Shown here one piece after another: positions 1 through 64,000 of a DNA stretch of 64,000 nt (positions within the stretch are counted from its first letter, which is position 1; every line of letters starts with the position of its first letter). Location: contig NZ_CP053108.1 in assembly GCF_013009075.1 (NCBI RefSeq), forward strand, positions 434,001-498,000, given 5' to 3'. This stretch comes from Halomonas sp. TA22. GTDB lineage: Bacteria > Pseudomonadota > Gammaproteobacteria > Pseudomonadales > Halomonadaceae. Made by a program: the position numbers and the translations under genes. Under the pieces are notes generated by a model. It did not search any database and was not told the DNA's origin. It worked only from the letters and a program-made list of their open reading frames with translations.

Positions 1-751
1 CGTAGATGCCGGTGGGGTGGAACTGCCACATCTCCATGTCCTGCATCGGGAAGCCCGCACGCAGCGCCATGCCGATGCCGTCGCCGGTGTTGATCAGGGC
101 ATTGGTCGTGGAGGCGTAGATGCGGCCGGCGCCACCGGTGGCCAGTACCGTCGCCTTTGACTTGATATGCACCACTTCACCGGTCTCGATGCACAGGGCG
201 ATGCAGCCCACCACATCGCCGTTGGCGTTCTTGACCAGGTCGACCGCGAACCACTCGTTGAGGAACACGGTGTCGTTCTTCAGGTTGTTCTGGTAGAGCG
301 TGTGCAGCAGCGCGTGGCCGGTACGGTCGGCGGCGGCACAGGTGCGTGCGGCCTGGCCACCCTTGCCGAAGTCCTTGGACTGACCGCCGAAGGGGCGCTG
401 ATAGATACGGCCGTTATCGAAGCGCGAGAACGGCAAGCCCATGTGCTCGAGCTCGAATACCGCCTTGGGTCCTTCGGAACACATGTACTCGGCCGCTTCC
501 TGGTCAGTGATGTAGTCGCCGCCCTTGACGGTGTCGTACATGTGCCAGCGCCAGTCGTCATTGGGGTCGGCAGAGGCAATCGCGCAGGTGATGCCGCCCT
601 GGGCGGAAACCGTGTGCGAGCGCGTCGGGAACACCTTGGAGAGCACGGCGGTCTTCTTGCCGGACTTGGCCAGCTCGAGCGCGGCACGCAGGCCGGAGCC
701 GCCGCCACCGATGATGATTGCGTCGAAGGTCAGGCTACGCATACTAGACAT
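1..751 (-). CDS. sdhA: Succinate dehydrogenase flavoprotein subunit, 5' part (runs off the left edge)
   Basis: This is the catalytic FAD subunit of complex II, oxidising succinate to fumarate on the cytoplasmic face of the inner membrane. About 250 N-terminal codons are present; the rest lies beyond base 1. The start at 751 gives [10 protein letters not shown], followed by a dinucleotide-binding GGGGSG loop. Then come the [10 protein letters not shown] stretch, which contains the histidine that covalently binds FAD in this family, and a TGGAGR segment near the cut edge. It begins 3 bp after the sdhD stop, so it is translated from the sdhCDA(B) message. Identification is secure; only the missing C-terminal half cannot be judged. 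Confidence 0.95.
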
Positions 752-754
752 GAA

Positions 755-1102
755 TCAGGCTCCCCACAGGACTTGAATGCCCCACACCAAAAAGACGAAG
801 ATGGCTAAAATGACGACTGCCTGCACGGCAAGGCGGATGTTGGTCGCTTTCAGATAGTCGGTCGACACCGTCCACAGACCGATCCAGGCGTGCGCGGCAA
901 GAGAGATGAATGCCAGCAGCGAGAAGATGCGCATCCACGTCTGGGCAAACAGTCCGCTCCAGGTGACGTAATCGAGACCGGGATTGAAGAGCAGATAACC
1001 CACGATGAAAAGGGTATATAATGCCAGAATGACGGCCGAGACCCGCTGAATCAGCCAATCGGACAGCCCGCTGCGGCCAAAGCTCGTAATATTGGTTACC
1101 AT
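755..1102 (-). CDS. sdhD: Succinate dehydrogenase membrane anchor subunit SdhD
   Basis: This small hydrophobic subunit anchors SdhAB and helps form the quinone and heme b sites. It has about 115 residues with three membrane segments (roughly 20-42, 52-75 and 88-112). The second carries the SLAAHAWIGLW signature, whose histidine is the likely heme ligand. I chose ATG at 1102 because the longer frame opens only with TTG at 1108. That ATG overlaps the sdhC stop codon and has a GGGGG/GGG purine run upstream. The overlap indicates translational coupling in sdhC-sdhD-sdhA. Confidence 0.92.
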   Translation of the reverse strand: MVTNITSFGRSGLSDWLIQRVSAVILALYTLFIVGYLLFNPGLDYVTWSGLFAQTWMRIFSLLAFISLAAHAWIGLWTVSTDYLKATNIRLAVQAVVILAIFVFLVWGIQVLWGA

Positions 1103-1473
1103 ACCCAAACCCCCGCCAGAATCACCAGAACCGCACTGACCACGACGGTGATCTGTGCCTTACGCATGCCACTCTCCAGGGTGACGCCAATGTTGATGTC
1201 CATCAGCAGGTGCTGGAAACCGGCCACCACATGAAAGATCAAGGCGGAGAGCAGGCCCCAGGCGATCAGCTTGGCCAGGATGTTGTTGGCCAGCGTATCT
1301 TGCACCGCCAGAAAACCCTGAGGAGATGACAATGACTTGTCGAGCGCCCAGAAGGCGAAGATCAGGCCAATGAACAGGATAATGCCGGTAACACGGTGGG
1401 TGATCGACGTCAGCGCCGGGAGAGGAAATTTGATCGTCGAAAGATCGAGGTTTACGGGTCGTTTACTATTCAC
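1096..1473 (-). CDS. sdhC: Succinate dehydrogenase cytochrome b556 subunit SdhC
   Basis: This is the first gene of the sdh operon, 125 residues with three transmembrane helices. The N-terminal RPVNLDL and the SITHRVTG motif are typical of SdhC; the motif contributes to quinone binding. FHVVAGFQHLLMD contains the histidine expected to ligate heme b together with SdhD. The start codon is GTG at 1473, and no in-frame ATG fits the family length. Its 3' end overlaps sdhD by 7 bp. The gene diverges from gltA across a 403-bp intergenic region, a common arrangement in pseudomonads and halomonads that places two TCA-cycle units under shared upstream DNA. Confidence 0.93.
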   Translation of the reverse strand: MNSKRPVNLDLSTIKFPLPALTSITHRVTGIILFIGLIFAFWALDKSLSSPQGFLAVQDTLANNILAKLIAWGLLSALIFHVVAGFQHLLMDINIGVTLESGMRKAQITVVVSAVLVILAGVWVW

Positions 1474-1695
1474 GGCTCTTTACACACTCTCTTGGCCCGC
1501 TCTTGCGCGGCGTCGGGCATGGCCCGAGCGGGCGGTGGTTTTGAGGGAAGGGCTCGGCCGTCTGCCAAGTCGGCGCGACGCATACTTCTGCCAGTCGCGC
1601 GGGAGGATTATAGGGACTCGCCGTATTCATGACAAATCGTCGTGCACTCATGCGACCAAGGTGGAGCTATGGCAGGCTTGCCGAGACCGGCACAA

Positions 1696-1710
1696 TGATG
1701 CAATGCATCA
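1696..1710. promoter_or_regulatory. Dyad TGATGC-AAT-GCATCA between sdhC and gltA
   Basis: A perfect 6-bp inverted repeat with a 3-bp centre sits in the AT-rich part of the divergent region, next to the likely sdh promoter. Its size and position fit a dimeric regulator's operator. Which protein binds is unknown. Confidence 0.35.
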
Positions 1711-1772
1711 ATATTTATACAAACAATCAACATGCAGTATAGGAGTGTACAGCAACACGCGCCATAGGCTAA

Positions 1773-1800
1773 TTGACAATCGTCGACACGCTTCTATAGT
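1773..1800 (+). promoter_or_regulatory. gltA sigma-70 promoter
   Basis: The -35 box TTGACA (1773-1778) is a perfect consensus. A 16-bp spacer separates it from the -10 box TATAGT (1795-1800). Transcription would start near 1807, giving a 70-nt leader to gltA. The strength of the match fits a highly expressed TCA gene. Confidence 0.65.
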
Positions 1801-1876
1801 GGGCGAACCTTTTTTAGCGGCTCGGCATGCGAGACAACGACTTATCGTCTGACACATGAAATAGAGGAGGCCACCC

Positions 1877-3163
<1,287 letters not shown>

Positions 3164-3174
3164 GCCGCACCATC

Positions 3175-3200
3175 GAGGCCGCCCCAAGGGCGGCCTCTTT
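3175..3200 (+). terminator. Rho-independent terminator of gltA
   Basis: A 9-bp stem GAGGCCGCC/GGCGGCCTC with a 5-nt loop is followed by TTT. It begins 11 bp after the gltA stop. Confidence 0.8.
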
Positions 3201-3231
3201 CGTTCGCCACTGATTCAACAGGAGCACGCCC

Positions 3232-4116
3232 ATGAGCAGCGACACTTCCCGCATCGCCTTCATCGGACTTGGTGTGATGGGTTATCCGATGGCGGGCCAC
3301 CTGGCTCGCGCCGGACTCGAGGTTCGAGTCTACAATCGCACTTCGGCCAAGGCCGAGGCTTGGGTGGAGGAGCACTCGGGCAGCGCGCACGCCACGCCAC
3401 GCGAGGCAGTCGAGGGCGCCGATCTGGTATTGATCTGCGTGGGTAACGACGACGATGTCCGCCAGGTCACCCTGGGCGAGGACGGTGCCCTGCAGGGCAT
3501 GCATGAAGGGAGCCTGCTGGTCGATCACACCACGGCCTCCGCCAGCCTTGCACGTGAGCTCTTCGATGCCTGTCGGGCTAGCCAGGTAGAATTCATCGAC
3601 GCCCCCGTCTCCGGTGGCCAGCAGGGGGCCATCAACGGCGCTCTGACGATCATGTGCGGCGGTGAAGAGAGCGCCTTTGCACGCGCCGAATCGACGCTTG
3701 GTCACTATGCCCGCTCGGTCAAGCTACTCGGCCCCAGCGGCAGTGGCCAACTCACCAAGATGGTCAACCAGATCTGCATTGCCGGCGTGGTACAGGGGCT
3801 GGCAGAGGGACTGCATTTTGCCGAGCAGGCAGGCCTCGACCGCGAACAGGTCATCGAGGTGATTTCCCAGGGTGCTGCTGGCTCATGGCAGATGAACAAT
3901 CGTTACCAGACCATGCTCCGCGACGAGTATGACCATGGCTTCGCCGTGAACTGGATGCGCAAGGATCTGGAGATCGCCCTCACCCAGGCGCGCGAACTGG
4001 ATGCCCGGCTACCACTCACGGCACTGGTCGATCAATTCTATGGCGATGTGCAGGCAATGGGTGGAGGACGCTGGGACACCTCCTCGCTACTGAAACGTCT
4101 ACAGAAAGCCCATTGA
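3232..4116 (+). CDS. NAD(P)-dependent 3-hydroxyisobutyrate dehydrogenase / tartronate semialdehyde reductase family protein
   Basis: This is a soluble beta-hydroxyacid dehydrogenase of 294 residues. The N-terminal Rossmann motif GLGVMG (12-17), the substrate-binding IDAPVSGG segment (122-129), and Lys176 in GQLTKMVNQ, the expected catalytic lysine, are all present. The family includes GarR/GlxR (2-hydroxy-3-oxopropionate reductase), MmsB and gamma-hydroxybutyrate dehydrogenases. Sequence alone does not decide the substrate, and neither neighbour is a pathway partner. The start at 3232 is preceded by CAGGAG. A 41-nt stem-loop lies 24 bp past the stop. Confidence 0.85.
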   Translation: MSSDTSRIAFIGLGVMGYPMAGHLARAGLEVRVYNRTSAKAEAWVEEHSGSAHATPREAVEGADLVLICVGNDDDVRQVTLGEDGALQGMHEGSLLVDHTTASASLARELFDACRASQVEFIDAPVSGGQQGAINGALTIMCGGEESAFARAESTLGHYARSVKLLGPSGSGQLTKMVNQICIAGVVQGLAEGLHFAEQAGLDREQVIEVISQGAAGSWQMNNRYQTMLRDEYDHGFAVNWMRKDLEIALTQARELDARLPLTALVDQFYGDVQAMGGGRWDTSSLLKRLQKAH

Positions 4117-4669
4117 CAATAACTCTTGTCCAACTCTGCGCAGGCATTTTTAGGATCGAAACGATTCTCAACATGCCTGCTGCACTGCAACGAACAAGTC
4201 TCTAGCCAAGCCTCGCCAGGCCCCCGCCACTGTTTTCCACACTTTCTGTGGATAACACTGTTCACAACCCTGAGATAAGCTCCAACAGGCGCCATGACAA
4301 GCGGGTTACGCTTAAATTGATCACTTTTTGATCAAAATTAACTCATTGTTTTACAAGAAATAATCGTGAAATATCCCATTGGGAGGGGTTGTATGAAGGT
4401 TGTGCACAACACAGTCACGCCCAGAAACCAACGTGGACAACTTTTTGCCCTGTCAAGCCTTTCAGGGCAAAAACGGGCTATTCAAAAGGATCAGGGAGGG
4501 TGTTTGAGAGGCGGCGCAGCGAAGACCACGCCAGCACATAGGACAAAAAAATAGACGCGCTAGGCGTCCGATTCTGATGACTTGATTGTGCCCATACTTC
4601 GCACATCTTCCCAAGGGCTATTCGCTAACCAGAGCACCAAAAAGAGTATGCAGTAACGGAAGAAGCAAG
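4117..4669. other. 553-bp non-coding region with stem-loop, DnaA-box-like sites and AT-rich dyad
   Basis: I see no supportable gene; a 62-codon frame at 4366-4554 lacks a good ribosome site and resembles nothing. The region contains several structures. One is a stem-loop at 4140-4180 (8-bp outer arms GCAGGCAT/ATGCCTGC, 7-bp inner stem with an AAA loop). There is a group of DnaA-box-like 9-mers at 4233-4440. A dyad TTGATCA-CTTTT-TGATCAA lies at 4317-4335 within a strongly AT-rich tract (about 4312-4376). Finally there is a 12-bp palindrome GTTGTGCACAAC at 4399-4410. Confidence 0.5.
4233..4440. promoter_or_regulatory. Cluster of DnaA-box-like 9-mers flanking an AT-rich tract
   Basis: TGTGGATAA at 4247-4255 is an exact reverse copy of the DnaA R-box TTATCCACA. 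TTTTCCACA at 4233-4241 and TTGTGCACA (both strands of the palindrome at 4399-4410) each differ by one base. Weaker matches with two mismatches end at 4266 and lie at 4432-4440. Two GATC sites fall inside the AT-rich dyad between them. This could be a DnaA titration or regulatory locus. An origin is less likely because dnaA, rpmH and gidA are absent nearby. Confidence 0.35.
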
Positions 4670-4745
4670 TGGCGTCCCATAGGGGGTTCGAACCCCTGTT
4701 CCCGCCGTGAAAGGGCGGTGTCCTAGACCACTAGACGAATGGGAC
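4670..4745 (-). tRNA. tRNA-Glu (anticodon UUC)
   Basis: A 76-nt cloverleaf with encoded CCA. The acceptor stem is GTCCCAT/ATGGGAC, the anticodon loop carries TTC in CCTTTCACG, and the T arm is GGGGTTCGAACCCC. It lies downstream of gltX, whose product charges it, and 27 bp from tRNA-Ala in the same orientation. Confidence 0.97.
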
Positions 4746-4772
4746 GCACGATAGGTCGTCTTGGCAGACTTT

Positions 4773-4848
4773 TGGTGGAGCCTAGCGGGATCGAACCGCT
4801 GACCTCGACACTGCCAGTGTCGCGCTCTCCCAGCTGAGCTAAGGCCCC
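4773..4848 (-). tRNA. tRNA-Ala (anticodon GGC)
   Basis: A 76-nt cloverleaf with encoded CCA. The acceptor is GGGGCCT/AGGCTCC with one G-U pair, the anticodon loop CTGGCAG carries GGC, and the T arm contains GGTTCGATCC. It sits 60 bp after the gltX stop and before tRNA-Glu, suggesting a gltX-tRNA-Ala-tRNA-Glu transcript. Confidence 0.97.
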
Positions 4849-4908
4849 ATCGTTGCTGCTAAAGTCTCGCAAGAACGGGGCGTATATTACTTATACACCC
4901 CTGAGACG

Positions 4909-6405
4909 TCAAGCTTTTTTTGCTTCATCCAGCTCGCGGTAGACCTTTTCGAAACGCTTGGCCTGCTTCTTGGAGACCCCACCCATCACCTCGATGGCGT
5001 GACGCAGACGCGCCCGCGTCATGTCGGAGCCGAGAATGGCCATGGCGTCCATCACGGAGGTGGAAGTGACCGACCCCGTAACGGCAATGAACACCGGTGC
5101 CAGAAAGGCCTTCATCTTGAGTTCGAAATGCTCGGCCAGCATCTTCACCTCCTCGAGCAGCAACGCCTTCTCCCAGCGCCCTACCCCCTCCATACGCCAG
5201 ACCAGGAATTGCAGCAGTCTGACGAGCTCCTCTCGCTCGAGCTTGACCGACTCGAAACTCGCCTCGTCAATCTTCGGCAGCCCTGAAAAGAAGTGGCCGG
5301 CCAGCGGTATGACATCGGAGAGCGTATCGACCCGCGGCCGCACCTGGGGCAGGATCTCTTTCACGTATGCCTCGTTGAAGGCCCACTCGCGCAGCGCCTT
5401 GAGGAAGGCGACATCGTCGAGATCCTCACGGATATAGACACCGTTGAGCCAGGTGAGCTTGTCGAGATCGAATACCGGGCCGCCCAGGGAAACGCGCTGG
5501 ATGTCGAAGTTCGCCATCATCTCGTCGAGGGAGAACTTCTCGCGCTCGTCGGGCATCGACCAGCCCATGCGGCCGAGATAGTTGATCACCGCCTGCGGCA
5601 GGAAGCCCATGCGCCGATAGTAGCTGATCGAGGTCGGGTTCTTGCGCTTGGAAAGCTTGGATTTGTCGGGGTTGCGCAGCAGCGGCATGTGGCACAGTAC
5701 CGGCATCTCCCAGCCGAAGTACTCATACAGCAGCTGATGCTTGGGCGCCGAGTTGATCCACTCCTCGCCGCGCAGCACATGGGTGATCCCCATCAGGTGA
5801 TCATCGACTACGTTGGCCAGGTGGTAGGTAGGCATGCCATCCGACTTGAGCAGGATCTGGGCATCGACCTGGGACCACTCGACCTCGATGGTACCGCGCA
5901 GCATGTCCTCGACCCGGCAGGTGCCCTCCCCCGGCACCTGCATGCGCACCACATAGGGCCAACCTTCGCGCTCGCGTCTTTCTACCTCGTCATCTGGCAG
6001 GGCCAGGTCGGCCGGCTTGAGCGCCATCTGCAGGCCTTCGGCCTTGCGCGCCTCGCGCAGCTCGTCGAGCTCCTCACTGGTACGGTAGCACTTGAAGGCG
6101 TGGCCGGCGTCGAGCAGCCGCTGGGCATGCTCGGCATATATCTCGCCGCGCTCGCTCTGGCGGTAGGGGCCATGAGGGCCTCCCACGTCCGGCCCTTCAT
6201 CCCAATCCAGCCCCAGCCAGCGCAGCGAATCGAGAATCATCTGCTCGGACTCCGGCGTCGAACGCACCCGGTCGGTATCCTCGATGCGCAGGATGAACTG
6301 ACCGCCGTGCTGGCGCGCGAAGCAGAGATTGAACAGGGCGATATAGGCGGTGCCTACGTGGGGGTCGCCGGTGGGCGACGGCGCGATGCGGGTACGTACG
6401 GTCAT
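4909..6405 (-). CDS. gltX: Glutamate-tRNA ligase
   Basis: This class I aminoacyl-tRNA synthetase attaches glutamate to tRNA-Glu in the cytoplasm. With the start at ATG 6405 it has 498 residues, the normal length. The start is chosen because [13 protein letters not shown], containing the HIGH-equivalent PHVG (15-18), must lie near the N terminus; an upstream in-frame extension to 6465 is not conserved in the family. The KMSKS-equivalent KLSKR falls at about 250-254, followed by the alpha-helical anticodon-binding domain. Two tRNA genes follow, one of them its own substrate tRNA. Confidence 0.97.
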
Positions 6406-6476
6406 GTCCTTGCGATCCCTAGGCTGATGGATGGACGGCATTATACGCACCTGAGGCCACACCATCAGCCCAAACG

Positions 6477-7373
6477 CTACAGTGCCAGATGCTCGCGAAA
6501 CCAGTCGGTGATGAAATCCAGGTAGGTGCGCGTCTTGTCCGGCAGGTATTTACGCGAGCGAAACAGCACCAGCATGCTGCCATGCTCGTTCCAGTAGGGC
6601 TGCAGCAACGGCAACAGCAATCCCTCCGCCACCGCCTGACGCGCGGCGAAGGTCGGCAGATAGGCAAGCCCGAAGCCGGCCTTGGCTGCCTCCACCACTC
6701 CCAGTAGATTGTTGATCACCAGGCGTGACTGCGGCTCGACATCCAGCGGCTGGCCGTTGAGCGAGAAGCGCCAGTGCGCACCCAGGTCGTAGTTGCCATA
6801 GAAGATGCTGTCATGTTCGCGAATGTCCTGAGGATGCAGCGGACGATTGACCCGGGCCAGATACTCGGGCGCGGCATAAAGCCCATAGACGACCTTGCAC
6901 AAGGGACGGGAGACGAGACTCGACGGCGGCAAGGGACCCATACGAATCGCCAGGTCGACCGAATCATCGATAGGCTCGAAGCGCTGGTCCTCGAGTAGGA
7001 TCTCCACCGCCACATCGGGATAACGACGCATGAAAGCAGTGGTCGGTGCGGCCAGGTACATGAAGCCGAAGCTGACCTGGGCACTCACCTTGAGCTGGCC
7101 GCGCGGACGTGCGGTAACCGACTGCACCTGAGCCTCGGCGGCGGCCAGCTCCTCGCGAATGCGCAAGCCATGCTCGTAGTAGATCTGCCCCGCCTCGGTC
7201 AGATGCAGCGATCGGGTGGAGCGATTGAGCAGGCTGACGCCCAGCTCCTCTTCCAGCGCCGCGACGCGCTTTGAGGCAAGCGACTTGGAGATGCCGAGGC
7301 GACGTGCCGCAGCAGTGAAGCTACCGCTGCGCACCACTTCGATAAAGACTCTCAATGCATCCAGTGTTGCCAC
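6477..7373 (-). CDS. LysR-family transcriptional regulator
   Basis: 298 residues with an N-terminal winged helix-turn-helix (about 3-60; [21 protein letters not shown]) and a type 2 periplasmic-binding-like effector domain. The pattern resembles the large CrgA/DmlR-like branch, so the effector cannot be named. Upstream is a 17-bp palindrome (7394-7410) 21 bp before its start codon and a divergent small-RNA-type transcription unit (7433-7600). Both fit auto-repression plus control of a divergent target, the usual LysR layout. gltX lies 71 bp downstream in the same orientation and is probably independent. Confidence 0.9.
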
Positions 7374-7393
7374 GCCACACCCATCGCCATCCA

Positions 7394-7410
7394 GTTTCCA
7401 TTATGGAAAC
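7394..7410. promoter_or_regulatory. Putative LysR-type operator (GTTTCCA-TTA-TGGAAAC)
   Basis: Perfect 7-bp arms around a 3-bp centre, with imperfect extension by CCAG/CTGG outside. It contains a T-N11-A core, as LysR regulators prefer. Its centre is about 65 bp upstream of the predicted start of the plus-strand RNA at 7467, and it overlaps the region where the lysR promoter should be. Confidence 0.55.
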
Positions 7411-7432
7411 ACTGGATTTCAATTGTACCCAC

Positions 7433-7461
7433 TTATTACGCAAAGAGAGTAGCTCTATACT
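7433..7461 (+). promoter_or_regulatory. Predicted promoter of the 7467-7600 RNA
   Basis: A weak -35 TTATTA (7433-7438), a 17-bp spacer and a good -10 TATACT (7456-7461) put the start at about 7467. A weak -35 with an operator centred near -65 is typical of an activator-dependent promoter. Confidence 0.45.
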
Positions 7462-7466
7462 GACGG

Positions 7467-7600
7467 GGCATCTTCGGTAGCAGTTTGCCGAAGGTGTCAA
7501 CGCCATCAGGTTGCTGCAATCCCGCCGCGACCTGGATGACGCCTTCAGTGCAAATCTCTTCACGCAGCCGGCTGTTAAGCAGCAACCGGCGCGTTTTTTT
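7467..7600 (+). ncRNA. Candidate small regulatory RNA between lysR and eda
   Basis: No coding frame of any merit lies here, but the segment has promoter, structure and terminator. A 13-bp 5' stem (7467-7479 with 7486-7498) closes a GCAGTT loop. A second hairpin pairs CATC-AGGT (7504-7511) with ACCTGGATG (7530-7538), with one bulge. The 3' terminator stem at 7563-7593 is followed by seven T. GGTTGCTGC (7509-7517) can pair perfectly with GCAGCAACC (7579-7587), so the RNA could switch between folds. Its end is 15 nt from the eda stop codon and antisense to any eda read-through. It does not resemble a small RNA I recognise. Confidence 0.5.
7563..7600 (+). terminator. Rho-independent terminator of the candidate small RNA
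   Basis: The stem CGC-A-GCCGG with CCGGC-GCG (inner CTG/CAG pairs, three-base bulge) is followed by T7 on the plus strand. On the minus strand no T-run follows, so it is not the eda terminator. Confidence 0.7.
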
Positions 7601-7615
7601 GTGCTTACCGAGCAA

Positions 7616-8278
7616 TCAGCGTGGGAAGCGCTCAGTGGCTTGCCGTGCCAGCTCGCGGATGCCTTGCCAATCCTCGGCTTCGATCATCGCCTTGGGCGTC
7701 AGCCAGGAGCCCCCTACGCACATGACGTTGGGCAGGGCCAGATACTCGTGCGCATTGTCGACGGTGATACCGCCAGTGGGACAGAAGCGCGCTTCGGGGA
7801 TCGGCGCGCCGAAGGCCTTGAGCGCCTTGACTCCGCCGCTCGATTCGGCAGGAAAGAACTTGAAGCGGCGGTAGCCATATTGCCAGCCGGCCATCAGCTC
7901 GGAGATGGTCGAGACGCCAGGCAACATGGGTACCGAACTTGCCACCCCATGGCGATATAGCGAATCCGTCGCCCCCGGCGTGACCACGAAATCGGCTCCC
8001 ACCTGCTCGGCCTGGCGGTACTGAGCCGTGGTCAGTACCGTTCCCACGCCAATACTGACGCCCGGCAGCGCTTCTCGAACGCGCTTGATTGCCTCCAGCG
8101 CGCAGTCGGTACGCAACGTGATCTCCAGTACCCGGAGCCCACCCTCGGCAAGCGCACGGCACATCGGCACCGCATCTTCGACGCGCTCGATGGTGATGAC
8201 CGGGATCACTTCGGTCTTGGTGCAGATGCTGTCGAGCTCGGTGGTTCGAGTGGATGGCAGCTGTTTTTCAATGGTCAT
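7616..8278 (-). CDS. eda: 2-dehydro-3-deoxy-phosphogluconate (KDPG) aldolase
   Basis: It cleaves KDPG to pyruvate and glyceraldehyde 3-phosphate, the last step of the Entner-Doudoroff pathway. The 220 residues form a single TIM barrel. The Schiff-base lysine lies in RFKFFPAE (Lys140), with Glu52 in LEITLRT and the phosphate-binding CPTGGI and GGSWL segments. It is the third gene of zwf-pgl-eda, 21 bp after pgl. The operon faces hexR, its known repressor in pseudomonads. No T-tailed terminator is seen directly after it on the minus strand. Confidence 0.96.
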   Translation of the reverse strand: MTIEKQLPSTRTTELDSICTKTEVIPVITIERVEDAVPMCRALAEGGLRVLEITLRTDCALEAIKRVREALPGVSIGVGTVLTTAQYRQAEQVGADFVVTPGATDSLYRHGVASSVPMLPGVSTISELMAGWQYGYRRFKFFPAESSGGVKALKAFGAPIPEARFCPTGGITVDNAHEYLALPNVMCVGGSWLTPKAMIEAEDWQGIRELARQATERFPR

Positions 8279-8299
8279 GAGTAGACTCCAAACATGAAT

Positions 8300-8965
8300 T
8301 CAGGGCGCCCAGTAGATGGCCAGAGGACAGGCCAGGAAGGCACGAATCGGCAGAGAGCGCGCGTCATCGCCAGCCATGGCGGAGGCCAGCACGGAGCGCT
8401 TGTCGTCACCGGTAATATGCAGCGCATGGCGCTTCGCCTGGTGCAGGCGGTCGGCGCTCAAGGAGATTCTGGGTTGCGGCTGGCTAGGGGTACGTACCGC
8501 CACCACCGATACCTCGGTGCTCAGTGCCAGCGAAAGCTCTGGGCTGTCGGGAAACAGCGAGGCCGTATGCCCGTCGCTCCCCATCCCCAACACCACGACA
8601 CTGGCTGGCCAGGCCAATGCCTCCAGCCGAGGCGCGATCGCCTCGACACCCTGCTCGGGGGTGCCGTCATCGGTCGTCAGTGCAGTGAACGAGGCCGACG
8701 AGGCCGGCCCCTGCAAAAGATGCTCACGCACCAGGCGCGCGTTGCTGTCAGGACTTGTCTCGCCGACCCAGCGCTCGTCGGCCAGGGTAACGTCGACACG
8801 CGTCCAGGGCAGCTCCATGGCCGCCAGCGCCTCGAAGAAGGGCACCGGCGTCGAGCCGCCGGAGACCACCAGCAAGGCGCGCTCCTGAATAGCCAGATCC
8901 TGGCGCAGGGCTTCGGCTACGGCCTCGGCGAGTTGCCGAGCCAATTGTTCACGGGGCAGGCTCAT
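8300..8965 (-). CDS. pgl: 6-phosphogluconolactonase
   Basis: It hydrolyses 6-phosphogluconolactone to 6-phosphogluconate. With the start at ATG 8965 it has 221 residues (MSLPREQLAR...), matching the DevB/SOL family. VVSGGSTP, LADERWV and GMGSDGHTASLFP are the family motifs. The ATG comes one base after the zwf stop (TGACATG), which decides the start over a longer frame reaching 8995 and implies coupled translation. eda follows. Confidence 0.94.
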   Translation of the reverse strand: MSLPREQLARQLAEAVAEALRQDLAIQERALLVVSGGSTPVPFFEALAAMELPWTRVDVTLADERWVGETSPDSNARLVREHLLQGPASSASFTALTTDDGTPEQGVEAIAPRLEALAWPASVVVLGMGSDGHTASLFPDSPELSLALSTEVSVVAVRTPSQPQPRISLSADRLHQAKRHALHITGDDKRSVLASAMAGDDARSLPIRAFLACPLAIYWAP

Positions 8966-8966
8966 G

Positions 8967-10460
8967 TCAATAATCCTCGTACCAGCTGCGGCCATCCTGG
9001 GTGATCATGGCGATGGAGGCCACCGGCCCCCAGGAGCCCGCAGGGTAGCGACGCGGCGGCATGTCCCGCGCTTCCCAACCAGCAATCAGGTGATCGCACC
9101 ACATCCAGGCATGCTCTACTTCGTCGCGCCTCACGAATAGGTACTGCTGGCCCTTCATTACCTCCAGCAACAAGCGTTCGTAGGCATCGGGGATGCGCGA
9201 CTTGGGAAAGACGCTGTTGAAATCGAGATGCAGCGGCCCCGGGCGCAGTCGCATGCCCTTGTCCAGGCCGCTATCCTTGGTCAGCACCTGCAGCGCGATC
9301 CCCTCCTCGGGCTGCAGGCGGATGATCAGCTTGTTGGCCGCCAGGCTGCGCTGGTCGGGGTCGAAGATATAGTGCGCCTGCTGACGGAAGTTGATCACGA
9401 TCTGCGAAAGCTTCTCCGGCATCCGCTTGCCGGTGCGCAGATAGAATGGCACACCGGCCCAGCGCCAGTTGGCCACCTCGGTCTTCATGGCAACGAAGGT
9501 TTCGGTATGGCTCTCGAGATTGGCCCCCTCCTCTTCCAGATAGCCGGGCACGCTGAGTCCGTAGCTGTTGCCGGAAGTGTACTGGCCGCGTACCACATCA
9601 CGGCCCAGGGCCTCCGCGGTAAACGGCTTGAGGGCCTTGAGCACCTTGACTTTCTCGTCGCGGATGGCGTCGGCATCGAGATTCGACGGCGGATCCATGG
9701 CGATCAGGCAGAGCAGCTGCAGCAGGTGATTCTGCACCATGTCGCGCAGCTGGCCCGCCTTGTCGAAATAGCCCCAGCGCCCTTCAATACCAACCTCCTC
9801 GGCAACGGTGATCTCGACGTGGGAGATATGGTTCTGGTTCCACTGGGTACCGAACAGGGGGTTGGCGAAGCGCAGCGCGATCAGGTTCTGCACGGTCTCC
9901 TTGCCGAGGTAGTGATCGATACGATAGATGCGATCCTCAGGAAAGACCTCGCCTATGGCGTCATTGATCACCTGGGAGGAGTGCAGGTCGGAGCCGATCG
10001 GCTTTTCGACCACGATACGGCTATCGTCGTCCACGCAGCCGCTGCTCTTCAGACAGCCGCAGATGTCTCCGTAAATGCTGGCCGGCACGGCCAGGTAGAT
10101 AATCATCGGATGTGGCGACCCCTTGCGCCACTCGCAGATAGCCTCATACCCGACGCTATCGGTAAACTCGACTTGGGCGTAGTCGATACGTGCCAGGAAT
10201 CGCTCGAGACAGGCTTTCTCGAGCTCACTGGCCTTGACCCGCTTGTGCAAGGCTTCCGAGACGCGTGCCTGGAAGGATGCCGCGTCATATTCGTAGCGGG
10301 CCAGGCCGAGGATGCGTGTTGCCTTGGGCAATAGTCCTTCCCGATCGAGCTGATAGAGAGCGGGATAGAGTTTGCGCAGGGCCAAATCACCCAAGGCACC
10401 GAACAGAGCCAGATCGGCCTCGGTATCGGTTATGCCTGATGATGCGCTCTTATAGGTCAT
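8967..10460 (-). CDS. zwf: Glucose-6-phosphate 1-dehydrogenase
   Basis: It oxidises glucose 6-phosphate to the lactone with NADP (or NAD), feeding the Entner-Doudoroff and pentose phosphate routes. It has 497 residues. The N-terminal coenzyme fingerprint [12 protein letters not shown] lies at about 20-31. The catalytic RIDHYLGKE is at 180-188, and EKPIG precedes it. It is the first gene of zwf-pgl-eda. A 266-bp region with a candidate HexR operator separates it from divergent hexR. Confidence 0.97.
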
Positions 10461-10726
10461 GCCACGCTCCCTGGAAACTGGTTAATTTACTGATAAAGTA
10501 TGCCGCCAATGCTCAAGATACATCGTAGGGTGGCTCCTAACACTAAAGCACTATTTGCTTTTCACGTATTGGTGAGCTCGATGCCCCTACTAGGATAACG
10601 AATGAAATGTAGTTTTATCACCACATTAAGACATTCCTTAGTCGGAAGCACTACCCCTGGATGCTCGAGGTCACCTATGCCCTTCGGCAGTGCCACACCC
10701 TTTATTGCACGGAGAGCCCTGTCAAC
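10461..10726. other. Divergent zwf/hexR control region
   Basis: A non-coding stretch of 266 bp between divergent zwf and hexR. It is less GC-rich than its flanks. It contains the HexR-like site at 10606-10627 and the GGAG ribosome site of hexR at 10711-10714. Confidence 0.5.
10606..10627. promoter_or_regulatory. Candidate HexR operator
   Basis: AATGT and ACATT form inverted arms 12 bp apart. Inside, TGTAGTTTTATCACC resembles the TGTARTTTWWTTACA-type HexR sites described for gammaproteobacteria, with two differences near its 3' end. The consensus is from memory; the position between zwf and hexR is the stronger argument. Confidence 0.4.
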
Positions 10727-11593
10727 ATGGCCAGCCATGACCTGATCGAGCGCATTCGCAACCGTCTGGACGAACTCAACCGCTCGGAGCGCAAGGTGGC
10801 CGAGGTCATCCTGCGTGACCCCGCCTCGATCACCAGCATGAGTATCGCCACCCTGGCACAGGCCGCCTTGGTCAGCGAGCCCACCGTCAATCGTTTCTGC
10901 CGCAATTTCGAGGCCAAGGGATACCCCGATTTCAAGATCAAGCTGGCTCAGAGCCTGGCGGGTGGAACGCCCTATATTAGTCGTAGTGTGGAACGCGATG
11001 ACACGACTGCCAACTACAGCGACAAGATATTTGGCGCCACCATCGCTGCTCTCGACGATGCTCGTCGGGCACTGGACGCCTCACGGGTGGAGCGCGCCGT
11101 CAACTACCTGATCCAGGCCAAGCAGATCCACTTCTTCGGTCTCGGCGCCTCGGGTCCTGTCGCCCAGGATGCCCAGCACAAGTTCTTCCGCTTCAACCTG
11201 CCGGTGATGGCCTATGAGGATGTGCTGATGCAGCGCATGGTCGCGGCGTCATCGCATACCGGCGATGTGATCGTGATCATCTCCTATACTGGCAGAACCC
11301 GAGAGCTGGTCGAGATCGCGCGGCTTGCCCGCGACAATGGCGCCGTGGTGCTGGGCATCACCGCCGACGGTTCGCCCCTGGCGGCCGCGTGCAGCGAAAC
11401 GCTGGACGTCACCACCCCGGAAGATACCGATGTGTACATGCCAATGACCTCACGCATCATCCATCTGGCACTGATCGATGTGCTGGCGACGGGCATGACG
11501 CTACGTCGTGGCGAGGAGTTTCTCATGCATCTGAAGAAGATCAAGGAAAGCCTGAAGCCGACGCGCTTCCCCCAGGCGGACCACGATTCCTAG
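10727..11593 (+). CDS. hexR: RpiR-family regulator HexR
   Basis: This is a KDPG-responsive repressor of Entner-Doudoroff and glucose genes. The start ATG 10727 ([10 protein letters not shown]) follows GGAG by 12 bp and gives 288 residues. An upstream extension to 10661 lacks similarity. An N-terminal RpiR helix-turn-helix (about 1-77; [17 protein letters not shown]) is followed by a SIS phosphosugar-binding domain (about 120-260; [18 protein letters not shown] and ISYTGRTRE). Divergence from zwf-pgl-eda matches the known target operon. Confidence 0.93.
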
Positions 11594-11707
11594 CAGCGCT
11601 TGCCAATGCCGGGCATCAGCCGATTACCGAACAACAATAAAACCCGTAGAATGCGCCGGGCAGCCTATCACCCCTGCCCGCTGCTTCGTTTCACTACCGG
11701 AGACATC

Positions 11708-12505
11708 ATGCTCCTCGACAGCTTGCCACGCCGCTTACCGCTCACGCTCGCCATGGTCGGCCTAGGCCTATCCTTTTCACTTCAAGCCTTCGAGATCGAC
11801 GATTTACAGCGACACCTTGCCATTCCCGATTGGCTACATGGCAACTTCGAGCAGCGTCACTGGCTCGAGGAGAGACAGACGCGCCTCTATAGCGATGGTC
11901 GTTTCCTTTACCAGCGTGGCCAGCAGTTGGTCTTGCACTTCGTCACGCCGGAAGAGGAGGTAGTGATACTGCACCGTGCTCAAGAGGGCGATGAAGCTCA
12001 GACGGGCGGGACGCTTCCCCAAGAAGACAATGGCACCGATGAGCTGCCTACCCAGACCGAGCTTGGGCATCTGATCGACCTGCTGGGTAGCGATTGGAAC
12101 AGGATGTCTGCCTATTATGCCATGCGCCTCGAAGGCGGGCCGGATGACTGGCAGTTGCTGTTGAGCCCACGCGCACCGGTGCTGGACGCCATGCTCAGCG
12201 ATCTGCGCCTGACCGGTGGGACAAGCTGGGAGCGCTTGGAGCTGAAAGCGCTGAATGGCAACGAGTTGGTAATCGAATTCAGCCAGGTGTCGCCGGCCGT
12301 CGACGAGACGCTGGCGATATTTCTCGGCGAGTGGCTCGCAAGGGACATCGAAGCGAGAGCTATCGATCCCGACGGCGATGAAGAGAGTCTCGAAGAGGAG
12401 CGCATCCAGGATAGCGCTGTAGAGGAAGAGGATGTCATGGCCGAGGAAGTGCCCAGGGAGAGCCTCGAGAGCGAGGAGGAACAAGACGGGGAGAATAGCG
12501 CCTGA
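11708..12505 (+). CDS. LolA-like outer-membrane lipoprotein carrier-related protein with acidic tail
   Basis: 265 residues from ATG 11708, preceded by CCGGAG. Residues 1-25 form a signal peptide (LPLTLAMVGLGLSFSLQAFE). The mature part resembles LolA-fold proteins of the LolA-related family: an early FEQRHWLEERQTRLYSDGRFLY strand pair and a late LRLTGGTSWERLELKALNGN segment. These proteins are distinct from true LolA and their cargo is unknown. The last 50 residues are extremely acidic (Glu/Asp runs), which may reflect haloadaptation. A periplasmic location is inferred. The next gene, 87 bp on, is a small membrane protein. Confidence 0.65.
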   Translation: MLLDSLPRRLPLTLAMVGLGLSFSLQAFEIDDLQRHLAIPDWLHGNFEQRHWLEERQTRLYSDGRFLYQRGQQLVLHFVTPEEEVVILHRAQEGDEAQTGGTLPQEDNGTDELPTQTELGHLIDLLGSDWNRMSAYYAMRLEGGPDDWQLLLSPRAPVLDAMLSDLRLTGGTSWERLELKALNGNELVIEFSQVSPAVDETLAIFLGEWLARDIEARAIDPDGDEESLEEERIQDSAVEEEDVMAEEVPRESLESEEEQDGENSA

Positions 12506-12592
12506 CCTTGCGCTGCACTCAAGTCGGCTCCGCATTGGCCGATAAGCTGTTACCCGGCCCTGATTCGAGTTCGGGAGTGACAGGAGTCCAGC

Positions 12593-13219
12593 ATGAAAGC
12601 CAAGGCGACCCCCTCCGCCACCGCGAGTGTATTGATCGTCTTCGCGACCCTAGGTCTTGGCGCACTGGGCGTGGCGGTAAGCGAGTTGCGCCTGCCGCTC
12701 GACGGCCACGATTTGGCGATGCTCTCCATCATGGCACTGGCACTCGGAATGCTGATGGGTCTGTTGTTACTCGTCGCGACCCTGATGGCAGGCCTGGGCG
12801 CCCAACATCAGGCCTTGGCACGCAGCATCGCCACCCAGAGCCGCCAGCTTCAAGCCGCGGAAACCGCGCAGTTGATGGAGCGTTTCGTGCATCAAGCCGA
12901 AGCGCTGCTCGACAAGGAGAGCCTGGACCCCAACAAGCGCAGCGTGCTGCGCTGCCTGGCGGTGGATGCCCTGCGTGGCAATACCGGACGCGGCGATCCC
13001 AACATCTCGCGGCTGGGCCGGCTCTTCGAGTGGCTGGCCAACGAGGCCGAGGCAGCGCAGGCCGACACGACGCGAATGCGCCTGATCGACCCGGTACTGC
13101 GCCAGTATGCCGAGATTGCCGAGCAGCTCTGCCAGGTAGGCGAGTCGGATGCCGAGCGGCTGGCAGTGTTCCTGCGCTACCAGCCGATGCGGGTGACAAC
13201 CAAGGAGGAGGCGCGCTAG
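12593..13219 (+). CDS. Hypothetical inner-membrane protein with two N-terminal helices
   Basis: 208 residues that I do not recognise. Two hydrophobic helices (about 10-28 and 42-68) are followed by a long soluble, largely helical region starting AQHQALARSIATQSRQL with coiled-coil character. A LysR-, Usp- or kinase-type motif is not seen. The start at 12593 follows GGAG with a suitable gap (ACAGGAGTCCAGC). It points toward a convergent universal stress gene 21 bp away, so it is probably monocistronic or follows the LolA-like gene. Confidence 0.7.
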   Translation: MKAKATPSATASVLIVFATLGLGALGVAVSELRLPLDGHDLAMLSIMALALGMLMGLLLLVATLMAGLGAQHQALARSIATQSRQLQAAETAQLMERFVHQAEALLDKESLDPNKRSVLRCLAVDALRGNTGRGDPNISRLGRLFEWLANEAEAAQADTTRMRLIDPVLRQYAEIAEQLCQVGESDAERLAVFLRYQPMRVTTKEEAR

Positions 13220-13240
13220 CACGCCTCACTTAGGCTCGGC

Positions 13241-14095
13241 CTAGCGCAGCAGCAGCACGGGCACTGATGCCTTGCGCAGCATCGCGGTAGTGGTACTGCC
13301 AACCAGCAGGTGGCGGATCCGCGAGTGCCCATAAGCCCCCATGATCAGCATATCGAGTGCATGCTCGTGCTGGTACTCGTCGAGCGCCTTGCCAACGCCA
13401 CCGGCGCGAATCTCGCCATGGGCCGTGAAGCCCGCCTCGGCAAGCTCTCCCAGTGCCCAATCCAATTGGGAGCGGGTATCGGCGACATCGGCGCCGACCA
13501 TTACCACATGGCACTCCACCCCCTTGAACAAGGGGATTGCGGCGATCATCTCCACTCCCTTGCGGGTAGTCTTGCTGCCATCGAAGGCGATCATGACCCG
13601 TGTCGGCGCCCGATACTCCCCCGTGACGATCAGTATCGGCCGGTGCAGGCTTCGCACCACTCGCTCCAGGTTGGAGCCCAGGTGCTCGCGGGCCTGATGT
13701 GCCGTCTCACCGCGCTTGCCGATCACCAGTAGACGAATGTCGTTCTCCAGCCCGCTGAGCGTCTCGACCAGCTCGCCGTTGCGCTGCTGGGTTACCGCTT
13801 CGGTCACGCCATGCTCGGCGGCGCGCTGCTTGGCCGCGGCGAGTCTGTGCCGCCCCTGTTCCTGGGCCAGCTTGGTGCGCCGCTCGTCCAGCGTCGCTAG
13901 CTCCTCGAGCAGGTGCTCGCGCGACCCAAGGTCGATATTGCCAGAAAGATTCGCCTCCGCCGTCTGCGGATGGTTGTTGACCACATGCAACAGCGTCAGC
14001 GGCGCATTCAACGCCTGGCTGGCCCAGGCGGCATAATCGCAGACAACAGCCGAGAATTGCGAACCATCGATGGCGGCGATCACTTGTTCGGTCAT
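13241..14095 (-). CDS. Universal stress protein, tandem UspA domains
   Basis: 284 residues from ATG 14095, which has AAGGAA seven bases upstream; a longer frame to 14131 lacks this. Two UspA domains (about 1-145 and 155-284). Both carry nucleotide-binding signatures of the G-x2-G-x9-G-S/T type: VIGKRGE...LGSNLERVV and IMGAYGH...LVGSTTTAML. Tandem-Usp proteins of this kind act as cytoplasmic stress-survival proteins; the exact role is not evident. A 330-bp non-coding gap separates it from the slipin gene. Confidence 0.9.
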   Translation of the reverse strand: MTEQVIAAIDGSQFSAVVCDYAAWASQALNAPLTLLHVVNNHPQTAEANLSGNIDLGSREHLLEELATLDERRTKLAQEQGRHRLAAAKQRAAEHGVTEAVTQQRNGELVETLSGLENDIRLLVIGKRGETAHQAREHLGSNLERVVRSLHRPILIVTGEYRAPTRVMIAFDGSKTTRKGVEMIAAIPLFKGVECHVVMVGADVADTRSQLDWALGELAEAGFTAHGEIRAGGVGKALDEYQHEHALDMLIMGAYGHSRIRHLLVGSTTTAMLRKASVPVLLLR

Positions 14096-14425
14096 GGTCT
14101 TGTTCCTTGCTGGCGTTTCAGAATGGCTCACGTCGAAGCCACATCGAACTGTCTCGTTCTACCGCATGCAGGAGCGCCATAGGCGCAGACGACCCGGAGT
14201 GCCAAGCGGTAATCGCAAAGAGAAAGATCGCGCTAGGGCGGAGCGCAGCCAGACAAGGACATGATAGATAGAGTCGTTGAATTCACGGCATCGATTCCGG
14301 TTCGCGGCGTTCGTTTCTTGCGAGGCTTCGATGCCAAGTGCAAGGTTGCTCCCGGGCCGCGGATTCTACCAGCAAAGCGCCCCTGTGCATCGTCCAGGGG
14401 CCACCGAACAGAAGATGAACAAGCA
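14096..14425. other. Intergenic region upstream of usp and downstream of the slipin gene
   Basis: 330 bp without a supportable gene. The only structure I see is a hairpin at 14379-14401 (GCCCCTG/CAGGGGC, 9-nt loop) placed 25 bp after the slipin stop. It has only a short T-rich tail on the minus strand, so it is a possible weak terminator of nfeD-slipin. The usp promoter should lie between 14100 and 14300, but no clear box stands out. Confidence 0.4.
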
Positions 14426-15244
14426 TCAGGGTGCGGGGATGTCCCCAGACGGTTCCTTGCCGAGTCCCGCTGACGACTCATTGCCGCGTCCCGCCGCCGA
14501 TGCCTTCATGTGCTTGAAGGCCTCCATGATATCCATCGGCAGCGGAAAGACGATGGTGGAGGCGTTCTTGTTGCTCATGTCGCTCATGGTCTGTAGATAG
14601 CGCAATTGCAGCGCCGCGGAATTCTCGGCCATGACGTTGGCCGCCTCGACCAGCTTGCGTGAAGCCTGCAGCTCGCCCTCGGCGTGGATCACCTTGGCGC
14701 GACGCTCACGTTCGGCCTCGGCCTGGCGGGCAATGGCACGAATCATGGTCTCGTTGAGATCGACATGCTTGATCTCGACATTGGCGACCTTGATGCCCCA
14801 CTCCTCTGTCTGGGTATCGATGATCTCCTGAATATCGTCATTGAGCTTGTCGCGTTCGGAGAGCATCTCGTCGAGGTCGTGCTTGCCGAGCACCGAGCGC
14901 AGCGTGGTCTGTGCCAGCTGGCTGGTGGCCACGGAGAAGTTCTCGACCCTGATGATCGCCTTTTCCGGGTCGACAACACGGAAGTAGAGCACCGCATTGA
15001 CCTTGACCGTCACGTTGTCCTGGGAGATGACATCCTGCTCCGGCACGTCCATGGTGATCACGCGCAGGTCCACCACGCTCATTTGCTGGATGCCGGGAAT
15101 CACGATGATCAAGCCCGGCCCCTTCACCGACTGGAAGCGACCCAGGAAGAAAACCACGCCGCGCTTGTACTCCGGCAGAATGCGAATCGACGCCGCCAGG
15201 ATCATTATCACCAGCACGACGGGAACGAGATAGGTGATCAACAT
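14426..15244 (-). CDS. Slipin (SPFH/band 7 family protein)
   Basis: 272 residues from ATG 15244, which follows AAGGAG by 7 bp. One N-terminal transmembrane segment (about 3-22) precedes an SPFH/band 7 domain ([30 protein letters not shown]) and a C-terminal coiled coil rich in [11 protein letters not shown]. Slipins oligomerise in ordered membrane patches. They are normally encoded beside an NfeD-family membrane protease, as here, and the protease is thought to process or regulate them. The gene lies 58 bp after the nfeD stop. Confidence 0.93.
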
Positions 15245-15302
15245 GGCTCTACTCCTTGTCTGACCTTGTCTGTTGCGGTTGATGTTCGAATGATCATCCT
15301 GG

Positions 15303-16757
15303 TCACCTTGCTTTGGGCGCAGGCATCGACTCCTCGGGAACCACATCGACGACCAGGCCGTCGAGCGTGGTGACGATGAGCACCTGCCCCTTGTGCACCG
15401 GTACTGACGAGCGCGCCTTCCAGCTCTCGCCATGCAGCCTGACGCGCCCCTCGCGCTGGAAGTCGCCCAGCGCCACGGCCCGCGAGCCGATCAGCTCCTC
15501 GCGTCCCGTTCGGGCGCGACGCTTGCGCAGCCCCATGAAGCGCGTCACGGTCCACAGCATGAAGCCGGCGGCCAGCAATGCCACGCCCGCGATCATCGGC
15601 AGCGAAATCGCCAGGTTGTCGGCATCCATCAGGATCACCGAGCCGATCACGAAGGCGACGATACCGCCGACTCCAAGTATCCCGAAGCTCGGCATGAGCG
15701 CCTCGCCCACCATCAGGGCCAACCCCGCCAGGATCAGCGCCAGGCCGGCGTAGTTGATCGGCAGCACCTGAAAGGCAAACAGCGCAAGGATCAAAGAGAT
15801 GGCACCGATGGTGCCGGGAATCAGGCTGCCCGGGCTTGCCAGCTCGAAGATCAAGCCGTAGAAGCCGATGATCATCAGGAAATAGGCCACGTTGGGGTTG
15901 GTGATCACCGCCAGCAACTGGGTGCGCCAATCCGGGGCCAGGCGCTCAATGGCGAGTTCGCCGGTATCGAGCACTCGCTCGCCACGTGCCATGACCACAC
16001 TGCGACCATCGATCTGCTCAAGCAGGTCATCGATGTCGCTTGCCACCACGTCGATCACCCCAAGCTCCAGTGCCTGGCGCGAGGTCAGGTTGACCGCCTC
16101 GCGCACGGCTTCCTCGGCCCAGTCGGCGTTACGCCCATGGCGCTCGGCCAGCCCGCGAATGTAGGAGACGGCATCCTCAAGCACCTTGCGTTCCATGGCG
16201 CTCTCGCCACGCCGGGTGGACGGCGCGTCGCCACTCGCCTCATCAGGTGCCGGCTCCTCTGCCCCCTCACCGCCCTCGGTAGGCTCGCTCTCGTCATCAT
16301 CTTCGCCGATGCCGGGAAAGCCGCCCCCACCACCTATCTGCACCGGCGTGGCGGAGCCCAGGTGGGTGGCCGGCGCCATGGCCGCCACGTGACTGGCATA
16401 GAGCAGGTAGGTGCCGGCACTGGCCGCCCGCGCGCCACTCGGCGAGACATAGATGGCGATCGGCACCGACGAGCCCAGCATGGTGCGGATCATGTCGCGC
16501 ATCGAGGCGTCGAGCCCGCCTGGGGTATCCATCTCGACGATGACGATCTCGACATTGCGCTCACTAGCCTCACGCAGGCTGCGCTGGAAGTAGTCGCTGG
16601 TAGCGGGACCGATGGCTCCCTCGACACTCAGCACCAGGGCGGTGCGCGGCGCCTCCTGAGCATGGGAGTACCAGGCGAGAAGCGTGCCGATCACAAGGGA
16701 CGCCAGACTGAATAGCAACAGCCCCCGGCGATAAGCGGTTCCACGGGTCACGAACAT
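15303..16757 (-). CDS. nfeD: NfeD1b-type membrane serine protease (ClpP-class)
   Basis: 484 residues: signal or anchor segment (about 11-30), a ClpP-like protease domain (38-250), four to five membrane helices (270-410) and a C-terminal OB-fold NfeD domain (about 425-475). The catalytic Ser-Lys dyad is visible as Ser113 in RAASAGT and Lys191 in MERKVLE. Between them lies a Gly-rich, then acidic insertion (about 139-190). This makes the Ser-Lys spacing roughly twice that of the archaeal PH1510 enzyme. The partner slipin follows. Confidence 0.93.
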
Positions 16758-16913
16758 GGCTTCCTTCCATTCGCGTGCATGGATGATCTATCGTGATCTC
16801 AGGTTAGACGCTGGGACGCCAATCATCGACTGTCTCAGATCAACAAGTGCCTCGCTCTCACCAAGGTAATGACATGCCTCTGCCCCGCTTTCGCCAGCTG
16901 AGCCTACTTCTGC

Positions 16914-16996
16914 TTCGGCAGCGTCGACCTGATCTGGCTCAACGGCGAAATTTCGCCGCCATGCGCGCCAATGACCTGCTGTTCGCCCCCATCGAC
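16914..16996 (+). pseudogene. Remnant of a YnjB-type ABC substrate-binding protein (frameshifted)
   Basis: In one frame 16914-16949 reads FGSVDLIWLNGE; in the next frame 16949-16996 continues NFAAMRANDLLFAPID. Joined, they reproduce the VDL-W-NGENFAAM-LLFGPF stretch typical of YnjB-family binding proteins. The break is at GGCGAAATTTCG, consistent with loss of one A. In the first frame a stop lies just upstream, and the rest of the gene and the permease ynjC are gone. It is directly followed by an equally truncated ATPase fragment. Confidence 0.6.
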
Positions 16997-17015
16997 ACGA
17001 CATGCAAGGTTCGCC

Positions 17016-17201
17016 ATGAGCCAAGGCTCTCTGGTCCTGAAGGATGTGCGGCTCTCTCTTGGCGAGATGCGGCTGATTGCTCTGAATACCGAGATCGCCC
17101 CCGGCGAGGTGCTCACCGTGATGGGCCCCTCCGGTTCGGGAAAGTCGACCCTGCTGGCCTGGGTGGCGGGATTTCTTTCCCCCGACTTCAAGGCCTGGTG
17201 A
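17016..17201 (+). pseudogene. Truncated YnjD-type ABC transporter ATP-binding protein
   Basis: Sixty-one codons from ATG 17016 encode the N-terminal end of an ABC ATPase: the A-loop region, Walker A GPSGSGKST and AGFLSPDFKA, then TGG TGA. A full subunit would be over 200 residues with Q-loop, signature and Walker B, all absent. The break lies 5 bp from the end of eutC, so it probably marks a recombination junction at the edge of the ectoine-degradation block. Confidence 0.75.
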
Positions 17202-17205
17202 AGCC

Positions 17206-18150
17206 TCAATCAGCGCAAAGGCGCGACAGGGCGAAGTTGGCAATCGCCGTGTCCTGCACCCCGGTACCGGTGAGATCGCACACCGTGATCCCAGCCTCCG
17301 AGACACGCAGCCGCTGGCCTTCGGCGATGACCTTGCCCAGCTCGTAGACAGTGAACGGCGGCGAACCGGCGAACGCCTTGAGTTCGCCATTGTGCTCGCT
17401 CTGGGCACGCGTATCGCAGACGAAGGCGCCTGCGCGGGTCATCACCGACTCGTCGAGTTCGCGCTTCTCCGGGCTGTCCGACCCCATGGCGGTGACATGC
17501 ACACCCTCCGGCAGGTCCTTGCCATGCAGGATCGGCTCCCGCGCCGGCGTGGTGGTGACGACGATGTCGGCACTGGCGCAGGCGGCCTTGACGCTGTCGT
17601 GCACGTTCACTTCGAGCCCCCGGCCACGCAGCATCTCGGCATAGGCCTCGGCCTGCTCGCGGCGGCGCGCCCACACATCGACGCTGGCGATATCGCGCAC
17701 CAGGCGCAGCGCCTCGACCTGCAGTTCGGCCTGTTCGCCGGCACCCAGCACCGCGACACGGCGGCTACCTTCGCGGGATAGATGCTTGGCGGCGATGGCA
17801 CCGGCAAGCGCCGTACGCACCGCGGTCAGATACCCCTCGTCGAAGAGCACCGCATCGACCACCCCAGTCCTTGCCGAGAACACCATCATCAGGCCATTGA
17901 GGCTCGGCAGGCCAAGCTTGGGGTTGTCGAAGAAGCCGGGGCTGACCTTGATCGCGAAGCGCTCGAAGCCGCGAATGTGTGCGGTCTTGACATCGACCTC
18001 GCCATTGGCCTCCTCGATGCTCATCGACAGGATCGGTGGCTGCACCACCTCGCCTCGGCCGAGCGCGGCAAAGCCCGCCTCGACGATGGCCAGGGCTTCG
18101 CTGTCGATCTTCACCGCCGCGGCGATGGCCTCGCGTTGATAGAGCTGCAT
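17206..18150 (-). CDS. eutC: Ectoine-utilisation protein EutC (ornithine cyclodeaminase/mu-crystallin family)
   Basis: 314 residues of the ornithine cyclodeaminase fold. Features are an N-terminal barrel with KVSPGFFDNP, a Rossmann NAD-binding segment VAVLGAGEQAELQ (about 130-142) and a distal VCDLTGTGVQDTAIA. In ectoine-degrading bacteria EutC acts with EutB, probably in handling hydroxyectoine-derived intermediates; the precise chemistry is not certain. ATG 18150 has GGAGAG just upstream. It is the last gene of the cluster, 29 bp after eutB, and ends 5 bp from a broken ABC gene on the other strand. Confidence 0.88.
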   Translation of the reverse strand: MQLYQREAIAAAVKIDSEALAIVEAGFAALGRGEVVQPPILSMSIEEANGEVDVKTAHIRGFERFAIKVSPGFFDNPKLGLPSLNGLMMVFSARTGVVDAVLFDEGYLTAVRTALAGAIAAKHLSREGSRRVAVLGAGEQAELQVEALRLVRDIASVDVWARRREQAEAYAEMLRGRGLEVNVHDSVKAACASADIVVTTTPAREPILHGKDLPEGVHVTAMGSDSPEKRELDESVMTRAGAFVCDTRAQSEHNGELKAFAGSPPFTVYELGKVIAEGQRLRVSEAGITVCDLTGTGVQDTAIANFALSRLCAD

Positions 18151-18179
18151 GATCTCTCCTCTACTTGCAATCGTTTCCT

Positions 18180-19178
18180 CTAGCGTTGCGCCAGGCGCCT
18201 CGCCTGGTCGAAGGTCTCCAGCGAGACGCCATTGCCGGAGAGAATCAGCGCGACCTTCTGGCCACGAATGTCGATGGCGTGTTCGACAAGCGCCGCCAGA
18301 CCGACGGCTGCGGCTCCCTCTACCAGCAGCTTCTCATGTTCGAGAATATCGACCATGGCGCAGGCGATAGCCCGCTCGGAGACCTGATGGTGATCGTCCA
18401 TCATCTCGCGCACCAACGCGAGACTGCAGCGGTTGGCAAGGCCGATGCCGCCGCCCAGCGAATCGCCGAGACTCTCGACCTCTTCCACCTCGACTGGGGA
18501 GCCGGTGCACAAGCTCTCCCACATCGCTGCACCCTGAGTGAGGCTCACCCCGGTGATACGCGTCTGCGGACGGATCGCTTTTAGTGCCGCGCCGATGCCC
18601 CCCAGCAGACCGCCACCGGAGAGCGCCACAATCACTTGGTCGAGGTCTGGCTCATCCTCGAGAAGCTCGAGACCGATGGTGCCCTGACCGGCGGCGATCA
18701 GCGCATCGTCGAAGGGGGGAATCGAGATCATGCCCTGTTCCCGCACCAACCGCTCGACTTCGCCGAAGGCTTCGTCCTGGCTCCTGCCGACCAGCTTGAC
18801 CGTAGCGCCCAGCGCTTCGATGGCAGCCACCTTGTTGCGAGGCACCAGATTCGACAGGCAGATCGTCGCCGGCACGCCCAGGCGCGCCGCGGCAAATGCG
18901 ACTGCTCGGCCATGGTTGCCGGTGGAGGCAGTCGTCACGCCACGCACGAGCTTGTCGAATTCGGGCCGCTGTATTAGCGCGGCGATCATGTTGGTCGCCC
19001 CGCGCAGCTTGAAGGCACCGGTGGGCTGGAGCGTCTCGAGCTTGAGAAACACCTCGCCCTCGAAGCGCGCGGAGAGCGCCTGGGAGCGCACCAGCGGCGT
19101 ACGTCTCACTTGGCCGGCGATGCGCTTGCGCGCCTCGAAGATCGCGGCCAGCGTCACGCCGTGCTCGGGTGTGGACAT
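18180..19178 (-). CDS. eutB: Hydroxyectoine-utilisation dehydratase EutB (serine/threonine dehydratase family)
   Basis: 332 residues of the fold-type II PLP family. The PLP lysine is Lys57 in PTGAFKLRGA, the phosphate-cradle loop is ALSGGGLLGGIG (about 188-199), and STGNHGRAVA follows the first domain. In isolation it would read as threonine dehydratase. Context between eutC and doeD points to EutB, thought to dehydrate the hydroxylated intermediate from hydroxyectoine so it can join the ectoine route. The start at 19178 follows AAGGAAG. Confidence 0.88.
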   Translation of the reverse strand: MSTPEHGVTLAAIFEARKRIAGQVRRTPLVRSQALSARFEGEVFLKLETLQPTGAFKLRGATNMIAALIQRPEFDKLVRGVTTASTGNHGRAVAFAAARLGVPATICLSNLVPRNKVAAIEALGATVKLVGRSQDEAFGEVERLVREQGMISIPPFDDALIAAGQGTIGLELLEDEPDLDQVIVALSGGGLLGGIGAALKAIRPQTRITGVSLTQGAAMWESLCTGSPVEVEEVESLGDSLGGGIGLANRCSLALVREMMDDHHQVSERAIACAMVDILEHEKLLVEGAAAVGLAALVEHAIDIRGQKVALILSGNGVSLETFDQARRLAQR

Positions 19179-19266
19179 AATCTTCCTTGGGGTTAGAAAC
19201 GAGAACGCTGCAATTCAATTGCAGCGTTAGCATAGCAGTTGGCTCTCGTCTGGCGATTATCGGTGA

Positions 19267-20673
19267 TCAGGTAAGATCGCGCGCATTGACCAGCTCGTCG
19301 AGTACTCGATCCACCGCACGCCGGGCCCGCGCCACGATCTCGTCGACCTCGTCGCGGCTGGTGACCAGCGGTGGAGCGAAGCCGAGGATCTCCCCCTGGG
19401 GCATGGCCCGGGCGATCAGGTTCTCGTCGAGCGCAGCGGCGGCGATGCGGGGGCCTACCTTGAGCGACGGGTCGAATGACTGGCGCATCGCCGGGTTCGG
19501 CGAGAACTCCAGCGCCGCGAGCATCCCCACGCCACGCACGTTACCGACGATAGGATGATCACCGAAGGCCGTGTGCATGGCCTGCTGCAGATAAGCACCG
19601 GTCTCGGCAGCGTTCTGGGTCAGCCCCTCACGCTCGATGATCGCCAGGTTGGCAAGACCGGCGGCACAGCCCAGCGCATGGCCCGAGTAGGTCCAGCCGT
19701 GGCCGATCGGGCCATACTCGCCGGTGCCCTGCTCCAGCACCTGCCAGACGCGATCGCCGACGATCACCCCGGAGAGCGGCTGATAGGCGCTGGTAAGCCC
19801 CTTGGCGACGGTGATGAGATCGGGCTTGATGCCGTAGAAGTGGCTGCCGAAGTCGGTGCCGATACGCCCGAAGCCACACACCACCTCGTCGGCGATCAAC
19901 AGCACGTCGTACTTGGCGAGCACCGCCTGGATCGCTTCCCAATAGCCCTCAGGCGGCGGCACGATGCCGCCGGTGCCGAGTACCGGCTCGCCGATGAAGG
20001 CGGCCACGGAGTCGGGGCCTTCATCGAGAATCATCGCCTCGAGCTCGGCGGCACAGTGGCGGGAGAACTCCCGCTCGCTCATGCCCTGCTGCTCGTCGCC
20101 GCGATGATAGTAGGAGGGCGCCAGGGTATGCCGGATGGTGTCGATCGGCAGGTCAAAGTGGTCATGGAACGCCTTGAGTCCGGTCAGCGAGCCGGTGGCA
20201 ATGCCGGAGCCGTGATAGCCGCGCATCCGCGAGATCACCTTCTTCTTTTGCGGACGGCCAAGTACGTTGTTGTAGTAGCGCACGATCTTGAGCTGGGTCT
20301 CGTTGGCGTCGGAGCCGGAGAGACCGTAGTAGACCTTGGACATGCCGGGGCCGGCGAGTGCGAGGATCTTCTCGGAAAGCGCGATCTGCGGCTCGTTGGA
20401 GTGGCCCATGTAGGTGTGGTAGTAGGAAAGCTCGAGGGCCTGCTGGTAGATCGCCTCGGCGATCTCGGTGCGCCCGTAGCCGATATTGACGCAGTAGAGG
20501 CCGGCAAAGCCGTCGATGAACTCGCGGCCATCCTTGTCGACGATCGAGATACCCTTGCCTCCAGTGATCACGCGCCCCGGCATGTCGCCGTGAGCGAAAT
20601 CACGCAGGTGCGTGGAGGCGTGGAAGGTGACCTTGCGGTCGCGCTCGATCAGATCGCGGTGCTGCTGGTTCAT
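19267..20673 (-). CDS. doeD: Diaminobutyrate transaminase DoeD (class III aminotransferase)
   Basis: 468 residues of the class III PLP aminotransferase family. Lys291 in LITVAKGLTS is the PLP lysine; ADEVVCGFGRIG and YYGLSGSDANE are conserved. In ectoine breakdown it converts L-2,4-diaminobutyrate to aspartate semialdehyde. The enzyme class is certain; the assignment to DoeD rests on the neighbouring doeC, doeB and doeA. The ribosome site is weak (AGAGAG). It lies 78 bp after doeC. Confidence 0.9.
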   Translation of the reverse strand: MNQQHRDLIERDRKVTFHASTHLRDFAHGDMPGRVITGGKGISIVDKDGREFIDGFAGLYCVNIGYGRTEIAEAIYQQALELSYYHTYMGHSNEPQIALSEKILALAGPGMSKVYYGLSGSDANETQLKIVRYYNNVLGRPQKKKVISRMRGYHGSGIATGSLTGLKAFHDHFDLPIDTIRHTLAPSYYHRGDEQQGMSEREFSRHCAAELEAMILDEGPDSVAAFIGEPVLGTGGIVPPPEGYWEAIQAVLAKYDVLLIADEVVCGFGRIGTDFGSHFYGIKPDLITVAKGLTSAYQPLSGVIVGDRVWQVLEQGTGEYGPIGHGWTYSGHALGCAAGLANLAIIEREGLTQNAAETGAYLQQAMHTAFGDHPIVGNVRGVGMLAALEFSPNPAMRQSFDPSLKVGPRIAAAALDENLIARAMPQGEILGFAPPLVTSRDEVDEIVARARRAVDRVLDELVNARDLT

Positions 20674-20751
20674 TATGCTCTCTCTTTTTCCAGGTCCCCG
20701 CCGCGGCGAGGAGGTGTTCGTATTCGCAATGTGTCGCTAATGCAAGCGCAG

Positions 20752-22230
20752 CTAGCTCCCAGACACAGACCCCAATGCGCCGAGGCAGTAATACTTCGTC
20801 TCCAGAAACTCCTCGATCCCTGCAGCGCCGCCCTCGCGCCCAAGGCCCGACTGCTTGACGCCACCGAAGGGGATCGGCGGGCCGGTCATCTTCACCGAGT
20901 TGACCGAGACCATGCCGTACTCCAGGCCGCGCAAGAGTTTCCAGATACGCCGAATATCGTGGGTGTAGACGTAGGCCGCCAGGCCGTACTCGGTGTCGTT
21001 GGCCATCGCGATCACTTCGTCGTCATTGCGGTAGGCGGTCACTCCCGCCACCGGGGCGAAGTTCTCCTCGCGCCACACCTTCATCTGTGGCGTGACCCCG
21101 GTCAGCAGCACCGGCATGAAATAGTTCGGCCCCGGCGCCTGGGCCTGGTCACCGGCGACCAGCGTCGCGCCACGCGAAATGGCATCATCGACGATGCTCG
21201 ACGCCTTCTCCACCGCCTGACCATGGATCAACGGGCCGAGATCGACCTCGCCCTGCATGCCGTTACCTACGCTCAGCGCTGCCATGCGCTCGGCGAAATG
21301 GCTGACGAACGCGTCGTGGATCGACTCATGCACCAGGATACGATTGGCCGCCAGGCAGTCCTGGCCAGCGGTCTGGAACTTGGCCGCCACCGCGGCGAGC
21401 GCCGCCTCCCTTGGGTCCATGTCCGGGCCGACGATGAACGGAGCGTTGCCGCCAAGCTCGAGCGAGATGCGCTTGACGGTGGCTGCGCTCTGCTCGTAGA
21501 GCAGCCGACCGACGCGGGTCGAGCCGGTGAAGGAGAGCGCCTTGATGCGTGGCTCGGCGCACAGGAGCTTCGATACCTCCGGGGCATCGCCCAGCACCAC
21601 GTTGAAAATCCCCGCAGGAATGCCGGCACGCTCGGCGAGCTCGGCCAGCGCCAGCGCCGAATAGGGCGTCTCGCCGGCCGGCTTGACGATCACCGGACAG
21701 CCGGCCGCCAGCGCCGCGGCGGCTTTTCGGGTGATCATCGCCAGCGGGAAGTTCCATGGCGTGATCAACGCGGCGATGCCCACCGGCTCCTTGAGCGTGC
21801 CGAGCGCGGTATTGGGAATGTGGCTGGGGATGGTCTCGCCAAAGGTGCGCTTGCCCTCCTCGGCGAACCAGCGGATGAAGCTCGCGCCATACTCGACCTC
21901 ACCACGCGCATCCGTCAGCGGCTTGCCCTGCTCCAGCGTCATGATGGTCGCCAGATCCTCGCGATTGGCGAGCAGCAAGTCGTACCAGGCCAGCAGACGC
22001 TCGCAGCGCTCGTCGGCGCGTAGCGAGCGCCACTGGGCGAAGGCGGCATCGGCGGCATCCACTGCACCACGGATCTGTGCCGGCTCGAGCCAGGGAACAT
22101 GACCCAGCACCTCGCCGGTGGCCGGATTGATCACGGCCTCCTCTCGTCCACCATCACCATATGTCCATTTGCCGCCGACATAAGCGTGTTCGCGAAACAG
22201 GCGCGGATCGCTTAGCTTGGAATGAATCAC
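20752..22230 (-). CDS. doeC: Aspartate-semialdehyde dehydrogenase DoeC (aldehyde dehydrogenase family)
   Basis: 492 residues from a GTG start at 22230, chosen because GGGGAG lies 7 bp upstream; a longer frame to 22293 has no such site. It is an NAD(P) aldehyde dehydrogenase of the succinate-semialdehyde type: Asn160 in TPWNFP, Glu258 in LELGGNAP and nucleophile Cys292 in AGQDCLAANR. In the Doe pathway it oxidises aspartate semialdehyde to aspartate. By sequence alone it would be called GabD-like; the cluster decides. Confidence 0.9.
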   Translation of the reverse strand: MIHSKLSDPRLFREHAYVGGKWTYGDGGREEAVINPATGEVLGHVPWLEPAQIRGAVDAADAAFAQWRSLRADERCERLLAWYDLLLANREDLATIMTLEQGKPLTDARGEVEYGASFIRWFAEEGKRTFGETIPSHIPNTALGTLKEPVGIAALITPWNFPLAMITRKAAAALAAGCPVIVKPAGETPYSALALAELAERAGIPAGIFNVVLGDAPEVSKLLCAEPRIKALSFTGSTRVGRLLYEQSAATVKRISLELGGNAPFIVGPDMDPREAALAAVAAKFQTAGQDCLAANRILVHESIHDAFVSHFAERMAALSVGNGMQGEVDLGPLIHGQAVEKASSIVDDAISRGATLVAGDQAQAPGPNYFMPVLLTGVTPQMKVWREENFAPVAGVTAYRNDDEVIAMANDTEYGLAAYVYTHDIRRIWKLLRGLEYGMVSVNSVKMTGPPIPFGGVKQSGLGREGGAAGIEEFLETKYYCLGALGSVSGS

Positions 22231-22420
22231 TGGACATCTCCCCTGACGCACCGAGCCTGGGTGGGGCCTCGGCCAAAAATGGCCAGGCGACACAAGGCCG
22301 CCTGTTGCCTACAGGATACGGGGTTAAGGCGGGAGAGACTTTTCGTTGCGTCGTCGGCAGGATACGTTTTTTTTCGAGTCGCACGTCATAGGCGTTTTTT
22401 TTTCTGCAAGACGCTTACGC
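22231..22420. promoter_or_regulatory. fdhD-doeC gap with two phased A-tracts
   Basis: 190 bp between fdhD and doeC. On the coding (minus) strand it carries an A9 tract (22395-22403) and an A8 tract (22367-22374) whose starts are 28 bp apart, near three helical turns. Such tracts bend DNA and can act as UP-like elements, so a separate promoter for doeC-doeD-eutB-eutC is plausible. I find no convincing -35/-10 pair. Confidence 0.3.
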
Positions 22421-23227
22421 TCAGAGCGGCCCACTGAGCCGTTCGAGGCGCCTGCCACGGTGACAGCAGATCAGATTGAGATCGCAGGTGCGCGCGACTT
22501 CCACCGCCAGCGCCGAGGGCAGCGACAGCGTCGCCAGAGTGCCGATACCGGCACGTACGGTTTTCTGTACCAACTCGAGACTGCAGCGACTGGAGAGTAG
22601 AACCGCCGCTGGCGTCACGCCGCGCACCAGCGTATCGCCGATCACTCGATCCAGCGCATTGTGCCGGCCGATATCCACGCCACGCGCCAGCACCTGCCCC
22701 TCCTCGTCGAGCGCAAGCGCGGTATGCTGCCCACGGACGATGAGACGCTGCAGCGTATCCACGCCAAGCGCAAGCGCCGAAGGCGCCAGAGCCGGCTGAG
22801 CCGGCAGGCGCGTCAAGCCCAGCATCAGTTGCGACTCTTCGGCCACGCCACAGGCACCACAGCTCGATACCGAGGCCCCGGCACGCTGCAACGAGGCGGC
22901 CCGCTCCACCAGGCGAGGCGCAACGTCCAGGCGCACGGCCAGACCATGCCGAAGCCGGGAGAGGTGAATGCCTTCGACCTGATCGGCACGCTCGATCCAA
23001 CCGGCGGTGAAGGCATGCCCCATGGCCAATGGCTCCAGCGCTTCGGGCGTGGCCAGCAGAGTCACCATCGCCGTGTCGTTGAGCGACAGCGTCAATGGCT
23101 GTTCGTAGGGCCCGTCAAGCGCGCGTAGAGGCCGCTTGCGTTGATCGTCGTAACACGAGACGGCGGGAGGCGCATGACGCATCATCGACTCTAGCGGCAT
23201 GAGGATATCCAAAGGCAGTAGGTCCAC
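22421..23227 (-). CDS. fdhD: Formate dehydrogenase accessory sulfurtransferase FdhD
   Basis: 268 residues from GTG 23227; ATG 23200 or 23185 are alternative starts and I cannot separate them firmly. FdhD carries sulfur from IscS to the molybdenum cofactor of formate dehydrogenases. The sulfur-relay cysteines are Cys123 and Cys126 in SSCGACG, matching the family pair. MGHAFTAGWI and GVDIGRHNALD are also conserved. No formate dehydrogenase or molybdenum cofactor gene is in the window. Its position between doeX and doeC is unexpected. Co-orientation suggests it may be read with the ectoine genes. Confidence 0.92.
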   Translation of the reverse strand: MDLLPLDILMPLESMMRHAPPAVSCYDDQRKRPLRALDGPYEQPLTLSLNDTAMVTLLATPEALEPLAMGHAFTAGWIERADQVEGIHLSRLRHGLAVRLDVAPRLVERAASLQRAGASVSSCGACGVAEESQLMLGLTRLPAQPALAPSALALGVDTLQRLIVRGQHTALALDEEGQVLARGVDIGRHNALDRVIGDTLVRGVTPAAVLLSSRCSLELVQKTVRAGIGTLATLSLPSALAVEVARTCDLNLICCHRGRRLERLSGPL

Positions 23228-23329
23228 TAACCCTAGCCTGCCCGCGCCGGCAGCGCCAGGAGAGCGGCCAAATGCGGTTAGCCTATCGAGCCATTCGCGC
23301 CCTTGTCCACCGCCTCGTCGGCAAGTTTG

Positions 23330-23806
23330 CTATGAGGTGCGATCGAGCAGCGACAGTGGGGGCTGGGTCTGCTTGACCGTCTTGGTGACGATGTAGGTGA
23401 AGTAGCGCTCGATGCCGATCTCCGACATCAGCCAGGCATCGATCAGCCGCTGGTAGGCGTCGATGGAGTCGGCCTCGATCTTGATCAGGTAGTCGACGCC
23501 GCCGCCTACCGCTACGCACTCGGTGACCTCGGGCGTCTCCATCACCACCGCCTCGAAGCGCTGGAAACTTTCGGCATTGTGTGTCTTGAGCTCGATCTGT
23601 ACCCACACCGGAGTGCTCTTGGCCAGTGCGCTGGGATTGAGACGCGCGCCGTAGCCCTCGATGATACCGGCCTTCTCCAGGCGCCGCACCCGCTCCCAGC
23701 AGGGGCTGACCGAGAGGTTGATCGCCTCGGCCAGCCTCGACTTGGTGATACGACCGTCCCTGGCCAGAATCTCGAGAATCTTCAGGTCGTATCGATCCAG
23801 CTTCAT
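23330..23806 (-). CDS. doeX: Lrp/AsnC-family regulator DoeX
   Basis: 158 residues: an AsnC-type helix-turn-helix (about 1-60; RITKSRLAEAINLSVSPCWERVRRLEKAG) and a C-terminal RAM effector domain (65-150; GGGVDYLIKIEA). In Halomonas the third gene after doeA and doeB encodes DoeX, a transcription factor for ectoine genes that binds DNA upstream of the cluster. It follows doeB by 9 bp in the same orientation, so it is co-transcribed. A feast/famine-type ligand such as a diaminobutyrate derivative is inferred. Confidence 0.9.
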   Translation of the reverse strand: MKLDRYDLKILEILARDGRITKSRLAEAINLSVSPCWERVRRLEKAGIIEGYGARLNPSALAKSTPVWVQIELKTHNAESFQRFEAVVMETPEVTECVAVGGGVDYLIKIEADSIDAYQRLIDAWLMSEIGIERYFTYIVTKTVKQTQPPLSLLDRTS

Positions 23807-23815
23807 GGTTCTCTC

Positions 23816-24835
23816 TTACCCCAGCGAGTCGACGATTTCCGCTACCACTGCAATGGTATCGCCCATGTTGACCAGCGAGGGGAAGCGCTTGGCCACCAGC
23901 ATCCCGTCACGAGCGGCGCGATACTCCACCGGTTCGGCACCGCTGCGCGTCATATCGTAGATGCGCGCAATCACCTGGCCCTTCTCCACCCGATCACCCA
24001 GTACCAACTCCAGCTCTAGCAACCCGGTATGCTCACTCTGCAAGTAACAGCTGGCATCGGGCATGTCGAGATAGACCTGGGGCTCGGCGGGCATCTCGAC
24101 CTCGCCGCCCACCAGGCCATAGTGAATCAGGAAATTGCGAATGCCGCGCTCGGCGATCGCCAGGCGCGCAGGGTCGGTACTGCCCCCGCCGCCCAGCTCG
24201 GTGGCCACGAAGATTTTGCCCTGGCTCTCCACCGCGGTATCGAACAGTGTCGCGGCGTCGAGCTCGTACATCATCATCGCGTAGGGGGCGCCGAACGCCT
24301 TGGCACCCTCCAGGGCCCGATGATGCTGCTGTGCATCGTCGAGGGCATGCGACGCTCCGAACGGCAGGATATCCAGGGTACGGCCGCCGGAATGCAGGTC
24401 AAGCACGACATCGCTCATCGGTACCATGACGCGGGTGAAGTAGTCGGCGATCTTCTCGGTCACCGTACCGTCCGGGTCGCCGGGGAAGCTGCGGTTGAGA
24501 TTGCCGCCATCCATCGGTGAGGTACGCTTGCCGACCATTGCTGCCGGGGTGTTCATCATCGGCACGATAATCACTCGCCCCGTCACTTCCTCGGCCCGGA
24601 GCGAGTTGGCAAGCTTCAAAAGGCCGATGATCCCCTCATACTCGTCACCATGGTTGCCGCCGGTGAGCAGCGCCGTGGGGCCTTCGCCGTTGCTGATCAC
24701 GGTGATGGGAATCATCACCGCGCCCCAGGCGGAGTCGTCGGTGGAGATCGGCAGCTTGAGAAAGCCGTGCTGTACGCCCTGGGCATCGAAATCGACGGTG
24801 GCGGAAATAGGGCTGGGCCGCATCCGATTGCTCAC
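23816..24835 (-). CDS. doeB: N-alpha-acetyl-L-2,4-diaminobutyrate deacetylase DoeB
   Basis: 339 residues of the succinylglutamate desuccinylase/aspartoacylase (M14-like zinc) family. Metal ligands are visible as His62 and Glu65 in GGNHGDEYEG and His147 in LDLHSGG. It removes acetate from the product of DoeA to give diaminobutyrate. The GTG start at 24835 has GAGGAG 8 bp upstream; ATG 24823 is a possible alternative. It lies 14 bp after doeA and is clearly co-transcribed. Confidence 0.93.
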   Translation of the reverse strand: MSNRMRPSPISATVDFDAQGVQHGFLKLPISTDDSAWGAVMIPITVISNGEGPTALLTGGNHGDEYEGIIGLLKLANSLRAEEVTGRVIIVPMMNTPAAMVGKRTSPMDGGNLNRSFPGDPDGTVTEKIADYFTRVMVPMSDVVLDLHSGGRTLDILPFGASHALDDAQQHHRALEGAKAFGAPYAMMMYELDAATLFDTAVESQGKIFVATELGGGGSTDPARLAIAERGIRNFLIHYGLVGGEVEMPAEPQVYLDMPDASCYLQSEHTGLLELELVLGDRVEKGQVIARIYDMTRSGAEPVEYRAARDGMLVAKRFPSLVNMGDTIAVVAEIVDSLG

Positions 24836-24849
24836 TGCTCGCTCTCCTC

Positions 24850-26049
24850 TCATTTGACAAATAGCTGGCGTGGAAAATGGGCCAGCGGTTCGGCACCGCT
24901 CTCGGTGATCAGGATGCTCTCGGTGATCTCCAGACCCCAGTCGTCCATCCACATGCCGGGCATGAAGTGGAAGGTCATGCCCGGCTGCAGGAGGGTCTCG
25001 TCCGAGGGGCGCAGACTCATGGTGCGCTCGCCCCAGTCCGGCGGATAGCTGATCCCGATCGGGTAGCCGCAGCGCGCACCACCCCGGTCGAAGCCATACT
25101 TGTCCATCGCCGCGCCCAGCGCCATGGCGATGTCGGCACAGCGGTTGCCCGGCTTGGCCACGGCAAGGCCGTTCTCGATGCCCTCGAGCAGGGCCGATTC
25201 GCCGCGCACGAAGTCCTGGGGCGGCTTGCCCAGAAACACCGTGCGCGACAGCGGCGCATGGTAGCGCTTGAAACAGCCGGCGATCTCGAAGAAGGTGCCC
25301 TCGCCCTTGCGAAACGGCGTATCGTCCCAGGTCAGGTGGGGAGCGGCGGCGTCGGAGCCGGTCGGCAGCAGCGGCACGATGGCCGGATAGTCGCCGCCGT
25401 GGGTCACGCCATGCTCGTCGGTCCATCCCTCGATACCAACCCGATAGATCTCCGAAACCAGCTTGCTCTTGGCCAGGCCAGGTTCGATCATCTCGAGGAT
25501 TCGGGAATGCATGCACTCGACGATTCTCGCCGCCACACGCATATACTCGATCTCCTTGGGCGACTTGATTGCCCGACACCAGTTGACCAGGGCGTTGGCA
25601 TCAAGGAAGCGGGCGTGGGGCAGTTCACGCAGCAAACTCTGGTAGGCCTTGGCAGAGAAGTAGTAGTTGTCCATCTCCATGCCCACCACGCCGGTGTGCC
25701 AGCCGCGGTCGGGCATCACCGTCTGGGCCAGGTACTCCATGGGGTGCATGTCCGGATTCTGCACGTAGTAATCTGGGTAGTAGGTGATGTTGTCCGGGTC
25801 CATCCAGCAGGTACGCAGTGCGCCGTTGCTGTCCTGACGACGGCCATACCATACCGGCTCGCCCTCCAGTCCCAGCAGTACGCACTGGTGCACGTAGAAC
25901 GACCAACCGTCATAGCCCGTCAGCCAGGCCATGTTGGAGGGATCGCTGATGACCAATACGTCGATACCTCGACTGGCCATCTCCGCACGCACCTTCCATA
26001 GGCGTTGCGCATACTCCTCACGAGTGAAAGGCAGGGAAACCTGAATCAT
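24850..26049 (-). CDS. doeA: Ectoine hydrolase DoeA
   Basis: 399 residues of the M24 (creatinase/aminopeptidase P-like) family: N-terminal creatinase domain (about 8-160) and C-terminal pita-bread domain. DoeA opens the ectoine ring to N-acetyl-diaminobutyrates. The motif MAWLTGYDGWSFYVHQ, typical of ectoine hydrolases, lies near residues 40-55. Several metal-binding positions of true M24 peptidases are replaced, as expected for creatinase-like enzymes. It is first in the degradation operon and diverges from enuR, with a promoter and operator at 26171-26198. Confidence 0.93.
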   Translation of the reverse strand: MIQVSLPFTREEYAQRLWKVRAEMASRGIDVLVISDPSNMAWLTGYDGWSFYVHQCVLLGLEGEPVWYGRRQDSNGALRTCWMDPDNITYYPDYYVQNPDMHPMEYLAQTVMPDRGWHTGVVGMEMDNYYFSAKAYQSLLRELPHARFLDANALVNWCRAIKSPKEIEYMRVAARIVECMHSRILEMIEPGLAKSKLVSEIYRVGIEGWTDEHGVTHGGDYPAIVPLLPTGSDAAAPHLTWDDTPFRKGEGTFFEIAGCFKRYHAPLSRTVFLGKPPQDFVRGESALLEGIENGLAVAKPGNRCADIAMALGAAMDKYGFDRGGARCGYPIGISYPPDWGERTMSLRPSDETLLQPGMTFHFMPGMWMDDWGLEITESILITESGAEPLAHFPRQLFVK

Positions 26050-26170
26050 GGGCCATTCGCCACTGAAAAATCGCCGAAACCAGCCTAACTTCCCAAGGAA
26101 GCTGGCCGAGCCGTTGTTACTTGCCTACCTAGATGGAACTGGCGCGCTGCTGAAAGAATTGTACTGATTG

Positions 26171-26199
26171 ATTATGAAAGAAAGCATGTCAATTGTCAG
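26171..26199 (-). promoter_or_regulatory. doeA promoter
   Basis: On the minus strand CTGACA (plus 26194-26199), a 17-bp spacer and CATAAT (plus 26171-26176) each match the sigma-70 boxes at 5 of 6 bases. The -35 is overlapped by the repeat at 26187-26198, fitting repression by EnuR. Confidence 0.55.
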
Positions 26200-26275
26200 T
26201 CAATGCTCCAAGGGCGATACTAGCACCCACGCCAAGCTCGCCGTCAAAGGCTTTATTGCATCATGACAATTGATC
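26187..26275. promoter_or_regulatory. Inverted TGACAATTGA-type repeats, candidate EnuR/DoeX sites
   Basis: TGTCAATTGTCA (26187-26198) read on the minus strand is TGACAATTGACA. A second copy TGACAATTGATC lies at 26264-26275 over the enuR start codon, and the two match at 10 of 12 bases. One covers the doeA -35 box and the other the first codons of enuR, so a single regulator could block both directions. Which protein binds is inferred only from location. Confidence 0.35.
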
Positions 26276-27669
26276 TGACGCCCTACCTCTCGTCACAAGG
26301 GCCAAAATATCTGGCCATCGCCCGAGCGCTCTCCGAGGCGATCCGTCAGGGGGAGCTCGTCGTGGGATCGCGGCTCCCGCCCCACCGCCAGCTCGCCGAC
26401 AGCCTGGGGGTCAGCGTTCAGACGGTATCGCGCGCCTACGCCCAGGCCGAGAAGATGGGCCTGGTACAGGCCCGAGTCGGCAGCGGCACCTGGGTCAACG
26501 CGCTCGATGATGGTCGCGAAGCGGCCTATCTGCGCAGCGGCGAGCCCCGTCGCGAAGAGACGTTGATCGATATGTCGATCGCCCACTCGGTATGCCCACC
26601 TCGCCACCAGCTTCTCTTCCGCGAGGCTCTGACCACCCTTGCCGAACATGCCAGCCCCGAGGTGATCGCCGCCTGCCGCCCGATCGCCGGCCTGGTACAT
26701 CAGCGCGAACGCGCCAGCGAGTGGCTGGACCAGCGACTCGGCGTGCCCGGCGATGCCGACGATCGCGTGCTGTGCAACGGCGCGGCCCATGGCTTGATGC
26801 TGGCCATCGCCACGGTAGTCCAGCATGGCGATATCGTGCTCACCGAGGCATTGACCGACCATGGTTTGATCGCCCTGTCGCGCACGCTGGGCTTCCAGCT
26901 GCGTGGCGTGGCGATCGACGAGGAGGGCATCGTGCCCGAGGCGCTGGCGCAGGCCTGCCAACGCTTCCAGCCCCGTGCGGTGTGTCTGACGCCAACCCAG
27001 CTCAACCCCACCGGGGCGACCATGAGCGAGATACGACGCGACGCGGTGGCCGAGGTACTCGCCCAGCACGGCGTATGGCTGATCGAGGATGACGTGCATG
27101 CCCTGCTGGAGCCCCCGGGATTGACACCGCTGGCGGCCCGCCTGCCCCGCCACAGTTTTCATGTCACCAGTCTGACCAAGGCGACCCTGCCGGGGCTGCG
27201 CGCCGGCTACCTGAGCGTGCCGCGCGGCCAACTTCACCACACCCTGCCGAGACTGCGGGCGACCAGTTGGATGGCCACGCCACTGGTCTTCGAGATCGCT
27301 CACCTGTGGATGGCCGACGGCACGCTCGACTGGCTCGCCGGACAGCAGTGCCAGCTACTTCACGAACGCCAGCGGCTGGTCAGTCGCCACCTCGGTCGCC
27401 ATGGCCTGGCCAGTCGGCAAAGCAGCCTGCATGTGTGGCTATCACTGCCCGCCACCTGGCGTGCCGAAGAGCTTCAGCAGCAGGCCGAGCAGGAGGGGCT
27501 ATTGATCACCACTGCAGTCCCGTTCATGGTCGAGCAGACACCGCCGCCACGCCGGGTGCGGCTCAGCCTGGGGGCGGAAGCCGATATCGGGCGCTTCGAG
27601 GAGGGGCTGACACGCCTAGCCGCCTTGCTAGGCGAAGCGCCGCCACCGATGATGCAGATCGTCTATTGA
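26263..27669 (+). CDS. enuR: MocR/GntR-type regulator EnuR of ectoine catabolism
   Basis: 468 residues: an N-terminal GntR winged helix (about 10-78; QLADSLGVSVQTVSRAYAQAEKMGLV) joined to a fold-type I aminotransferase-like domain (100-465). Lys306 in TSLTKATLPG is the expected PLP-binding lysine. EnuR represses ectoine uptake and catabolic genes and is released by PLP-linked diaminobutyrate intermediates. Divergence from doeA over 213 bp supports the assignment against other MocR proteins. No strong ribosome site precedes ATG 26263. Confidence 0.88.
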   Translation: MTIDLTPYLSSQGPKYLAIARALSEAIRQGELVVGSRLPPHRQLADSLGVSVQTVSRAYAQAEKMGLVQARVGSGTWVNALDDGREAAYLRSGEPRREETLIDMSIAHSVCPPRHQLLFREALTTLAEHASPEVIAACRPIAGLVHQRERASEWLDQRLGVPGDADDRVLCNGAAHGLMLAIATVVQHGDIVLTEALTDHGLIALSRTLGFQLRGVAIDEEGIVPEALAQACQRFQPRAVCLTPTQLNPTGATMSEIRRDAVAEVLAQHGVWLIEDDVHALLEPPGLTPLAARLPRHSFHVTSLTKATLPGLRAGYLSVPRGQLHHTLPRLRATSWMATPLVFEIAHLWMADGTLDWLAGQQCQLLHERQRLVSRHLGRHGLASRQSSLHVWLSLPATWRAEELQQQAEQEGLLITTAVPFMVEQTPPPRRVRLSLGAEADIGRFEEGLTRLAALLGEAPPPMMQIVY

Positions 27670-27711
27670 GCTTTGCTACGGACGTTCGAACAAGCACAAC
27701 GAGGAGAGACG

Positions 27712-28623
27712 ATGCGAATCCTGATCCATATTGCCAATGCCGAGCAGTGGCGAGATGCCCTGGCGCAACGCCTGCCAGAGGCCACTCTATTCACCAGTGA
27801 CGACGCACCTCGCGAGGTCGACTATCTGGTGGCATGGAAGCCACCGACCGAGCTGCTCGAGCGCCACGCTGGCGTACGCGGCATCGTCAATCTAGGCGCC
27901 GGGGTGGATGCCCTGCTCAACGATCCCGGCCTGCCCGCGGGCGTGCCTATCGTCAAGCTGCGCGATGCCGGCATGGCGGAGCTGATCGCCGACTACACCC
28001 TTTATGGCGTGCTGCACTTCCAGCGCGATTTCGACCGCTATCTGGCTCAGGAGCGCAGCGCCCGGTGGCATGAATTCGAGGTCGTGCCCAAGGCCGAGTG
28101 GCCCGTGGGCGTACTGGGGCTCGGTGCAATCGGCCGCAAGGTGGCGCAGCGACTGGCGGGAGCCGGCTTTCCCGTACATGGCTGGAGCCGCTCCCCCAAG
28201 CAGCTCGATGGGATGACCTGTCATGATGGTGAAGCGGGACTGCGCGCACTGCTCAGCCAAGTCACGACATTGGTGACGCTGCTTCCCGATACCCGCGAGA
28301 CCCGACATATCGTCAACGCCGAGACGCTGGCCCTGCTGCCCGACGGTGCCAGCCTCATCAATCCCGGACGCGGCACGCTGATCGATGAGCCCGCCCTGCT
28401 CGAGGCGCTGGGCAGCCGCCTGCGTGGTGCGATTCTCGATGCCTTTCCCGAAGAGCCGCTACCTAAGTCGAGTGCGCTGTGGACTCATCCACGGGTGCGC
28501 ATTACGCCCCACATGGCCGGACCGACTTCCATGAGCGAGGCGCTGGATCAGGTCGCCGAGACCCTACGCGCCTGGCAGGCTGGCGAGACGGTAGCGAGTG
28601 TCGACCGCGAAGCGGGTTATTGA
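27712..28623 (+). CDS. ghrA: Glyoxylate/hydroxypyruvate reductase A (GhrA-type 2-hydroxyacid dehydrogenase)
   Basis: 303 residues from ATG 27712, with GAGGAGA 6 bp upstream. It is a D-isomer-specific 2-hydroxyacid dehydrogenase: coenzyme loop VLGLGAIGRKVA, and catalytic Arg in INPGRG, Glu in FPEEPLP and His in TPHMAG. GhrA-type enzymes reduce glyoxylate and hydroxypyruvate with NADPH. It follows enuR by 42 bp in the same direction but has no known link to ectoine. The last 16 bp of the gene are duplicated directly behind it. Confidence 0.9.
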   Translation: MRILIHIANAEQWRDALAQRLPEATLFTSDDAPREVDYLVAWKPPTELLERHAGVRGIVNLGAGVDALLNDPGLPAGVPIVKLRDAGMAELIADYTLYGVLHFQRDFDRYLAQERSARWHEFEVVPKAEWPVGVLGLGAIGRKVAQRLAGAGFPVHGWSRSPKQLDGMTCHDGEAGLRALLSQVTTLVTLLPDTRETRHIVNAETLALLPDGASLINPGRGTLIDEPALLEALGSRLRGAILDAFPEEPLPKSSALWTHPRVRITPHMAGPTSMSEALDQVAETLRAWQAGETVASVDREAGY

Positions 28624-28641
28624 TAGCGAAGCGGGTTATTG
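28607..28641. repeat. 16-bp tandem duplication at the 3' end of ghrA
   Basis: GCGAAGCGGGTTATTG occurs at 28607-28622 and again at 28626-28641, a 19-bp period. The first copy holds the final ghrA codons and the second is non-coding. It looks like a recent slippage or repair duplication. Confidence 0.85.
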
Positions 28642-28664
28642 GAGGCGTGCCGCGCTGACCCATG

Positions 28665-28679
28665 TGTCATATCGCGACA
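28665..28679. promoter_or_regulatory. Candidate enhancer-binding-protein site (TGTC-N7-GACA)
   Basis: The inverted repeat TGTC...GACA (GTGTC/GACAC with one more pair) is centred about 135 bp upstream of the start predicted from the sigma-54 promoter at 28780. This is the usual place for an activator's upstream site. The activator is not identified. Confidence 0.35.
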
Positions 28680-28736
28680 CTCCAAACCCACGATTCGACG
28701 CCCGCTCAGCCCAGCCATCAATGCCGAATAAAATAT

Positions 28737-28749
28737 TAAGTTTTTGATT
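28737..28749 (-). promoter_or_regulatory. IHF-binding site
   Basis: The minus strand reads AATCAAAAACTTA, a full match to WATCAANNNNTTR. It sits in an AT-rich tract (28727-28770) between the candidate activator site and the -24/-12 promoter, centred near -64. DNA bending by IHF at this spot is typical of sigma-54 promoters. Confidence 0.6.
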
Positions 28750-28779
28750 TGTAATAAATAAAATATTTTTTGGCACAGC

Positions 28780-28796
28780 TTGGCACAGCCTCTGCA
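28780..28796 (+). promoter_or_regulatory. Sigma-54 (RpoN) -24/-12 promoter
   Basis: TTGGCACAGCCTCTGCA matches YTGGCACGNNNNTTGCW at all but two positions. The invariant GG (28782-28783) and GC (28794-28795) are separated by exactly 10 bp. An extra TTGGCACAGC copy just upstream has the wrong GG-GC spacing. Start of transcription is expected near 28807, 113 nt before the next ATG. Confidence 0.7.
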
Positions 28797-28919
28797 AAAG
28801 CTAGGACAAGCAAGACATACTGGCGAGTCGGCATATCAAGGCTCCAAGGTATGAATGTAAGAGAAGCCCCGCTTCTAAAATTCGAAGACCAGCAAGCCTA
28901 CTAAGGATGGAGGTGCAGC

Positions 28920-29204
28920 ATGATGTCCAAGGAATTTCTCAAGAAGATCGGTATTCTCGGTGTTTCTTTTGGCCTGATCGCCAGCCCGCTAGCGTTCGCC
29001 GCGCAAGATGACGAATACGAGCCGATGGATCCGGCACCGCAGGAAGAGCCTGCTCCGGACGTCGACACCAATAGCGAATTCGATAACGACGAATTCGACA
29101 ACGATGACTTCGAAACCGAATACGAAGATGAAGAGCAGGAGGACACCCTCGACGATGACGAAGAGTGGGATGTTCCTGCCGAAGATGAAGAGCAAAGCTG
29201 GTAA
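28920..29204 (+). CDS. Small acidic exported protein, unknown function
   Basis: 94 residues. Residues 1-28 are a classical signal peptide (KKIGILGVSFGLIASPLAFA) with an AFA-A cleavage site. The mature 66 residues are nearly all Asp, Glu, Pro and Asn with no cysteine and no fold I recognise, so a disordered polyanionic periplasmic or secreted peptide is likely. The ribosome site GGAGG (28909-28913) is good. It overlaps AAGGATG (28903-28909), and a second CCAAGGA lies at codons 3-5. Both resemble CsrA/RsmA operators, so translation may be repressed by CsrA. A sigma-54 promoter lies upstream and a CsrA-sponge-like array follows in the same transcript. Confidence 0.75.
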   Translation: MMSKEFLKKIGILGVSFGLIASPLAFAAQDDEYEPMDPAPQEEPAPDVDTNSEFDNDEFDNDDFETEYEDEEQEDTLDDDEEWDVPAEDEEQSW

Positions 29205-29409
29205 GCGCAGCCAACGCTAGCCAAGGATGGCCACTTGCCCAAGGATGGGCAGTAAGCACCAAGGACGGGTTGATGCCTAGGGAAGGGCATGGGACGAATG
29301 ACGGGAACGCTACCCAAGGATGGGTGACATTCACTTGACAGTCCCGCTAGCAGTGTTGGAAAGCCTTACCATGACAGCCGCTTCCGGCTTTGCCGGAAGC
29401 GGCTTTTTT
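29205..29409 (+). ncRNA. CsrB/RsmZ-like CsrA-sponge array in the 3' part of the transcript
   Basis: Five hairpins in a row present GGA in the loop. The first is GCC-AAGGAT-GGC (29220-29231). The second is TGCCC-AAGGAT-GGGCA (29236-29251). The third is ACC-AAGGACG-GGT (29258-29270). The fourth is ATGCCT-AGGGAA-GGGCAT (29273-29290, one G-T pair). The fifth is TACCC-AAGGAT-GGGTG (29311-29326). CAAGGAUG is the high-affinity CsrA/RsmA motif (CANGGAUG). Copies are spaced 18, 20 and 55 bp, not multiples of three, so this is not a coding repeat. No independent promoter is obvious just upstream, so it is probably the 3' untranslated part of the acidic-protein mRNA or processed from it. A strong terminator ends it. 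Confidence 0.65.
29377..29409 (+). terminator. Strong Rho-independent terminator
   Basis: A perfect 12-bp stem GCCGCTTCCGGC/GCCGGAAGCGGC, TTT loop and T6 tail. It closes the transcript carrying the acidic protein and GGA hairpins. Confidence 0.93.
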
Positions 29410-29532
29410 ATTTGCCAGCACAACTTGATCACCGGCACGACGCCTTTGCCAATTCCGCACAGCATGCAAGCGGGAACCTTGAAGATGGCTTGGCCTCACA
29501 GCAGTGTCGCTCATTGCCGCTCAGGAGTTCAC

Positions 29533-30219
29533 ATGCTCTCTTTCTCGAGGCATATCGCACGCTGGCTGTGCCTGCTGCTACCGATGCTGTTTCCTCCTCT
29601 GGTGCTCGCCGACCCCCTCGCCTCGCCCCAGCCCTTTTCGGCACGCTATCATCTGATGATCAGTGGCTGGCCCAATGCCAGTATCGAGCACGACCTGACG
29701 CGCCAGGGCGAACACTGGCAGAGCCACATGAAGGCGGCAATCGCCGTGGCCCGAGGCAGCGAGACGAGCCGTTTTCGCGTCAATGCCGACGAAACGCGCG
29801 CACTGACTTACCATAGCGGCTATTCGCTCTTGGGCATTGGCGGCAACTACCGGCTGGGACATGAGATGCTTGGCGAGCTACCGGACCGGCAGACCGCCCT
29901 CTTCGCCCTCTCCCGCCAAGCCATTGGCGGCGAGTGCAGCGGCAGCCGGGCCGCTCCGTGTGAAATGCGCTATGTCGATCATCGCGGGCGTGAGGAGACG
30001 CTGCACTACCGCATTCTTACACGTGGGGAAGTCTCGCTGCCCGCAGGTGACTTCGAGGCGGTGAGCATCGAATCATGGAATCCCGACAAGCCGGACCGGC
30101 AGCTCTACTTCAGCTTCCATCCCGAACTGCCAGGGCTGCTGCTTTCCGTCGACTACTATCGAGACGGCGAGCGACGCAGTCGCCTGATGCTTACCGAGCT
30201 TGCGCACACCTCCTCCTGA
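29533..30219 (+). CDS. DUF3108 domain-containing periplasmic protein
   Basis: 228 residues from ATG 29533, preceded by AGGAG. A longer frame to 29320 would run through the terminator at 29377-29409 and is rejected. A signal peptide (about 1-26) is followed by a DUF3108 beta-rich domain: FSARYHLMISGWPNASIEHDL near the start and VDYYRDGERRSRLMLTEL at the end. DUF3108 proteins are of unknown function, probably lipid- or envelope-related. It is closed by a terminator at 30281-30305. Confidence 0.85.
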   Translation: MLSFSRHIARWLCLLLPMLFPPLVLADPLASPQPFSARYHLMISGWPNASIEHDLTRQGEHWQSHMKAAIAVARGSETSRFRVNADETRALTYHSGYSLLGIGGNYRLGHEMLGELPDRQTALFALSRQAIGGECSGSRAAPCEMRYVDHRGREETLHYRILTRGEVSLPAGDFEAVSIESWNPDKPDRQLYFSFHPELPGLLLSVDYYRDGERRSRLMLTELAHTSS

Positions 30220-30280
30220 ACGAGCACTAGCGGCAGTAAAAGTCCTTTTCGTCCGTATCGCCACACCGTAGAGTAGCCAC

Positions 30281-30305
30281 CGGCAGCCCATGCGGCTGCC
30301 GTTTT
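30281..30305 (+). terminator. Rho-independent terminator after the DUF3108 gene
   Basis: Perfect 8-bp stem CGGCAGCC/GGCTGCCG, CATGC loop, then T4. Confidence 0.8.
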
Positions 30306-30341
30306 CGTATGTGTAACTGGAACTGACGAGGAGTGAGTGCC

Positions 30342-31274
30342 GTGCTGTCCGGGCTATTGATCGTGCTATTGCCGCTGTTTCTGGGCTATCTGGTGCCCAT
30401 TCGTCGCGGCGATCTCATGGCGGGGGTCAATCGCGCCGTGAATGGCTCGGTCTATGTGATCCTACTGATGATGGGAATCGGCCTTGCCGGACTCGATGAC
30501 CTGGCCAACCAGTTCTCCCGCATGGGTGCTCAGGCAGGTCTCCTGTTCGGAGTCACTGCCGCCACCAATCTGGCCGGCCTATGGTGGCTGTCGCGCCGCC
30601 TGCGCCTAGAGGTCGCAGGCTCACCAGTGGTCAAGAATGCCCCGACCAGCAAGCTCGCCGCCATTGCCGGCTCACTGTCGCTGGTGGGCGTGGTCGCGGC
30701 GGGAGTGCCCATTGGCCTATTGCTTGGCTGGTTGATCGGCGATGCTGCCTTCAGCGGCGCCGAACGGCTCGCCGAGTGGACGCTCTACGCCCTGCTGATA
30801 TTGATCGGCTGCCAGCTGCGCAACTCCGGCATGCCACTCAAACAGATCCTGCTCAACCGCCATGGCCTGGCCATCGCCCTTACCGTGGCGATCAGTTCGC
30901 TGCTGGCTGGGCTTGTGGCCGCCCCCCTGATGGGACTGGCCTGGAACGAGGGGCTGGCCATGGCATCGGGATTCGGCTGGTACTCGCTATCCGGCATTCT
31001 GATCGGCGATCAGTTGGGGCCTCTGCTGGGCGGGGTCGCCTTCTTCAACGACCTGGCCCGCGAACTGCTGGCCTTCGTGCTGATTCCGCTATTGATCCAC
31101 CGCGCCGCGCCCTTGGCCATTGGCTATGGCGGTGCCACCTCGATGGACTTCACGCTGCCGGTCATCCAGCAGCACGGCGGAGTGGCCTGTGTTCCCATCG
31201 CCGTGGTCAGCGGCTTCATCCTGTCGCTGCTTTCACCGCCGTTGATCCTGTTGTTCCTGTCGCTCTCGCCTTGA
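30342..31274 (+). CDS. lysO: Lysine exporter LysO family protein
   Basis: 310 residues with about eight membrane helices. LysO (YbjE) exports lysine and its toxic analogues through the inner membrane. Conserved stretches are the GYLVPIRRGDLMAGVNRAVNGSVYVIL N terminus and SGFGWYSLSGILIGDQLGPLLGGVAFFNDLARE in the C-terminal half. I place the start at GTG 30342. The GAGGAG at 30328-30333 is then 8 bp upstream, whereas it overlaps the alternative GTG at 30333. It stands alone between a terminator and the RND operon. Confidence 0.88.
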   Translation: MLSGLLIVLLPLFLGYLVPIRRGDLMAGVNRAVNGSVYVILLMMGIGLAGLDDLANQFSRMGAQAGLLFGVTAATNLAGLWWLSRRLRLEVAGSPVVKNAPTSKLAAIAGSLSLVGVVAAGVPIGLLLGWLIGDAAFSGAERLAEWTLYALLILIGCQLRNSGMPLKQILLNRHGLAIALTVAISSLLAGLVAAPLMGLAWNEGLAMASGFGWYSLSGILIGDQLGPLLGGVAFFNDLARELLAFVLIPLLIHRAAPLAIGYGGATSMDFTLPVIQQHGGVACVPIAVVSGFILSLLSPPLILLFLSLSP

Positions 31275-31460
31275 GGTCAACGCCCTCCTTCCTCACCCAG
31301 GGGCTGCATCGTCATGTCGCCATCCCCTACACTCGGGATGGCAAGCCTCTGGGCCCATGTGGCCGTCCAAGCGGCTTGCACGCTTCTTGCACGATTCCTG
31401 ACCAATAGCTGCATTGCAAAAGACGATGCTACCGATCCCCACCTCCGCCATGAGCCGCCC

Positions 31461-32768
31461 ATGCCCGCTAACGAGGAATACCGCGCTTCACCTCGCCATA
31501 CCGAGATTCATTGCCCTCGCCCACGCCAGCAGGGTCGCGTACGCATGGGTGCCGTCACCGCGCTGATTGTCCTGGCGATCGGGATGGCCATCGCCTACTG
31601 GCTGATCAGCACGCCTCCCCGGGTCGAGCGCCGCCCGGCCCCGGCGGCGCCAGCGCCGCTGGTGGATATCGTCAGTGTCGAGCGCGAAGCGGCGGCCCCG
31701 CAGATCCATGGCTACGGACGCGTGCTGGCCGAGCGCGACACCTTGATCTCCAGCCGCGTCTCCGGACGCCTCGAGGCGTTCTCTCCCCAAGCGATTCCCG
31801 GCCGGGTGGTTGACGCCGGTGCGTCGCTTCTGCGTATCGACGACAGCGACTACCGCCTGGCGCTGCGCGCCGCCGAGGCCGACCTGGCCCAGGCAGAGGC
31901 GGGCCTGGCCAGCGAGCGCGGGGAGCAGTTGCGCGCCCAGAGCGAATATCAATCCTTCGGTCGCGAGCTGCCGGCGGAGCGACGCGCCCTCGCCCTGCGC
32001 GAGCCCCAGTTGCGCGCCGCCGAAGCCGAGGTGGAGCGCGCCCGAGTCAACCGCGATCAGGCCCGCCTGGACTTGCAGCGTACCGAGATAGTCAGCCCCT
32101 ACCGGGCCATGATCCAGGAGCGCTTGGTCGGCAGTGGTAGCGAGGTATCGGCGGGGGCCGACCTGATGCGGATCGTCGACGTGGAGCGCTTCTGGGTCCG
32201 CGTATCGTTGCCGGGTGAATCCCTGGCGTGGCTGGATGTAGCGGACCACGACCGCCTTGGCGCCCGGGTCACCCTGACCAGTCGAGGCTGGCCAGCGGGG
32301 GCCAAACGACAGGGTCGCGTACTGTCGATCCTGCCGGCACTCGACGAAAACGGCCTGCAGGCGCAGCTGCTGGTCGAGGTCGAGGACCCGCTGGCACTGA
32401 GCTCGTCCGGGCCGGCCCTGCATATCGGCGATATCTTGCGAGCCGAGTTCGAGGCCCGTCCGCGGGATGGCCTGATCGCCCTGCCCGCCACCGCTCTGCG
32501 TCCCGGCGATGAGGTGTGGCGCCTCGATGACGAAGATCGCCTGCGCCGCGCCAGGGTCGAGGTACTGCACCGTGGCGAGGAGCAGATATTGATCACCGCC
32601 GGGCTTGAAAGCGGCGACCGGGTGGTGACCTCTAATCTCGGCCAGCCGCGCGACGGCATGACGCTGCGTACGCGCACTGCGGGTGACGGTGCTGCCTTAC
32701 GCGCGCCTGCGCTGAGTGACGCGCAACCAACAGAGGCGCGCCAAGGCGGCTCGAGGAGCCGCTCATGA
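31461..32768 (+). CDS. RND efflux periplasmic adaptor (membrane fusion protein)
   Basis: 435 residues from ATG 31461, although the start is uncertain (ATG 31544 is also possible and no strong ribosome site is seen). One N-terminal membrane anchor (about 30-48) is followed by biotinyl-lipoyl-like, alpha-hairpin and beta-barrel domains of an HlyD/AcrA adaptor: HGYGRVLAERDTLISSRVSGRLE, DYRLALRAAEADLAQAEAGL and GDRVVTSNLGQPRDGM. It links the inner-membrane pump to an outer-membrane channel not encoded here. Its stop overlaps the pump's ATG (ATGA). Confidence 0.88.
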   Translation: MPANEEYRASPRHTEIHCPRPRQQGRVRMGAVTALIVLAIGMAIAYWLISTPPRVERRPAPAAPAPLVDIVSVEREAAAPQIHGYGRVLAERDTLISSRVSGRLEAFSPQAIPGRVVDAGASLLRIDDSDYRLALRAAEADLAQAEAGLASERGEQLRAQSEYQSFGRELPAERRALALREPQLRAAEAEVERARVNRDQARLDLQRTEIVSPYRAMIQERLVGSGSEVSAGADLMRIVDVERFWVRVSLPGESLAWLDVADHDRLGARVTLTSRGWPAGAKRQGRVLSILPALDENGLQAQLLVEVEDPLALSSSGPALHIGDILRAEFEARPRDGLIALPATALRPGDEVWRLDDEDRLRRARVEVLHRGEEQILITAGLESGDRVVTSNLGQPRDGMTLRTRTAGDGAALRAPALSDAQPTEARQGGSRSRS

Positions 32769-35700
32769 TGCGCCAAGGCCCGATCGCCTGGATGATCAAC
32801 CATGGCGTTGCCCCTCATCTGCTGATGGCGCTGCTGATCGTCGGTGGCTTGATGACCAGCCTGACGATCAAGAAAGAGGTATTCCCCGACTTCGAGATCG
32901 AGGTGGTGCAGGTCTCCGTCAGCTACCCCGGCGCCACCCCCGAGGAGGTGGAGCAGAGCATCCTGCTTGCCGTGGAGGCGGAGCTTTCCGATATCGAAGG
33001 GATCGACGAGCTCACCTCCAGCGCCAGCGAGGGCAGTGCCAGCGTCTCGGCCACGCTGGTCGACGGCGTCGAAGTGATGCGCGTCTACCAGGACATCCAG
33101 CAAGCGGTCAACGCCATCACTACCTTCCCCCCCGCCGCGGATCCGCCACGCATCGCCCTTGCCGGGCGCTCTCGAAGCGTGCTGCAGTTGCAGGTGCATG
33201 GCAATGTCGGTGCCCGCGCCCTGCACGATGCCGCCGAGGACGTGCGCGGAGAACTTCAGGCGACCCGAGGTATCTCTCGAGTGGAGCTCTCCGGCAATCT
33301 CGAGCGCGAAATCCAGGTGTGGCTCGACGAGGAGGCGATACGCCGCTTCGGCATGAGCCACAGCCAGCTTGCCACACGTATCGGCGAGGAGGCGCTGGAT
33401 CTCGCCGGGGGCCGGCTCTCCACCCACGAGGGTGAGTGGCTGATCCGCTACCAGGGCCGCCGAGACGATGCGCGCGGCTTCGCCGATCTACCCGTTGCCA
33501 CCACCGCCAATGGTGGCGTGGTGCGCCTAGCCGACGTCGCCGAAGTGATAGACGGCTTCGCCGAAAGCGACCGGGAGGTGCAATTCAACGGCGAGCCGGG
33601 TCTCACCGTGCAGATCTATCAGGTTGGCGACCAGACGCCGCTGGGCATATCCGAGGCCGTGCACGGCGAACTGGAGCGGTTGCGTACCACCCTGCCCGAG
33701 GGAATCAGCCTTACCGTCGCCCGGGACAGCTCCGAGATGTATCGAGATCGCCTGGAACTGCTGCTCAAGAATGCCTGGATGGGTCTGGCACTGGTGCTGA
33801 TCCTGCTCGCGCTGTTTCTCGAGGCGCGGCTGGCATTCTGGGTAACGCTGGGCATCCCCACCGCCTTTCTCGGCGCCATGCTGTTCCTGCCCTGGGCAAA
33901 TGTCTCCATCAATATGATGTCGATGTTCGCCTTCATCCTGGCGCTAGGTATCGTGGTGGACGACGCCATCATGGTCGGCGAGAACATCTACAGTTATCGA
34001 GAGCAGGGTCATTCACTGCGCGAGTCGGCGATACGTGGTACCCGGGAGATGGTGGTCCCGATAAGCTTCGCCATTCTCTCGAACATCGTTGCCTTTTTGC
34101 CGCTGTTCTACCTGCCCGGTTTCATGGGCATGATCTACGGCGTGGTGCCTTTGGTGGTGATCACGGTGTTCGTCGCTTCCTGGGTCGAGGCGCTGTTCAT
34201 TTTGCCCGCTCACCTCGCCCACGGCACCACCCGCCGCCCCACACCGGCCTGGCAGCGTCCCTTGGAGAAGGTGCGTCACACCATGCAGGCTGGCCTCAAC
34301 CGCTTTACCTATCAGCGCTTCGAGCCCTTCCTGCAACGCACCCTGGATCACCGCTGGCTGACTCTGGCATTGGCCCTGGTGCTGCTTGCCGTATCGCTCT
34401 CCTACACCATGAGCGGACGGCTCGGATTTTCGCTAATGTCACGAATAGAGTCCGATCAAGTACAAGCCAGCGTGACCCTACCGGTCGGCAGCCCAGCAGC
34501 GGACGACCGGCGCATTCGAGACCAGTTGATGACGGCCGCTGCGCAACTCGCCGAGCGCGAGCAGGGGCTGAGCTTCTCCGGTTCCACCACCCGTCTCGAT
34601 GGTGACAGTCTGCAGGTGTCGTTGGAGCTGGCGCCGGAAAGTCTCGATGCCTGGCCGCCCTCGCGCGTTGCCCGGGAGTGGCGGGAGCTTACCGGCGAGC
34701 TGACCAATGTCCAATCGGTGCGCTTCGAGTCGGACTTCGGCGGTCCCGGCGCAGGCGCCGCCCTGACCTTGCGTCTCTCCCACCCGGACAGCAACGTACT
34801 GGAAGCCGCCGCGCCCCGGCTGGCGGAGGAGCTCGCCCACTTCGGCCTCACCGATATCGACGACGGGCTGGGCGACGGCCTGCCGCAACTCGAAATTCGT
34901 CTCTCCGCCGAGGGCCGCGCACTGGGATTGAGTGGCGCGGAACTGGCCAGCCAATTGCGCGGCCCCCTGCAAGGCGCCACCGCCGTGGAGCAGCAAGCCG
35001 GCCGCAGCGCTATCAGCGTCGAAGTGCGCCTACCGCCCGACGCTCGCGATAGTCTCTCCGAACTCTACATGCTGCCTATCCGCACCCCGGAAGGCGAACT
35101 GGTTCAGCTCGCGCGTGTTGCCGATATCGAGGTGGGCCGAGCCGCTCGGGCCCTGCAGCGCCAGGATGGCCGGCGCATCATCACCGTCACCGCCGACCTG
35201 GAAGGCGGCGCTCAGATCAATCAGGTCTTGAGCACCTTGCAGGAGGAGGTCTTTCCCAGTCTGGTCGCTGCCTATCCCGGCCTGGAAGTGGGCCTCGGCG
35301 GCCGACAGCAGGATACCGCCGACAACGTCTCCTCGCTTACCACCGCCATGTGGCTGACGCTGATCGCCATCTACGGACTGCTGGCGATTCCGTTTCGCAG
35401 TTATTTTCAGCCGCTACTGGTGATGGCGGCGATTCCCTTCGGCGTGATCGGCGCCGTGGCGGGCCACGTCATCATGGGTTACAGCCTCACCGTGGTCAGT
35501 CTGATGGGTATGCTGGCGCTCTCCGGGGTGGTCATCAACGACGCCCTGGTATTGATCGATTACGCCAACCGGCGCCGTCGCGAAGGCATGGGCGCCCGGG
35601 AGGCCATCGTTGCCGCCACCACGCGTCGCCTGCGACCGATCCTGCTGACCACCTTGACCACCTTCTTCGGACTGGCGCCGATGATCTTCGAGACCTCGCG

Positions 35701-35866
35701 TCAGGCTCGCTTCATGATTCCCATGGCGATCTCGCTGGGCTTCGGGATCCTGTTCGCCACACTCATCTTGCTGGTCCTGGTGCCTTGCCTCTACCTGATG
35801 CTCGAGCGGCTGCGTGAGCGCTTCATTCAACCCGCCACCACCGATACGAGCATGGAGACTTCCTGA
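32765..35866 (+). CDS. RND-family efflux pump permease
   Basis: 1033 residues with two six-helix bundles separated by large periplasmic porter domains (AcrB/MdtBC type). The proton-relay motif in TM4 is seen as ALGIVVDDAIMVGENIY (Asp pair near residue 400), and a second conserved SGVVINDALVLIDYANRRR lies in TM10. Substrate is unknown; metal or cationic-drug efflux pumps differ in these helices, and this looks closer to the drug/bile type. It is translationally coupled on both sides: ATGA with the adaptor and TGATG with the sensor kinase. Confidence 0.93.
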   Translation: MMRQGPIAWMINHGVAPHLLMALLIVGGLMTSLTIKKEVFPDFEIEVVQVSVSYPGATPEEVEQSILLAVEAELSDIEGIDELTSSASEGSASVSATLVDGVEVMRVYQDIQQAVNAITTFPPAADPPRIALAGRSRSVLQLQVHGNVGARALHDAAEDVRGELQATRGISRVELSGNLEREIQVWLDEEAIRRFGMSHSQLATRIGEEALDLAGGRLSTHEGEWLIRYQGRRDDARGFADLPVATTANGGVVRLADVAEVIDGFAESDREVQFNGEPGLTVQIYQVGDQTPLGISEAVHGELERLRTTLPEGISLTVARDSSEMYRDRLELLLKNAWMGLALVLILLALFLEARLAFWVTLGIPTAFLGAMLFLPWANVSINMMSMFAFILALGIVVDDAIMVGENIYSYREQGHSLRESAIRGTREMVVPISFAILSNIVAFLPLFYLPGFMGMIYGVVPLVVITVFVASWVEALFILPAHLAHGTTRRPTPAWQRPLEKVRHTMQAGLNRFTYQRFEPFLQRTLDHRWLTLALALVLLAVSLSYTMSGRLGFSLMSRIESDQVQASVTLPVGSPAADDRRIRDQLMTAAAQLAEREQGLSFSGSTTRLDGDSLQVSLELAPESLDAWPPSRVAREWRELTGELTNVQSVRFESDFGGPGAGAALTLRLSHPDSNVLEAAAPRLAEELAHFGLTDIDDGLGDGLPQLEIRLSAEGRALGLSGAELASQLRGPLQGATAVEQQAGRSAISVEVRLPPDARDSLSELYMLPIRTPEGELVQLARVADIEVGRAARALQRQDGRRIITVTADLEGGAQINQVLSTLQEEVFPSLVAAYPGLEVGLGGRQQDTADNVSSLTTAMWLTLIAIYGLLAIPFRSYFQPLLVMAAIPFGVIGAVAGHVIMGYSLTVVSLMGMLALSGVVINDALVLIDYANRRRREGMGAREAIVAATTRRLRPILLTTLTTFFGLAPMIFETSRQARFMIPMAISLGFGILFATLILLVLVPCLYLMLERLRERFIQPATTDTSMETS

Positions 35867-37317
35867 TGCGTCTATCTCTCGACTTTGCCTCGCGTCCCGT
35901 GGTGTCGCGCCTGGGCATCAAACTCTTCATCATCATTTTGCTGGTCAATGTGCTGATCTCCGGCCTGGTATTCCTCGCGGTATCGAGAAGCCTGGATCGC
36001 GGCTTTCTGGATTACCTGGAAACCACTCAGGCCAGTCGGGCCCAGACGCTCGCCGAGGGGCTCGCCGAGGAGTGGGAGCGGCGCGGCGACTGGCAGTGGT
36101 TGCGCAACGACCCGCAGGCCTGGTCGCGGCTGGTGCGCCGCGAGCTGTGGCCCGGCGACGGCCCCTCGCCGCACGGCCTCGACCGGCGCCTCGGCGATGC
36201 CGGCGATTTCGTGCTGCACGATGCCCGCGGATTGCCGGTGATCGGCCTGCCGCCACCGCGCCGTAACGACGAGGCGACGCCGGAACTCAACTGGCTGATC
36301 ATCGAGAGCGATGGCGAGCGCATCGGTGCCCTGGGCTACCGTCCGCCGCAGCAACTGATGGCGCGCATGGATCGTATTTTCCTGTCGCGACAGCAGCGCA
36401 ACCTGGCGATCATCGTCGTCGCGCTGTCGCTCGCCTCGCTGCTACTGGCCGGCGGGCTCTCCTGGTGGCTGGGCCGCCGTACCGGCAGCATGGCACTGGC
36501 CACCCAGCGGCTCACCCAGGGCGATTACAGCATTCGCCTGCCCGAACGGGGCCACGACGAACTGTCGCGACTGGCCCACGACTTCAACATGCTGGCCTCC
36601 ACCCTCGAGGCCAACCGCGAGGCCCGTCAGCGCTGGGTGTCGGATATCGCCCACGAGTTGCGCACGCCGCTGGCGGTGCTGCGCGGCGAGATAGAGGCGA
36701 TGCAGGACGGCATCCGTCCCATGAACGAGACCAATCTCGACTCGCTCTCCCAGGAGGTCGGGCAGCTCGAACGTCTGGTTTCCGACCTGCGCCTGCTGGC
36801 GCAGAGCGACGCCGGTGTGCTCGATGTCTCCTTGGCACCGCTGGATCTGGCCGAATCGCTAGGCGGCAAGCTCGAGGATGCCAGAGGCCTGCTCGGCGAC
36901 CATGGCATTACTCTCCAGACGCATATCGCGCCCTCGGTGCCGATTCGCGGCGACCTGCAACGTCTTCGTCAGTTATGGAATAATTTGCTCGACAATACCT
37001 GCGCCTATACCGATGCGCCGGGAACATTGCAGGTGACGCTCGACATGGTGGGCGACAAGGCCCGGGTGAGATGGGAGGACAGCTCGCCGGGAGTGCCCAG
37101 AAGCGAACTGCCCTACCTCACCGAGCGGCTCTACCGGGTCGAGGGCTCGCGCAACCGTAGAAGCGGGGGAAGTGGGCTTGGCCTCTCCATCGCCAGTGCG
37201 CTGGTCAAGGCGCACGGCGGCACCCTGCAGGCTTCCAACTCGGCGCTGGGTGGATTGTGCTGGACCTTCGAATTCCCACTGCTGCAGGACGATCACATGC
37301 GTAAGGACACTCCATGA
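35866..37317 (+). CDS. BaeS-like sensor histidine kinase
   Basis: 483 residues: membrane helix (about 19-41), a periplasmic sensor (42-178), second helix (180-204), HAMP (205-255), HisKA with phospho-acceptor His263 in SDIAHELRTPL, and HATPase with NLLDN and GGSGLGLSI. Closest in pattern to BaeS, an envelope-stress sensor. Start overlaps the pump's stop and its stop overlaps the regulator's ATG. The kinase-regulator pair therefore forms one unit with the pump it probably controls. Confidence 0.92.
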   Translation: MRLSLDFASRPVVSRLGIKLFIIILLVNVLISGLVFLAVSRSLDRGFLDYLETTQASRAQTLAEGLAEEWERRGDWQWLRNDPQAWSRLVRRELWPGDGPSPHGLDRRLGDAGDFVLHDARGLPVIGLPPPRRNDEATPELNWLIIESDGERIGALGYRPPQQLMARMDRIFLSRQQRNLAIIVVALSLASLLLAGGLSWWLGRRTGSMALATQRLTQGDYSIRLPERGHDELSRLAHDFNMLASTLEANREARQRWVSDIAHELRTPLAVLRGEIEAMQDGIRPMNETNLDSLSQEVGQLERLVSDLRLLAQSDAGVLDVSLAPLDLAESLGGKLEDARGLLGDHGITLQTHIAPSVPIRGDLQRLRQLWNNLLDNTCAYTDAPGTLQVTLDMVGDKARVRWEDSSPGVPRSELPYLTERLYRVEGSRNRRSGGSGLGLSIASALVKAHGGTLQASNSALGGLCWTFEFPLLQDDHMRKDTP

Positions 37318-38006
37318 ACCATACGGAAGAGACCATCCTGATCGTCGAGGATGAACCCAAGATCGCAAGCCTGGTCGCCGACTATCTGCGCGGTAGCCAC
37401 TTCGCGACTCACCATATCGACCATGGCGACGCCGTCATGCCCTGGCTCGAGGAGTCCTCGCCAGACCTGGTGCTGCTCGACCTGATGCTGCCGGGCACCG
37501 ATGGGCTGACCCTATGCCGACAGATTCGCGAACGCTGGCCTCGCCTGCCGGTGATCATGCTGACTGCCAGGGTCGAGGAGGTCGACCGTCTGCTTGGGCT
37601 GGAGCTCGGCGCCGACGACTATATCTGCAAGCCCTTCAGCCCCCGCGAAGTGGTGGCGCGCATCAAGGCCGTGTTACGCCGTAGCCAGGCCGTACAGGGC
37701 GAGCCTGTCGAGAGCGCCGCCCTCACCCTCGATGACGATGGCTGGCGTGCCCTTGCCGATGGCCAGGACCTGGGATTGACGGCAGTCGAGTTCCAGCTGC
37801 TGAAAGTACTGATGAACGCGCCGGGGCGCATCTTCTCCCGCGACCAGCTGATGGATCACATGTATCGCGACCACCGCATCGTCTCCGAGCGCACCGTCGA
37901 CAGTCACATCAAGAAACTGCGCAAGAAGATCGGTGACATCTGGCCCGAGCGCGAGATCATCCGCTCCGTCTATGGCGTAGGCTACAAGTACCAGCCCGAG
38001 GCATGA
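37314..38006 (+). CDS. BaeR-like OmpR-family response regulator
   Basis: 230 residues: receiver domain with Asp56 in LVLLDLMLPG and the conserved Lys in DDYICKPFSPRE, then an OmpR-type winged helix (about 135-228; ERTVDSHIKKLRKKI...VYGVGYKYQ). It is encoded 4 bp inside the kinase gene end. BaeR activates RND pumps and the chaperone spy in enterobacteria; here a pump precedes it and a Spy-like gene follows. Confidence 0.93.
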   Translation: MNHTEETILIVEDEPKIASLVADYLRGSHFATHHIDHGDAVMPWLEESSPDLVLLDLMLPGTDGLTLCRQIRERWPRLPVIMLTARVEEVDRLLGLELGADDYICKPFSPREVVARIKAVLRRSQAVQGEPVESAALTLDDDGWRALADGQDLGLTAVEFQLLKVLMNAPGRIFSRDQLMDHMYRDHRIVSERTVDSHIKKLRKKIGDIWPEREIIRSVYGVGYKYQPEA

Positions 38007-38122
38007 CTGCCGCAAGAGATTAGCGAATTGCGAAATGGTTGCACGTTCTCTGCGCGTTGACTGCACAACCACAGGCGAAACTGATCTCGTACCCAGTCAT
38101 TGTCCCTAACGGAGATTTCGCC

Positions 38123-38743
38123 ATGATTCGACTGACCACTCGCAAGATGTTGATGCCGGCCCTTCTGGCACTGGCCATCGCTCCGCTGTCGCTTGCCGCG
38201 AGTGCCGCCCCCGGGGGGAGCGGCCCACACCACGGCCACGAACAACGCCAGGCCATCTATGAGCGGGCCGGCCTCGACGAAGAGACCCGCAACGCGCTCG
38301 AGGAGGTTCACGCCTCTCATCGCGAGGCAATGCGTGAACTGCACCGCGAGCACCGCGCGCAACTCGACGAAAACCTCGACGAGGAGCAGCGCGAAGCCTT
38401 GAAGAGCGCCATGCGTGATGCCCGCGAAGAACGTATGCAGGGGCATCGTCAGGCCATGCAAGAGCGCCTCGGCGCGCTGTACGATCGCTGGGAGCTCGAC
38501 GATAGCGAACGCCAGGCACTCGCAGAGGCTCGCGAAGCAATGATGGCCGACGCCCGCGAACTACGCGAGCGTGAGTTCGAGAACCGTGAGGAGCGTCACG
38601 AGGCATGGAAGGAGATCCGCCATGAGCATCATGCAGCGCTGGCCGAGATTTTGAACGATGAGCAGCTCGAAGAGCTCAAGCAGGCGATGAAGCCACGCCA
38701 CAAACCGCATCATGCCCCGCGCGGGGAAAGACCCAACGCTTGA
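38123..38743 (+). CDS. Spy/CpxP-like periplasmic chaperone
   Basis: 206 residues from ATG 38123, with CGGAG 8 bp upstream. A signal peptide (about 1-28, ending SLAASAAP) is followed by a nearly all-helical, charged chain with two LTxxQ-like regions (LDEEQREALKSAMRD and LNDEQLEELKQAM), as in Spy and CpxP. Such proteins shield unfolded periplasmic proteins and buffer envelope-stress sensors. Placement 117 bp after a BaeSR-like pair strengthens the call. It is longer than E. coli Spy because the helical region appears duplicated. A terminator follows. Confidence 0.78.
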   Translation: MIRLTTRKMLMPALLALAIAPLSLAASAAPGGSGPHHGHEQRQAIYERAGLDEETRNALEEVHASHREAMRELHREHRAQLDENLDEEQREALKSAMRDAREERMQGHRQAMQERLGALYDRWELDDSERQALAEAREAMMADARELREREFENREERHEAWKEIRHEHHAALAEILNDEQLEELKQAMKPRHKPHHAPRGERPNA

Positions 38744-38788
38744 GATAGCCAATCGGCACCACTGAGGTAGCGCCTCTTTCCTTGATTT

Positions 38789-38813
38789 GCCCGACGCCGT
38801 GTCGGGCTTTTTT
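38789..38813 (+). terminator. Rho-independent terminator after the Spy-like gene
   Basis: A 7-bp stem GCCCGAC/GTCGGGC, GCCGT loop, then T6. Confidence 0.9.
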
Positions 38814-39192
38814 ATGCCTGCTCTTCCGACACGGCCACAGCGCATACCTATAGTGGGATATTGCTCCCCAAAGTTGCACTTCGATCCAGAAGCACGTATT
38901 TTATTTGAACGGTCAAACAATAAAAATTGATTATCAAATTATTAGTCAGCGTTTCCCTAGCGGCCGAATATGGGCCCGTGCGCGAACGCTACGGCTTCAA
39001 ACCGTCTCGCACCGAGTTTGCGCCCCGGATCTAGGCAAGGATAGCCCCTATCGTTATTTTGATTGTCCGATCAATCAAAATAGCGACAATCATGCATTCA
39101 CTTCCAAGGACGCCCATCTCCGGCTCGTTTGGCCGCTGCCCAATGGCGAGCGGTGCGTGACATGAGATCGACAATTATGGGAGTCAAACGCA
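38814..39192. promoter_or_regulatory. betT control region with three dyads (possible BetI operators)
   Basis: 379 bp, AT-rich against its flanks and without a gene. Three inverted repeats share TTGA/TCAA ends. They are TTTGA-ACGG-TCAAA (38904-38917), TTGAT-T-ATCAA (38927-38937) and ATTTTGATTG-TCCGAT-CAATCAAAAT (39056-39081, perfect 10-bp arms). TTGAACGGTCAA-like dyads resemble the BetI operators of choline genes. A betI gene is not in the window. Confidence 0.45.
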
Positions 39193-41223
39193 ATGGCGCA
39201 TGATACTTCAGTGCCCGAACGAAGAGATCGCCTCAACCCGGTCGTGTTTCACGGTTCGGTGGCGGGCATCCTAATATTCCTGGTCATCACCATGACCTTC
39301 ACCGAACAGGCCGGCGCCTTCTTCGATGCCGGCCTTGCCTGGGTGAGTCAGACCTTCGGCTGGTACTACATGCTGGCGGTGGTGGCCTATCTCGTCTTCG
39401 TGGTACTGATCGGCTGTTCGCGCTTCGGCAGCATCCGCCTCGGTCCAGACCACTCGCGACCCGAATTCTCGCTGCTCTCCTGGTCGGCGATGCTGTTCGC
39501 CGCCGGCATCGGAATCGACCTACTGTTCTTCAGCGTCGCCGAGCCGGTTGCCCACTACCTGGCACCACCCGACCTCGCCCCCGAAAGCCAAGAGGCGATA
39601 CGCGCCGCAGTGGTTCAGACCTTTCTGCATTGGGGGCTCTCCGGTTGGGGCCTGTATGTCCTGATGGGCATGGCATTGGCTTACTTCAGCTATCGTCACC
39701 GGCTGCCACTGGCCATTCGCAGCGCACTCTACCCACTGCTCGGCAAGCGCATCTACGGCCCCATCGGCCATGCAGTGGATATCACGGCCGTGATCTCCAC
39801 GGTCTTCGGCATCGCCACCAGTCTGGGCATCGGGGTAATGCAGCTCAATTACGGGCTGAATTACATGTTCGACATTCCCGAAGGCATCACCGTACAGATC
39901 ATTCTGATCGTCATGGTCGTCATTCTGGCCACAGTGTCGGTGGTCAGCGGTGTGGAAAAGGGCATTCGCCGGCTGTCGGAATTCAACATGCTGCTGGCAC
40001 TGGCGCTGCTACTGTTCGTGCTGTTCCAAGGCAATACCCTGCACCTGCTGGACATGGTGGTGAACAACGCAGGCGACTACTTCAGTGGATTCATCGCCAA
40101 TAGCTTCGATACCTACGCCTACGCCGGTGAGGAAGCCAATGAGTGGAAGATGTGGTGGACCATCTTCTTCTGGGGCTGGTGGATCGCTTGGACGCCCTTC
40201 GTCGGCCTGTTCCTGGCGCGCATCTCACGTGGCCGTACCATCCGCGAATTCGTCGCAGGCGCCCTGGGCATTCCGCTGGCGTTCATGATGGTGTGGATGT
40301 CGGTGTTCGGTAACAGCGGGATCGACCTGGTAGCCAACCATGGCGTCATCGAGCTTGGCGAACAGGCCCTCAGCACGCCGCAGACCACGATCTACACGCT
40401 GCTCGAGTACTACCCCTGGATCGGACTGACCGCTGCCGTGGTCACCCTGCTGGGTATCGTGTTCTTCATCACGTCAGCGGACTCCGGTGCCCTGGTACTG
40501 GCGAACTTCACCTCGATTCTGTCCGACGTCAACCATGACGCACCGGTCTATCTGCGCATCTTCTGGTCGGCAGTGATCGGTCTGATCACCGTCGCGCTGC
40601 TGATGGCAGGAGGGCTGGCGGCCCTACAGAGTGCCGTGGTGATCACCGCGCTGCCCTTCTCGCTGGTGATATTTGCCATCATGGTCGGGCTCTATCGAGC
40701 CCTGCGTGTGGAGGGCAACAAGCTCGACGCACGCCGTCAGGTGACCGGCACCGCCGCAAGCGGCGACTGGCGCGAACGGCTCGACCGGGCGCTGGATACC
40801 TCGACCCGTGCCGGTGCCGCCGCGACCATCGAGTACTCGATCCGTCCGGCGCTGACGCAGTTTGCCCAGGAGCTCGAGAGCCGTGGCCAGACGGCCAACG
40901 TCAGCGAGGAGCAGGTGGAGGGCGAGCCTCTGCCACGCCTGACCCTGCAGGTCGATCTCGAGAACGCCGCAAGCTTCGTCTATCAGATTCGCCCGCACCG
41001 CATGCGCACGCCAAGCTTCCTGCCGGCCGACGATGACTACTATATGCGTCTTGACGTGTATCTCTCGGAAGGCGGGCTTGGCCAGGACCTCAACGGCTAT
41101 ACCCGTGCCCAGGTGATCGACGACGTGCTCAGCGAGTACGAACGCCATCTGCACTTCCTGACGCTCACCGGTGAAAGCGGCTCCGTTCACGCGATGCCGG
41201 GGTCGATCGGCAGCGCACCCTGA
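39193..41223 (+). CDS. betT: BCCT-family choline transporter BetT
   Basis: 676 residues with twelve membrane helices (about 20-500) and a long cytoplasmic C-terminal extension (500-676), which in BetT-type carriers sets osmotic regulation. The BCCT signature is visible in the WWTIFFWGWWIAWTPFVGLFLARISRGRTIREF region (about 318-350). It imports choline, the glycine-betaine precursor, using ion gradients. The start has GGGAG 10 bp upstream. The upstream dyads suggest BetI control. It ends at a very strong bidirectional terminator. Confidence 0.95.
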   Translation: MAHDTSVPERRDRLNPVVFHGSVAGILIFLVITMTFTEQAGAFFDAGLAWVSQTFGWYYMLAVVAYLVFVVLIGCSRFGSIRLGPDHSRPEFSLLSWSAMLFAAGIGIDLLFFSVAEPVAHYLAPPDLAPESQEAIRAAVVQTFLHWGLSGWGLYVLMGMALAYFSYRHRLPLAIRSALYPLLGKRIYGPIGHAVDITAVISTVFGIATSLGIGVMQLNYGLNYMFDIPEGITVQIILIVMVVILATVSVVSGVEKGIRRLSEFNMLLALALLLFVLFQGNTLHLLDMVVNNAGDYFSGFIANSFDTYAYAGEEANEWKMWWTIFFWGWWIAWTPFVGLFLARISRGRTIREFVAGALGIPLAFMMVWMSVFGNSGIDLVANHGVIELGEQALSTPQTTIYTLLEYYPWIGLTAAVVTLLGIVFFITSADSGALVLANFTSILSDVNHDAPVYLRIFWSAVIGLITVALLMAGGLAALQSAVVITALPFSLVIFAIMVGLYRALRVEGNKLDARRQVTGTAASGDWRERLDRALDTSTRAGAAATIEYSIRPALTQFAQELESRGQTANVSEEQVEGEPLPRLTLQVDLENAASFVYQIRPHRMRTPSFLPADDDYYMRLDVYLSEGGLGQDLNGYTRAQVIDDVLSEYERHLHFLTLTGESGSVHAMPGSIGSAP

Positions 41224-41233
41224 ACGTTGACCA

Positions 41234-41284
41234 ACCAGAAACGACAAGCCCCGGCCAATTGAGCCGGGGCTTGTCGTTTCTGGT
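41234..41284. terminator. Bidirectional terminator with a perfect 22-bp stem
   Basis: Positions 41234-41255 are exactly complementary to 41263-41284 with a 7-nt loop (CAATTGA). It lies between convergent betT and the Hen1-like gene, 10 and 17 bp from their stops. The outer arms read GTTTCTGG on either strand after the GC core, giving a T-rich tail both ways. Confidence 0.88.
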
Positions 41285-41301
41285 GCCGAGAGGCTTCGCT
41301 A

Positions 41302-41907
41302 CTACGTCAGCCGCACGAATTCCGCCAGTTGCGTCGGCTGCCCCAGGTAGGGGTGCATGTCACCGATACCGCTAAATGTCACCCGGTACCCCTTGCGCTT
41401 GGCGATACCGCTGGCCCACTGACGAAACTTGGCCCGATCCCACTCGAAGCAGTGATCTGGATCGCGATACTCCCCTGGCGCCAGGTCGAACAGCGGGTTG
41501 TACTCCCGATTGGGCGTGGTCATCACCACCACGCGGGGCCGATAGACACCGAATATCGACGACTCGACTTCGGAAAGCCGTTCGGAGGGCACGTGTTCGA
41601 TGGTTTCCACCATGGCGGCTGCATCGAAACCGGAAAAGCGTGCCTGTCCTTCGGTATAGGAGGCGCAGACCAGCTCGAGGCATCCACCCTCGGTGGCTAG
41701 ATATTCGCTCAGCCGCTGCTTGGCCTGGACCAGCCCCGCACCCGATTGCTCGAGCCCGAGGATACGCATGAATTGTGGCTCGCGAACCAGATACTGTAAC
41801 AGGGCACCAGAGCCGCAACCCAGATCCAGTACGCTGGTGGCACCGGCACTCTTCAGCAATTGAGTAACGGTGACCAAACGCAGCTGATGCAACTCCCCCA
41901 TCGGCAT
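41302..41907 (-). CDS. Stand-alone Hen1-type RNA 3'-terminal 2'-O-methyltransferase
   Basis: 201 residues from ATG 41907, with AGAGGA 8 bp upstream; a longer frame would overlap the divergent gene. SAM-binding motif DLGCGSGALL (28-37). Then ETIEH supplies Glu101, Glu104 and His105, and His152 lies in RDPDHCFEW. These are the metal ligands of Hen1 enzymes. TTPNREYNPLF also matches. Bacterial Hen1 normally has an extra N-terminal ligase-activating domain and a Pnkp partner for RNA repair. Here only the methyltransferase domain is present and no Pnkp gene is in view. The substrate is therefore open. Confidence 0.8.
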   Translation of the reverse strand: MPMGELHQLRLVTVTQLLKSAGATSVLDLGCGSGALLQYLVREPQFMRILGLEQSGAGLVQAKQRLSEYLATEGGCLELVCASYTEGQARFSGFDAAAMVETIEHVPSERLSEVESSIFGVYRPRVVVMTTPNREYNPLFDLAPGEYRDPDHCFEWDRAKFRQWASGIAKRKGYRVTFSGIGDMHPYLGQPTQLAEFVRLT

Positions 41908-42042
41908 ATCGCGATATCCTCTTATATAGGCGCATGTTACGCCCGAGCCGGGAGGGGGGAAAGCGCCGCTTGCGTGGGGCAAAGGGTCATGGAAGACTAT
42001 CGTTAATTTACCGCTTTCAGACTCGCCAATTTCGGAAATCCT

Positions 42043-43128
42043 ATGCAAAGTATTACCCTGCCACGTTCCAGTAGGGCCAGTGGCAAGCGTATGCATCTCG
42101 TCGGTCTGCTCCTGATCTCGTTGATGCTGACAGCCGCCGCCTTACATGCTGGCGAGGAAGAGCCCGAGTGGCCCCAGGGCCACTATCCGCTCGATGACGA
42201 TACCCATATCGTCGGGGAGTACTACACCGTCGTGGTCGAGGGGGACGAGACCCTGCTCGATATCGCCCGCGACCGCGGCGTCGGCTACGAGGAGATACGC
42301 GCCGCCAATCCGGAGATCAGTATCTGGATACCTGGCGATGGCACGGAGGTGGTGATTCCCGCTCGGCACATCCTTCCCGATGCACCCCGTGAAGGGGTGG
42401 TGGTCAACTTGGCCGAGCTGCGGCTCTACTACTATCCCCGTGTACGTGACGGCGAAATAGCACGGGTGGAGACGTATCCGATCGGCATCGGTCGCGAAGG
42501 CTTCAATACCCCGCTTGGCATAACCAAGACCACCATGCGCCTGGAAAACCCTGCCTGGTACCCGCCCCGCTCGATACGTGAGGAGGCAGCCGCACGTGGC
42601 GACCCCGCCCCTGCGGTGGTACCGCCGGGTCCGGACAACCCCTTGGGCCAGCATGCCATCCTGCTCGATATCCCGGGCTACCTGATTCACGGCACCAACC
42701 AACCGGACGGAATCGGCATGCGCGCCAGCCGCGGTTGTATCCGCATGTTCCCCGAGGATATCGAATATCTCTTTGGGCGCATCCCCGATGGTACCCAGGT
42801 CAATATCATCGATGATCACTTCAAGATCGCCTGGGAGGAGGAGGCGCTCTATGTCCAGGCGTTCGCCCCCGCCGAGCAGCGCGACGATGGCCTGGCCCAC
42901 CTGCTCTCGCCTTTCGACAGTCTGGTTCAGGCCTTCGATGAAGATCTCCCCGAGATCGACTACGCCTACCTGCGCCAGCTCATGGACACCGCCGACGGTC
43001 AGCTGAGCGTGCTCTACCCACGCGACGTGGAGCCGGAACCTGAGCCGGAAGAGGACGGTTTACCAGATATTTATCGCGAACTGGACGCGATGCCGCCGGG
43101 TGTTTATGCGGAGCTGCAGCAGAGCTGA
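42043..43128 (+). CDS. L,D-transpeptidase (YkuD/ErfK family)
   Basis: 361 residues: signal peptide (about 17-36), LysM-like segment (57-107) and YkuD domain (115-250). The catalytic region is HGTNQPDGIG...ASRGCIRM with His216 and nucleophile Cys232. The motif reads S-R-G-C-I-R-M, as in ErfK/YbiS, which crosslink peptidoglycan or attach Braun lipoprotein. The C-terminal 110 residues are acidic and proline-rich and may act in envelope binding. ATG 42043 or ATG 42091 could start; the ribosome site is weak. It diverges from the Hen1-like gene. Confidence 0.9.
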   Translation: MQSITLPRSSRASGKRMHLVGLLLISLMLTAAALHAGEEEPEWPQGHYPLDDDTHIVGEYYTVVVEGDETLLDIARDRGVGYEEIRAANPEISIWIPGDGTEVVIPARHILPDAPREGVVVNLAELRLYYYPRVRDGEIARVETYPIGIGREGFNTPLGITKTTMRLENPAWYPPRSIREEAAARGDPAPAVVPPGPDNPLGQHAILLDIPGYLIHGTNQPDGIGMRASRGCIRMFPEDIEYLFGRIPDGTQVNIIDDHFKIAWEEEALYVQAFAPAEQRDDGLAHLLSPFDSLVQAFDEDLPEIDYAYLRQLMDTADGQLSVLYPRDVEPEPEPEEDGLPDIYRELDAMPPGVYAELQQS

Positions 43129-43247
43129 CCGCAAGGCGTGTTAAGCCGCGCTCACTGAAAAAAAGCATTCGCTTACCTGACGTTGCCCATAACTGCACCT
43201 ATGTTGATAGGTGTAGTTAAGGGAAACTCACTACAGGGAGGTGAATC

Positions 43248-44417
43248 ATGAAAGCACTATGTTGGCATGGAACCAACGACATTCGTTACGAAACCGTGCC
43301 GGACCCCGAAATCGAGCATCCGCGCGATGCCATCATCAATGTCAGCAGCTGCGCCATCTGCGGCTCCGATCTTCATCTCTTCCATCACTTCATACCCACC
43401 ATGGAGTCCGGCGACGTGGTCGGCCATGAGTTCATGGGCGAAGTGATGGAGGTTGGCTCTGAGAACAAGAAGCTGAAGGTGGGCGACCGAATCGTCGTGC
43501 CCTTCACCATCACCTGCGGCGAATGCGATCAGTGCAAGCGCGGCAACTTCTCCGTCTGCGAGCGCTCCAACCGCAACAAGTCGCTGGCCGACAAGATGTT
43601 CGGTCATGCGGGCGCTGGACTCTTCGGCTATTCGCATCTCACCGGCGGATATGCCGGCGGGCAGGCGGAGTACGTGCGTGTGCCCTTTGCCGACAGTACC
43701 CATATCAAGGTGCCCGACAGCCTCTCCGATGAGCAGGTACTGTTTCTGGGCGATATCTTCCCCACCGGTTGGCAAGCCGCCGCGCAGTGCGATATCGAAC
43801 CGACCGACACGGTAGCGATCTGGGGGGCGGGGCCGGTTGGCCAGTTCTGCGTCCGCAGTGCAGTGCTGATGGGTGCCCAGCAAGTGGTGGTGATCGACAA
43901 CGTGCCCGAGCGCCTGGCCATGGCCGAGGCGGGCGGGGCGATCGCCATCAACTTCGACGAGGAGAGCGTACTGGGGCGCCTACAGGAGCTGACCAAGGGC
44001 AAAGGCCCGGAGAAGTGCATCGATGCGGTGGGCCTCGAAGCGCATGTGTCTCGCTCTCCCGACTCCGTTTATGATCGTGTCAAGCAGGCGGTAATGCAGG
44101 AAACCGACCGTCCCCACGTACTTCGCGAGATGATCTATGTCTGCCGGCCCGCCGGGATACTGTCGATTCCGGGCGTCTATGGCGGGCTGGTCGACAAGAT
44201 TCCCATGGGTGCACTGATGAACAAGGGGTTGACGGTTCGCTCCGGCCAGACCCATGTCAAACGCTGGAGTGAGGATCTGCTGCGTCGCATCGATGAAGGC
44301 CAGATCGATCCCTCGTTCGTGATTACCCATACCGCTGACCTCGCTGAAGGGCCTGAGATGTACAACACCTTTCGCGACAAGCAGGATGGCTGCGTCAAGG
44401 TAGTACTCAAGCCTTGA
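43248..44417 (+). CDS. Zinc-dependent alcohol dehydrogenase (formaldehyde dehydrogenase-like MDR)
   Basis: 389 residues of the medium-chain dehydrogenase family. Catalytic zinc ligands are Cys38, His60 and Glu61; structural zinc Cys90, Cys93, Cys96, Cys104; Rossmann motif GAGPVG (about 194-199). The family includes glutathione-independent formaldehyde dehydrogenases and many uncharacterised stress alcohol dehydrogenases. Substrate is not decided by sequence. It has a strong GGGAGG ribosome site. A small membrane gene follows 45 bp on, likely co-transcribed. Confidence 0.88.
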
Positions 44418-44462
44418 GCGGCATTCCTGATCGCTCTATTTCCATCGACATGGAGGTCGCAT

Positions 44463-45014
44463 ATGCATCTTTCCCACAACTCGCATCAATCACGTGGCGC
44501 TGCCGACAAGCTGGCGCGCAATCTAGGCTGGCTCGGTATCGGGCTAGGCGTGTGCAAACTGGCAGCTCCTGGAATGTTCACTCGCTCGCTGGGCGCCAAC
44601 GGTCATGAAGGCATGGTCAGAATGTGCGGCGGGCGCGAAATCGTGAGCGGTGTCATGGCGCTGTCCCACAACCCTAGCCCGGCCATCTGGAGCCGGGTGG
44701 CGGGAGATATCGGCGATCTGGTCGGCCTGATGGCGCTCTACAACGACCGCAATCCAAACAAGGCCAATGTAGGCCTGGCGTTGAGTGCGGTGGCCACGAC
44801 CACGGCGTTGGATATCTATTGCGCCAAGGCGCTCGCCAAGCGGCATGCCTATCAGTCGGGCCCCACGCCTGACTATAGCGAACGCAGCGGCTTCCCCCGC
44901 CCGGTAGAGGAGATGCGAGGGGTGGCCAAGGATTACAGGAACGAGGCGTCGCAACAGCCCAAGGCTGCCCTGCCCTCTCCCGCCATGGTCGGCAAGACGC
45001 CCGCCGATAAATAA
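44463..45014 (+). CDS. Small predicted membrane protein downstream of the alcohol dehydrogenase
   Basis: 183 residues with four weak membrane helices in residues 18-126 (LGWLGIGLGVCKLAAPGMF, GGREIVSGVMAL, IGDLVGLMAL, VGLALSAVATTTALDIYCA) and a polar tail. Similar proteins are found beside zinc dehydrogenases and cyclase/dehydrase genes in other proteobacteria, but their function is unknown to me. GGAGG precedes ATG 44463. It ends at a bidirectional hairpin. Confidence 0.8.
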   Translation: MHLSHNSHQSRGAADKLARNLGWLGIGLGVCKLAAPGMFTRSLGANGHEGMVRMCGGREIVSGVMALSHNPSPAIWSRVAGDIGDLVGLMALYNDRNPNKANVGLALSAVATTTALDIYCAKALAKRHAYQSGPTPDYSERSGFPRPVEEMRGVAKDYRNEASQQPKAALPSPAMVGKTPADK

Positions 45015-45037
45015 CGACACGGAAGCAAGCGCCAGAA

Positions 45038-45073
45038 AGCCAACAGGTCCGGGCGAATCCGGACCTGTTGGCT
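45038..45073. terminator. Bidirectional hairpin terminator (15-bp perfect stem)
   Basis: AGCCAACAGGTCCGG and CCGGACCTGTTGGCT flank a GCGAAT loop between convergent genes. There is no long T-run. Confidence 0.75.
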
Positions 45074-45101
45074 GAATGGCACGCTGGCTGGATCGCCAGG
45101 C

Positions 45102-45278
45102 CTAGCCGCCGCCAATCCCCTCGATGATAAAGCCCGTCCCGCCGCAATCGTGACAGAGTTCACCATCCACCCGGCCAGAACCCTGGCACTTTCGGCATAT
45201 ATCCTCCCCGGTTCCCGGTGTTCCCGGGGGCGCTTCATCTCCCGGCTGCTGGGGCCGGTTCCCATCATGTGATGTCAT
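45102..45278 (-). CDS. Small DnaJ-type CxxCxGxG zinc-finger-like protein
   Basis: Fifty-eight codons from ATG 45278, preceded by AAGGAGG at ideal distance. A Pro/Gly-rich N terminus (1-26) leads to CRKCQGSG (28-35) and CHDCGGTG (42-49), the paired zinc-binding repeats of DnaJ's cysteine-rich domain. One zinc site is expected. Function is unknown; proteins with a single such module are found as thiol or chaperone helpers. It lies 107 bp downstream of the RNase Z fusion in the same orientation. Confidence 0.82.
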   Translation of the reverse strand: MTSHDGNRPQQPGDEAPPGTPGTGEDICRKCQGSGRVDGELCHDCGGTGFIIEGIGGG

Positions 45279-45392
45279 GCTGCCCTCCTTCTACGGTTGA
45301 GGCCTGCCAACGGCAGGATCAAGGCATCTCCTTGCCTAGGCTTAACCTAAGCAGCTGAGCGGCATTCCAGCAAGCGGCGCAATACTTATCGA

Positions 45393-46994
45393 TCAAGAGA
45401 CGGGCTGCTGTCTGAGCCACGCCATATGGGAGTCGGCCTGTTGTTGCAAACGCGCCCGGGTCTCGGCCATCGCCTGCTTCTCCTCCCCCTCCTCCAGGCT
45501 TGCCAGGTCGGCATCGACAGTGAACAGTACCGCGCCAAGCCCCGAGTGCAACAATAAGCCGCCCGCAAGTACATCGCTGCGTAACGCTTGCTTGCTATGC
45601 GCCAGGCTCTCGACCGTCAACCTCAGGGCGTCGAGACAGGCCTTTGCGGTCTCAAGTGGCACCTCGTTCATCCGCCTAGCGGCCTCACTCGGGTCTCCCT
45701 TGGCCTCGCCGCGCTTACTCTGGGCATCGAGATAGGCTTCGAGTGCCTGGGCATCCTCATCGGCGTAACCGTTCAGCGTCTCGATCAGCGCCTGCGCCTC
45801 ATCGATCAAGGTCTGCCGACGGGAGGCTTCCTCTGTCGACTTTTCCGACCCACGGCGGCCGCTTCCACTGCGCTTGAGTGCCTTGATGACCAGGCCGAGG
45901 CCGGACACCGCCGTTACTGCGGCCACGCTGCCGCATCCCGGCGTGGGTTTCGAGACGATCGCTTCTCGATAGTGGGTCAGTGGCATCGACCACAGACTAG
46001 AAGAAGCCCTGCCGGAACCGGCGTTGATCCGCTCAGCCTCCTCCAGCACGCCCTCCCGGGACAGACGGTAACGATCGAAGTCGTTGGCGAGAAACAGGTT
46101 GCCCTGGTAATGCGCCAACGCCTCGCGCTCGATATCGGTAATGGAGGGCGAGGCATTGCGCCGGTATACGTAGCGTGGGCTGAAGTGGGTCAGTACCAGA
46201 TTGGCGATCTCCTGCTCGGCACCGAACGTGGCGACTGCCGCTGCGGTACTGTGCTGGTTGTCGGTCCCTAGCCGCTCGACGATCTCATGCGTGTAGGTTG
46301 CTTCGTGCACCAGCACGTCGGCGCCCTTGCAGAGCGTCGCGAGCAGGCGCGGAGTATCGTTGTCTCCCCCGACCACCACCCTCCTGGCCCGGCGGGCCGG
46401 CAACAGGTAATCGTCGCTTCGCAGCGTGGTGCCATCGTCCAGCGAAACGTCCTCGCCCCGATAGAGCCGGCCCCAGACCGGCCCGCGGGCGATCCCCTGT
46501 GCCTCGAGGCGCTGGGTGTCGAGACTGCGTTGCAGATTGCGCTCGGTGAAGGCATAGGCATAAGAGGCCACGCCGTGCGAGAGCGCGCCGGCCTCGAGCG
46601 TGAAATCGGGCAGTTCCACGGCCCCTGGCTGCGTATCGACTTCGCTGAAGAGCAGCGGAAAGGTGAGATGTAGTCCACTCGCGGCCTCGATGACCTCGAG
46701 AAACCCCTTCACGCTAGCTGGCCCGACGATGGACAATGCTCGCGTACGGCCCGCCATCGAGGCGCTCGCCAGCAACCCAGGCAAACCATAGCAGTGATCG
46801 CCGTGTAGATGGGTGATGGCGATGGCCTCTAGCCGATTAAGCGAGAGCGGCGTGCGCAGTATCCGGTGTTGGGTTCCCTCCCCGCAATCCACCAGATACC
46901 AACCCTTGGCATTGTGCTTTCTGAGTGCGGTCGCCGATACGTTGCGCGCTCGAGTCGGCACCCCCGCCGAGGTGCCCAGAAAGATGATCTCCAT
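45393..46994 (-). CDS. rnz: Ribonuclease Z fused to a cyclodeaminase/cyclohydrolase (FTCD-type) domain
   Basis: 533 residues in one frame. Residues 1-320 are a full metallo-beta-lactamase RNase Z, which matures tRNA 3' ends: THLHGDH (61-67), His140, Asp211 in GGDND, HEATYTHE and LTHFSPRY with His270. Residues about 337-533 are a separate all-helical domain. It begins MPLTHYREAIVSKPTPGCGS, the PTPGGGS loop of formiminotetrahydrofolate cyclodeaminase and methenyl-THF cyclohydrolases (here Gly to Cys). It has the family's typical AGGLLLHSGLGAVLFTVDADLA near the end. AGGAG precedes the ATG. It follows glgB by 52 bp. Confidence 0.85.
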   Translation of the reverse strand: MEIIFLGTSAGVPTRARNVSATALRKHNAKGWYLVDCGEGTQHRILRTPLSLNRLEAIAITHLHGDHCYGLPGLLASASMAGRTRALSIVGPASVKGFLEVIEAASGLHLTFPLLFSEVDTQPGAVELPDFTLEAGALSHGVASYAYAFTERNLQRSLDTQRLEAQGIARGPVWGRLYRGEDVSLDDGTTLRSDDYLLPARRARRVVVGGDNDTPRLLATLCKGADVLVHEATYTHEIVERLGTDNQHSTAAAVATFGAEQEIANLVLTHFSPRYVYRRNASPSITDIEREALAHYQGNLFLANDFDRYRLSREGVLEEAERINAGSGRASSSLWSMPLTHYREAIVSKPTPGCGSVAAVTAVSGLGLVIKALKRSGSGRRGSEKSTEEASRRQTLIDEAQALIETLNGYADEDAQALEAYLDAQSKRGEAKGDPSEAARRMNEVPLETAKACLDALRLTVESLAHSKQALRSDVLAGGLLLHSGLGAVLFTVDADLASLEEGEEKQAMAETRARLQQQADSHMAWLRQQPVS

Positions 46995-47046
46995 GCGACT
47001 CCTAGATCACGTCAACGGCCGTTCCCCTTTTGACAGCCACGCCGCT

Positions 47047-49258
47047 TCAAGATGGACAAGGCCGCAGCATCACCACAGCAAGTGCCGGTAGCGTCAGCGT
47101 CAGGCTGGCGGACTGGCCATGCAGCGGTGCATCTTGCGTATGCAACTCGCCCATGTTGCCGGTGTTGGCGCCACCATAATATTGTGCATCGCTGTTGAAC
47201 ATCTCCTGCCAGCGGCCCGGCGTGGGTACGCCAACCGAGTATCCGCTGCGCGTCACCGGGGTCATGTTGGCCAGCACCAGCAGTGGCTCGCCATCCGCGC
47301 TAAAGCGCAACCAAGCGAAGACACTGTTGGCCTGGTCGTCGCCGATCACCCAAGCGAACCCGGCGGGCTCGGCGTCACGCTCATGCAGGGCCGGTAGCTC
47401 GCAATACAGCCGGTTGAGGTCACGCACCAAGTGCTGAATGCCAGCGTGACGAGACTCGCCGAGCAGTGCCCAGTCGAGTTCTCGGTCGTGACTCCACTCA
47501 CGCCACTGCCCGAACTCGCAACCCATGAACAGCAATTTCTTGCCAGGCTGGGTCCACATCACCGAGAGATAGGCGCGCAGATTGGCGAAGCGCTGCCACT
47601 CGTCGCCGGGCATCTTGCCAATCAGCGAGCCCTTGCCATGCACGACCTCGTCGTGGGAGATAGGCAGCACGAAACGCTCGGAAAAAGCGTAGACCATGGG
47701 GAAGGTCATATCGTGATGGCCGTAGGAGCGGTAAATCGGGTCGTTTGAAATGTACTGCAGGGTGTCGTGCATCCACCCCATGTTCCACTTGTAGGCAAAG
47801 CCGAGCCCCCCTTCGGAGGTGGGCTGGGTGACGCCGGGCCAGGCAGTGGACTCCTCGGCGATGACCGCCGCACCCGGTACCTCCTCGGCCACCACGTCAT
47901 TGAGGTGGCGCAGGAAATCGATCGCTTCGAGATTCTCTCGGCCCCCGTGCTGATTGGGAATCCACTCGCCATCCTTGCGCGAATAGTCGCGGTAGAGCAT
48001 CGATGCCACCGCATCGACGCGCAGCGCATCGACATGGAAATGCTTCAGCCAGTGCAGTGCCGAGGCGAGCATGAAGCCATGCACCTCGCGCCGCCCCAGG
48101 TTGTAGATGAAGGTATCCCAATCCTGATGGAAGCCCTCGAAGGGGTGCTCGTATTCGTAGAGCGCCGTACCGTCGAAGCGCGCCAGGCCATGGATGTCGG
48201 TAGGAAAGTGCGCCGGTACCCAGTCGAGAATCACGCCAATGCCGGCGAGGTGGCAGGCGTCGACGAAATAGGCGAAATCCTCGGGTTTGCCGAAGCGCCC
48301 GCTCGGCGCGAACTGACCCAACGGCTGATAGCCCCACGAGCCGCCGAAGGGATGTTCCATGATCGGCAGCAGCTCGAGATGGGTAAAGCCCATCTCCTTG
48401 ACATAGGGGATCAGGTGCTCGGCGAGATCGCGCCAGCTGTAGAGCTCGCCATTGTCGCCGCCATGCTTGCGCCATGAAGCGGCATGCACTTCATAGATCG
48501 AGATTGGCCGGGTGGATTCATGCGACTCACCGCGCTGGGCGATCCACTCTTCGTCGTGCCAGGTGAAGGGGGTCGTGTCAGCGACCACCGAGGCGGTGTG
48601 CGGCGGCATCTCGGTGGCGAGCGCCACCGGATCCGCGCGGTGCCCAAGCGCCCCGTGCAGATCGAGTATCTCGTACTTGTAGGACTCACCGGGGCCGATG
48701 CGCGGCACAAACAGCTCCCACACTCCGGCGGGGTGACGCAGGCGCATCACATGTCGGCGGCCATCCCAGCTGTTGAAGTTACCCACCACCGATACCCGCC
48801 GCGCATTGGGCGCCCAGACGGCGAAGCGCACTCCACTTACGCCATCGATCTCCATTGGCTGCGCACCCAGGCAGTGCCCCAGGTTGCGGTGGTTGCCCTC
48901 ACCGATCAGGTAGAGATCCATTTCTCCCAGCAACAGGCCGAAGCTGTAGGGATCCTCGCTCTCCTGCTCGCCACTCGGCCAGCGAATGCGCAACGAATAG
49001 GGGGCCGCATGCGGCAGCTGCGCGGCGAAGAGCCCGGGGATCTGTATCCCGGTCATGCTGCAGCGCACGGCACCGCTCTCTCGGTCGAGCACCTCCACGC
49101 CCACCGCACCGGGCAGAAAGACGCGTAGTACGCTGCCCCACTCCGTGTCATGAATGCCGAGAACCGAGAATGGGTTTCGGTGTGACCCGCGAGCGAGCGC
49201 CTCGGCATCGTCCGCCGGCAGCCACAGGCTACGGTCCAGCTTGGGGGTGGCGGTCAAA

Positions 49259-49266
<8 letters not shown>
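47047..49266 (-). CDS. glgB: 1,4-alpha-glucan branching enzyme
   Basis: 739 residues of GH13: N-terminal CBM48-type domains (about 25-240), TIM barrel and C-terminal beta domain. The nucleophile lies in [12 protein letters not shown], the acid/base in [11 protein letters not shown], and the third carboxylate in [12 protein letters not shown]. It adds alpha-1,6 branches to the linear glucan made by GlgE. It begins 8 bp inside the end of treS (GGGAGAG upstream), so it is translated from the same message. rnz follows. Confidence 0.97.
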
Positions 49267-52609
<3,343 letters not shown>

Positions 52610-52646
52610 CGGCTTACCCTCTCTGCATGTAATTTGGTACGAATGG

Positions 52647-54674
52647 CTAACGCACCGGGCGAATACGCCAGATGGCGAACGGCTGCTGCCATGGTTCGAG
52701 GCGTATCGACTGCCACTTGCCCTGCCATGTCCAGCGGTAGCCACTCATCAGATCCTCGACATGTAGCGCAGCATCGCCGGGCAGTTCGAATTCCCATAGC
52801 GGCAATTCGAACGTACCCTCCTGCGCCTCGAAGGGATCGAGATTCACCATCACCAGAATGAAGTTGTCCCGCGCTTCGGTACGCTTGCCAAAGAGCAGCA
52901 GTCGCTCGTTGTGCACCGGGTAGAATGCCGTGCCCAGGTGCGTATGGAGCGCGGGATTCTCACGGCGGATACGATTGAGTTGAGTAATCTCGTAAATGAT
53001 GTTGCCAGGCGCGGTGTAGTCGCGCAGACGAATCTCGTATTTCTCAGAGTCGAGGTACTCCTCTTTGCCGGGCACCGGCGCCCCCTCGCACAGCTCGAAG
53101 CCGGAGTACATGCCCCAAAGCCCCGAACCCATGGCCGCAAGAGCCGCACGTGACAAGAAGCCAGGTCGCCCGGAGGACTGCAGGAAGTAGGGATTGATGT
53201 CCGGCGTGTTGACGAAGAAGTTGGGTCTGAACCCCTCGCGCAGTGGCGACTCGTTCAACTGGGTGAAGTACTCGGTCAGCTCCGCCTTGGTATGGCGCCA
53301 GGTGAAGTAGGTATACCCCTGGGTGAAGCCCAGCTTACCCAGACGCAGCATCATCGCTGGCCGGGTGAAGGCTTCGGCGAGGAAGATCACATCGGGATCG
53401 CGGCTGCGAATATCGGCAATCAGCCACTCCCAGAATGGCAGCGGCTTGGTGTGCGGATTGTCGACGCGGAATATCTTCACCCCTTCGTCGACCCAGCCCT
53501 GCACCACGTTGCGCAGTTCGACCCATAGCGAGGGCACGGCATCCTCGGCATAGAAATCGACGTTGACGATATCCTGGTACTTCTTGGGCGGGTTTTCAGC
53601 ATAGCGGATCGAGCCGTCCGGCCGCCACGAGAACCAGCCGGGATGCGACTTGAGCCAGGGGTGGTCCGGCGAGCACTGGATGGCGAAATCGAGCGCGATC
53701 TCAAGTCCATGTTCGGCGGCGGCACGCACCAGATCGTGAAAATCCTCATGCGTGCCGAGCTCAGGGTGGATCGCCTCGTGCCCCCCCTCTGGGCTACCGA
53801 TGGCATAGGGGCTACCCGGATCGTCCGACCCCGCTTCCAGCGTATTGTTGGGTCCCTTGCGGTGCGCCCGTCCGACCGGATGTATGGGCGGAAAATAGAG
53901 CACGTCGAAGCCCATGTCGCGAATCATCGGCAAGCGCTTGTGGACGTCCTTGAAGGTACCGTGTCGATTGGGGTCATCGGTTTCCGAACGGGGAAACAGC
54001 TCGTACCAGCTGGCGAAGCGCGCCTTGAGCCGCTCGACGTCGAGCGGATAGCGCGTATCGCTTCTGGTCAGGTGCGGGCGGGCATCCGCTTCGTGCATGT
54101 AGTGCGAGGTGCCTGCATCAAGCAGCAGCGAAACTCGCTCGGCATCCGTCTCAAGTGCTTGATATCGCGCATGGATGCTCTCGAGCGCCGCGCGGAGCTC
54201 TCCCTCGCTGCGCTCGGCAGCGGCGTTCACAACGCGCCGCCCTTCCTCAAGCTCGAGCCCCACCGGCACCCCCGCCTGATGCTTCTTGGAGAGCTCGTAG
54301 CGGTAGGTGCCGTAGATATCCCACCAGGCCTCGATGATGAACGCGTGTCGTCCCACTCGGCTCGGCGTGAAGTGACCTTCCCAGATATCCCGGCCCAGCG
54401 GTTGCATCAGGTGCATGGGCTCGCGCCGCTGCTGGCCTTCATCGTCGTACCAGCAGATCGCGGCGGCCAGCACGTCATGCCCATCGGCAAATATCGTCGC
54501 GCTGACGGTCACCGGCTCATCGATGATAGCCTTGGCCGCGAAACGACCCTGGTCGAGCGAAGGGCGCACGGATTCGATGGCGATGCGCGGCGCCTGAACG
54601 GCCATCAGCACATTGCTCGGATCCTGCTCGTGCGTCGGGACGGCTCCTGGCGCGGGATGTGGAGATGAACTCAT
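52647..54674 (-). CDS. glgE: Maltosyltransferase GlgE (alpha-1,4-glucan:maltose-1-phosphate)
   Basis: 675 residues from ATG 54674 (GGAG 6 bp upstream; a GTG one codon earlier is less likely). It elongates alpha-1,4-glucan by two glucoses using maltose 1-phosphate. GH13_3 features: nucleophile Asp in FRVDNPHTKP, acid/base Glu in FLAEAFTRP, and FPPIHPVGRAHRKGPNN. Subunit length matches actinobacterial and proteobacterial GlgE. It sits between glgX and treS-pep2, giving a complete GlgE pathway with glgB. Confidence 0.96.
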   Translation of the reverse strand: MSSSPHPAPGAVPTHEQDPSNVLMAVQAPRIAIESVRPSLDQGRFAAKAIIDEPVTVSATIFADGHDVLAAAICWYDDEGQQRREPMHLMQPLGRDIWEGHFTPSRVGRHAFIIEAWWDIYGTYRYELSKKHQAGVPVGLELEEGRRVVNAAAERSEGELRAALESIHARYQALETDAERVSLLLDAGTSHYMHEADARPHLTRSDTRYPLDVERLKARFASWYELFPRSETDDPNRHGTFKDVHKRLPMIRDMGFDVLYFPPIHPVGRAHRKGPNNTLEAGSDDPGSPYAIGSPEGGHEAIHPELGTHEDFHDLVRAAAEHGLEIALDFAIQCSPDHPWLKSHPGWFSWRPDGSIRYAENPPKKYQDIVNVDFYAEDAVPSLWVELRNVVQGWVDEGVKIFRVDNPHTKPLPFWEWLIADIRSRDPDVIFLAEAFTRPAMMLRLGKLGFTQGYTYFTWRHTKAELTEYFTQLNESPLREGFRPNFFVNTPDINPYFLQSSGRPGFLSRAALAAMGSGLWGMYSGFELCEGAPVPGKEEYLDSEKYEIRLRDYTAPGNIIYEITQLNRIRRENPALHTHLGTAFYPVHNERLLLFGKRTEARDNFILVMVNLDPFEAQEGTFELPLWEFELPGDAALHVEDLMSGYRWTWQGKWQSIRLEPWQQPFAIWRIRPVR

Positions 54675-54710
54675 CACATGCTCCTCTTCTGGTAAACGGT
54701 CAGGCCTGGG

Positions 54711-56918
<2,208 letters not shown>

Positions 56919-57022
56919 CACTCTCATCCTTGATCAATCGGGCACGGCCGCTTGGCGGCATCGCCAATACACTCACTCTCTGGGCACCAGCCGGCACGCC
57001 ATGGGTATCGCCTCGCACCTCC

Positions 57023-57736
57023 CTACCCCTTGGGCTTGGGTGTTCTCGACGTTCTGGTGGTCTTCTTTGCCGTGTCGGATTTCTCCGCGCTATTTTTACT
57101 GCTGCGACTACTGCTGCCCGCCGGTGATGTCGCCGCCTCGCTCTTGGCCGTCTTCTTCGCTGCGGCTTTTTCCGTGACAGGCTTCTTGGCAGCGCTTTTG
57201 GCCGTGCCCTTGGTAGCGCTCTTTCTTGACCGGCTAGTGGCTGCCGTCTTGCCCGGCACCTGGGAGGTATCCGTCGCGTCGGTCTGTGTCAGGGTATCTT
57301 CGGTACGCCGCGGGTGCTCGGTACGCTCGGCAGTCGCAGACCCCTCCGGCAACGGCTCCATCGAACCTGCGCCAGGATCGACTATGGGCGTCTGCTCAGG
57401 TGTCCCGCGATCCTGAACCGGCACATCCTGCCCCACCACCTGGTCGTCGCGAAAGGGCACTTCATCGAAGGGCGCCTCTTCGGGGTCATCCAGCGGCAAA
57501 CGATTCTCCTGAATGCCGATCTCGTCATCCTCAAGCGGCAGGTCATCCTCGAAGATCGGCGTCTCGTCATGGGGCGCTCCTACCTCTTCGACATGTGCGT
57601 CGTGTCCCGAGGCTCGCTCGGCGGCAACGATCTTCAGCGCCATGTCCCAATGACGCTGCTGCTGCCCTTCGGGGCGCCCCTCGGATTCCCAGATACGGTA
57701 CGCCAGCTGGCGTACCCGCAGTTCGTCGTCAGCCAT
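57023..57736 (-). CDS. DUF2934 protein with acidic centre and AlgP/histone-like basic tail
   Basis: 237 residues in three parts. The N-terminal DUF2934 helix pair (about 5-40; VRQLAYRIWESEGRPEGQQQRHWDMAL) is common in genes near trehalose and glycogen clusters. An acidic, Pro-rich middle (50-125) follows. The tail (155-237) is rich in Lys, Ala, Ser and Thr (KSAAKKPVTEKAAAKK), resembling AlgP and histone H1. DNA or polyanion binding by the tail is inferred. Its start overlaps treY's end by 8 bp on the same message, so it is co-expressed with trehalose synthesis. Role unknown. Confidence 0.82.
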   Translation of the reverse strand: MADDELRVRQLAYRIWESEGRPEGQQQRHWDMALKIVAAERASGHDAHVEEVGAPHDETPIFEDDLPLEDDEIGIQENRLPLDDPEEAPFDEVPFRDDQVVGQDVPVQDRGTPEQTPIVDPGAGSMEPLPEGSATAERTEHPRRTEDTLTQTDATDTSQVPGKTAATSRSRKSATKGTAKSAAKKPVTEKAAAKKTAKSEAATSPAGSSSRSSKNSAEKSDTAKKTTRTSRTPKPKG

Positions 57737-60560
57737 CCCTTAGCTCTCCCTTGTGATCAAATAGCTCGTCTCGTCCTTCGCTGGCCGGCGTGTCGTCCCG
57801 TACAAAAACGCCAACGGGGATATCCGCCAGCAGCTCGGCAGGTGAAAGCTCTCCCTCGCTCAGACGCAGCGAAACATTCGTCAGCACACTTCGCCAGCTC
57901 CCCTGCAGCGAGGCCCGCACCTTGACGTGAGTCCCTTGCCAGCAGTGTGTCGCGAAACGAGGCAAGGCGGCGTCCAGCAGATTCGCCGTCAAGCGCGGCA
58001 CGATGACGAGTAACGCCTGACTGCCATGCTCACGTGTGAAGGCCAGCAGATGATTGGCACGCTCCCCCTCCATCTCGAGTGGCACGTAGTCCCCTGACTC
58101 GAACAGCGCCGGGCTCGCTTGACGCAACGCCAGTACACGATTGATCACGGCCTGCTTCACTTCCCCATCCCGCCAGTGCGTCAAGGCTTCCTCCGGCATC
58201 CTGCAAGCTTTCAATGCCTCCTGACGTGCAGCGTAGTCGACTTCGCGACGGTTATCCGGATCCACCAGGCTGTAATCCCAGAATTCAGTTCCCTGATAGA
58301 GATCCGGTACCCCGGGAACCGTCAGGCGCAGTACCGTCTGAGATAACCCATTGACCGCCCCCGGCAAATCCAGCGCTCTGGCGGCGCCAGCAATGTCGGC
58401 GCGCAGCGCGGGATCGGCGAGGACACCCTCCAGATAGGCTCGACACGCCGCCTCATAGGTCTCATCGGGCCACAACCAGTGGCTGCGCAGCTTGCCTTCA
58501 CGCAATGCCTTGAGCTGCCATTGGCCCAGGCGCTCCACGAACACCTGCATGGCATCGCGATCGTCGGGATCGAGTTCCGGCGACCAGGCACCCAGCATCA
58601 ACTGATAGAGAATCAACTCATCACCTGGCGAAGGTGCCGTCCCCGAAGGCAGGCGCTGGCGCAGGCCACTCGCCTCTTCCTGCCAACGCCGTACATGCTC
58701 GCTGAAGCGATGCGACCATTCACTGATCACGGCGAGGCGTGCGCGAACGTCCTCGCCACGCTTGTGGTCGTGGGTCGCGGTGGCCAGCAGCGTGCCAGGA
58801 AAGTGCGCACGGCGCTCGAGGCACGCCGTATGGAAGTCCTGCCCGCTGCGACTGAAGTGTTCAGGATCGAAACCGACATCGTTGCGAGATATCAGCACCG
58901 CCGAGCGGTATCCGGCCGTATCTTCGACGGCCTTGGCGGCCACCGGCGAGGTGAGCTGCTGAAAGCGCACGATGGCGCGTCGACGCAGCCCACGAGCATT
59001 GGTGGCGGGGCAATCGATTGGCGCTTCGCCACCCAGCCACTTCTCGAGCTGGTCGAGTACCGCCACCTCGGGTGGGTTGAGCTCGCGTCGCGCTTCCTCC
59101 ATCGCCTGATGGAAAAATGCTGCGTCCTGCGTAGGACGGCCTCCATCATCGGCATAGGTGCGGTAGATCGGAAAGTGGATCACCAGAGCTCTCAGGGCAC
59201 GCTTGATTGCGCCCAGGGTAATGTCGCGAGTCGCAAGCTCGCTACGTGCGACGGCCAGCAGTGCCCTGCCGCAGGCATCGAACTCACTGGCAAGCGCACT
59301 CTCCAGCATCTCGCCACGCGCCTGACGCACCTCGGCGAGAAAGTCGTCATCCCGGCCACTGACGTCGCGCCACAGGGCAGCCAGAGGCTCGGCACCCGCA
59401 GGGTCATGCTGCAGACCAGACACTTCATTCATGAACTCGTAGCCGGTGGTGCCATCCACGTGCCAGTCGTCATGCAGCGCCTCGCCCGTCCCCAGGATCT
59501 TCTCCAAGTAGAGCGCGACCCGGCGCGGTACGTGGGGGGGACGCTTCTCTGCCAGCGCATCGAGACGCTGCCTAAGTCGACGGCAGTAGCCGGCGGGGTC
59601 GGCGAGACCATCGACGTGATCGACACGCAATCCATCCACCCAGCCCGCCTCGACGAGCTGGAAAATCAACGCATGGGTGGCCTCAAACACCTCCGGCACC
59701 TCGACACGCAACCCACCCAGCTCGGTAATATCGAAAAAGCGTCGCCAGTTGATCTCGTCCGAGGCGGTTCGCCACCACGCCAGCCGATAGTGCTGCCTTT
59801 CCAGCAGCTCGTGCAGGCGCCTGGCCCCCAGCTCATCGCTGCCATCGAACCTCGCCAGCGCCTCGGCCAGGGCATCGCGGGCCGGGACCTCGGCGAGCCG
59901 TTGGCGCAGCTGCTGACGCGTCTCCTCGACGGCGGTATAGGCATCGCTGCGTGACGCAAGCGCATCGAACCCCACTGCCATTTCACGCAGGGCGCCATGT
60001 TCGGCATGGCGCAGGATGTCGCCGTAGCTACTGGGATCGAGGGGGAAGCGGTGTTCGTGATAGTCGAGATGGAAGCTGGTCGTCTCCGTGGCGAAGTGCA
60101 GCGCCAGTTCGCCGCTGCGCAGCAGGTCGCCATACGGCTCTCCCAGAAACGGCATCAGCAGCTTGCCCTGAAGCAGTGGATCGGGGGAGTGCCAGTCGAT
60201 ATCGAAGAAGTCGGCAAAGGGGCTCTTGCGCCCCCAGGCCAGCACATCCTGCCACCAGCGGTTCTCCGACCCCCCCACTGCCACATGGTTAGGTACGATA
60301 TCCAGAATCAGCCCCATCTCCCTGGAGCGAAGTTTGGTGACCAGACGCTCCAGGGCCTCCTCTCCCCCCAGCTCCGGATCGATGCGGGTCGGATCGATGC
60401 CATCGTAGCCATGCGGCGATCCGGCTCTGGAGGCCAGCAGTGGCGAGGCGTAGACATGGCTGATGCCAAGCTCGGCAAAATAGTCGACCCACTGCAAGGC
60501 ATCATCGAGGGTGAACCCTCGATGAAACTGTAGGCGCACGGTAGCGCGAATCTCACTCAT
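57729..60560 (-). CDS. treY: Malto-oligosyltrehalose synthase
   Basis: 943 residues from ATG 60560 (GGAGGG upstream; ATG 60569 is possible). TreY converts the reducing end of an alpha-1,4-glucan to a terminal trehalosyl unit. Family marks: TVRLQFHRGFTLDDAL at the N terminus, YASPLLASRAGSPHGYDGIDP, nucleophile region GLRVDHVDGLADP and TGYEFMNEV. It overlaps the malQ stop by 8 bp. Together with TreZ (at the right edge) it makes trehalose from glucan without UDP-glucose. Confidence 0.96.
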   Translation of the reverse strand: MSEIRATVRLQFHRGFTLDDALQWVDYFAELGISHVYASPLLASRAGSPHGYDGIDPTRIDPELGGEEALERLVTKLRSREMGLILDIVPNHVAVGGSENRWWQDVLAWGRKSPFADFFDIDWHSPDPLLQGKLLMPFLGEPYGDLLRSGELALHFATETTSFHLDYHEHRFPLDPSSYGDILRHAEHGALREMAVGFDALASRSDAYTAVEETRQQLRQRLAEVPARDALAEALARFDGSDELGARRLHELLERQHYRLAWWRTASDEINWRRFFDITELGGLRVEVPEVFEATHALIFQLVEAGWVDGLRVDHVDGLADPAGYCRRLRQRLDALAEKRPPHVPRRVALYLEKILGTGEALHDDWHVDGTTGYEFMNEVSGLQHDPAGAEPLAALWRDVSGRDDDFLAEVRQARGEMLESALASEFDACGRALLAVARSELATRDITLGAIKRALRALVIHFPIYRTYADDGGRPTQDAAFFHQAMEEARRELNPPEVAVLDQLEKWLGGEAPIDCPATNARGLRRRAIVRFQQLTSPVAAKAVEDTAGYRSAVLISRNDVGFDPEHFSRSGQDFHTACLERRAHFPGTLLATATHDHKRGEDVRARLAVISEWSHRFSEHVRRWQEEASGLRQRLPSGTAPSPGDELILYQLMLGAWSPELDPDDRDAMQVFVERLGQWQLKALREGKLRSHWLWPDETYEAACRAYLEGVLADPALRADIAGAARALDLPGAVNGLSQTVLRLTVPGVPDLYQGTEFWDYSLVDPDNRREVDYAARQEALKACRMPEEALTHWRDGEVKQAVINRVLALRQASPALFESGDYVPLEMEGERANHLLAFTREHGSQALLVIVPRLTANLLDAALPRFATHCWQGTHVKVRASLQGSWRSVLTNVSLRLSEGELSPAELLADIPVGVFVRDDTPASEGRDELFDHKGELRDG

Positions 60561-62679
60561 GCGCGGCATTACCCTCCCTGGTTTGCGGGTGCGATGATGT
60601 TCGTGTTTCATGCAGTAACGTCAGACGATGGCGAACTTCGGGCGAACCCAGCAATTCACTCGCTTCGCTATTCCAGCGTCGACGCCAGTTGGGATGTTCG
60701 TCAAGCGTGCCGGGCAGGTTGGCCTGTTCCTCGAGGCCCAGCGCATCCTCGACCGGAAGCAGGACCAAGGGAGCTGCCGTCGCACCGATATGCCGAGCGC
60801 AGGCGTCGAGCACGCGAGACACCGGATAGTCCGCCGCTTCGAGCGTGACAGGCCCCTTGCCATGACCGGCAAGGCCTACCGTCGCCGCCAACTTGGCGCG
60901 AGCCTCACGACGCGCCTGCTGCTCGGTGGCGGCAGTCTGCTGCTCGTCAAGCAGCTTCAGCCGGCTGCGCCACTCGATATCACGCCCGGCCCACCAGCCG
61001 GCCACGGTCGGCAGATCGTGGGTCGAGGTCGTCGCCATTGCCTCGCCGGTCCAGTCATCGGCGGCCAGGAAATCTCCCTGCTCATCCTGCTCGAACCACA
61101 GCACCTGCATGCCCAGTATCCGACGCGACGCCAGCTCCTCACGGAAGCCGGGAGCCACGGTGCCAAGATCTTCGCCGATGACAATGCCGTGATGGCGCCA
61201 GGACTCCAGCGCGACTAGACGCAGCATCTCCTTGAAAGGGTAGCGCAGGTAGGCTCCTTCGGTGGGTGGCGCACCATGCGGCACTAGCCATAAGCGCAGC
61301 AGGCCGAGAATATGGTCGATCCTCACCCCCCCCGCGTGAGCAAAACTGGCGCGCAGCATGTCGATGAAACTGCGAAAGCCGGAGCTCACCAGCCCCTGCG
61401 GAGAAAAGGCCGCCAAGCCCCAGTCCTGGCCGTGCACATTGAAGGTATCGGGTGGCGCTCCCACCGAGACACCCTCGAGCATCTCCCGCTGGCGGCTCCA
61501 GGTCTGGCTGCCGGCTCCGTCAGCGCCCACCGCAAGATCGGCAATCAGCCCAATCGACATACCGGCTTCGCGGGCCGCCGCCTGGGCGCGCGACAACCCC
61601 TCCGCTACCAGCCACTGCAGGAAGGCGTAAAATCCCACGTCATGCGCGTTGTCCTCGGCGAAGCGGGCCACCTCCGGGCTGCGCGGATCGCGTAGCGCTT
61701 CGGGCCAGTCGCGCCAGTTGCCCTCCGCACGCTGGGCCTGCAGTGCCTCGAAGCGGCAGTGATCCTCGAGCATCTCGCCAGCCTGTTGGCGAAAGCGCCT
61801 CCACTGTACTTTCCGCGTCTCGCTGTCGGCCCCCTGCTCGGCGATGAAGTCATCGTAGAGCGCTCGCAGCCAGGTGAGCTTGATGCGTCCCGCCACAGGC
61901 CAGTCGAGAAAGTCATCCGCTTCCAGCTGACACAGCTGCGTTTCGAGGCCGCAGCGAGCAATGGCGGCCTCGACTCGCGCCTTGCCCAGCAGCGCTTCGG
62001 GAGCGGCATAGAGCACGTTATGCAGCAGTCGGCTGGAGGGGGAGTAGGGGCTATAGCGATCAGTGTCGTTGGTAAACATGGCATGCGTCGGGCTGATCGC
62101 GAGTGCTGCCGCTCCCTGCTGGGCAGCCTGGCGAGCCAGCATCTCGAGCGCCTGCACATCACCAATCCCGCCATCGCCGGGACGGCGCAGCGCATAGAGT
62201 TGTGCTGCCAGCCCCCACAGCCGCGGATGGGCTTGGTTGGCGGCCTCCATCAGGGAGTAGCAGTGCCGCGGGGAGACGGCGAGGGTTACCTCTACATTGG
62301 CAATCGCCAACCGGTGGTAGCCCATGTCCGTCACGCCTGGCAGACAGCCCTGGGCATCGACTTGCCCCTCGTGACGCTCGCCCTGCTCGAGATGCAGCGT
62401 AAAGGGCGTACCTGGTTCAAGCGCCGTAGGCAGCGCGACCGGGTAGTCGCAATCGGCGGTGACCAACGGCGGCCACTGCGCAGGGCTATCCGGTTCATTC
62501 AAGCGCTTCAGGCGTTGCAGGCTATCGCTACGTGTCGCTTCGTCATCGGCGGGGAAACCTAAAATGCCGAGCAAGTCTCGCTGAACCTCCTCGCTCAGCC
62601 GGCAGGTTTCTCCCTCGCTATCTTCCCACTCCACAATCAATCCGGCTGCCTCGGCGAGTTCTTGCAGCCCGGCGCTCAT
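60553..62679 (-). CDS. malQ: 4-alpha-glucanotransferase (amylomaltase)
   Basis: 708 residues of GH77, with an N-terminal extension before the barrel as in many proteobacterial MalQ proteins. GGVRIDHILGLLRLW holds the nucleophile, IGEDLGTVAPG the acid/base and TSTHDLPTVAGWW the third carboxylate. It moves glucan segments between chains, recycling short malto-oligosaccharides left by TreY/TreZ. GAGGTG precedes the ATG, which overlaps the treZ stop by 4 bp (ATGA). Confidence 0.95.
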   Translation of the reverse strand: MSAGLQELAEAAGLIVEWEDSEGETCRLSEEVQRDLLGILGFPADDEATRSDSLQRLKRLNEPDSPAQWPPLVTADCDYPVALPTALEPGTPFTLHLEQGERHEGQVDAQGCLPGVTDMGYHRLAIANVEVTLAVSPRHCYSLMEAANQAHPRLWGLAAQLYALRRPGDGGIGDVQALEMLARQAAQQGAAALAISPTHAMFTNDTDRYSPYSPSSRLLHNVLYAAPEALLGKARVEAAIARCGLETQLCQLEADDFLDWPVAGRIKLTWLRALYDDFIAEQGADSETRKVQWRRFRQQAGEMLEDHCRFEALQAQRAEGNWRDWPEALRDPRSPEVARFAEDNAHDVGFYAFLQWLVAEGLSRAQAAAREAGMSIGLIADLAVGADGAGSQTWSRQREMLEGVSVGAPPDTFNVHGQDWGLAAFSPQGLVSSGFRSFIDMLRASFAHAGGVRIDHILGLLRLWLVPHGAPPTEGAYLRYPFKEMLRLVALESWRHHGIVIGEDLGTVAPGFREELASRRILGMQVLWFEQDEQGDFLAADDWTGEAMATTSTHDLPTVAGWWAGRDIEWRSRLKLLDEQQTAATEQQARREARAKLAATVGLAGHGKGPVTLEAADYPVSRVLDACARHIGATAAPLVLLPVEDALGLEEQANLPGTLDEHPNWRRRWNSEASELLGSPEVRHRLTLLHETRTSSHPQTREGNAAHE

Positions 62680-64000
62680 ACACTCACCTCATCTTCACCG
62701 GGATTGTGCCGCAGCCAGGCTGCGGCTGCGCGTGGCGCAAGCTCGCCACTCTCTGCCGCAACCGCCACGCCTTTACGGGTTTCATAGAGACAACGCCCGA
62801 CACCGAAGGCACTGGTCGGGGCCACCTCATCGCTCAGGTTCAGGGCAATGACCAGGTGGGAGTCGTCGTTCATCCTCCAGCGTGCCACGACGGCCTTGTC
62901 GCCTAGCACCTTGGCACCGAGTGGCTTGGCCCCCTTCAGACGCGGCACGATCTCGCGGTGGCGCAGGCCCAGCAGGGTGCGGTAGCGCTCGAGCCAACCA
63001 GCGTGAGGCGGCGTCTCGCGATTGTCGAAATCTGGAATCGAGTCCTCGAAGGTTTGGCGGGCATTGGGATCGGGTATGCTGCGGCGTGTCTTTTCGTCGC
63101 AAAACGCGCTGAAGTCGGCGAACTCCCCGCGGCGTCCTTCGCGCACCGCCTCGGCCAGCTCTTCACGATGCTCGGTGAAGAACAGAAAGGGGCGCGTGGA
63201 GCCCCACTCCTCGCCCATGAACAGCAGTGGCACCATCGGTGAAAGCAGCAGCAGCACCGTTGCCGCCTCTAGCGCCTCTGGATCGGCAAGCACACTCAAG
63301 CGCTCGCCCAAGGCGCGGTTGCCGATCTGGTCGTGATTCTGCAGGAACGCGACGAAGGCCGTGGGAGGCAACTTGCCGCTGGGCTCGCCCCGGGCGCGCC
63401 CATGACGCGACTGCTCGCCCTGGTAGATGAATCCCTCGCTCAGGCAGCGCGCCAGACGAGAGGTGGCGTTCTCGACGAAGTCAGCGTAGTAACCCTCGTG
63501 CTCACCAGTGAGCAGCACATGCAGAACGTTATGCCAGTCGTCGTCCCACTGGGCATTGAAATGCTGCCGATTGAGCAGACTCGAGAGATTGCCTTCGTTT
63601 TCCAGCACCAGATGAACATGGCGATGCGGCCTGATGCGCTGACGGATCTCCTCGGCCATGTCGGTCAGGAAGTCGCGTTCGCTAATGGCGTGTACGGCAT
63701 CGAAGCGCAATCCATCGAGACGATACTCCTCGATCCACATCAGGGCGTTCTCGATGAAGTAGCGACGCACGGCCGGCTCGCGAAAATCGATGGCGAGTCC
63801 CCAGGGAGTGACCAGGTCGTCGCGAAAGAAGGAGTCGGCGTAGCTGGCGAGATAGTTGCCATCCGGTCCGAAGTGGTTGTAGACCACATCGAGAAAGACC
63901 ATCAGGCCGAGGCCATGTGCCTCATCGATCAGCGCCTTCATGTCGTCGGGGCTGCCGTAGGAGGCTTCCACCGCATAGGGCAGCACACCGTCATAGCCCC
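62676..64000 (-). CDS. treZ: Malto-oligosyltrehalose trehalohydrolase, 3' part (runs off the right edge)
   Basis: About 441 codons of the C-terminal part. The reading frame stays open to base 64000, so the N terminus lies outside. The GH13_10 motifs LDGLRFDAVHAI (nucleophile), LVLENEGN (acid/base) and FLQNHDQIGNRALGER are present, followed by the C-terminal beta domain. TreZ hydrolyses the bond next to the trehalosyl end made by TreY, releasing trehalose. It is the most upstream gene of treZ-malQ-treY visible here. Confidence 0.95.
   Translation of the reverse strand, partial: GYDGVLPYAVEASYGSPDDMKALIDEAHGLGLMVFLDVVYNHFGPDGNYLASYADSFFRDDLVTPWGLAIDFREPAVRRYFIENALMWIEEYRLDGLRFDAVHAISERDFLTDMAEEIRQRIRPHRHVHLVLENEGNLSSLLNRQHFNAQWDDDWHNVLHVLLTGEHEGYYADFVENATSRLARCLSEGFIYQGEQSRHGRARGEPSGKLPPTAFVAFLQNHDQIGNRALGERLSVLADPEALEAATVLLLLSPMVPLLFMGEEWGSTRPFLFFTEHREELAEAVREGRRGEFADFSAFCDEKTRRSIPDPNARQTFEDSIPDFDNRETPPHAGWLERYRTLLGLRHREIVPRLKGAKPLGAKVLGDKAVVARWRMNDDSHLVIALNLSDEVAPTSAFGVGRCLYETRKGVAVAAESGELAPRAAAAWLRHNPGEDEVSV

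Follow-up and report, generated by a model that had tools for sequence, protein, structure and literature searches.

A hairpin array behind a small ORF

The window (the whole stretch of 64,000 nucleotides that was analysed, in whose coordinates positions are given unless stated otherwise) carries on its + strand an ORF at 28920-29204, with an array of hairpins and a terminator directly downstream (29205-29409). The predicted product of 94 aa begins with a signal peptide, MMSKEFLKKIGILGVSFGLIASPLAFA, and would be exported; its mature part is acidic, with 34 Asp or Glu among 67 residues, no Lys or Arg, and a pI of about 4. Searches of Pfam and NCBIfam with this product returned no match.

Direct reading of the sequence combined with a scan for ANGGAN hairpins revealed four good hairpins and one weak one within 107 nt (29220-29326), all on the + strand. 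The good ones are hairpin 1, GCC-AAGGAT-GGC (29220-29231); hairpin 2, TTGCCC-AAGGAT-GGGCAG (29235-29252); hairpin 4, ATGCCT-AGGGAA-GGGCAT (29273-29290), which has a U-G closing pair; and hairpin 5, TACCC-AAGGAT-GGGTG (29311-29326). Site 3, CC-AAGGAC-GG (29259-29268, loop 29261-29266), was identified from sequence and fold. Its closing stem of CC/GG has only 2 bp, so that it is weak alone; an outer stem is present in the ensemble fold. An earlier note on this DNA had described five GGA-loop hairpins, three with AAGGAT, one with AAGGAC and one with AGGGAA, followed by a terminator with a 12-bp stem. All five loops were found in place and their sequences confirmed, but the one at 29261 does not rank with the other four. 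The intrinsic terminator is also present (29376-29409, +), with a T run and a stem (29376-29404) of 13 bp rather than 12.

Across the 64-kb window, ANGGAN hairpins with a stem of at least 3 bp numbered 10 on the + strand and 5 on the - strand, and the array was the sole cluster of three or more. The pattern CAAGGAYG-N(4-34)-CAAGGAYG matched six times in the 3.73-Mb genome, and its reversed control not at all. Folded from the stop codon through to the terminator, the RNA was more stable than every one of 200 dinucleotide shuffles (z = -4.0). The layout is that of RsmW-like 3′UTR sponges, in that a GGA hairpin array comes after the stop codon of an ORF and before a terminator, with no other terminator in between, and several GGA motifs sit inside ANGGAN hairpin loops as in RNAs of the CsrB/RsmZ type. 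The Rfam covariance search suggested in the earlier note gave rsmX as top match, at 18.3 bits versus a cut-off of 56, and the array stayed under all Rfam cut-offs; even relaxed thresholds yielded only sub-threshold rsmX and RsmY scores, which speak neither for nor against the CsrA reading. Since an RsmY-like RNA elsewhere in the same genome likewise fails (19.6 versus 57), the Rfam models reach these bacteria poorly.

The gene family of the ORF

Of the 250 Halomonadaceae genomes sampled, 113 contained relatives of the ORF, with members in Franzmannia, Billgrantia, Halomonas, Litchfieldella and Aidingimonas, and none turned up in the sampled genomes of the rest of the order. Among the genomes sampled, this predicted family of acidic exported proteins was thus found only in Halomonadaceae. 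In five loci of the Franzmannia group (L002-L006), two or three family genes stand in tandem, and the third copy has neither hairpin nor sigma54 site.

The 5′ leader of the window gene (28807-28919, +) contains AAGGATGGAGG, which overlaps the Shine-Dalgarno site and is a possible further CsrA contact, by inference only. The leader has an unremarkable fold (z = -0.37). GGA sites overlapping the Shine-Dalgarno region and codons 4-5 were found in many members of the family.

Sigma54 promoter and enhancer-like element

A sigma54 promoter (-24/-12), TGGCACAGCCTCTGCA, was identified at 28781-28796 (+), and transcription of the window gene is expected to start near 28807. The site has GG at -24, GC at -12, a 10-bp spacing and an enhancer-like element upstream, as such promoters should. 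It is conserved in the upstream regions of the family, where sites scoring 0.8 or more were counted in 85 of 124 regions, compared with 5.1% of random windows and two sites on the opposite strand; the consensus is TGGCMYG-N4-CTGCA, mostly 120-160 bp upstream of the start codon. Family members with hairpins have the promoter more often (63/79) than hairpin-less ones (22/45; Fisher p = 0.0006, a value inflated by kinship).

The enhancer-like element, CATGTGTCATATCGCGACAC (28661-28680, +), is a putative site for an NtrC-type activator. Its ATGTGYS core is conserved, being found in 84 of the 85 members that have a sigma54 site (shuffled expectation 5.65). In the family the element pairs CATGTGYCA with a second half of CCAC/ACA type downstream. 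In 83 members the -24 follows 107-111 or 117-120 bp downstream of it; the remaining member has it at -72. These spacings, about 110 and 119 bp, are roughly one helical turn apart. A longer pattern, CATG-N13-CATG, was rejected as the enhancer, since it merely reflects the shorter CATGTGYCA.

Neither a sigma70 promoter nor any internal promoter was found. The earlier note, which saw no separate promoter, had overlooked the sigma54 site ahead of the ORF, a good one, and likewise the enhancer-like element and the conservation across the family. No GacA box was found upstream of the window gene, and control of the family through such a box was rejected, with one weak match among 125 members. Another mark of CsrB/RsmZ-type RNAs, an independent noncoding transcript with a GacA/UvrY box, is accordingly missing here, where a sigma54 promoter precedes the ORF.

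Conservation of the hairpins

The 83 nonredundant family 3′UTRs contain 47 strict ANGGAN hairpins; their dinucleotide shuffles average 0.17, and no such hairpin lies on the opposite strand. A GGA core was present in 31 of 49 hexaloop hairpins of the family 3′UTRs. A set of 69 hairpins was then defined by a GGA core in a hexaloop and at least four Watson-Crick pairs, the rest of the loop and the closing pair being left unconstrained. Loop position 1 was A and the closing pair C-G in all 69, with position 2 variable (A in 28, G in 18, T in 12, C in 11) and position 6 mostly T (46; A in 9, C in 8, G in 6). The 69 hairpins are not independent events, because there are related sequences among them. 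The C-ANGGAN-G hexaloop is a known ligand of CsrA/RsmE (PMC7652899).

In one genus, 37 genomes, each of a different species, carry a single hairpin about 30 nt past the stop codon, in which the A.GGA core never varies, the stem is paired in 97.6% of its cells and three of the five pairs have undergone compensatory changes; the covariation score was reached by none of 500 shuffles. The successive genes in the tandems of Franzmannia and its relatives have one long-stemmed hairpin each, the loop being AAGGAT, AGGGAC, AGGGAA or ATGGAA according to species. Overall, 67 of 125 family 3′UTRs contain one hairpin and 44 contain none; arrays of four or five are known from the window and three Billgrantia loci (L144, L153 and L168). 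The conservation in Halomonadaceae that the earlier note had asked about is therefore that of a design kept as a rule, not as an exact sequence.

The 69/69 rule, the absence of antisense occurrences and the compensatory stem changes identify an RNA element with the signature of CsrA/RsmE sites. These data support the view that loop, closing pair and stem evolve exactly as the C-ANGGAN-G motif requires, and the comparison shows, within what sequence data can tell, selection on both loop and stem. On the same comparative grounds, the loci represent one gene family with conserved predicted sigma54 and enhancer-like elements and with ANGGAN hairpins between stop codon and terminator. The suggestion that the ligand of the hairpins is an RNA-binding protein other than CsrA, or that they function as DNA repeats, has in its favour only that no binding data exist, and is very improbable in the face of the exact closing-pair rule, the empty opposite strand and the compensatory changes.

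The same promoter module elsewhere

The enhancer-like element and sigma54 site at the right distance from each other gave 14 matches in 58 genomes, and none in the reversed control. The combined pattern matched only the window's gene in its own genome. Most matches precede family genes, or small acidic lipoprotein genes directly upstream of family genes, and one (L188) looks like chance. Two matches in one genus (g11) precede an RNA full of GGA motifs and without an evident ORF. This RNA of about 180-320 nt (L196-L225, e.g. G010:C1:226206-226605, +) has homologues in 34 genomes, in which GGA occurs five to nine times, in most cases at least six; the enhancer-like element (CATGTGYCA) and the sigma54 site were present in 30 of 30 loci read, and many homologues have a covarying stem around an ANGGAN loop. 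No Rfam match was obtained in the five loci scanned, and the RNA is apparently undescribed so far. Being found at 3′UTR and noncoding loci alike, the one module serves both forms of what is seemingly the same activity.

Candidate activator

In the window's genome (L242) and in seven relatives (L243-L246 and L248-L250), an enhancer-bearing lipoprotein locus lies near, and mostly adjoins, a gene for a response regulator of the NtrC type, its domains being a receiver, an AAA+ and a Fis-type one (in the window's genome at 3239.0-3240.4 kb); at L243 a histidine kinase gene stands beside the regulator gene. The regulator met no NCBIfam equivalog cut-off and is therefore left unnamed. That it activates the promoter is a reasonable supposition but no firmer than that, inferred from the neighbourhood only, and the window's copy of the gene is not adjacent to such a regulator gene. 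A resemblance to GTGTC sites had suggested PilR as the activator; this is not favoured, since its published hallmarks differ and the neighbourhood favours another NtrC-type regulator. The acidic lipoprotein gene adjoining the regulator gene in the window's genome (L242:5000-5640, +; genome about 3238.0-3238.6 kb) has a CATGTGTCA element and a -12 that is degraded, and around the ribosome-binding site there are two CAAGGATG sites.

A dual-function mRNA as the probable explanation

We consider it probable that the array is the 3′UTR of a sigma54-driven, dual-function mRNA that titrates CsrA, binding and titration both being inferred. An activated NtrC-type regulator, probably of a two-component system, would act with sigma54 to produce a transcript of about 600 nt; this would encode the small acidic protein, which would be exported, and its 3′UTR hairpins, four good and one weak, would bind CsrA dimers, so that the full message, or a 3′ piece cut from it, would withdraw CsrA from other mRNAs. 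The 3′UTR sponge for CsrA/RsmA proposed in the earlier note gains support here from the evolution of loop, closing pair and stem in the family, from the position between stop codon and terminator, and from the presence of two csrA genes in the genome. The separate steps are not equally secure. CsrA is very likely the ligand of the hairpins, although this is inferred without binding data. Titration in trans is favoured over control in cis with only modest confidence; it too is inferred, and the sequence cannot decide. Against the main reading as a whole, there are no binding or expression data, and the activator is assigned from its neighbourhood only.

The array might also act as a separate small RNA, cleaved from the 3′UTR or made from an unseen internal promoter in the manner of RsmW. 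This overlaps with the dual-function mRNA and does not exclude it, and we regard it as quite possible without expecting it. The array and its terminator form a compact module of about 200 nt, and RsmW from the PA4570 3′UTR shows species of 400 nt and 120 nt (PMC4950607). It is ahead of the ORF, however, that conserved promoter elements are found, and the search for an internal promoter was negative.

Control in cis would mean that CsrA on the 3′UTR hairpins makes the mRNA that carries them more stable or less stable, or represses it, perhaps through a bridge to GGA sites where the ribosome binds, with titration incidental. A single hairpin is the commonest state. Most relatives have just one and many have none, which suits a sponge badly if the mRNA is not abundant and agrees equally well with control in cis. 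As more than half of the members have a single hairpin, regulation of its own message by CsrA binding is the serious rival and may be ancestral, the arrays being a later amplification. The GGA sites over the Shine-Dalgarno region and codons 4-5 of many members are in keeping with it, and other proteins are known to shield mRNAs through 3′UTR stems (PMC7821165). Nevertheless, titration accounts better for the four- and five-hairpin arrays of separate lineages (the window, L144, L153 and L168) and for the noncoding GGA-rich RNA with the same promoter, and the 5′ leader has no special fold. We therefore consider control in cis unlikely as the main function.

Returning to the dual-function mRNA, a broader and more tentative proposal, which we put forward with some doubt, is that Halomonadaceae possess a second, Gac-independent Csr branch, in which a two-component system, sigma54 and CATGTGYCA would control a dispersed regulon of CsrA decoy sites. 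The decoy would be a stand-alone noncoding RNA in one genus as well, and elsewhere would lie in the 3′UTRs of an expanding family of small acidic exported proteins, a message holding as many as five hairpins.

Comparison with known systems

CsrB/CsrC and RsmX/RsmY/RsmZ (Rfam clan CL00106) likewise have multiple ANGGAN stem-loops followed by a terminator, and CsrA titration is the presumed common function; they are independent noncoding transcripts, typically controlled by GacA/UvrY, whereas the window array stands behind an ORF with a sigma54 promoter. CrcZ/CrcY of Pseudomonas are protein-sequestering RNAs driven by a two-component system and sigma54. They are noncoding and target Hfq/Crc via A-rich motifs, and their likeness to the window mRNA is in circuit logic only.

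RsmW of Pseudomonas aeruginosa, made from the 3′UTR of PA4570, is the only 3′UTR-derived CsrA/RsmA sponge found described in the literature searched. It resembles the window array as a GGA-rich RsmA/CsrA-binding RNA in the 3′UTR of a small ORF of unknown function, without a promoter of its own (PMC4950607). PA4570, however, is described as having 74 aa rich in basic residues, whereas the window ORF product is acidic and predicted to be exported, and no sigma54 or CATGTGYCA element is reported for RsmW (PMC4950607). In Halomonadaceae, moreover, the arrangement is shared family-wide, the hairpins number as many as five and the C-ANGGAN-G rule is strict; the likeness is not put forward as homology. 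The flaA mRNA of Campylobacter jejuni is similarly a protein-coding mRNA that also titrates CsrA, but there CsrA acts on the 5′ leader and represses flaA, and not in the 3′UTR where the window sites lie (PMC4894983). In the descriptions consulted, neither RsmW nor flaA is described as having a conserved family with graded site number or such a sigma54 enhancer module. No report of such a system in Halomonadaceae was found in the literature searched, the coverage of which was incomplete.

A review of bacterial 3′UTRs regards the role of CsrA there, if any, as unknown (PMC7821165). The natural series of more than 120 related 3′UTRs with zero to five sites makes CsrA action at 3′UTRs directly testable. 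If the dual-function mRNA is real, sigma54 and two-component signalling would be linked to CsrA by a Gac-free route, and an unannotated protein family would gain a role as a dual-function mRNA family, suggesting that one message can make a protein and also soak up a master regulator.

Other GGA-rich RNAs in the genome

The window's genome also has two GGA-rich stand-alone RNAs, both on the - strand: L259 (2082883-2083003), with a perfect GacA box, TGTAAG-N6-CTTACA, and L252 (1040312-1040502), just upstream of a cspA-type gene. They are related to each other and RsmY-like, and are likely the canonical RsmY/RsmZ equivalents. That the genome already holds them counts against the main reading; it also means that the window array is probably not a canonical CsrB but an extra, differently controlled element. 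A further locus near 135862 of the genome (L067, +) contains GGGCAAGGATGCCCTGGCAAGGATGCC, with two adjoining ANGGAN hairpins. It has no Rfam match, and a near-identical motif occurs across several Halomonadaceae genera. The conserved CAAGGATGCCCTGGCAAGGATG locus there (135.9 kb) was taken for the canonical CsrB in an initial reading only, and the hairpins may sit in a long structured noncoding RNA.
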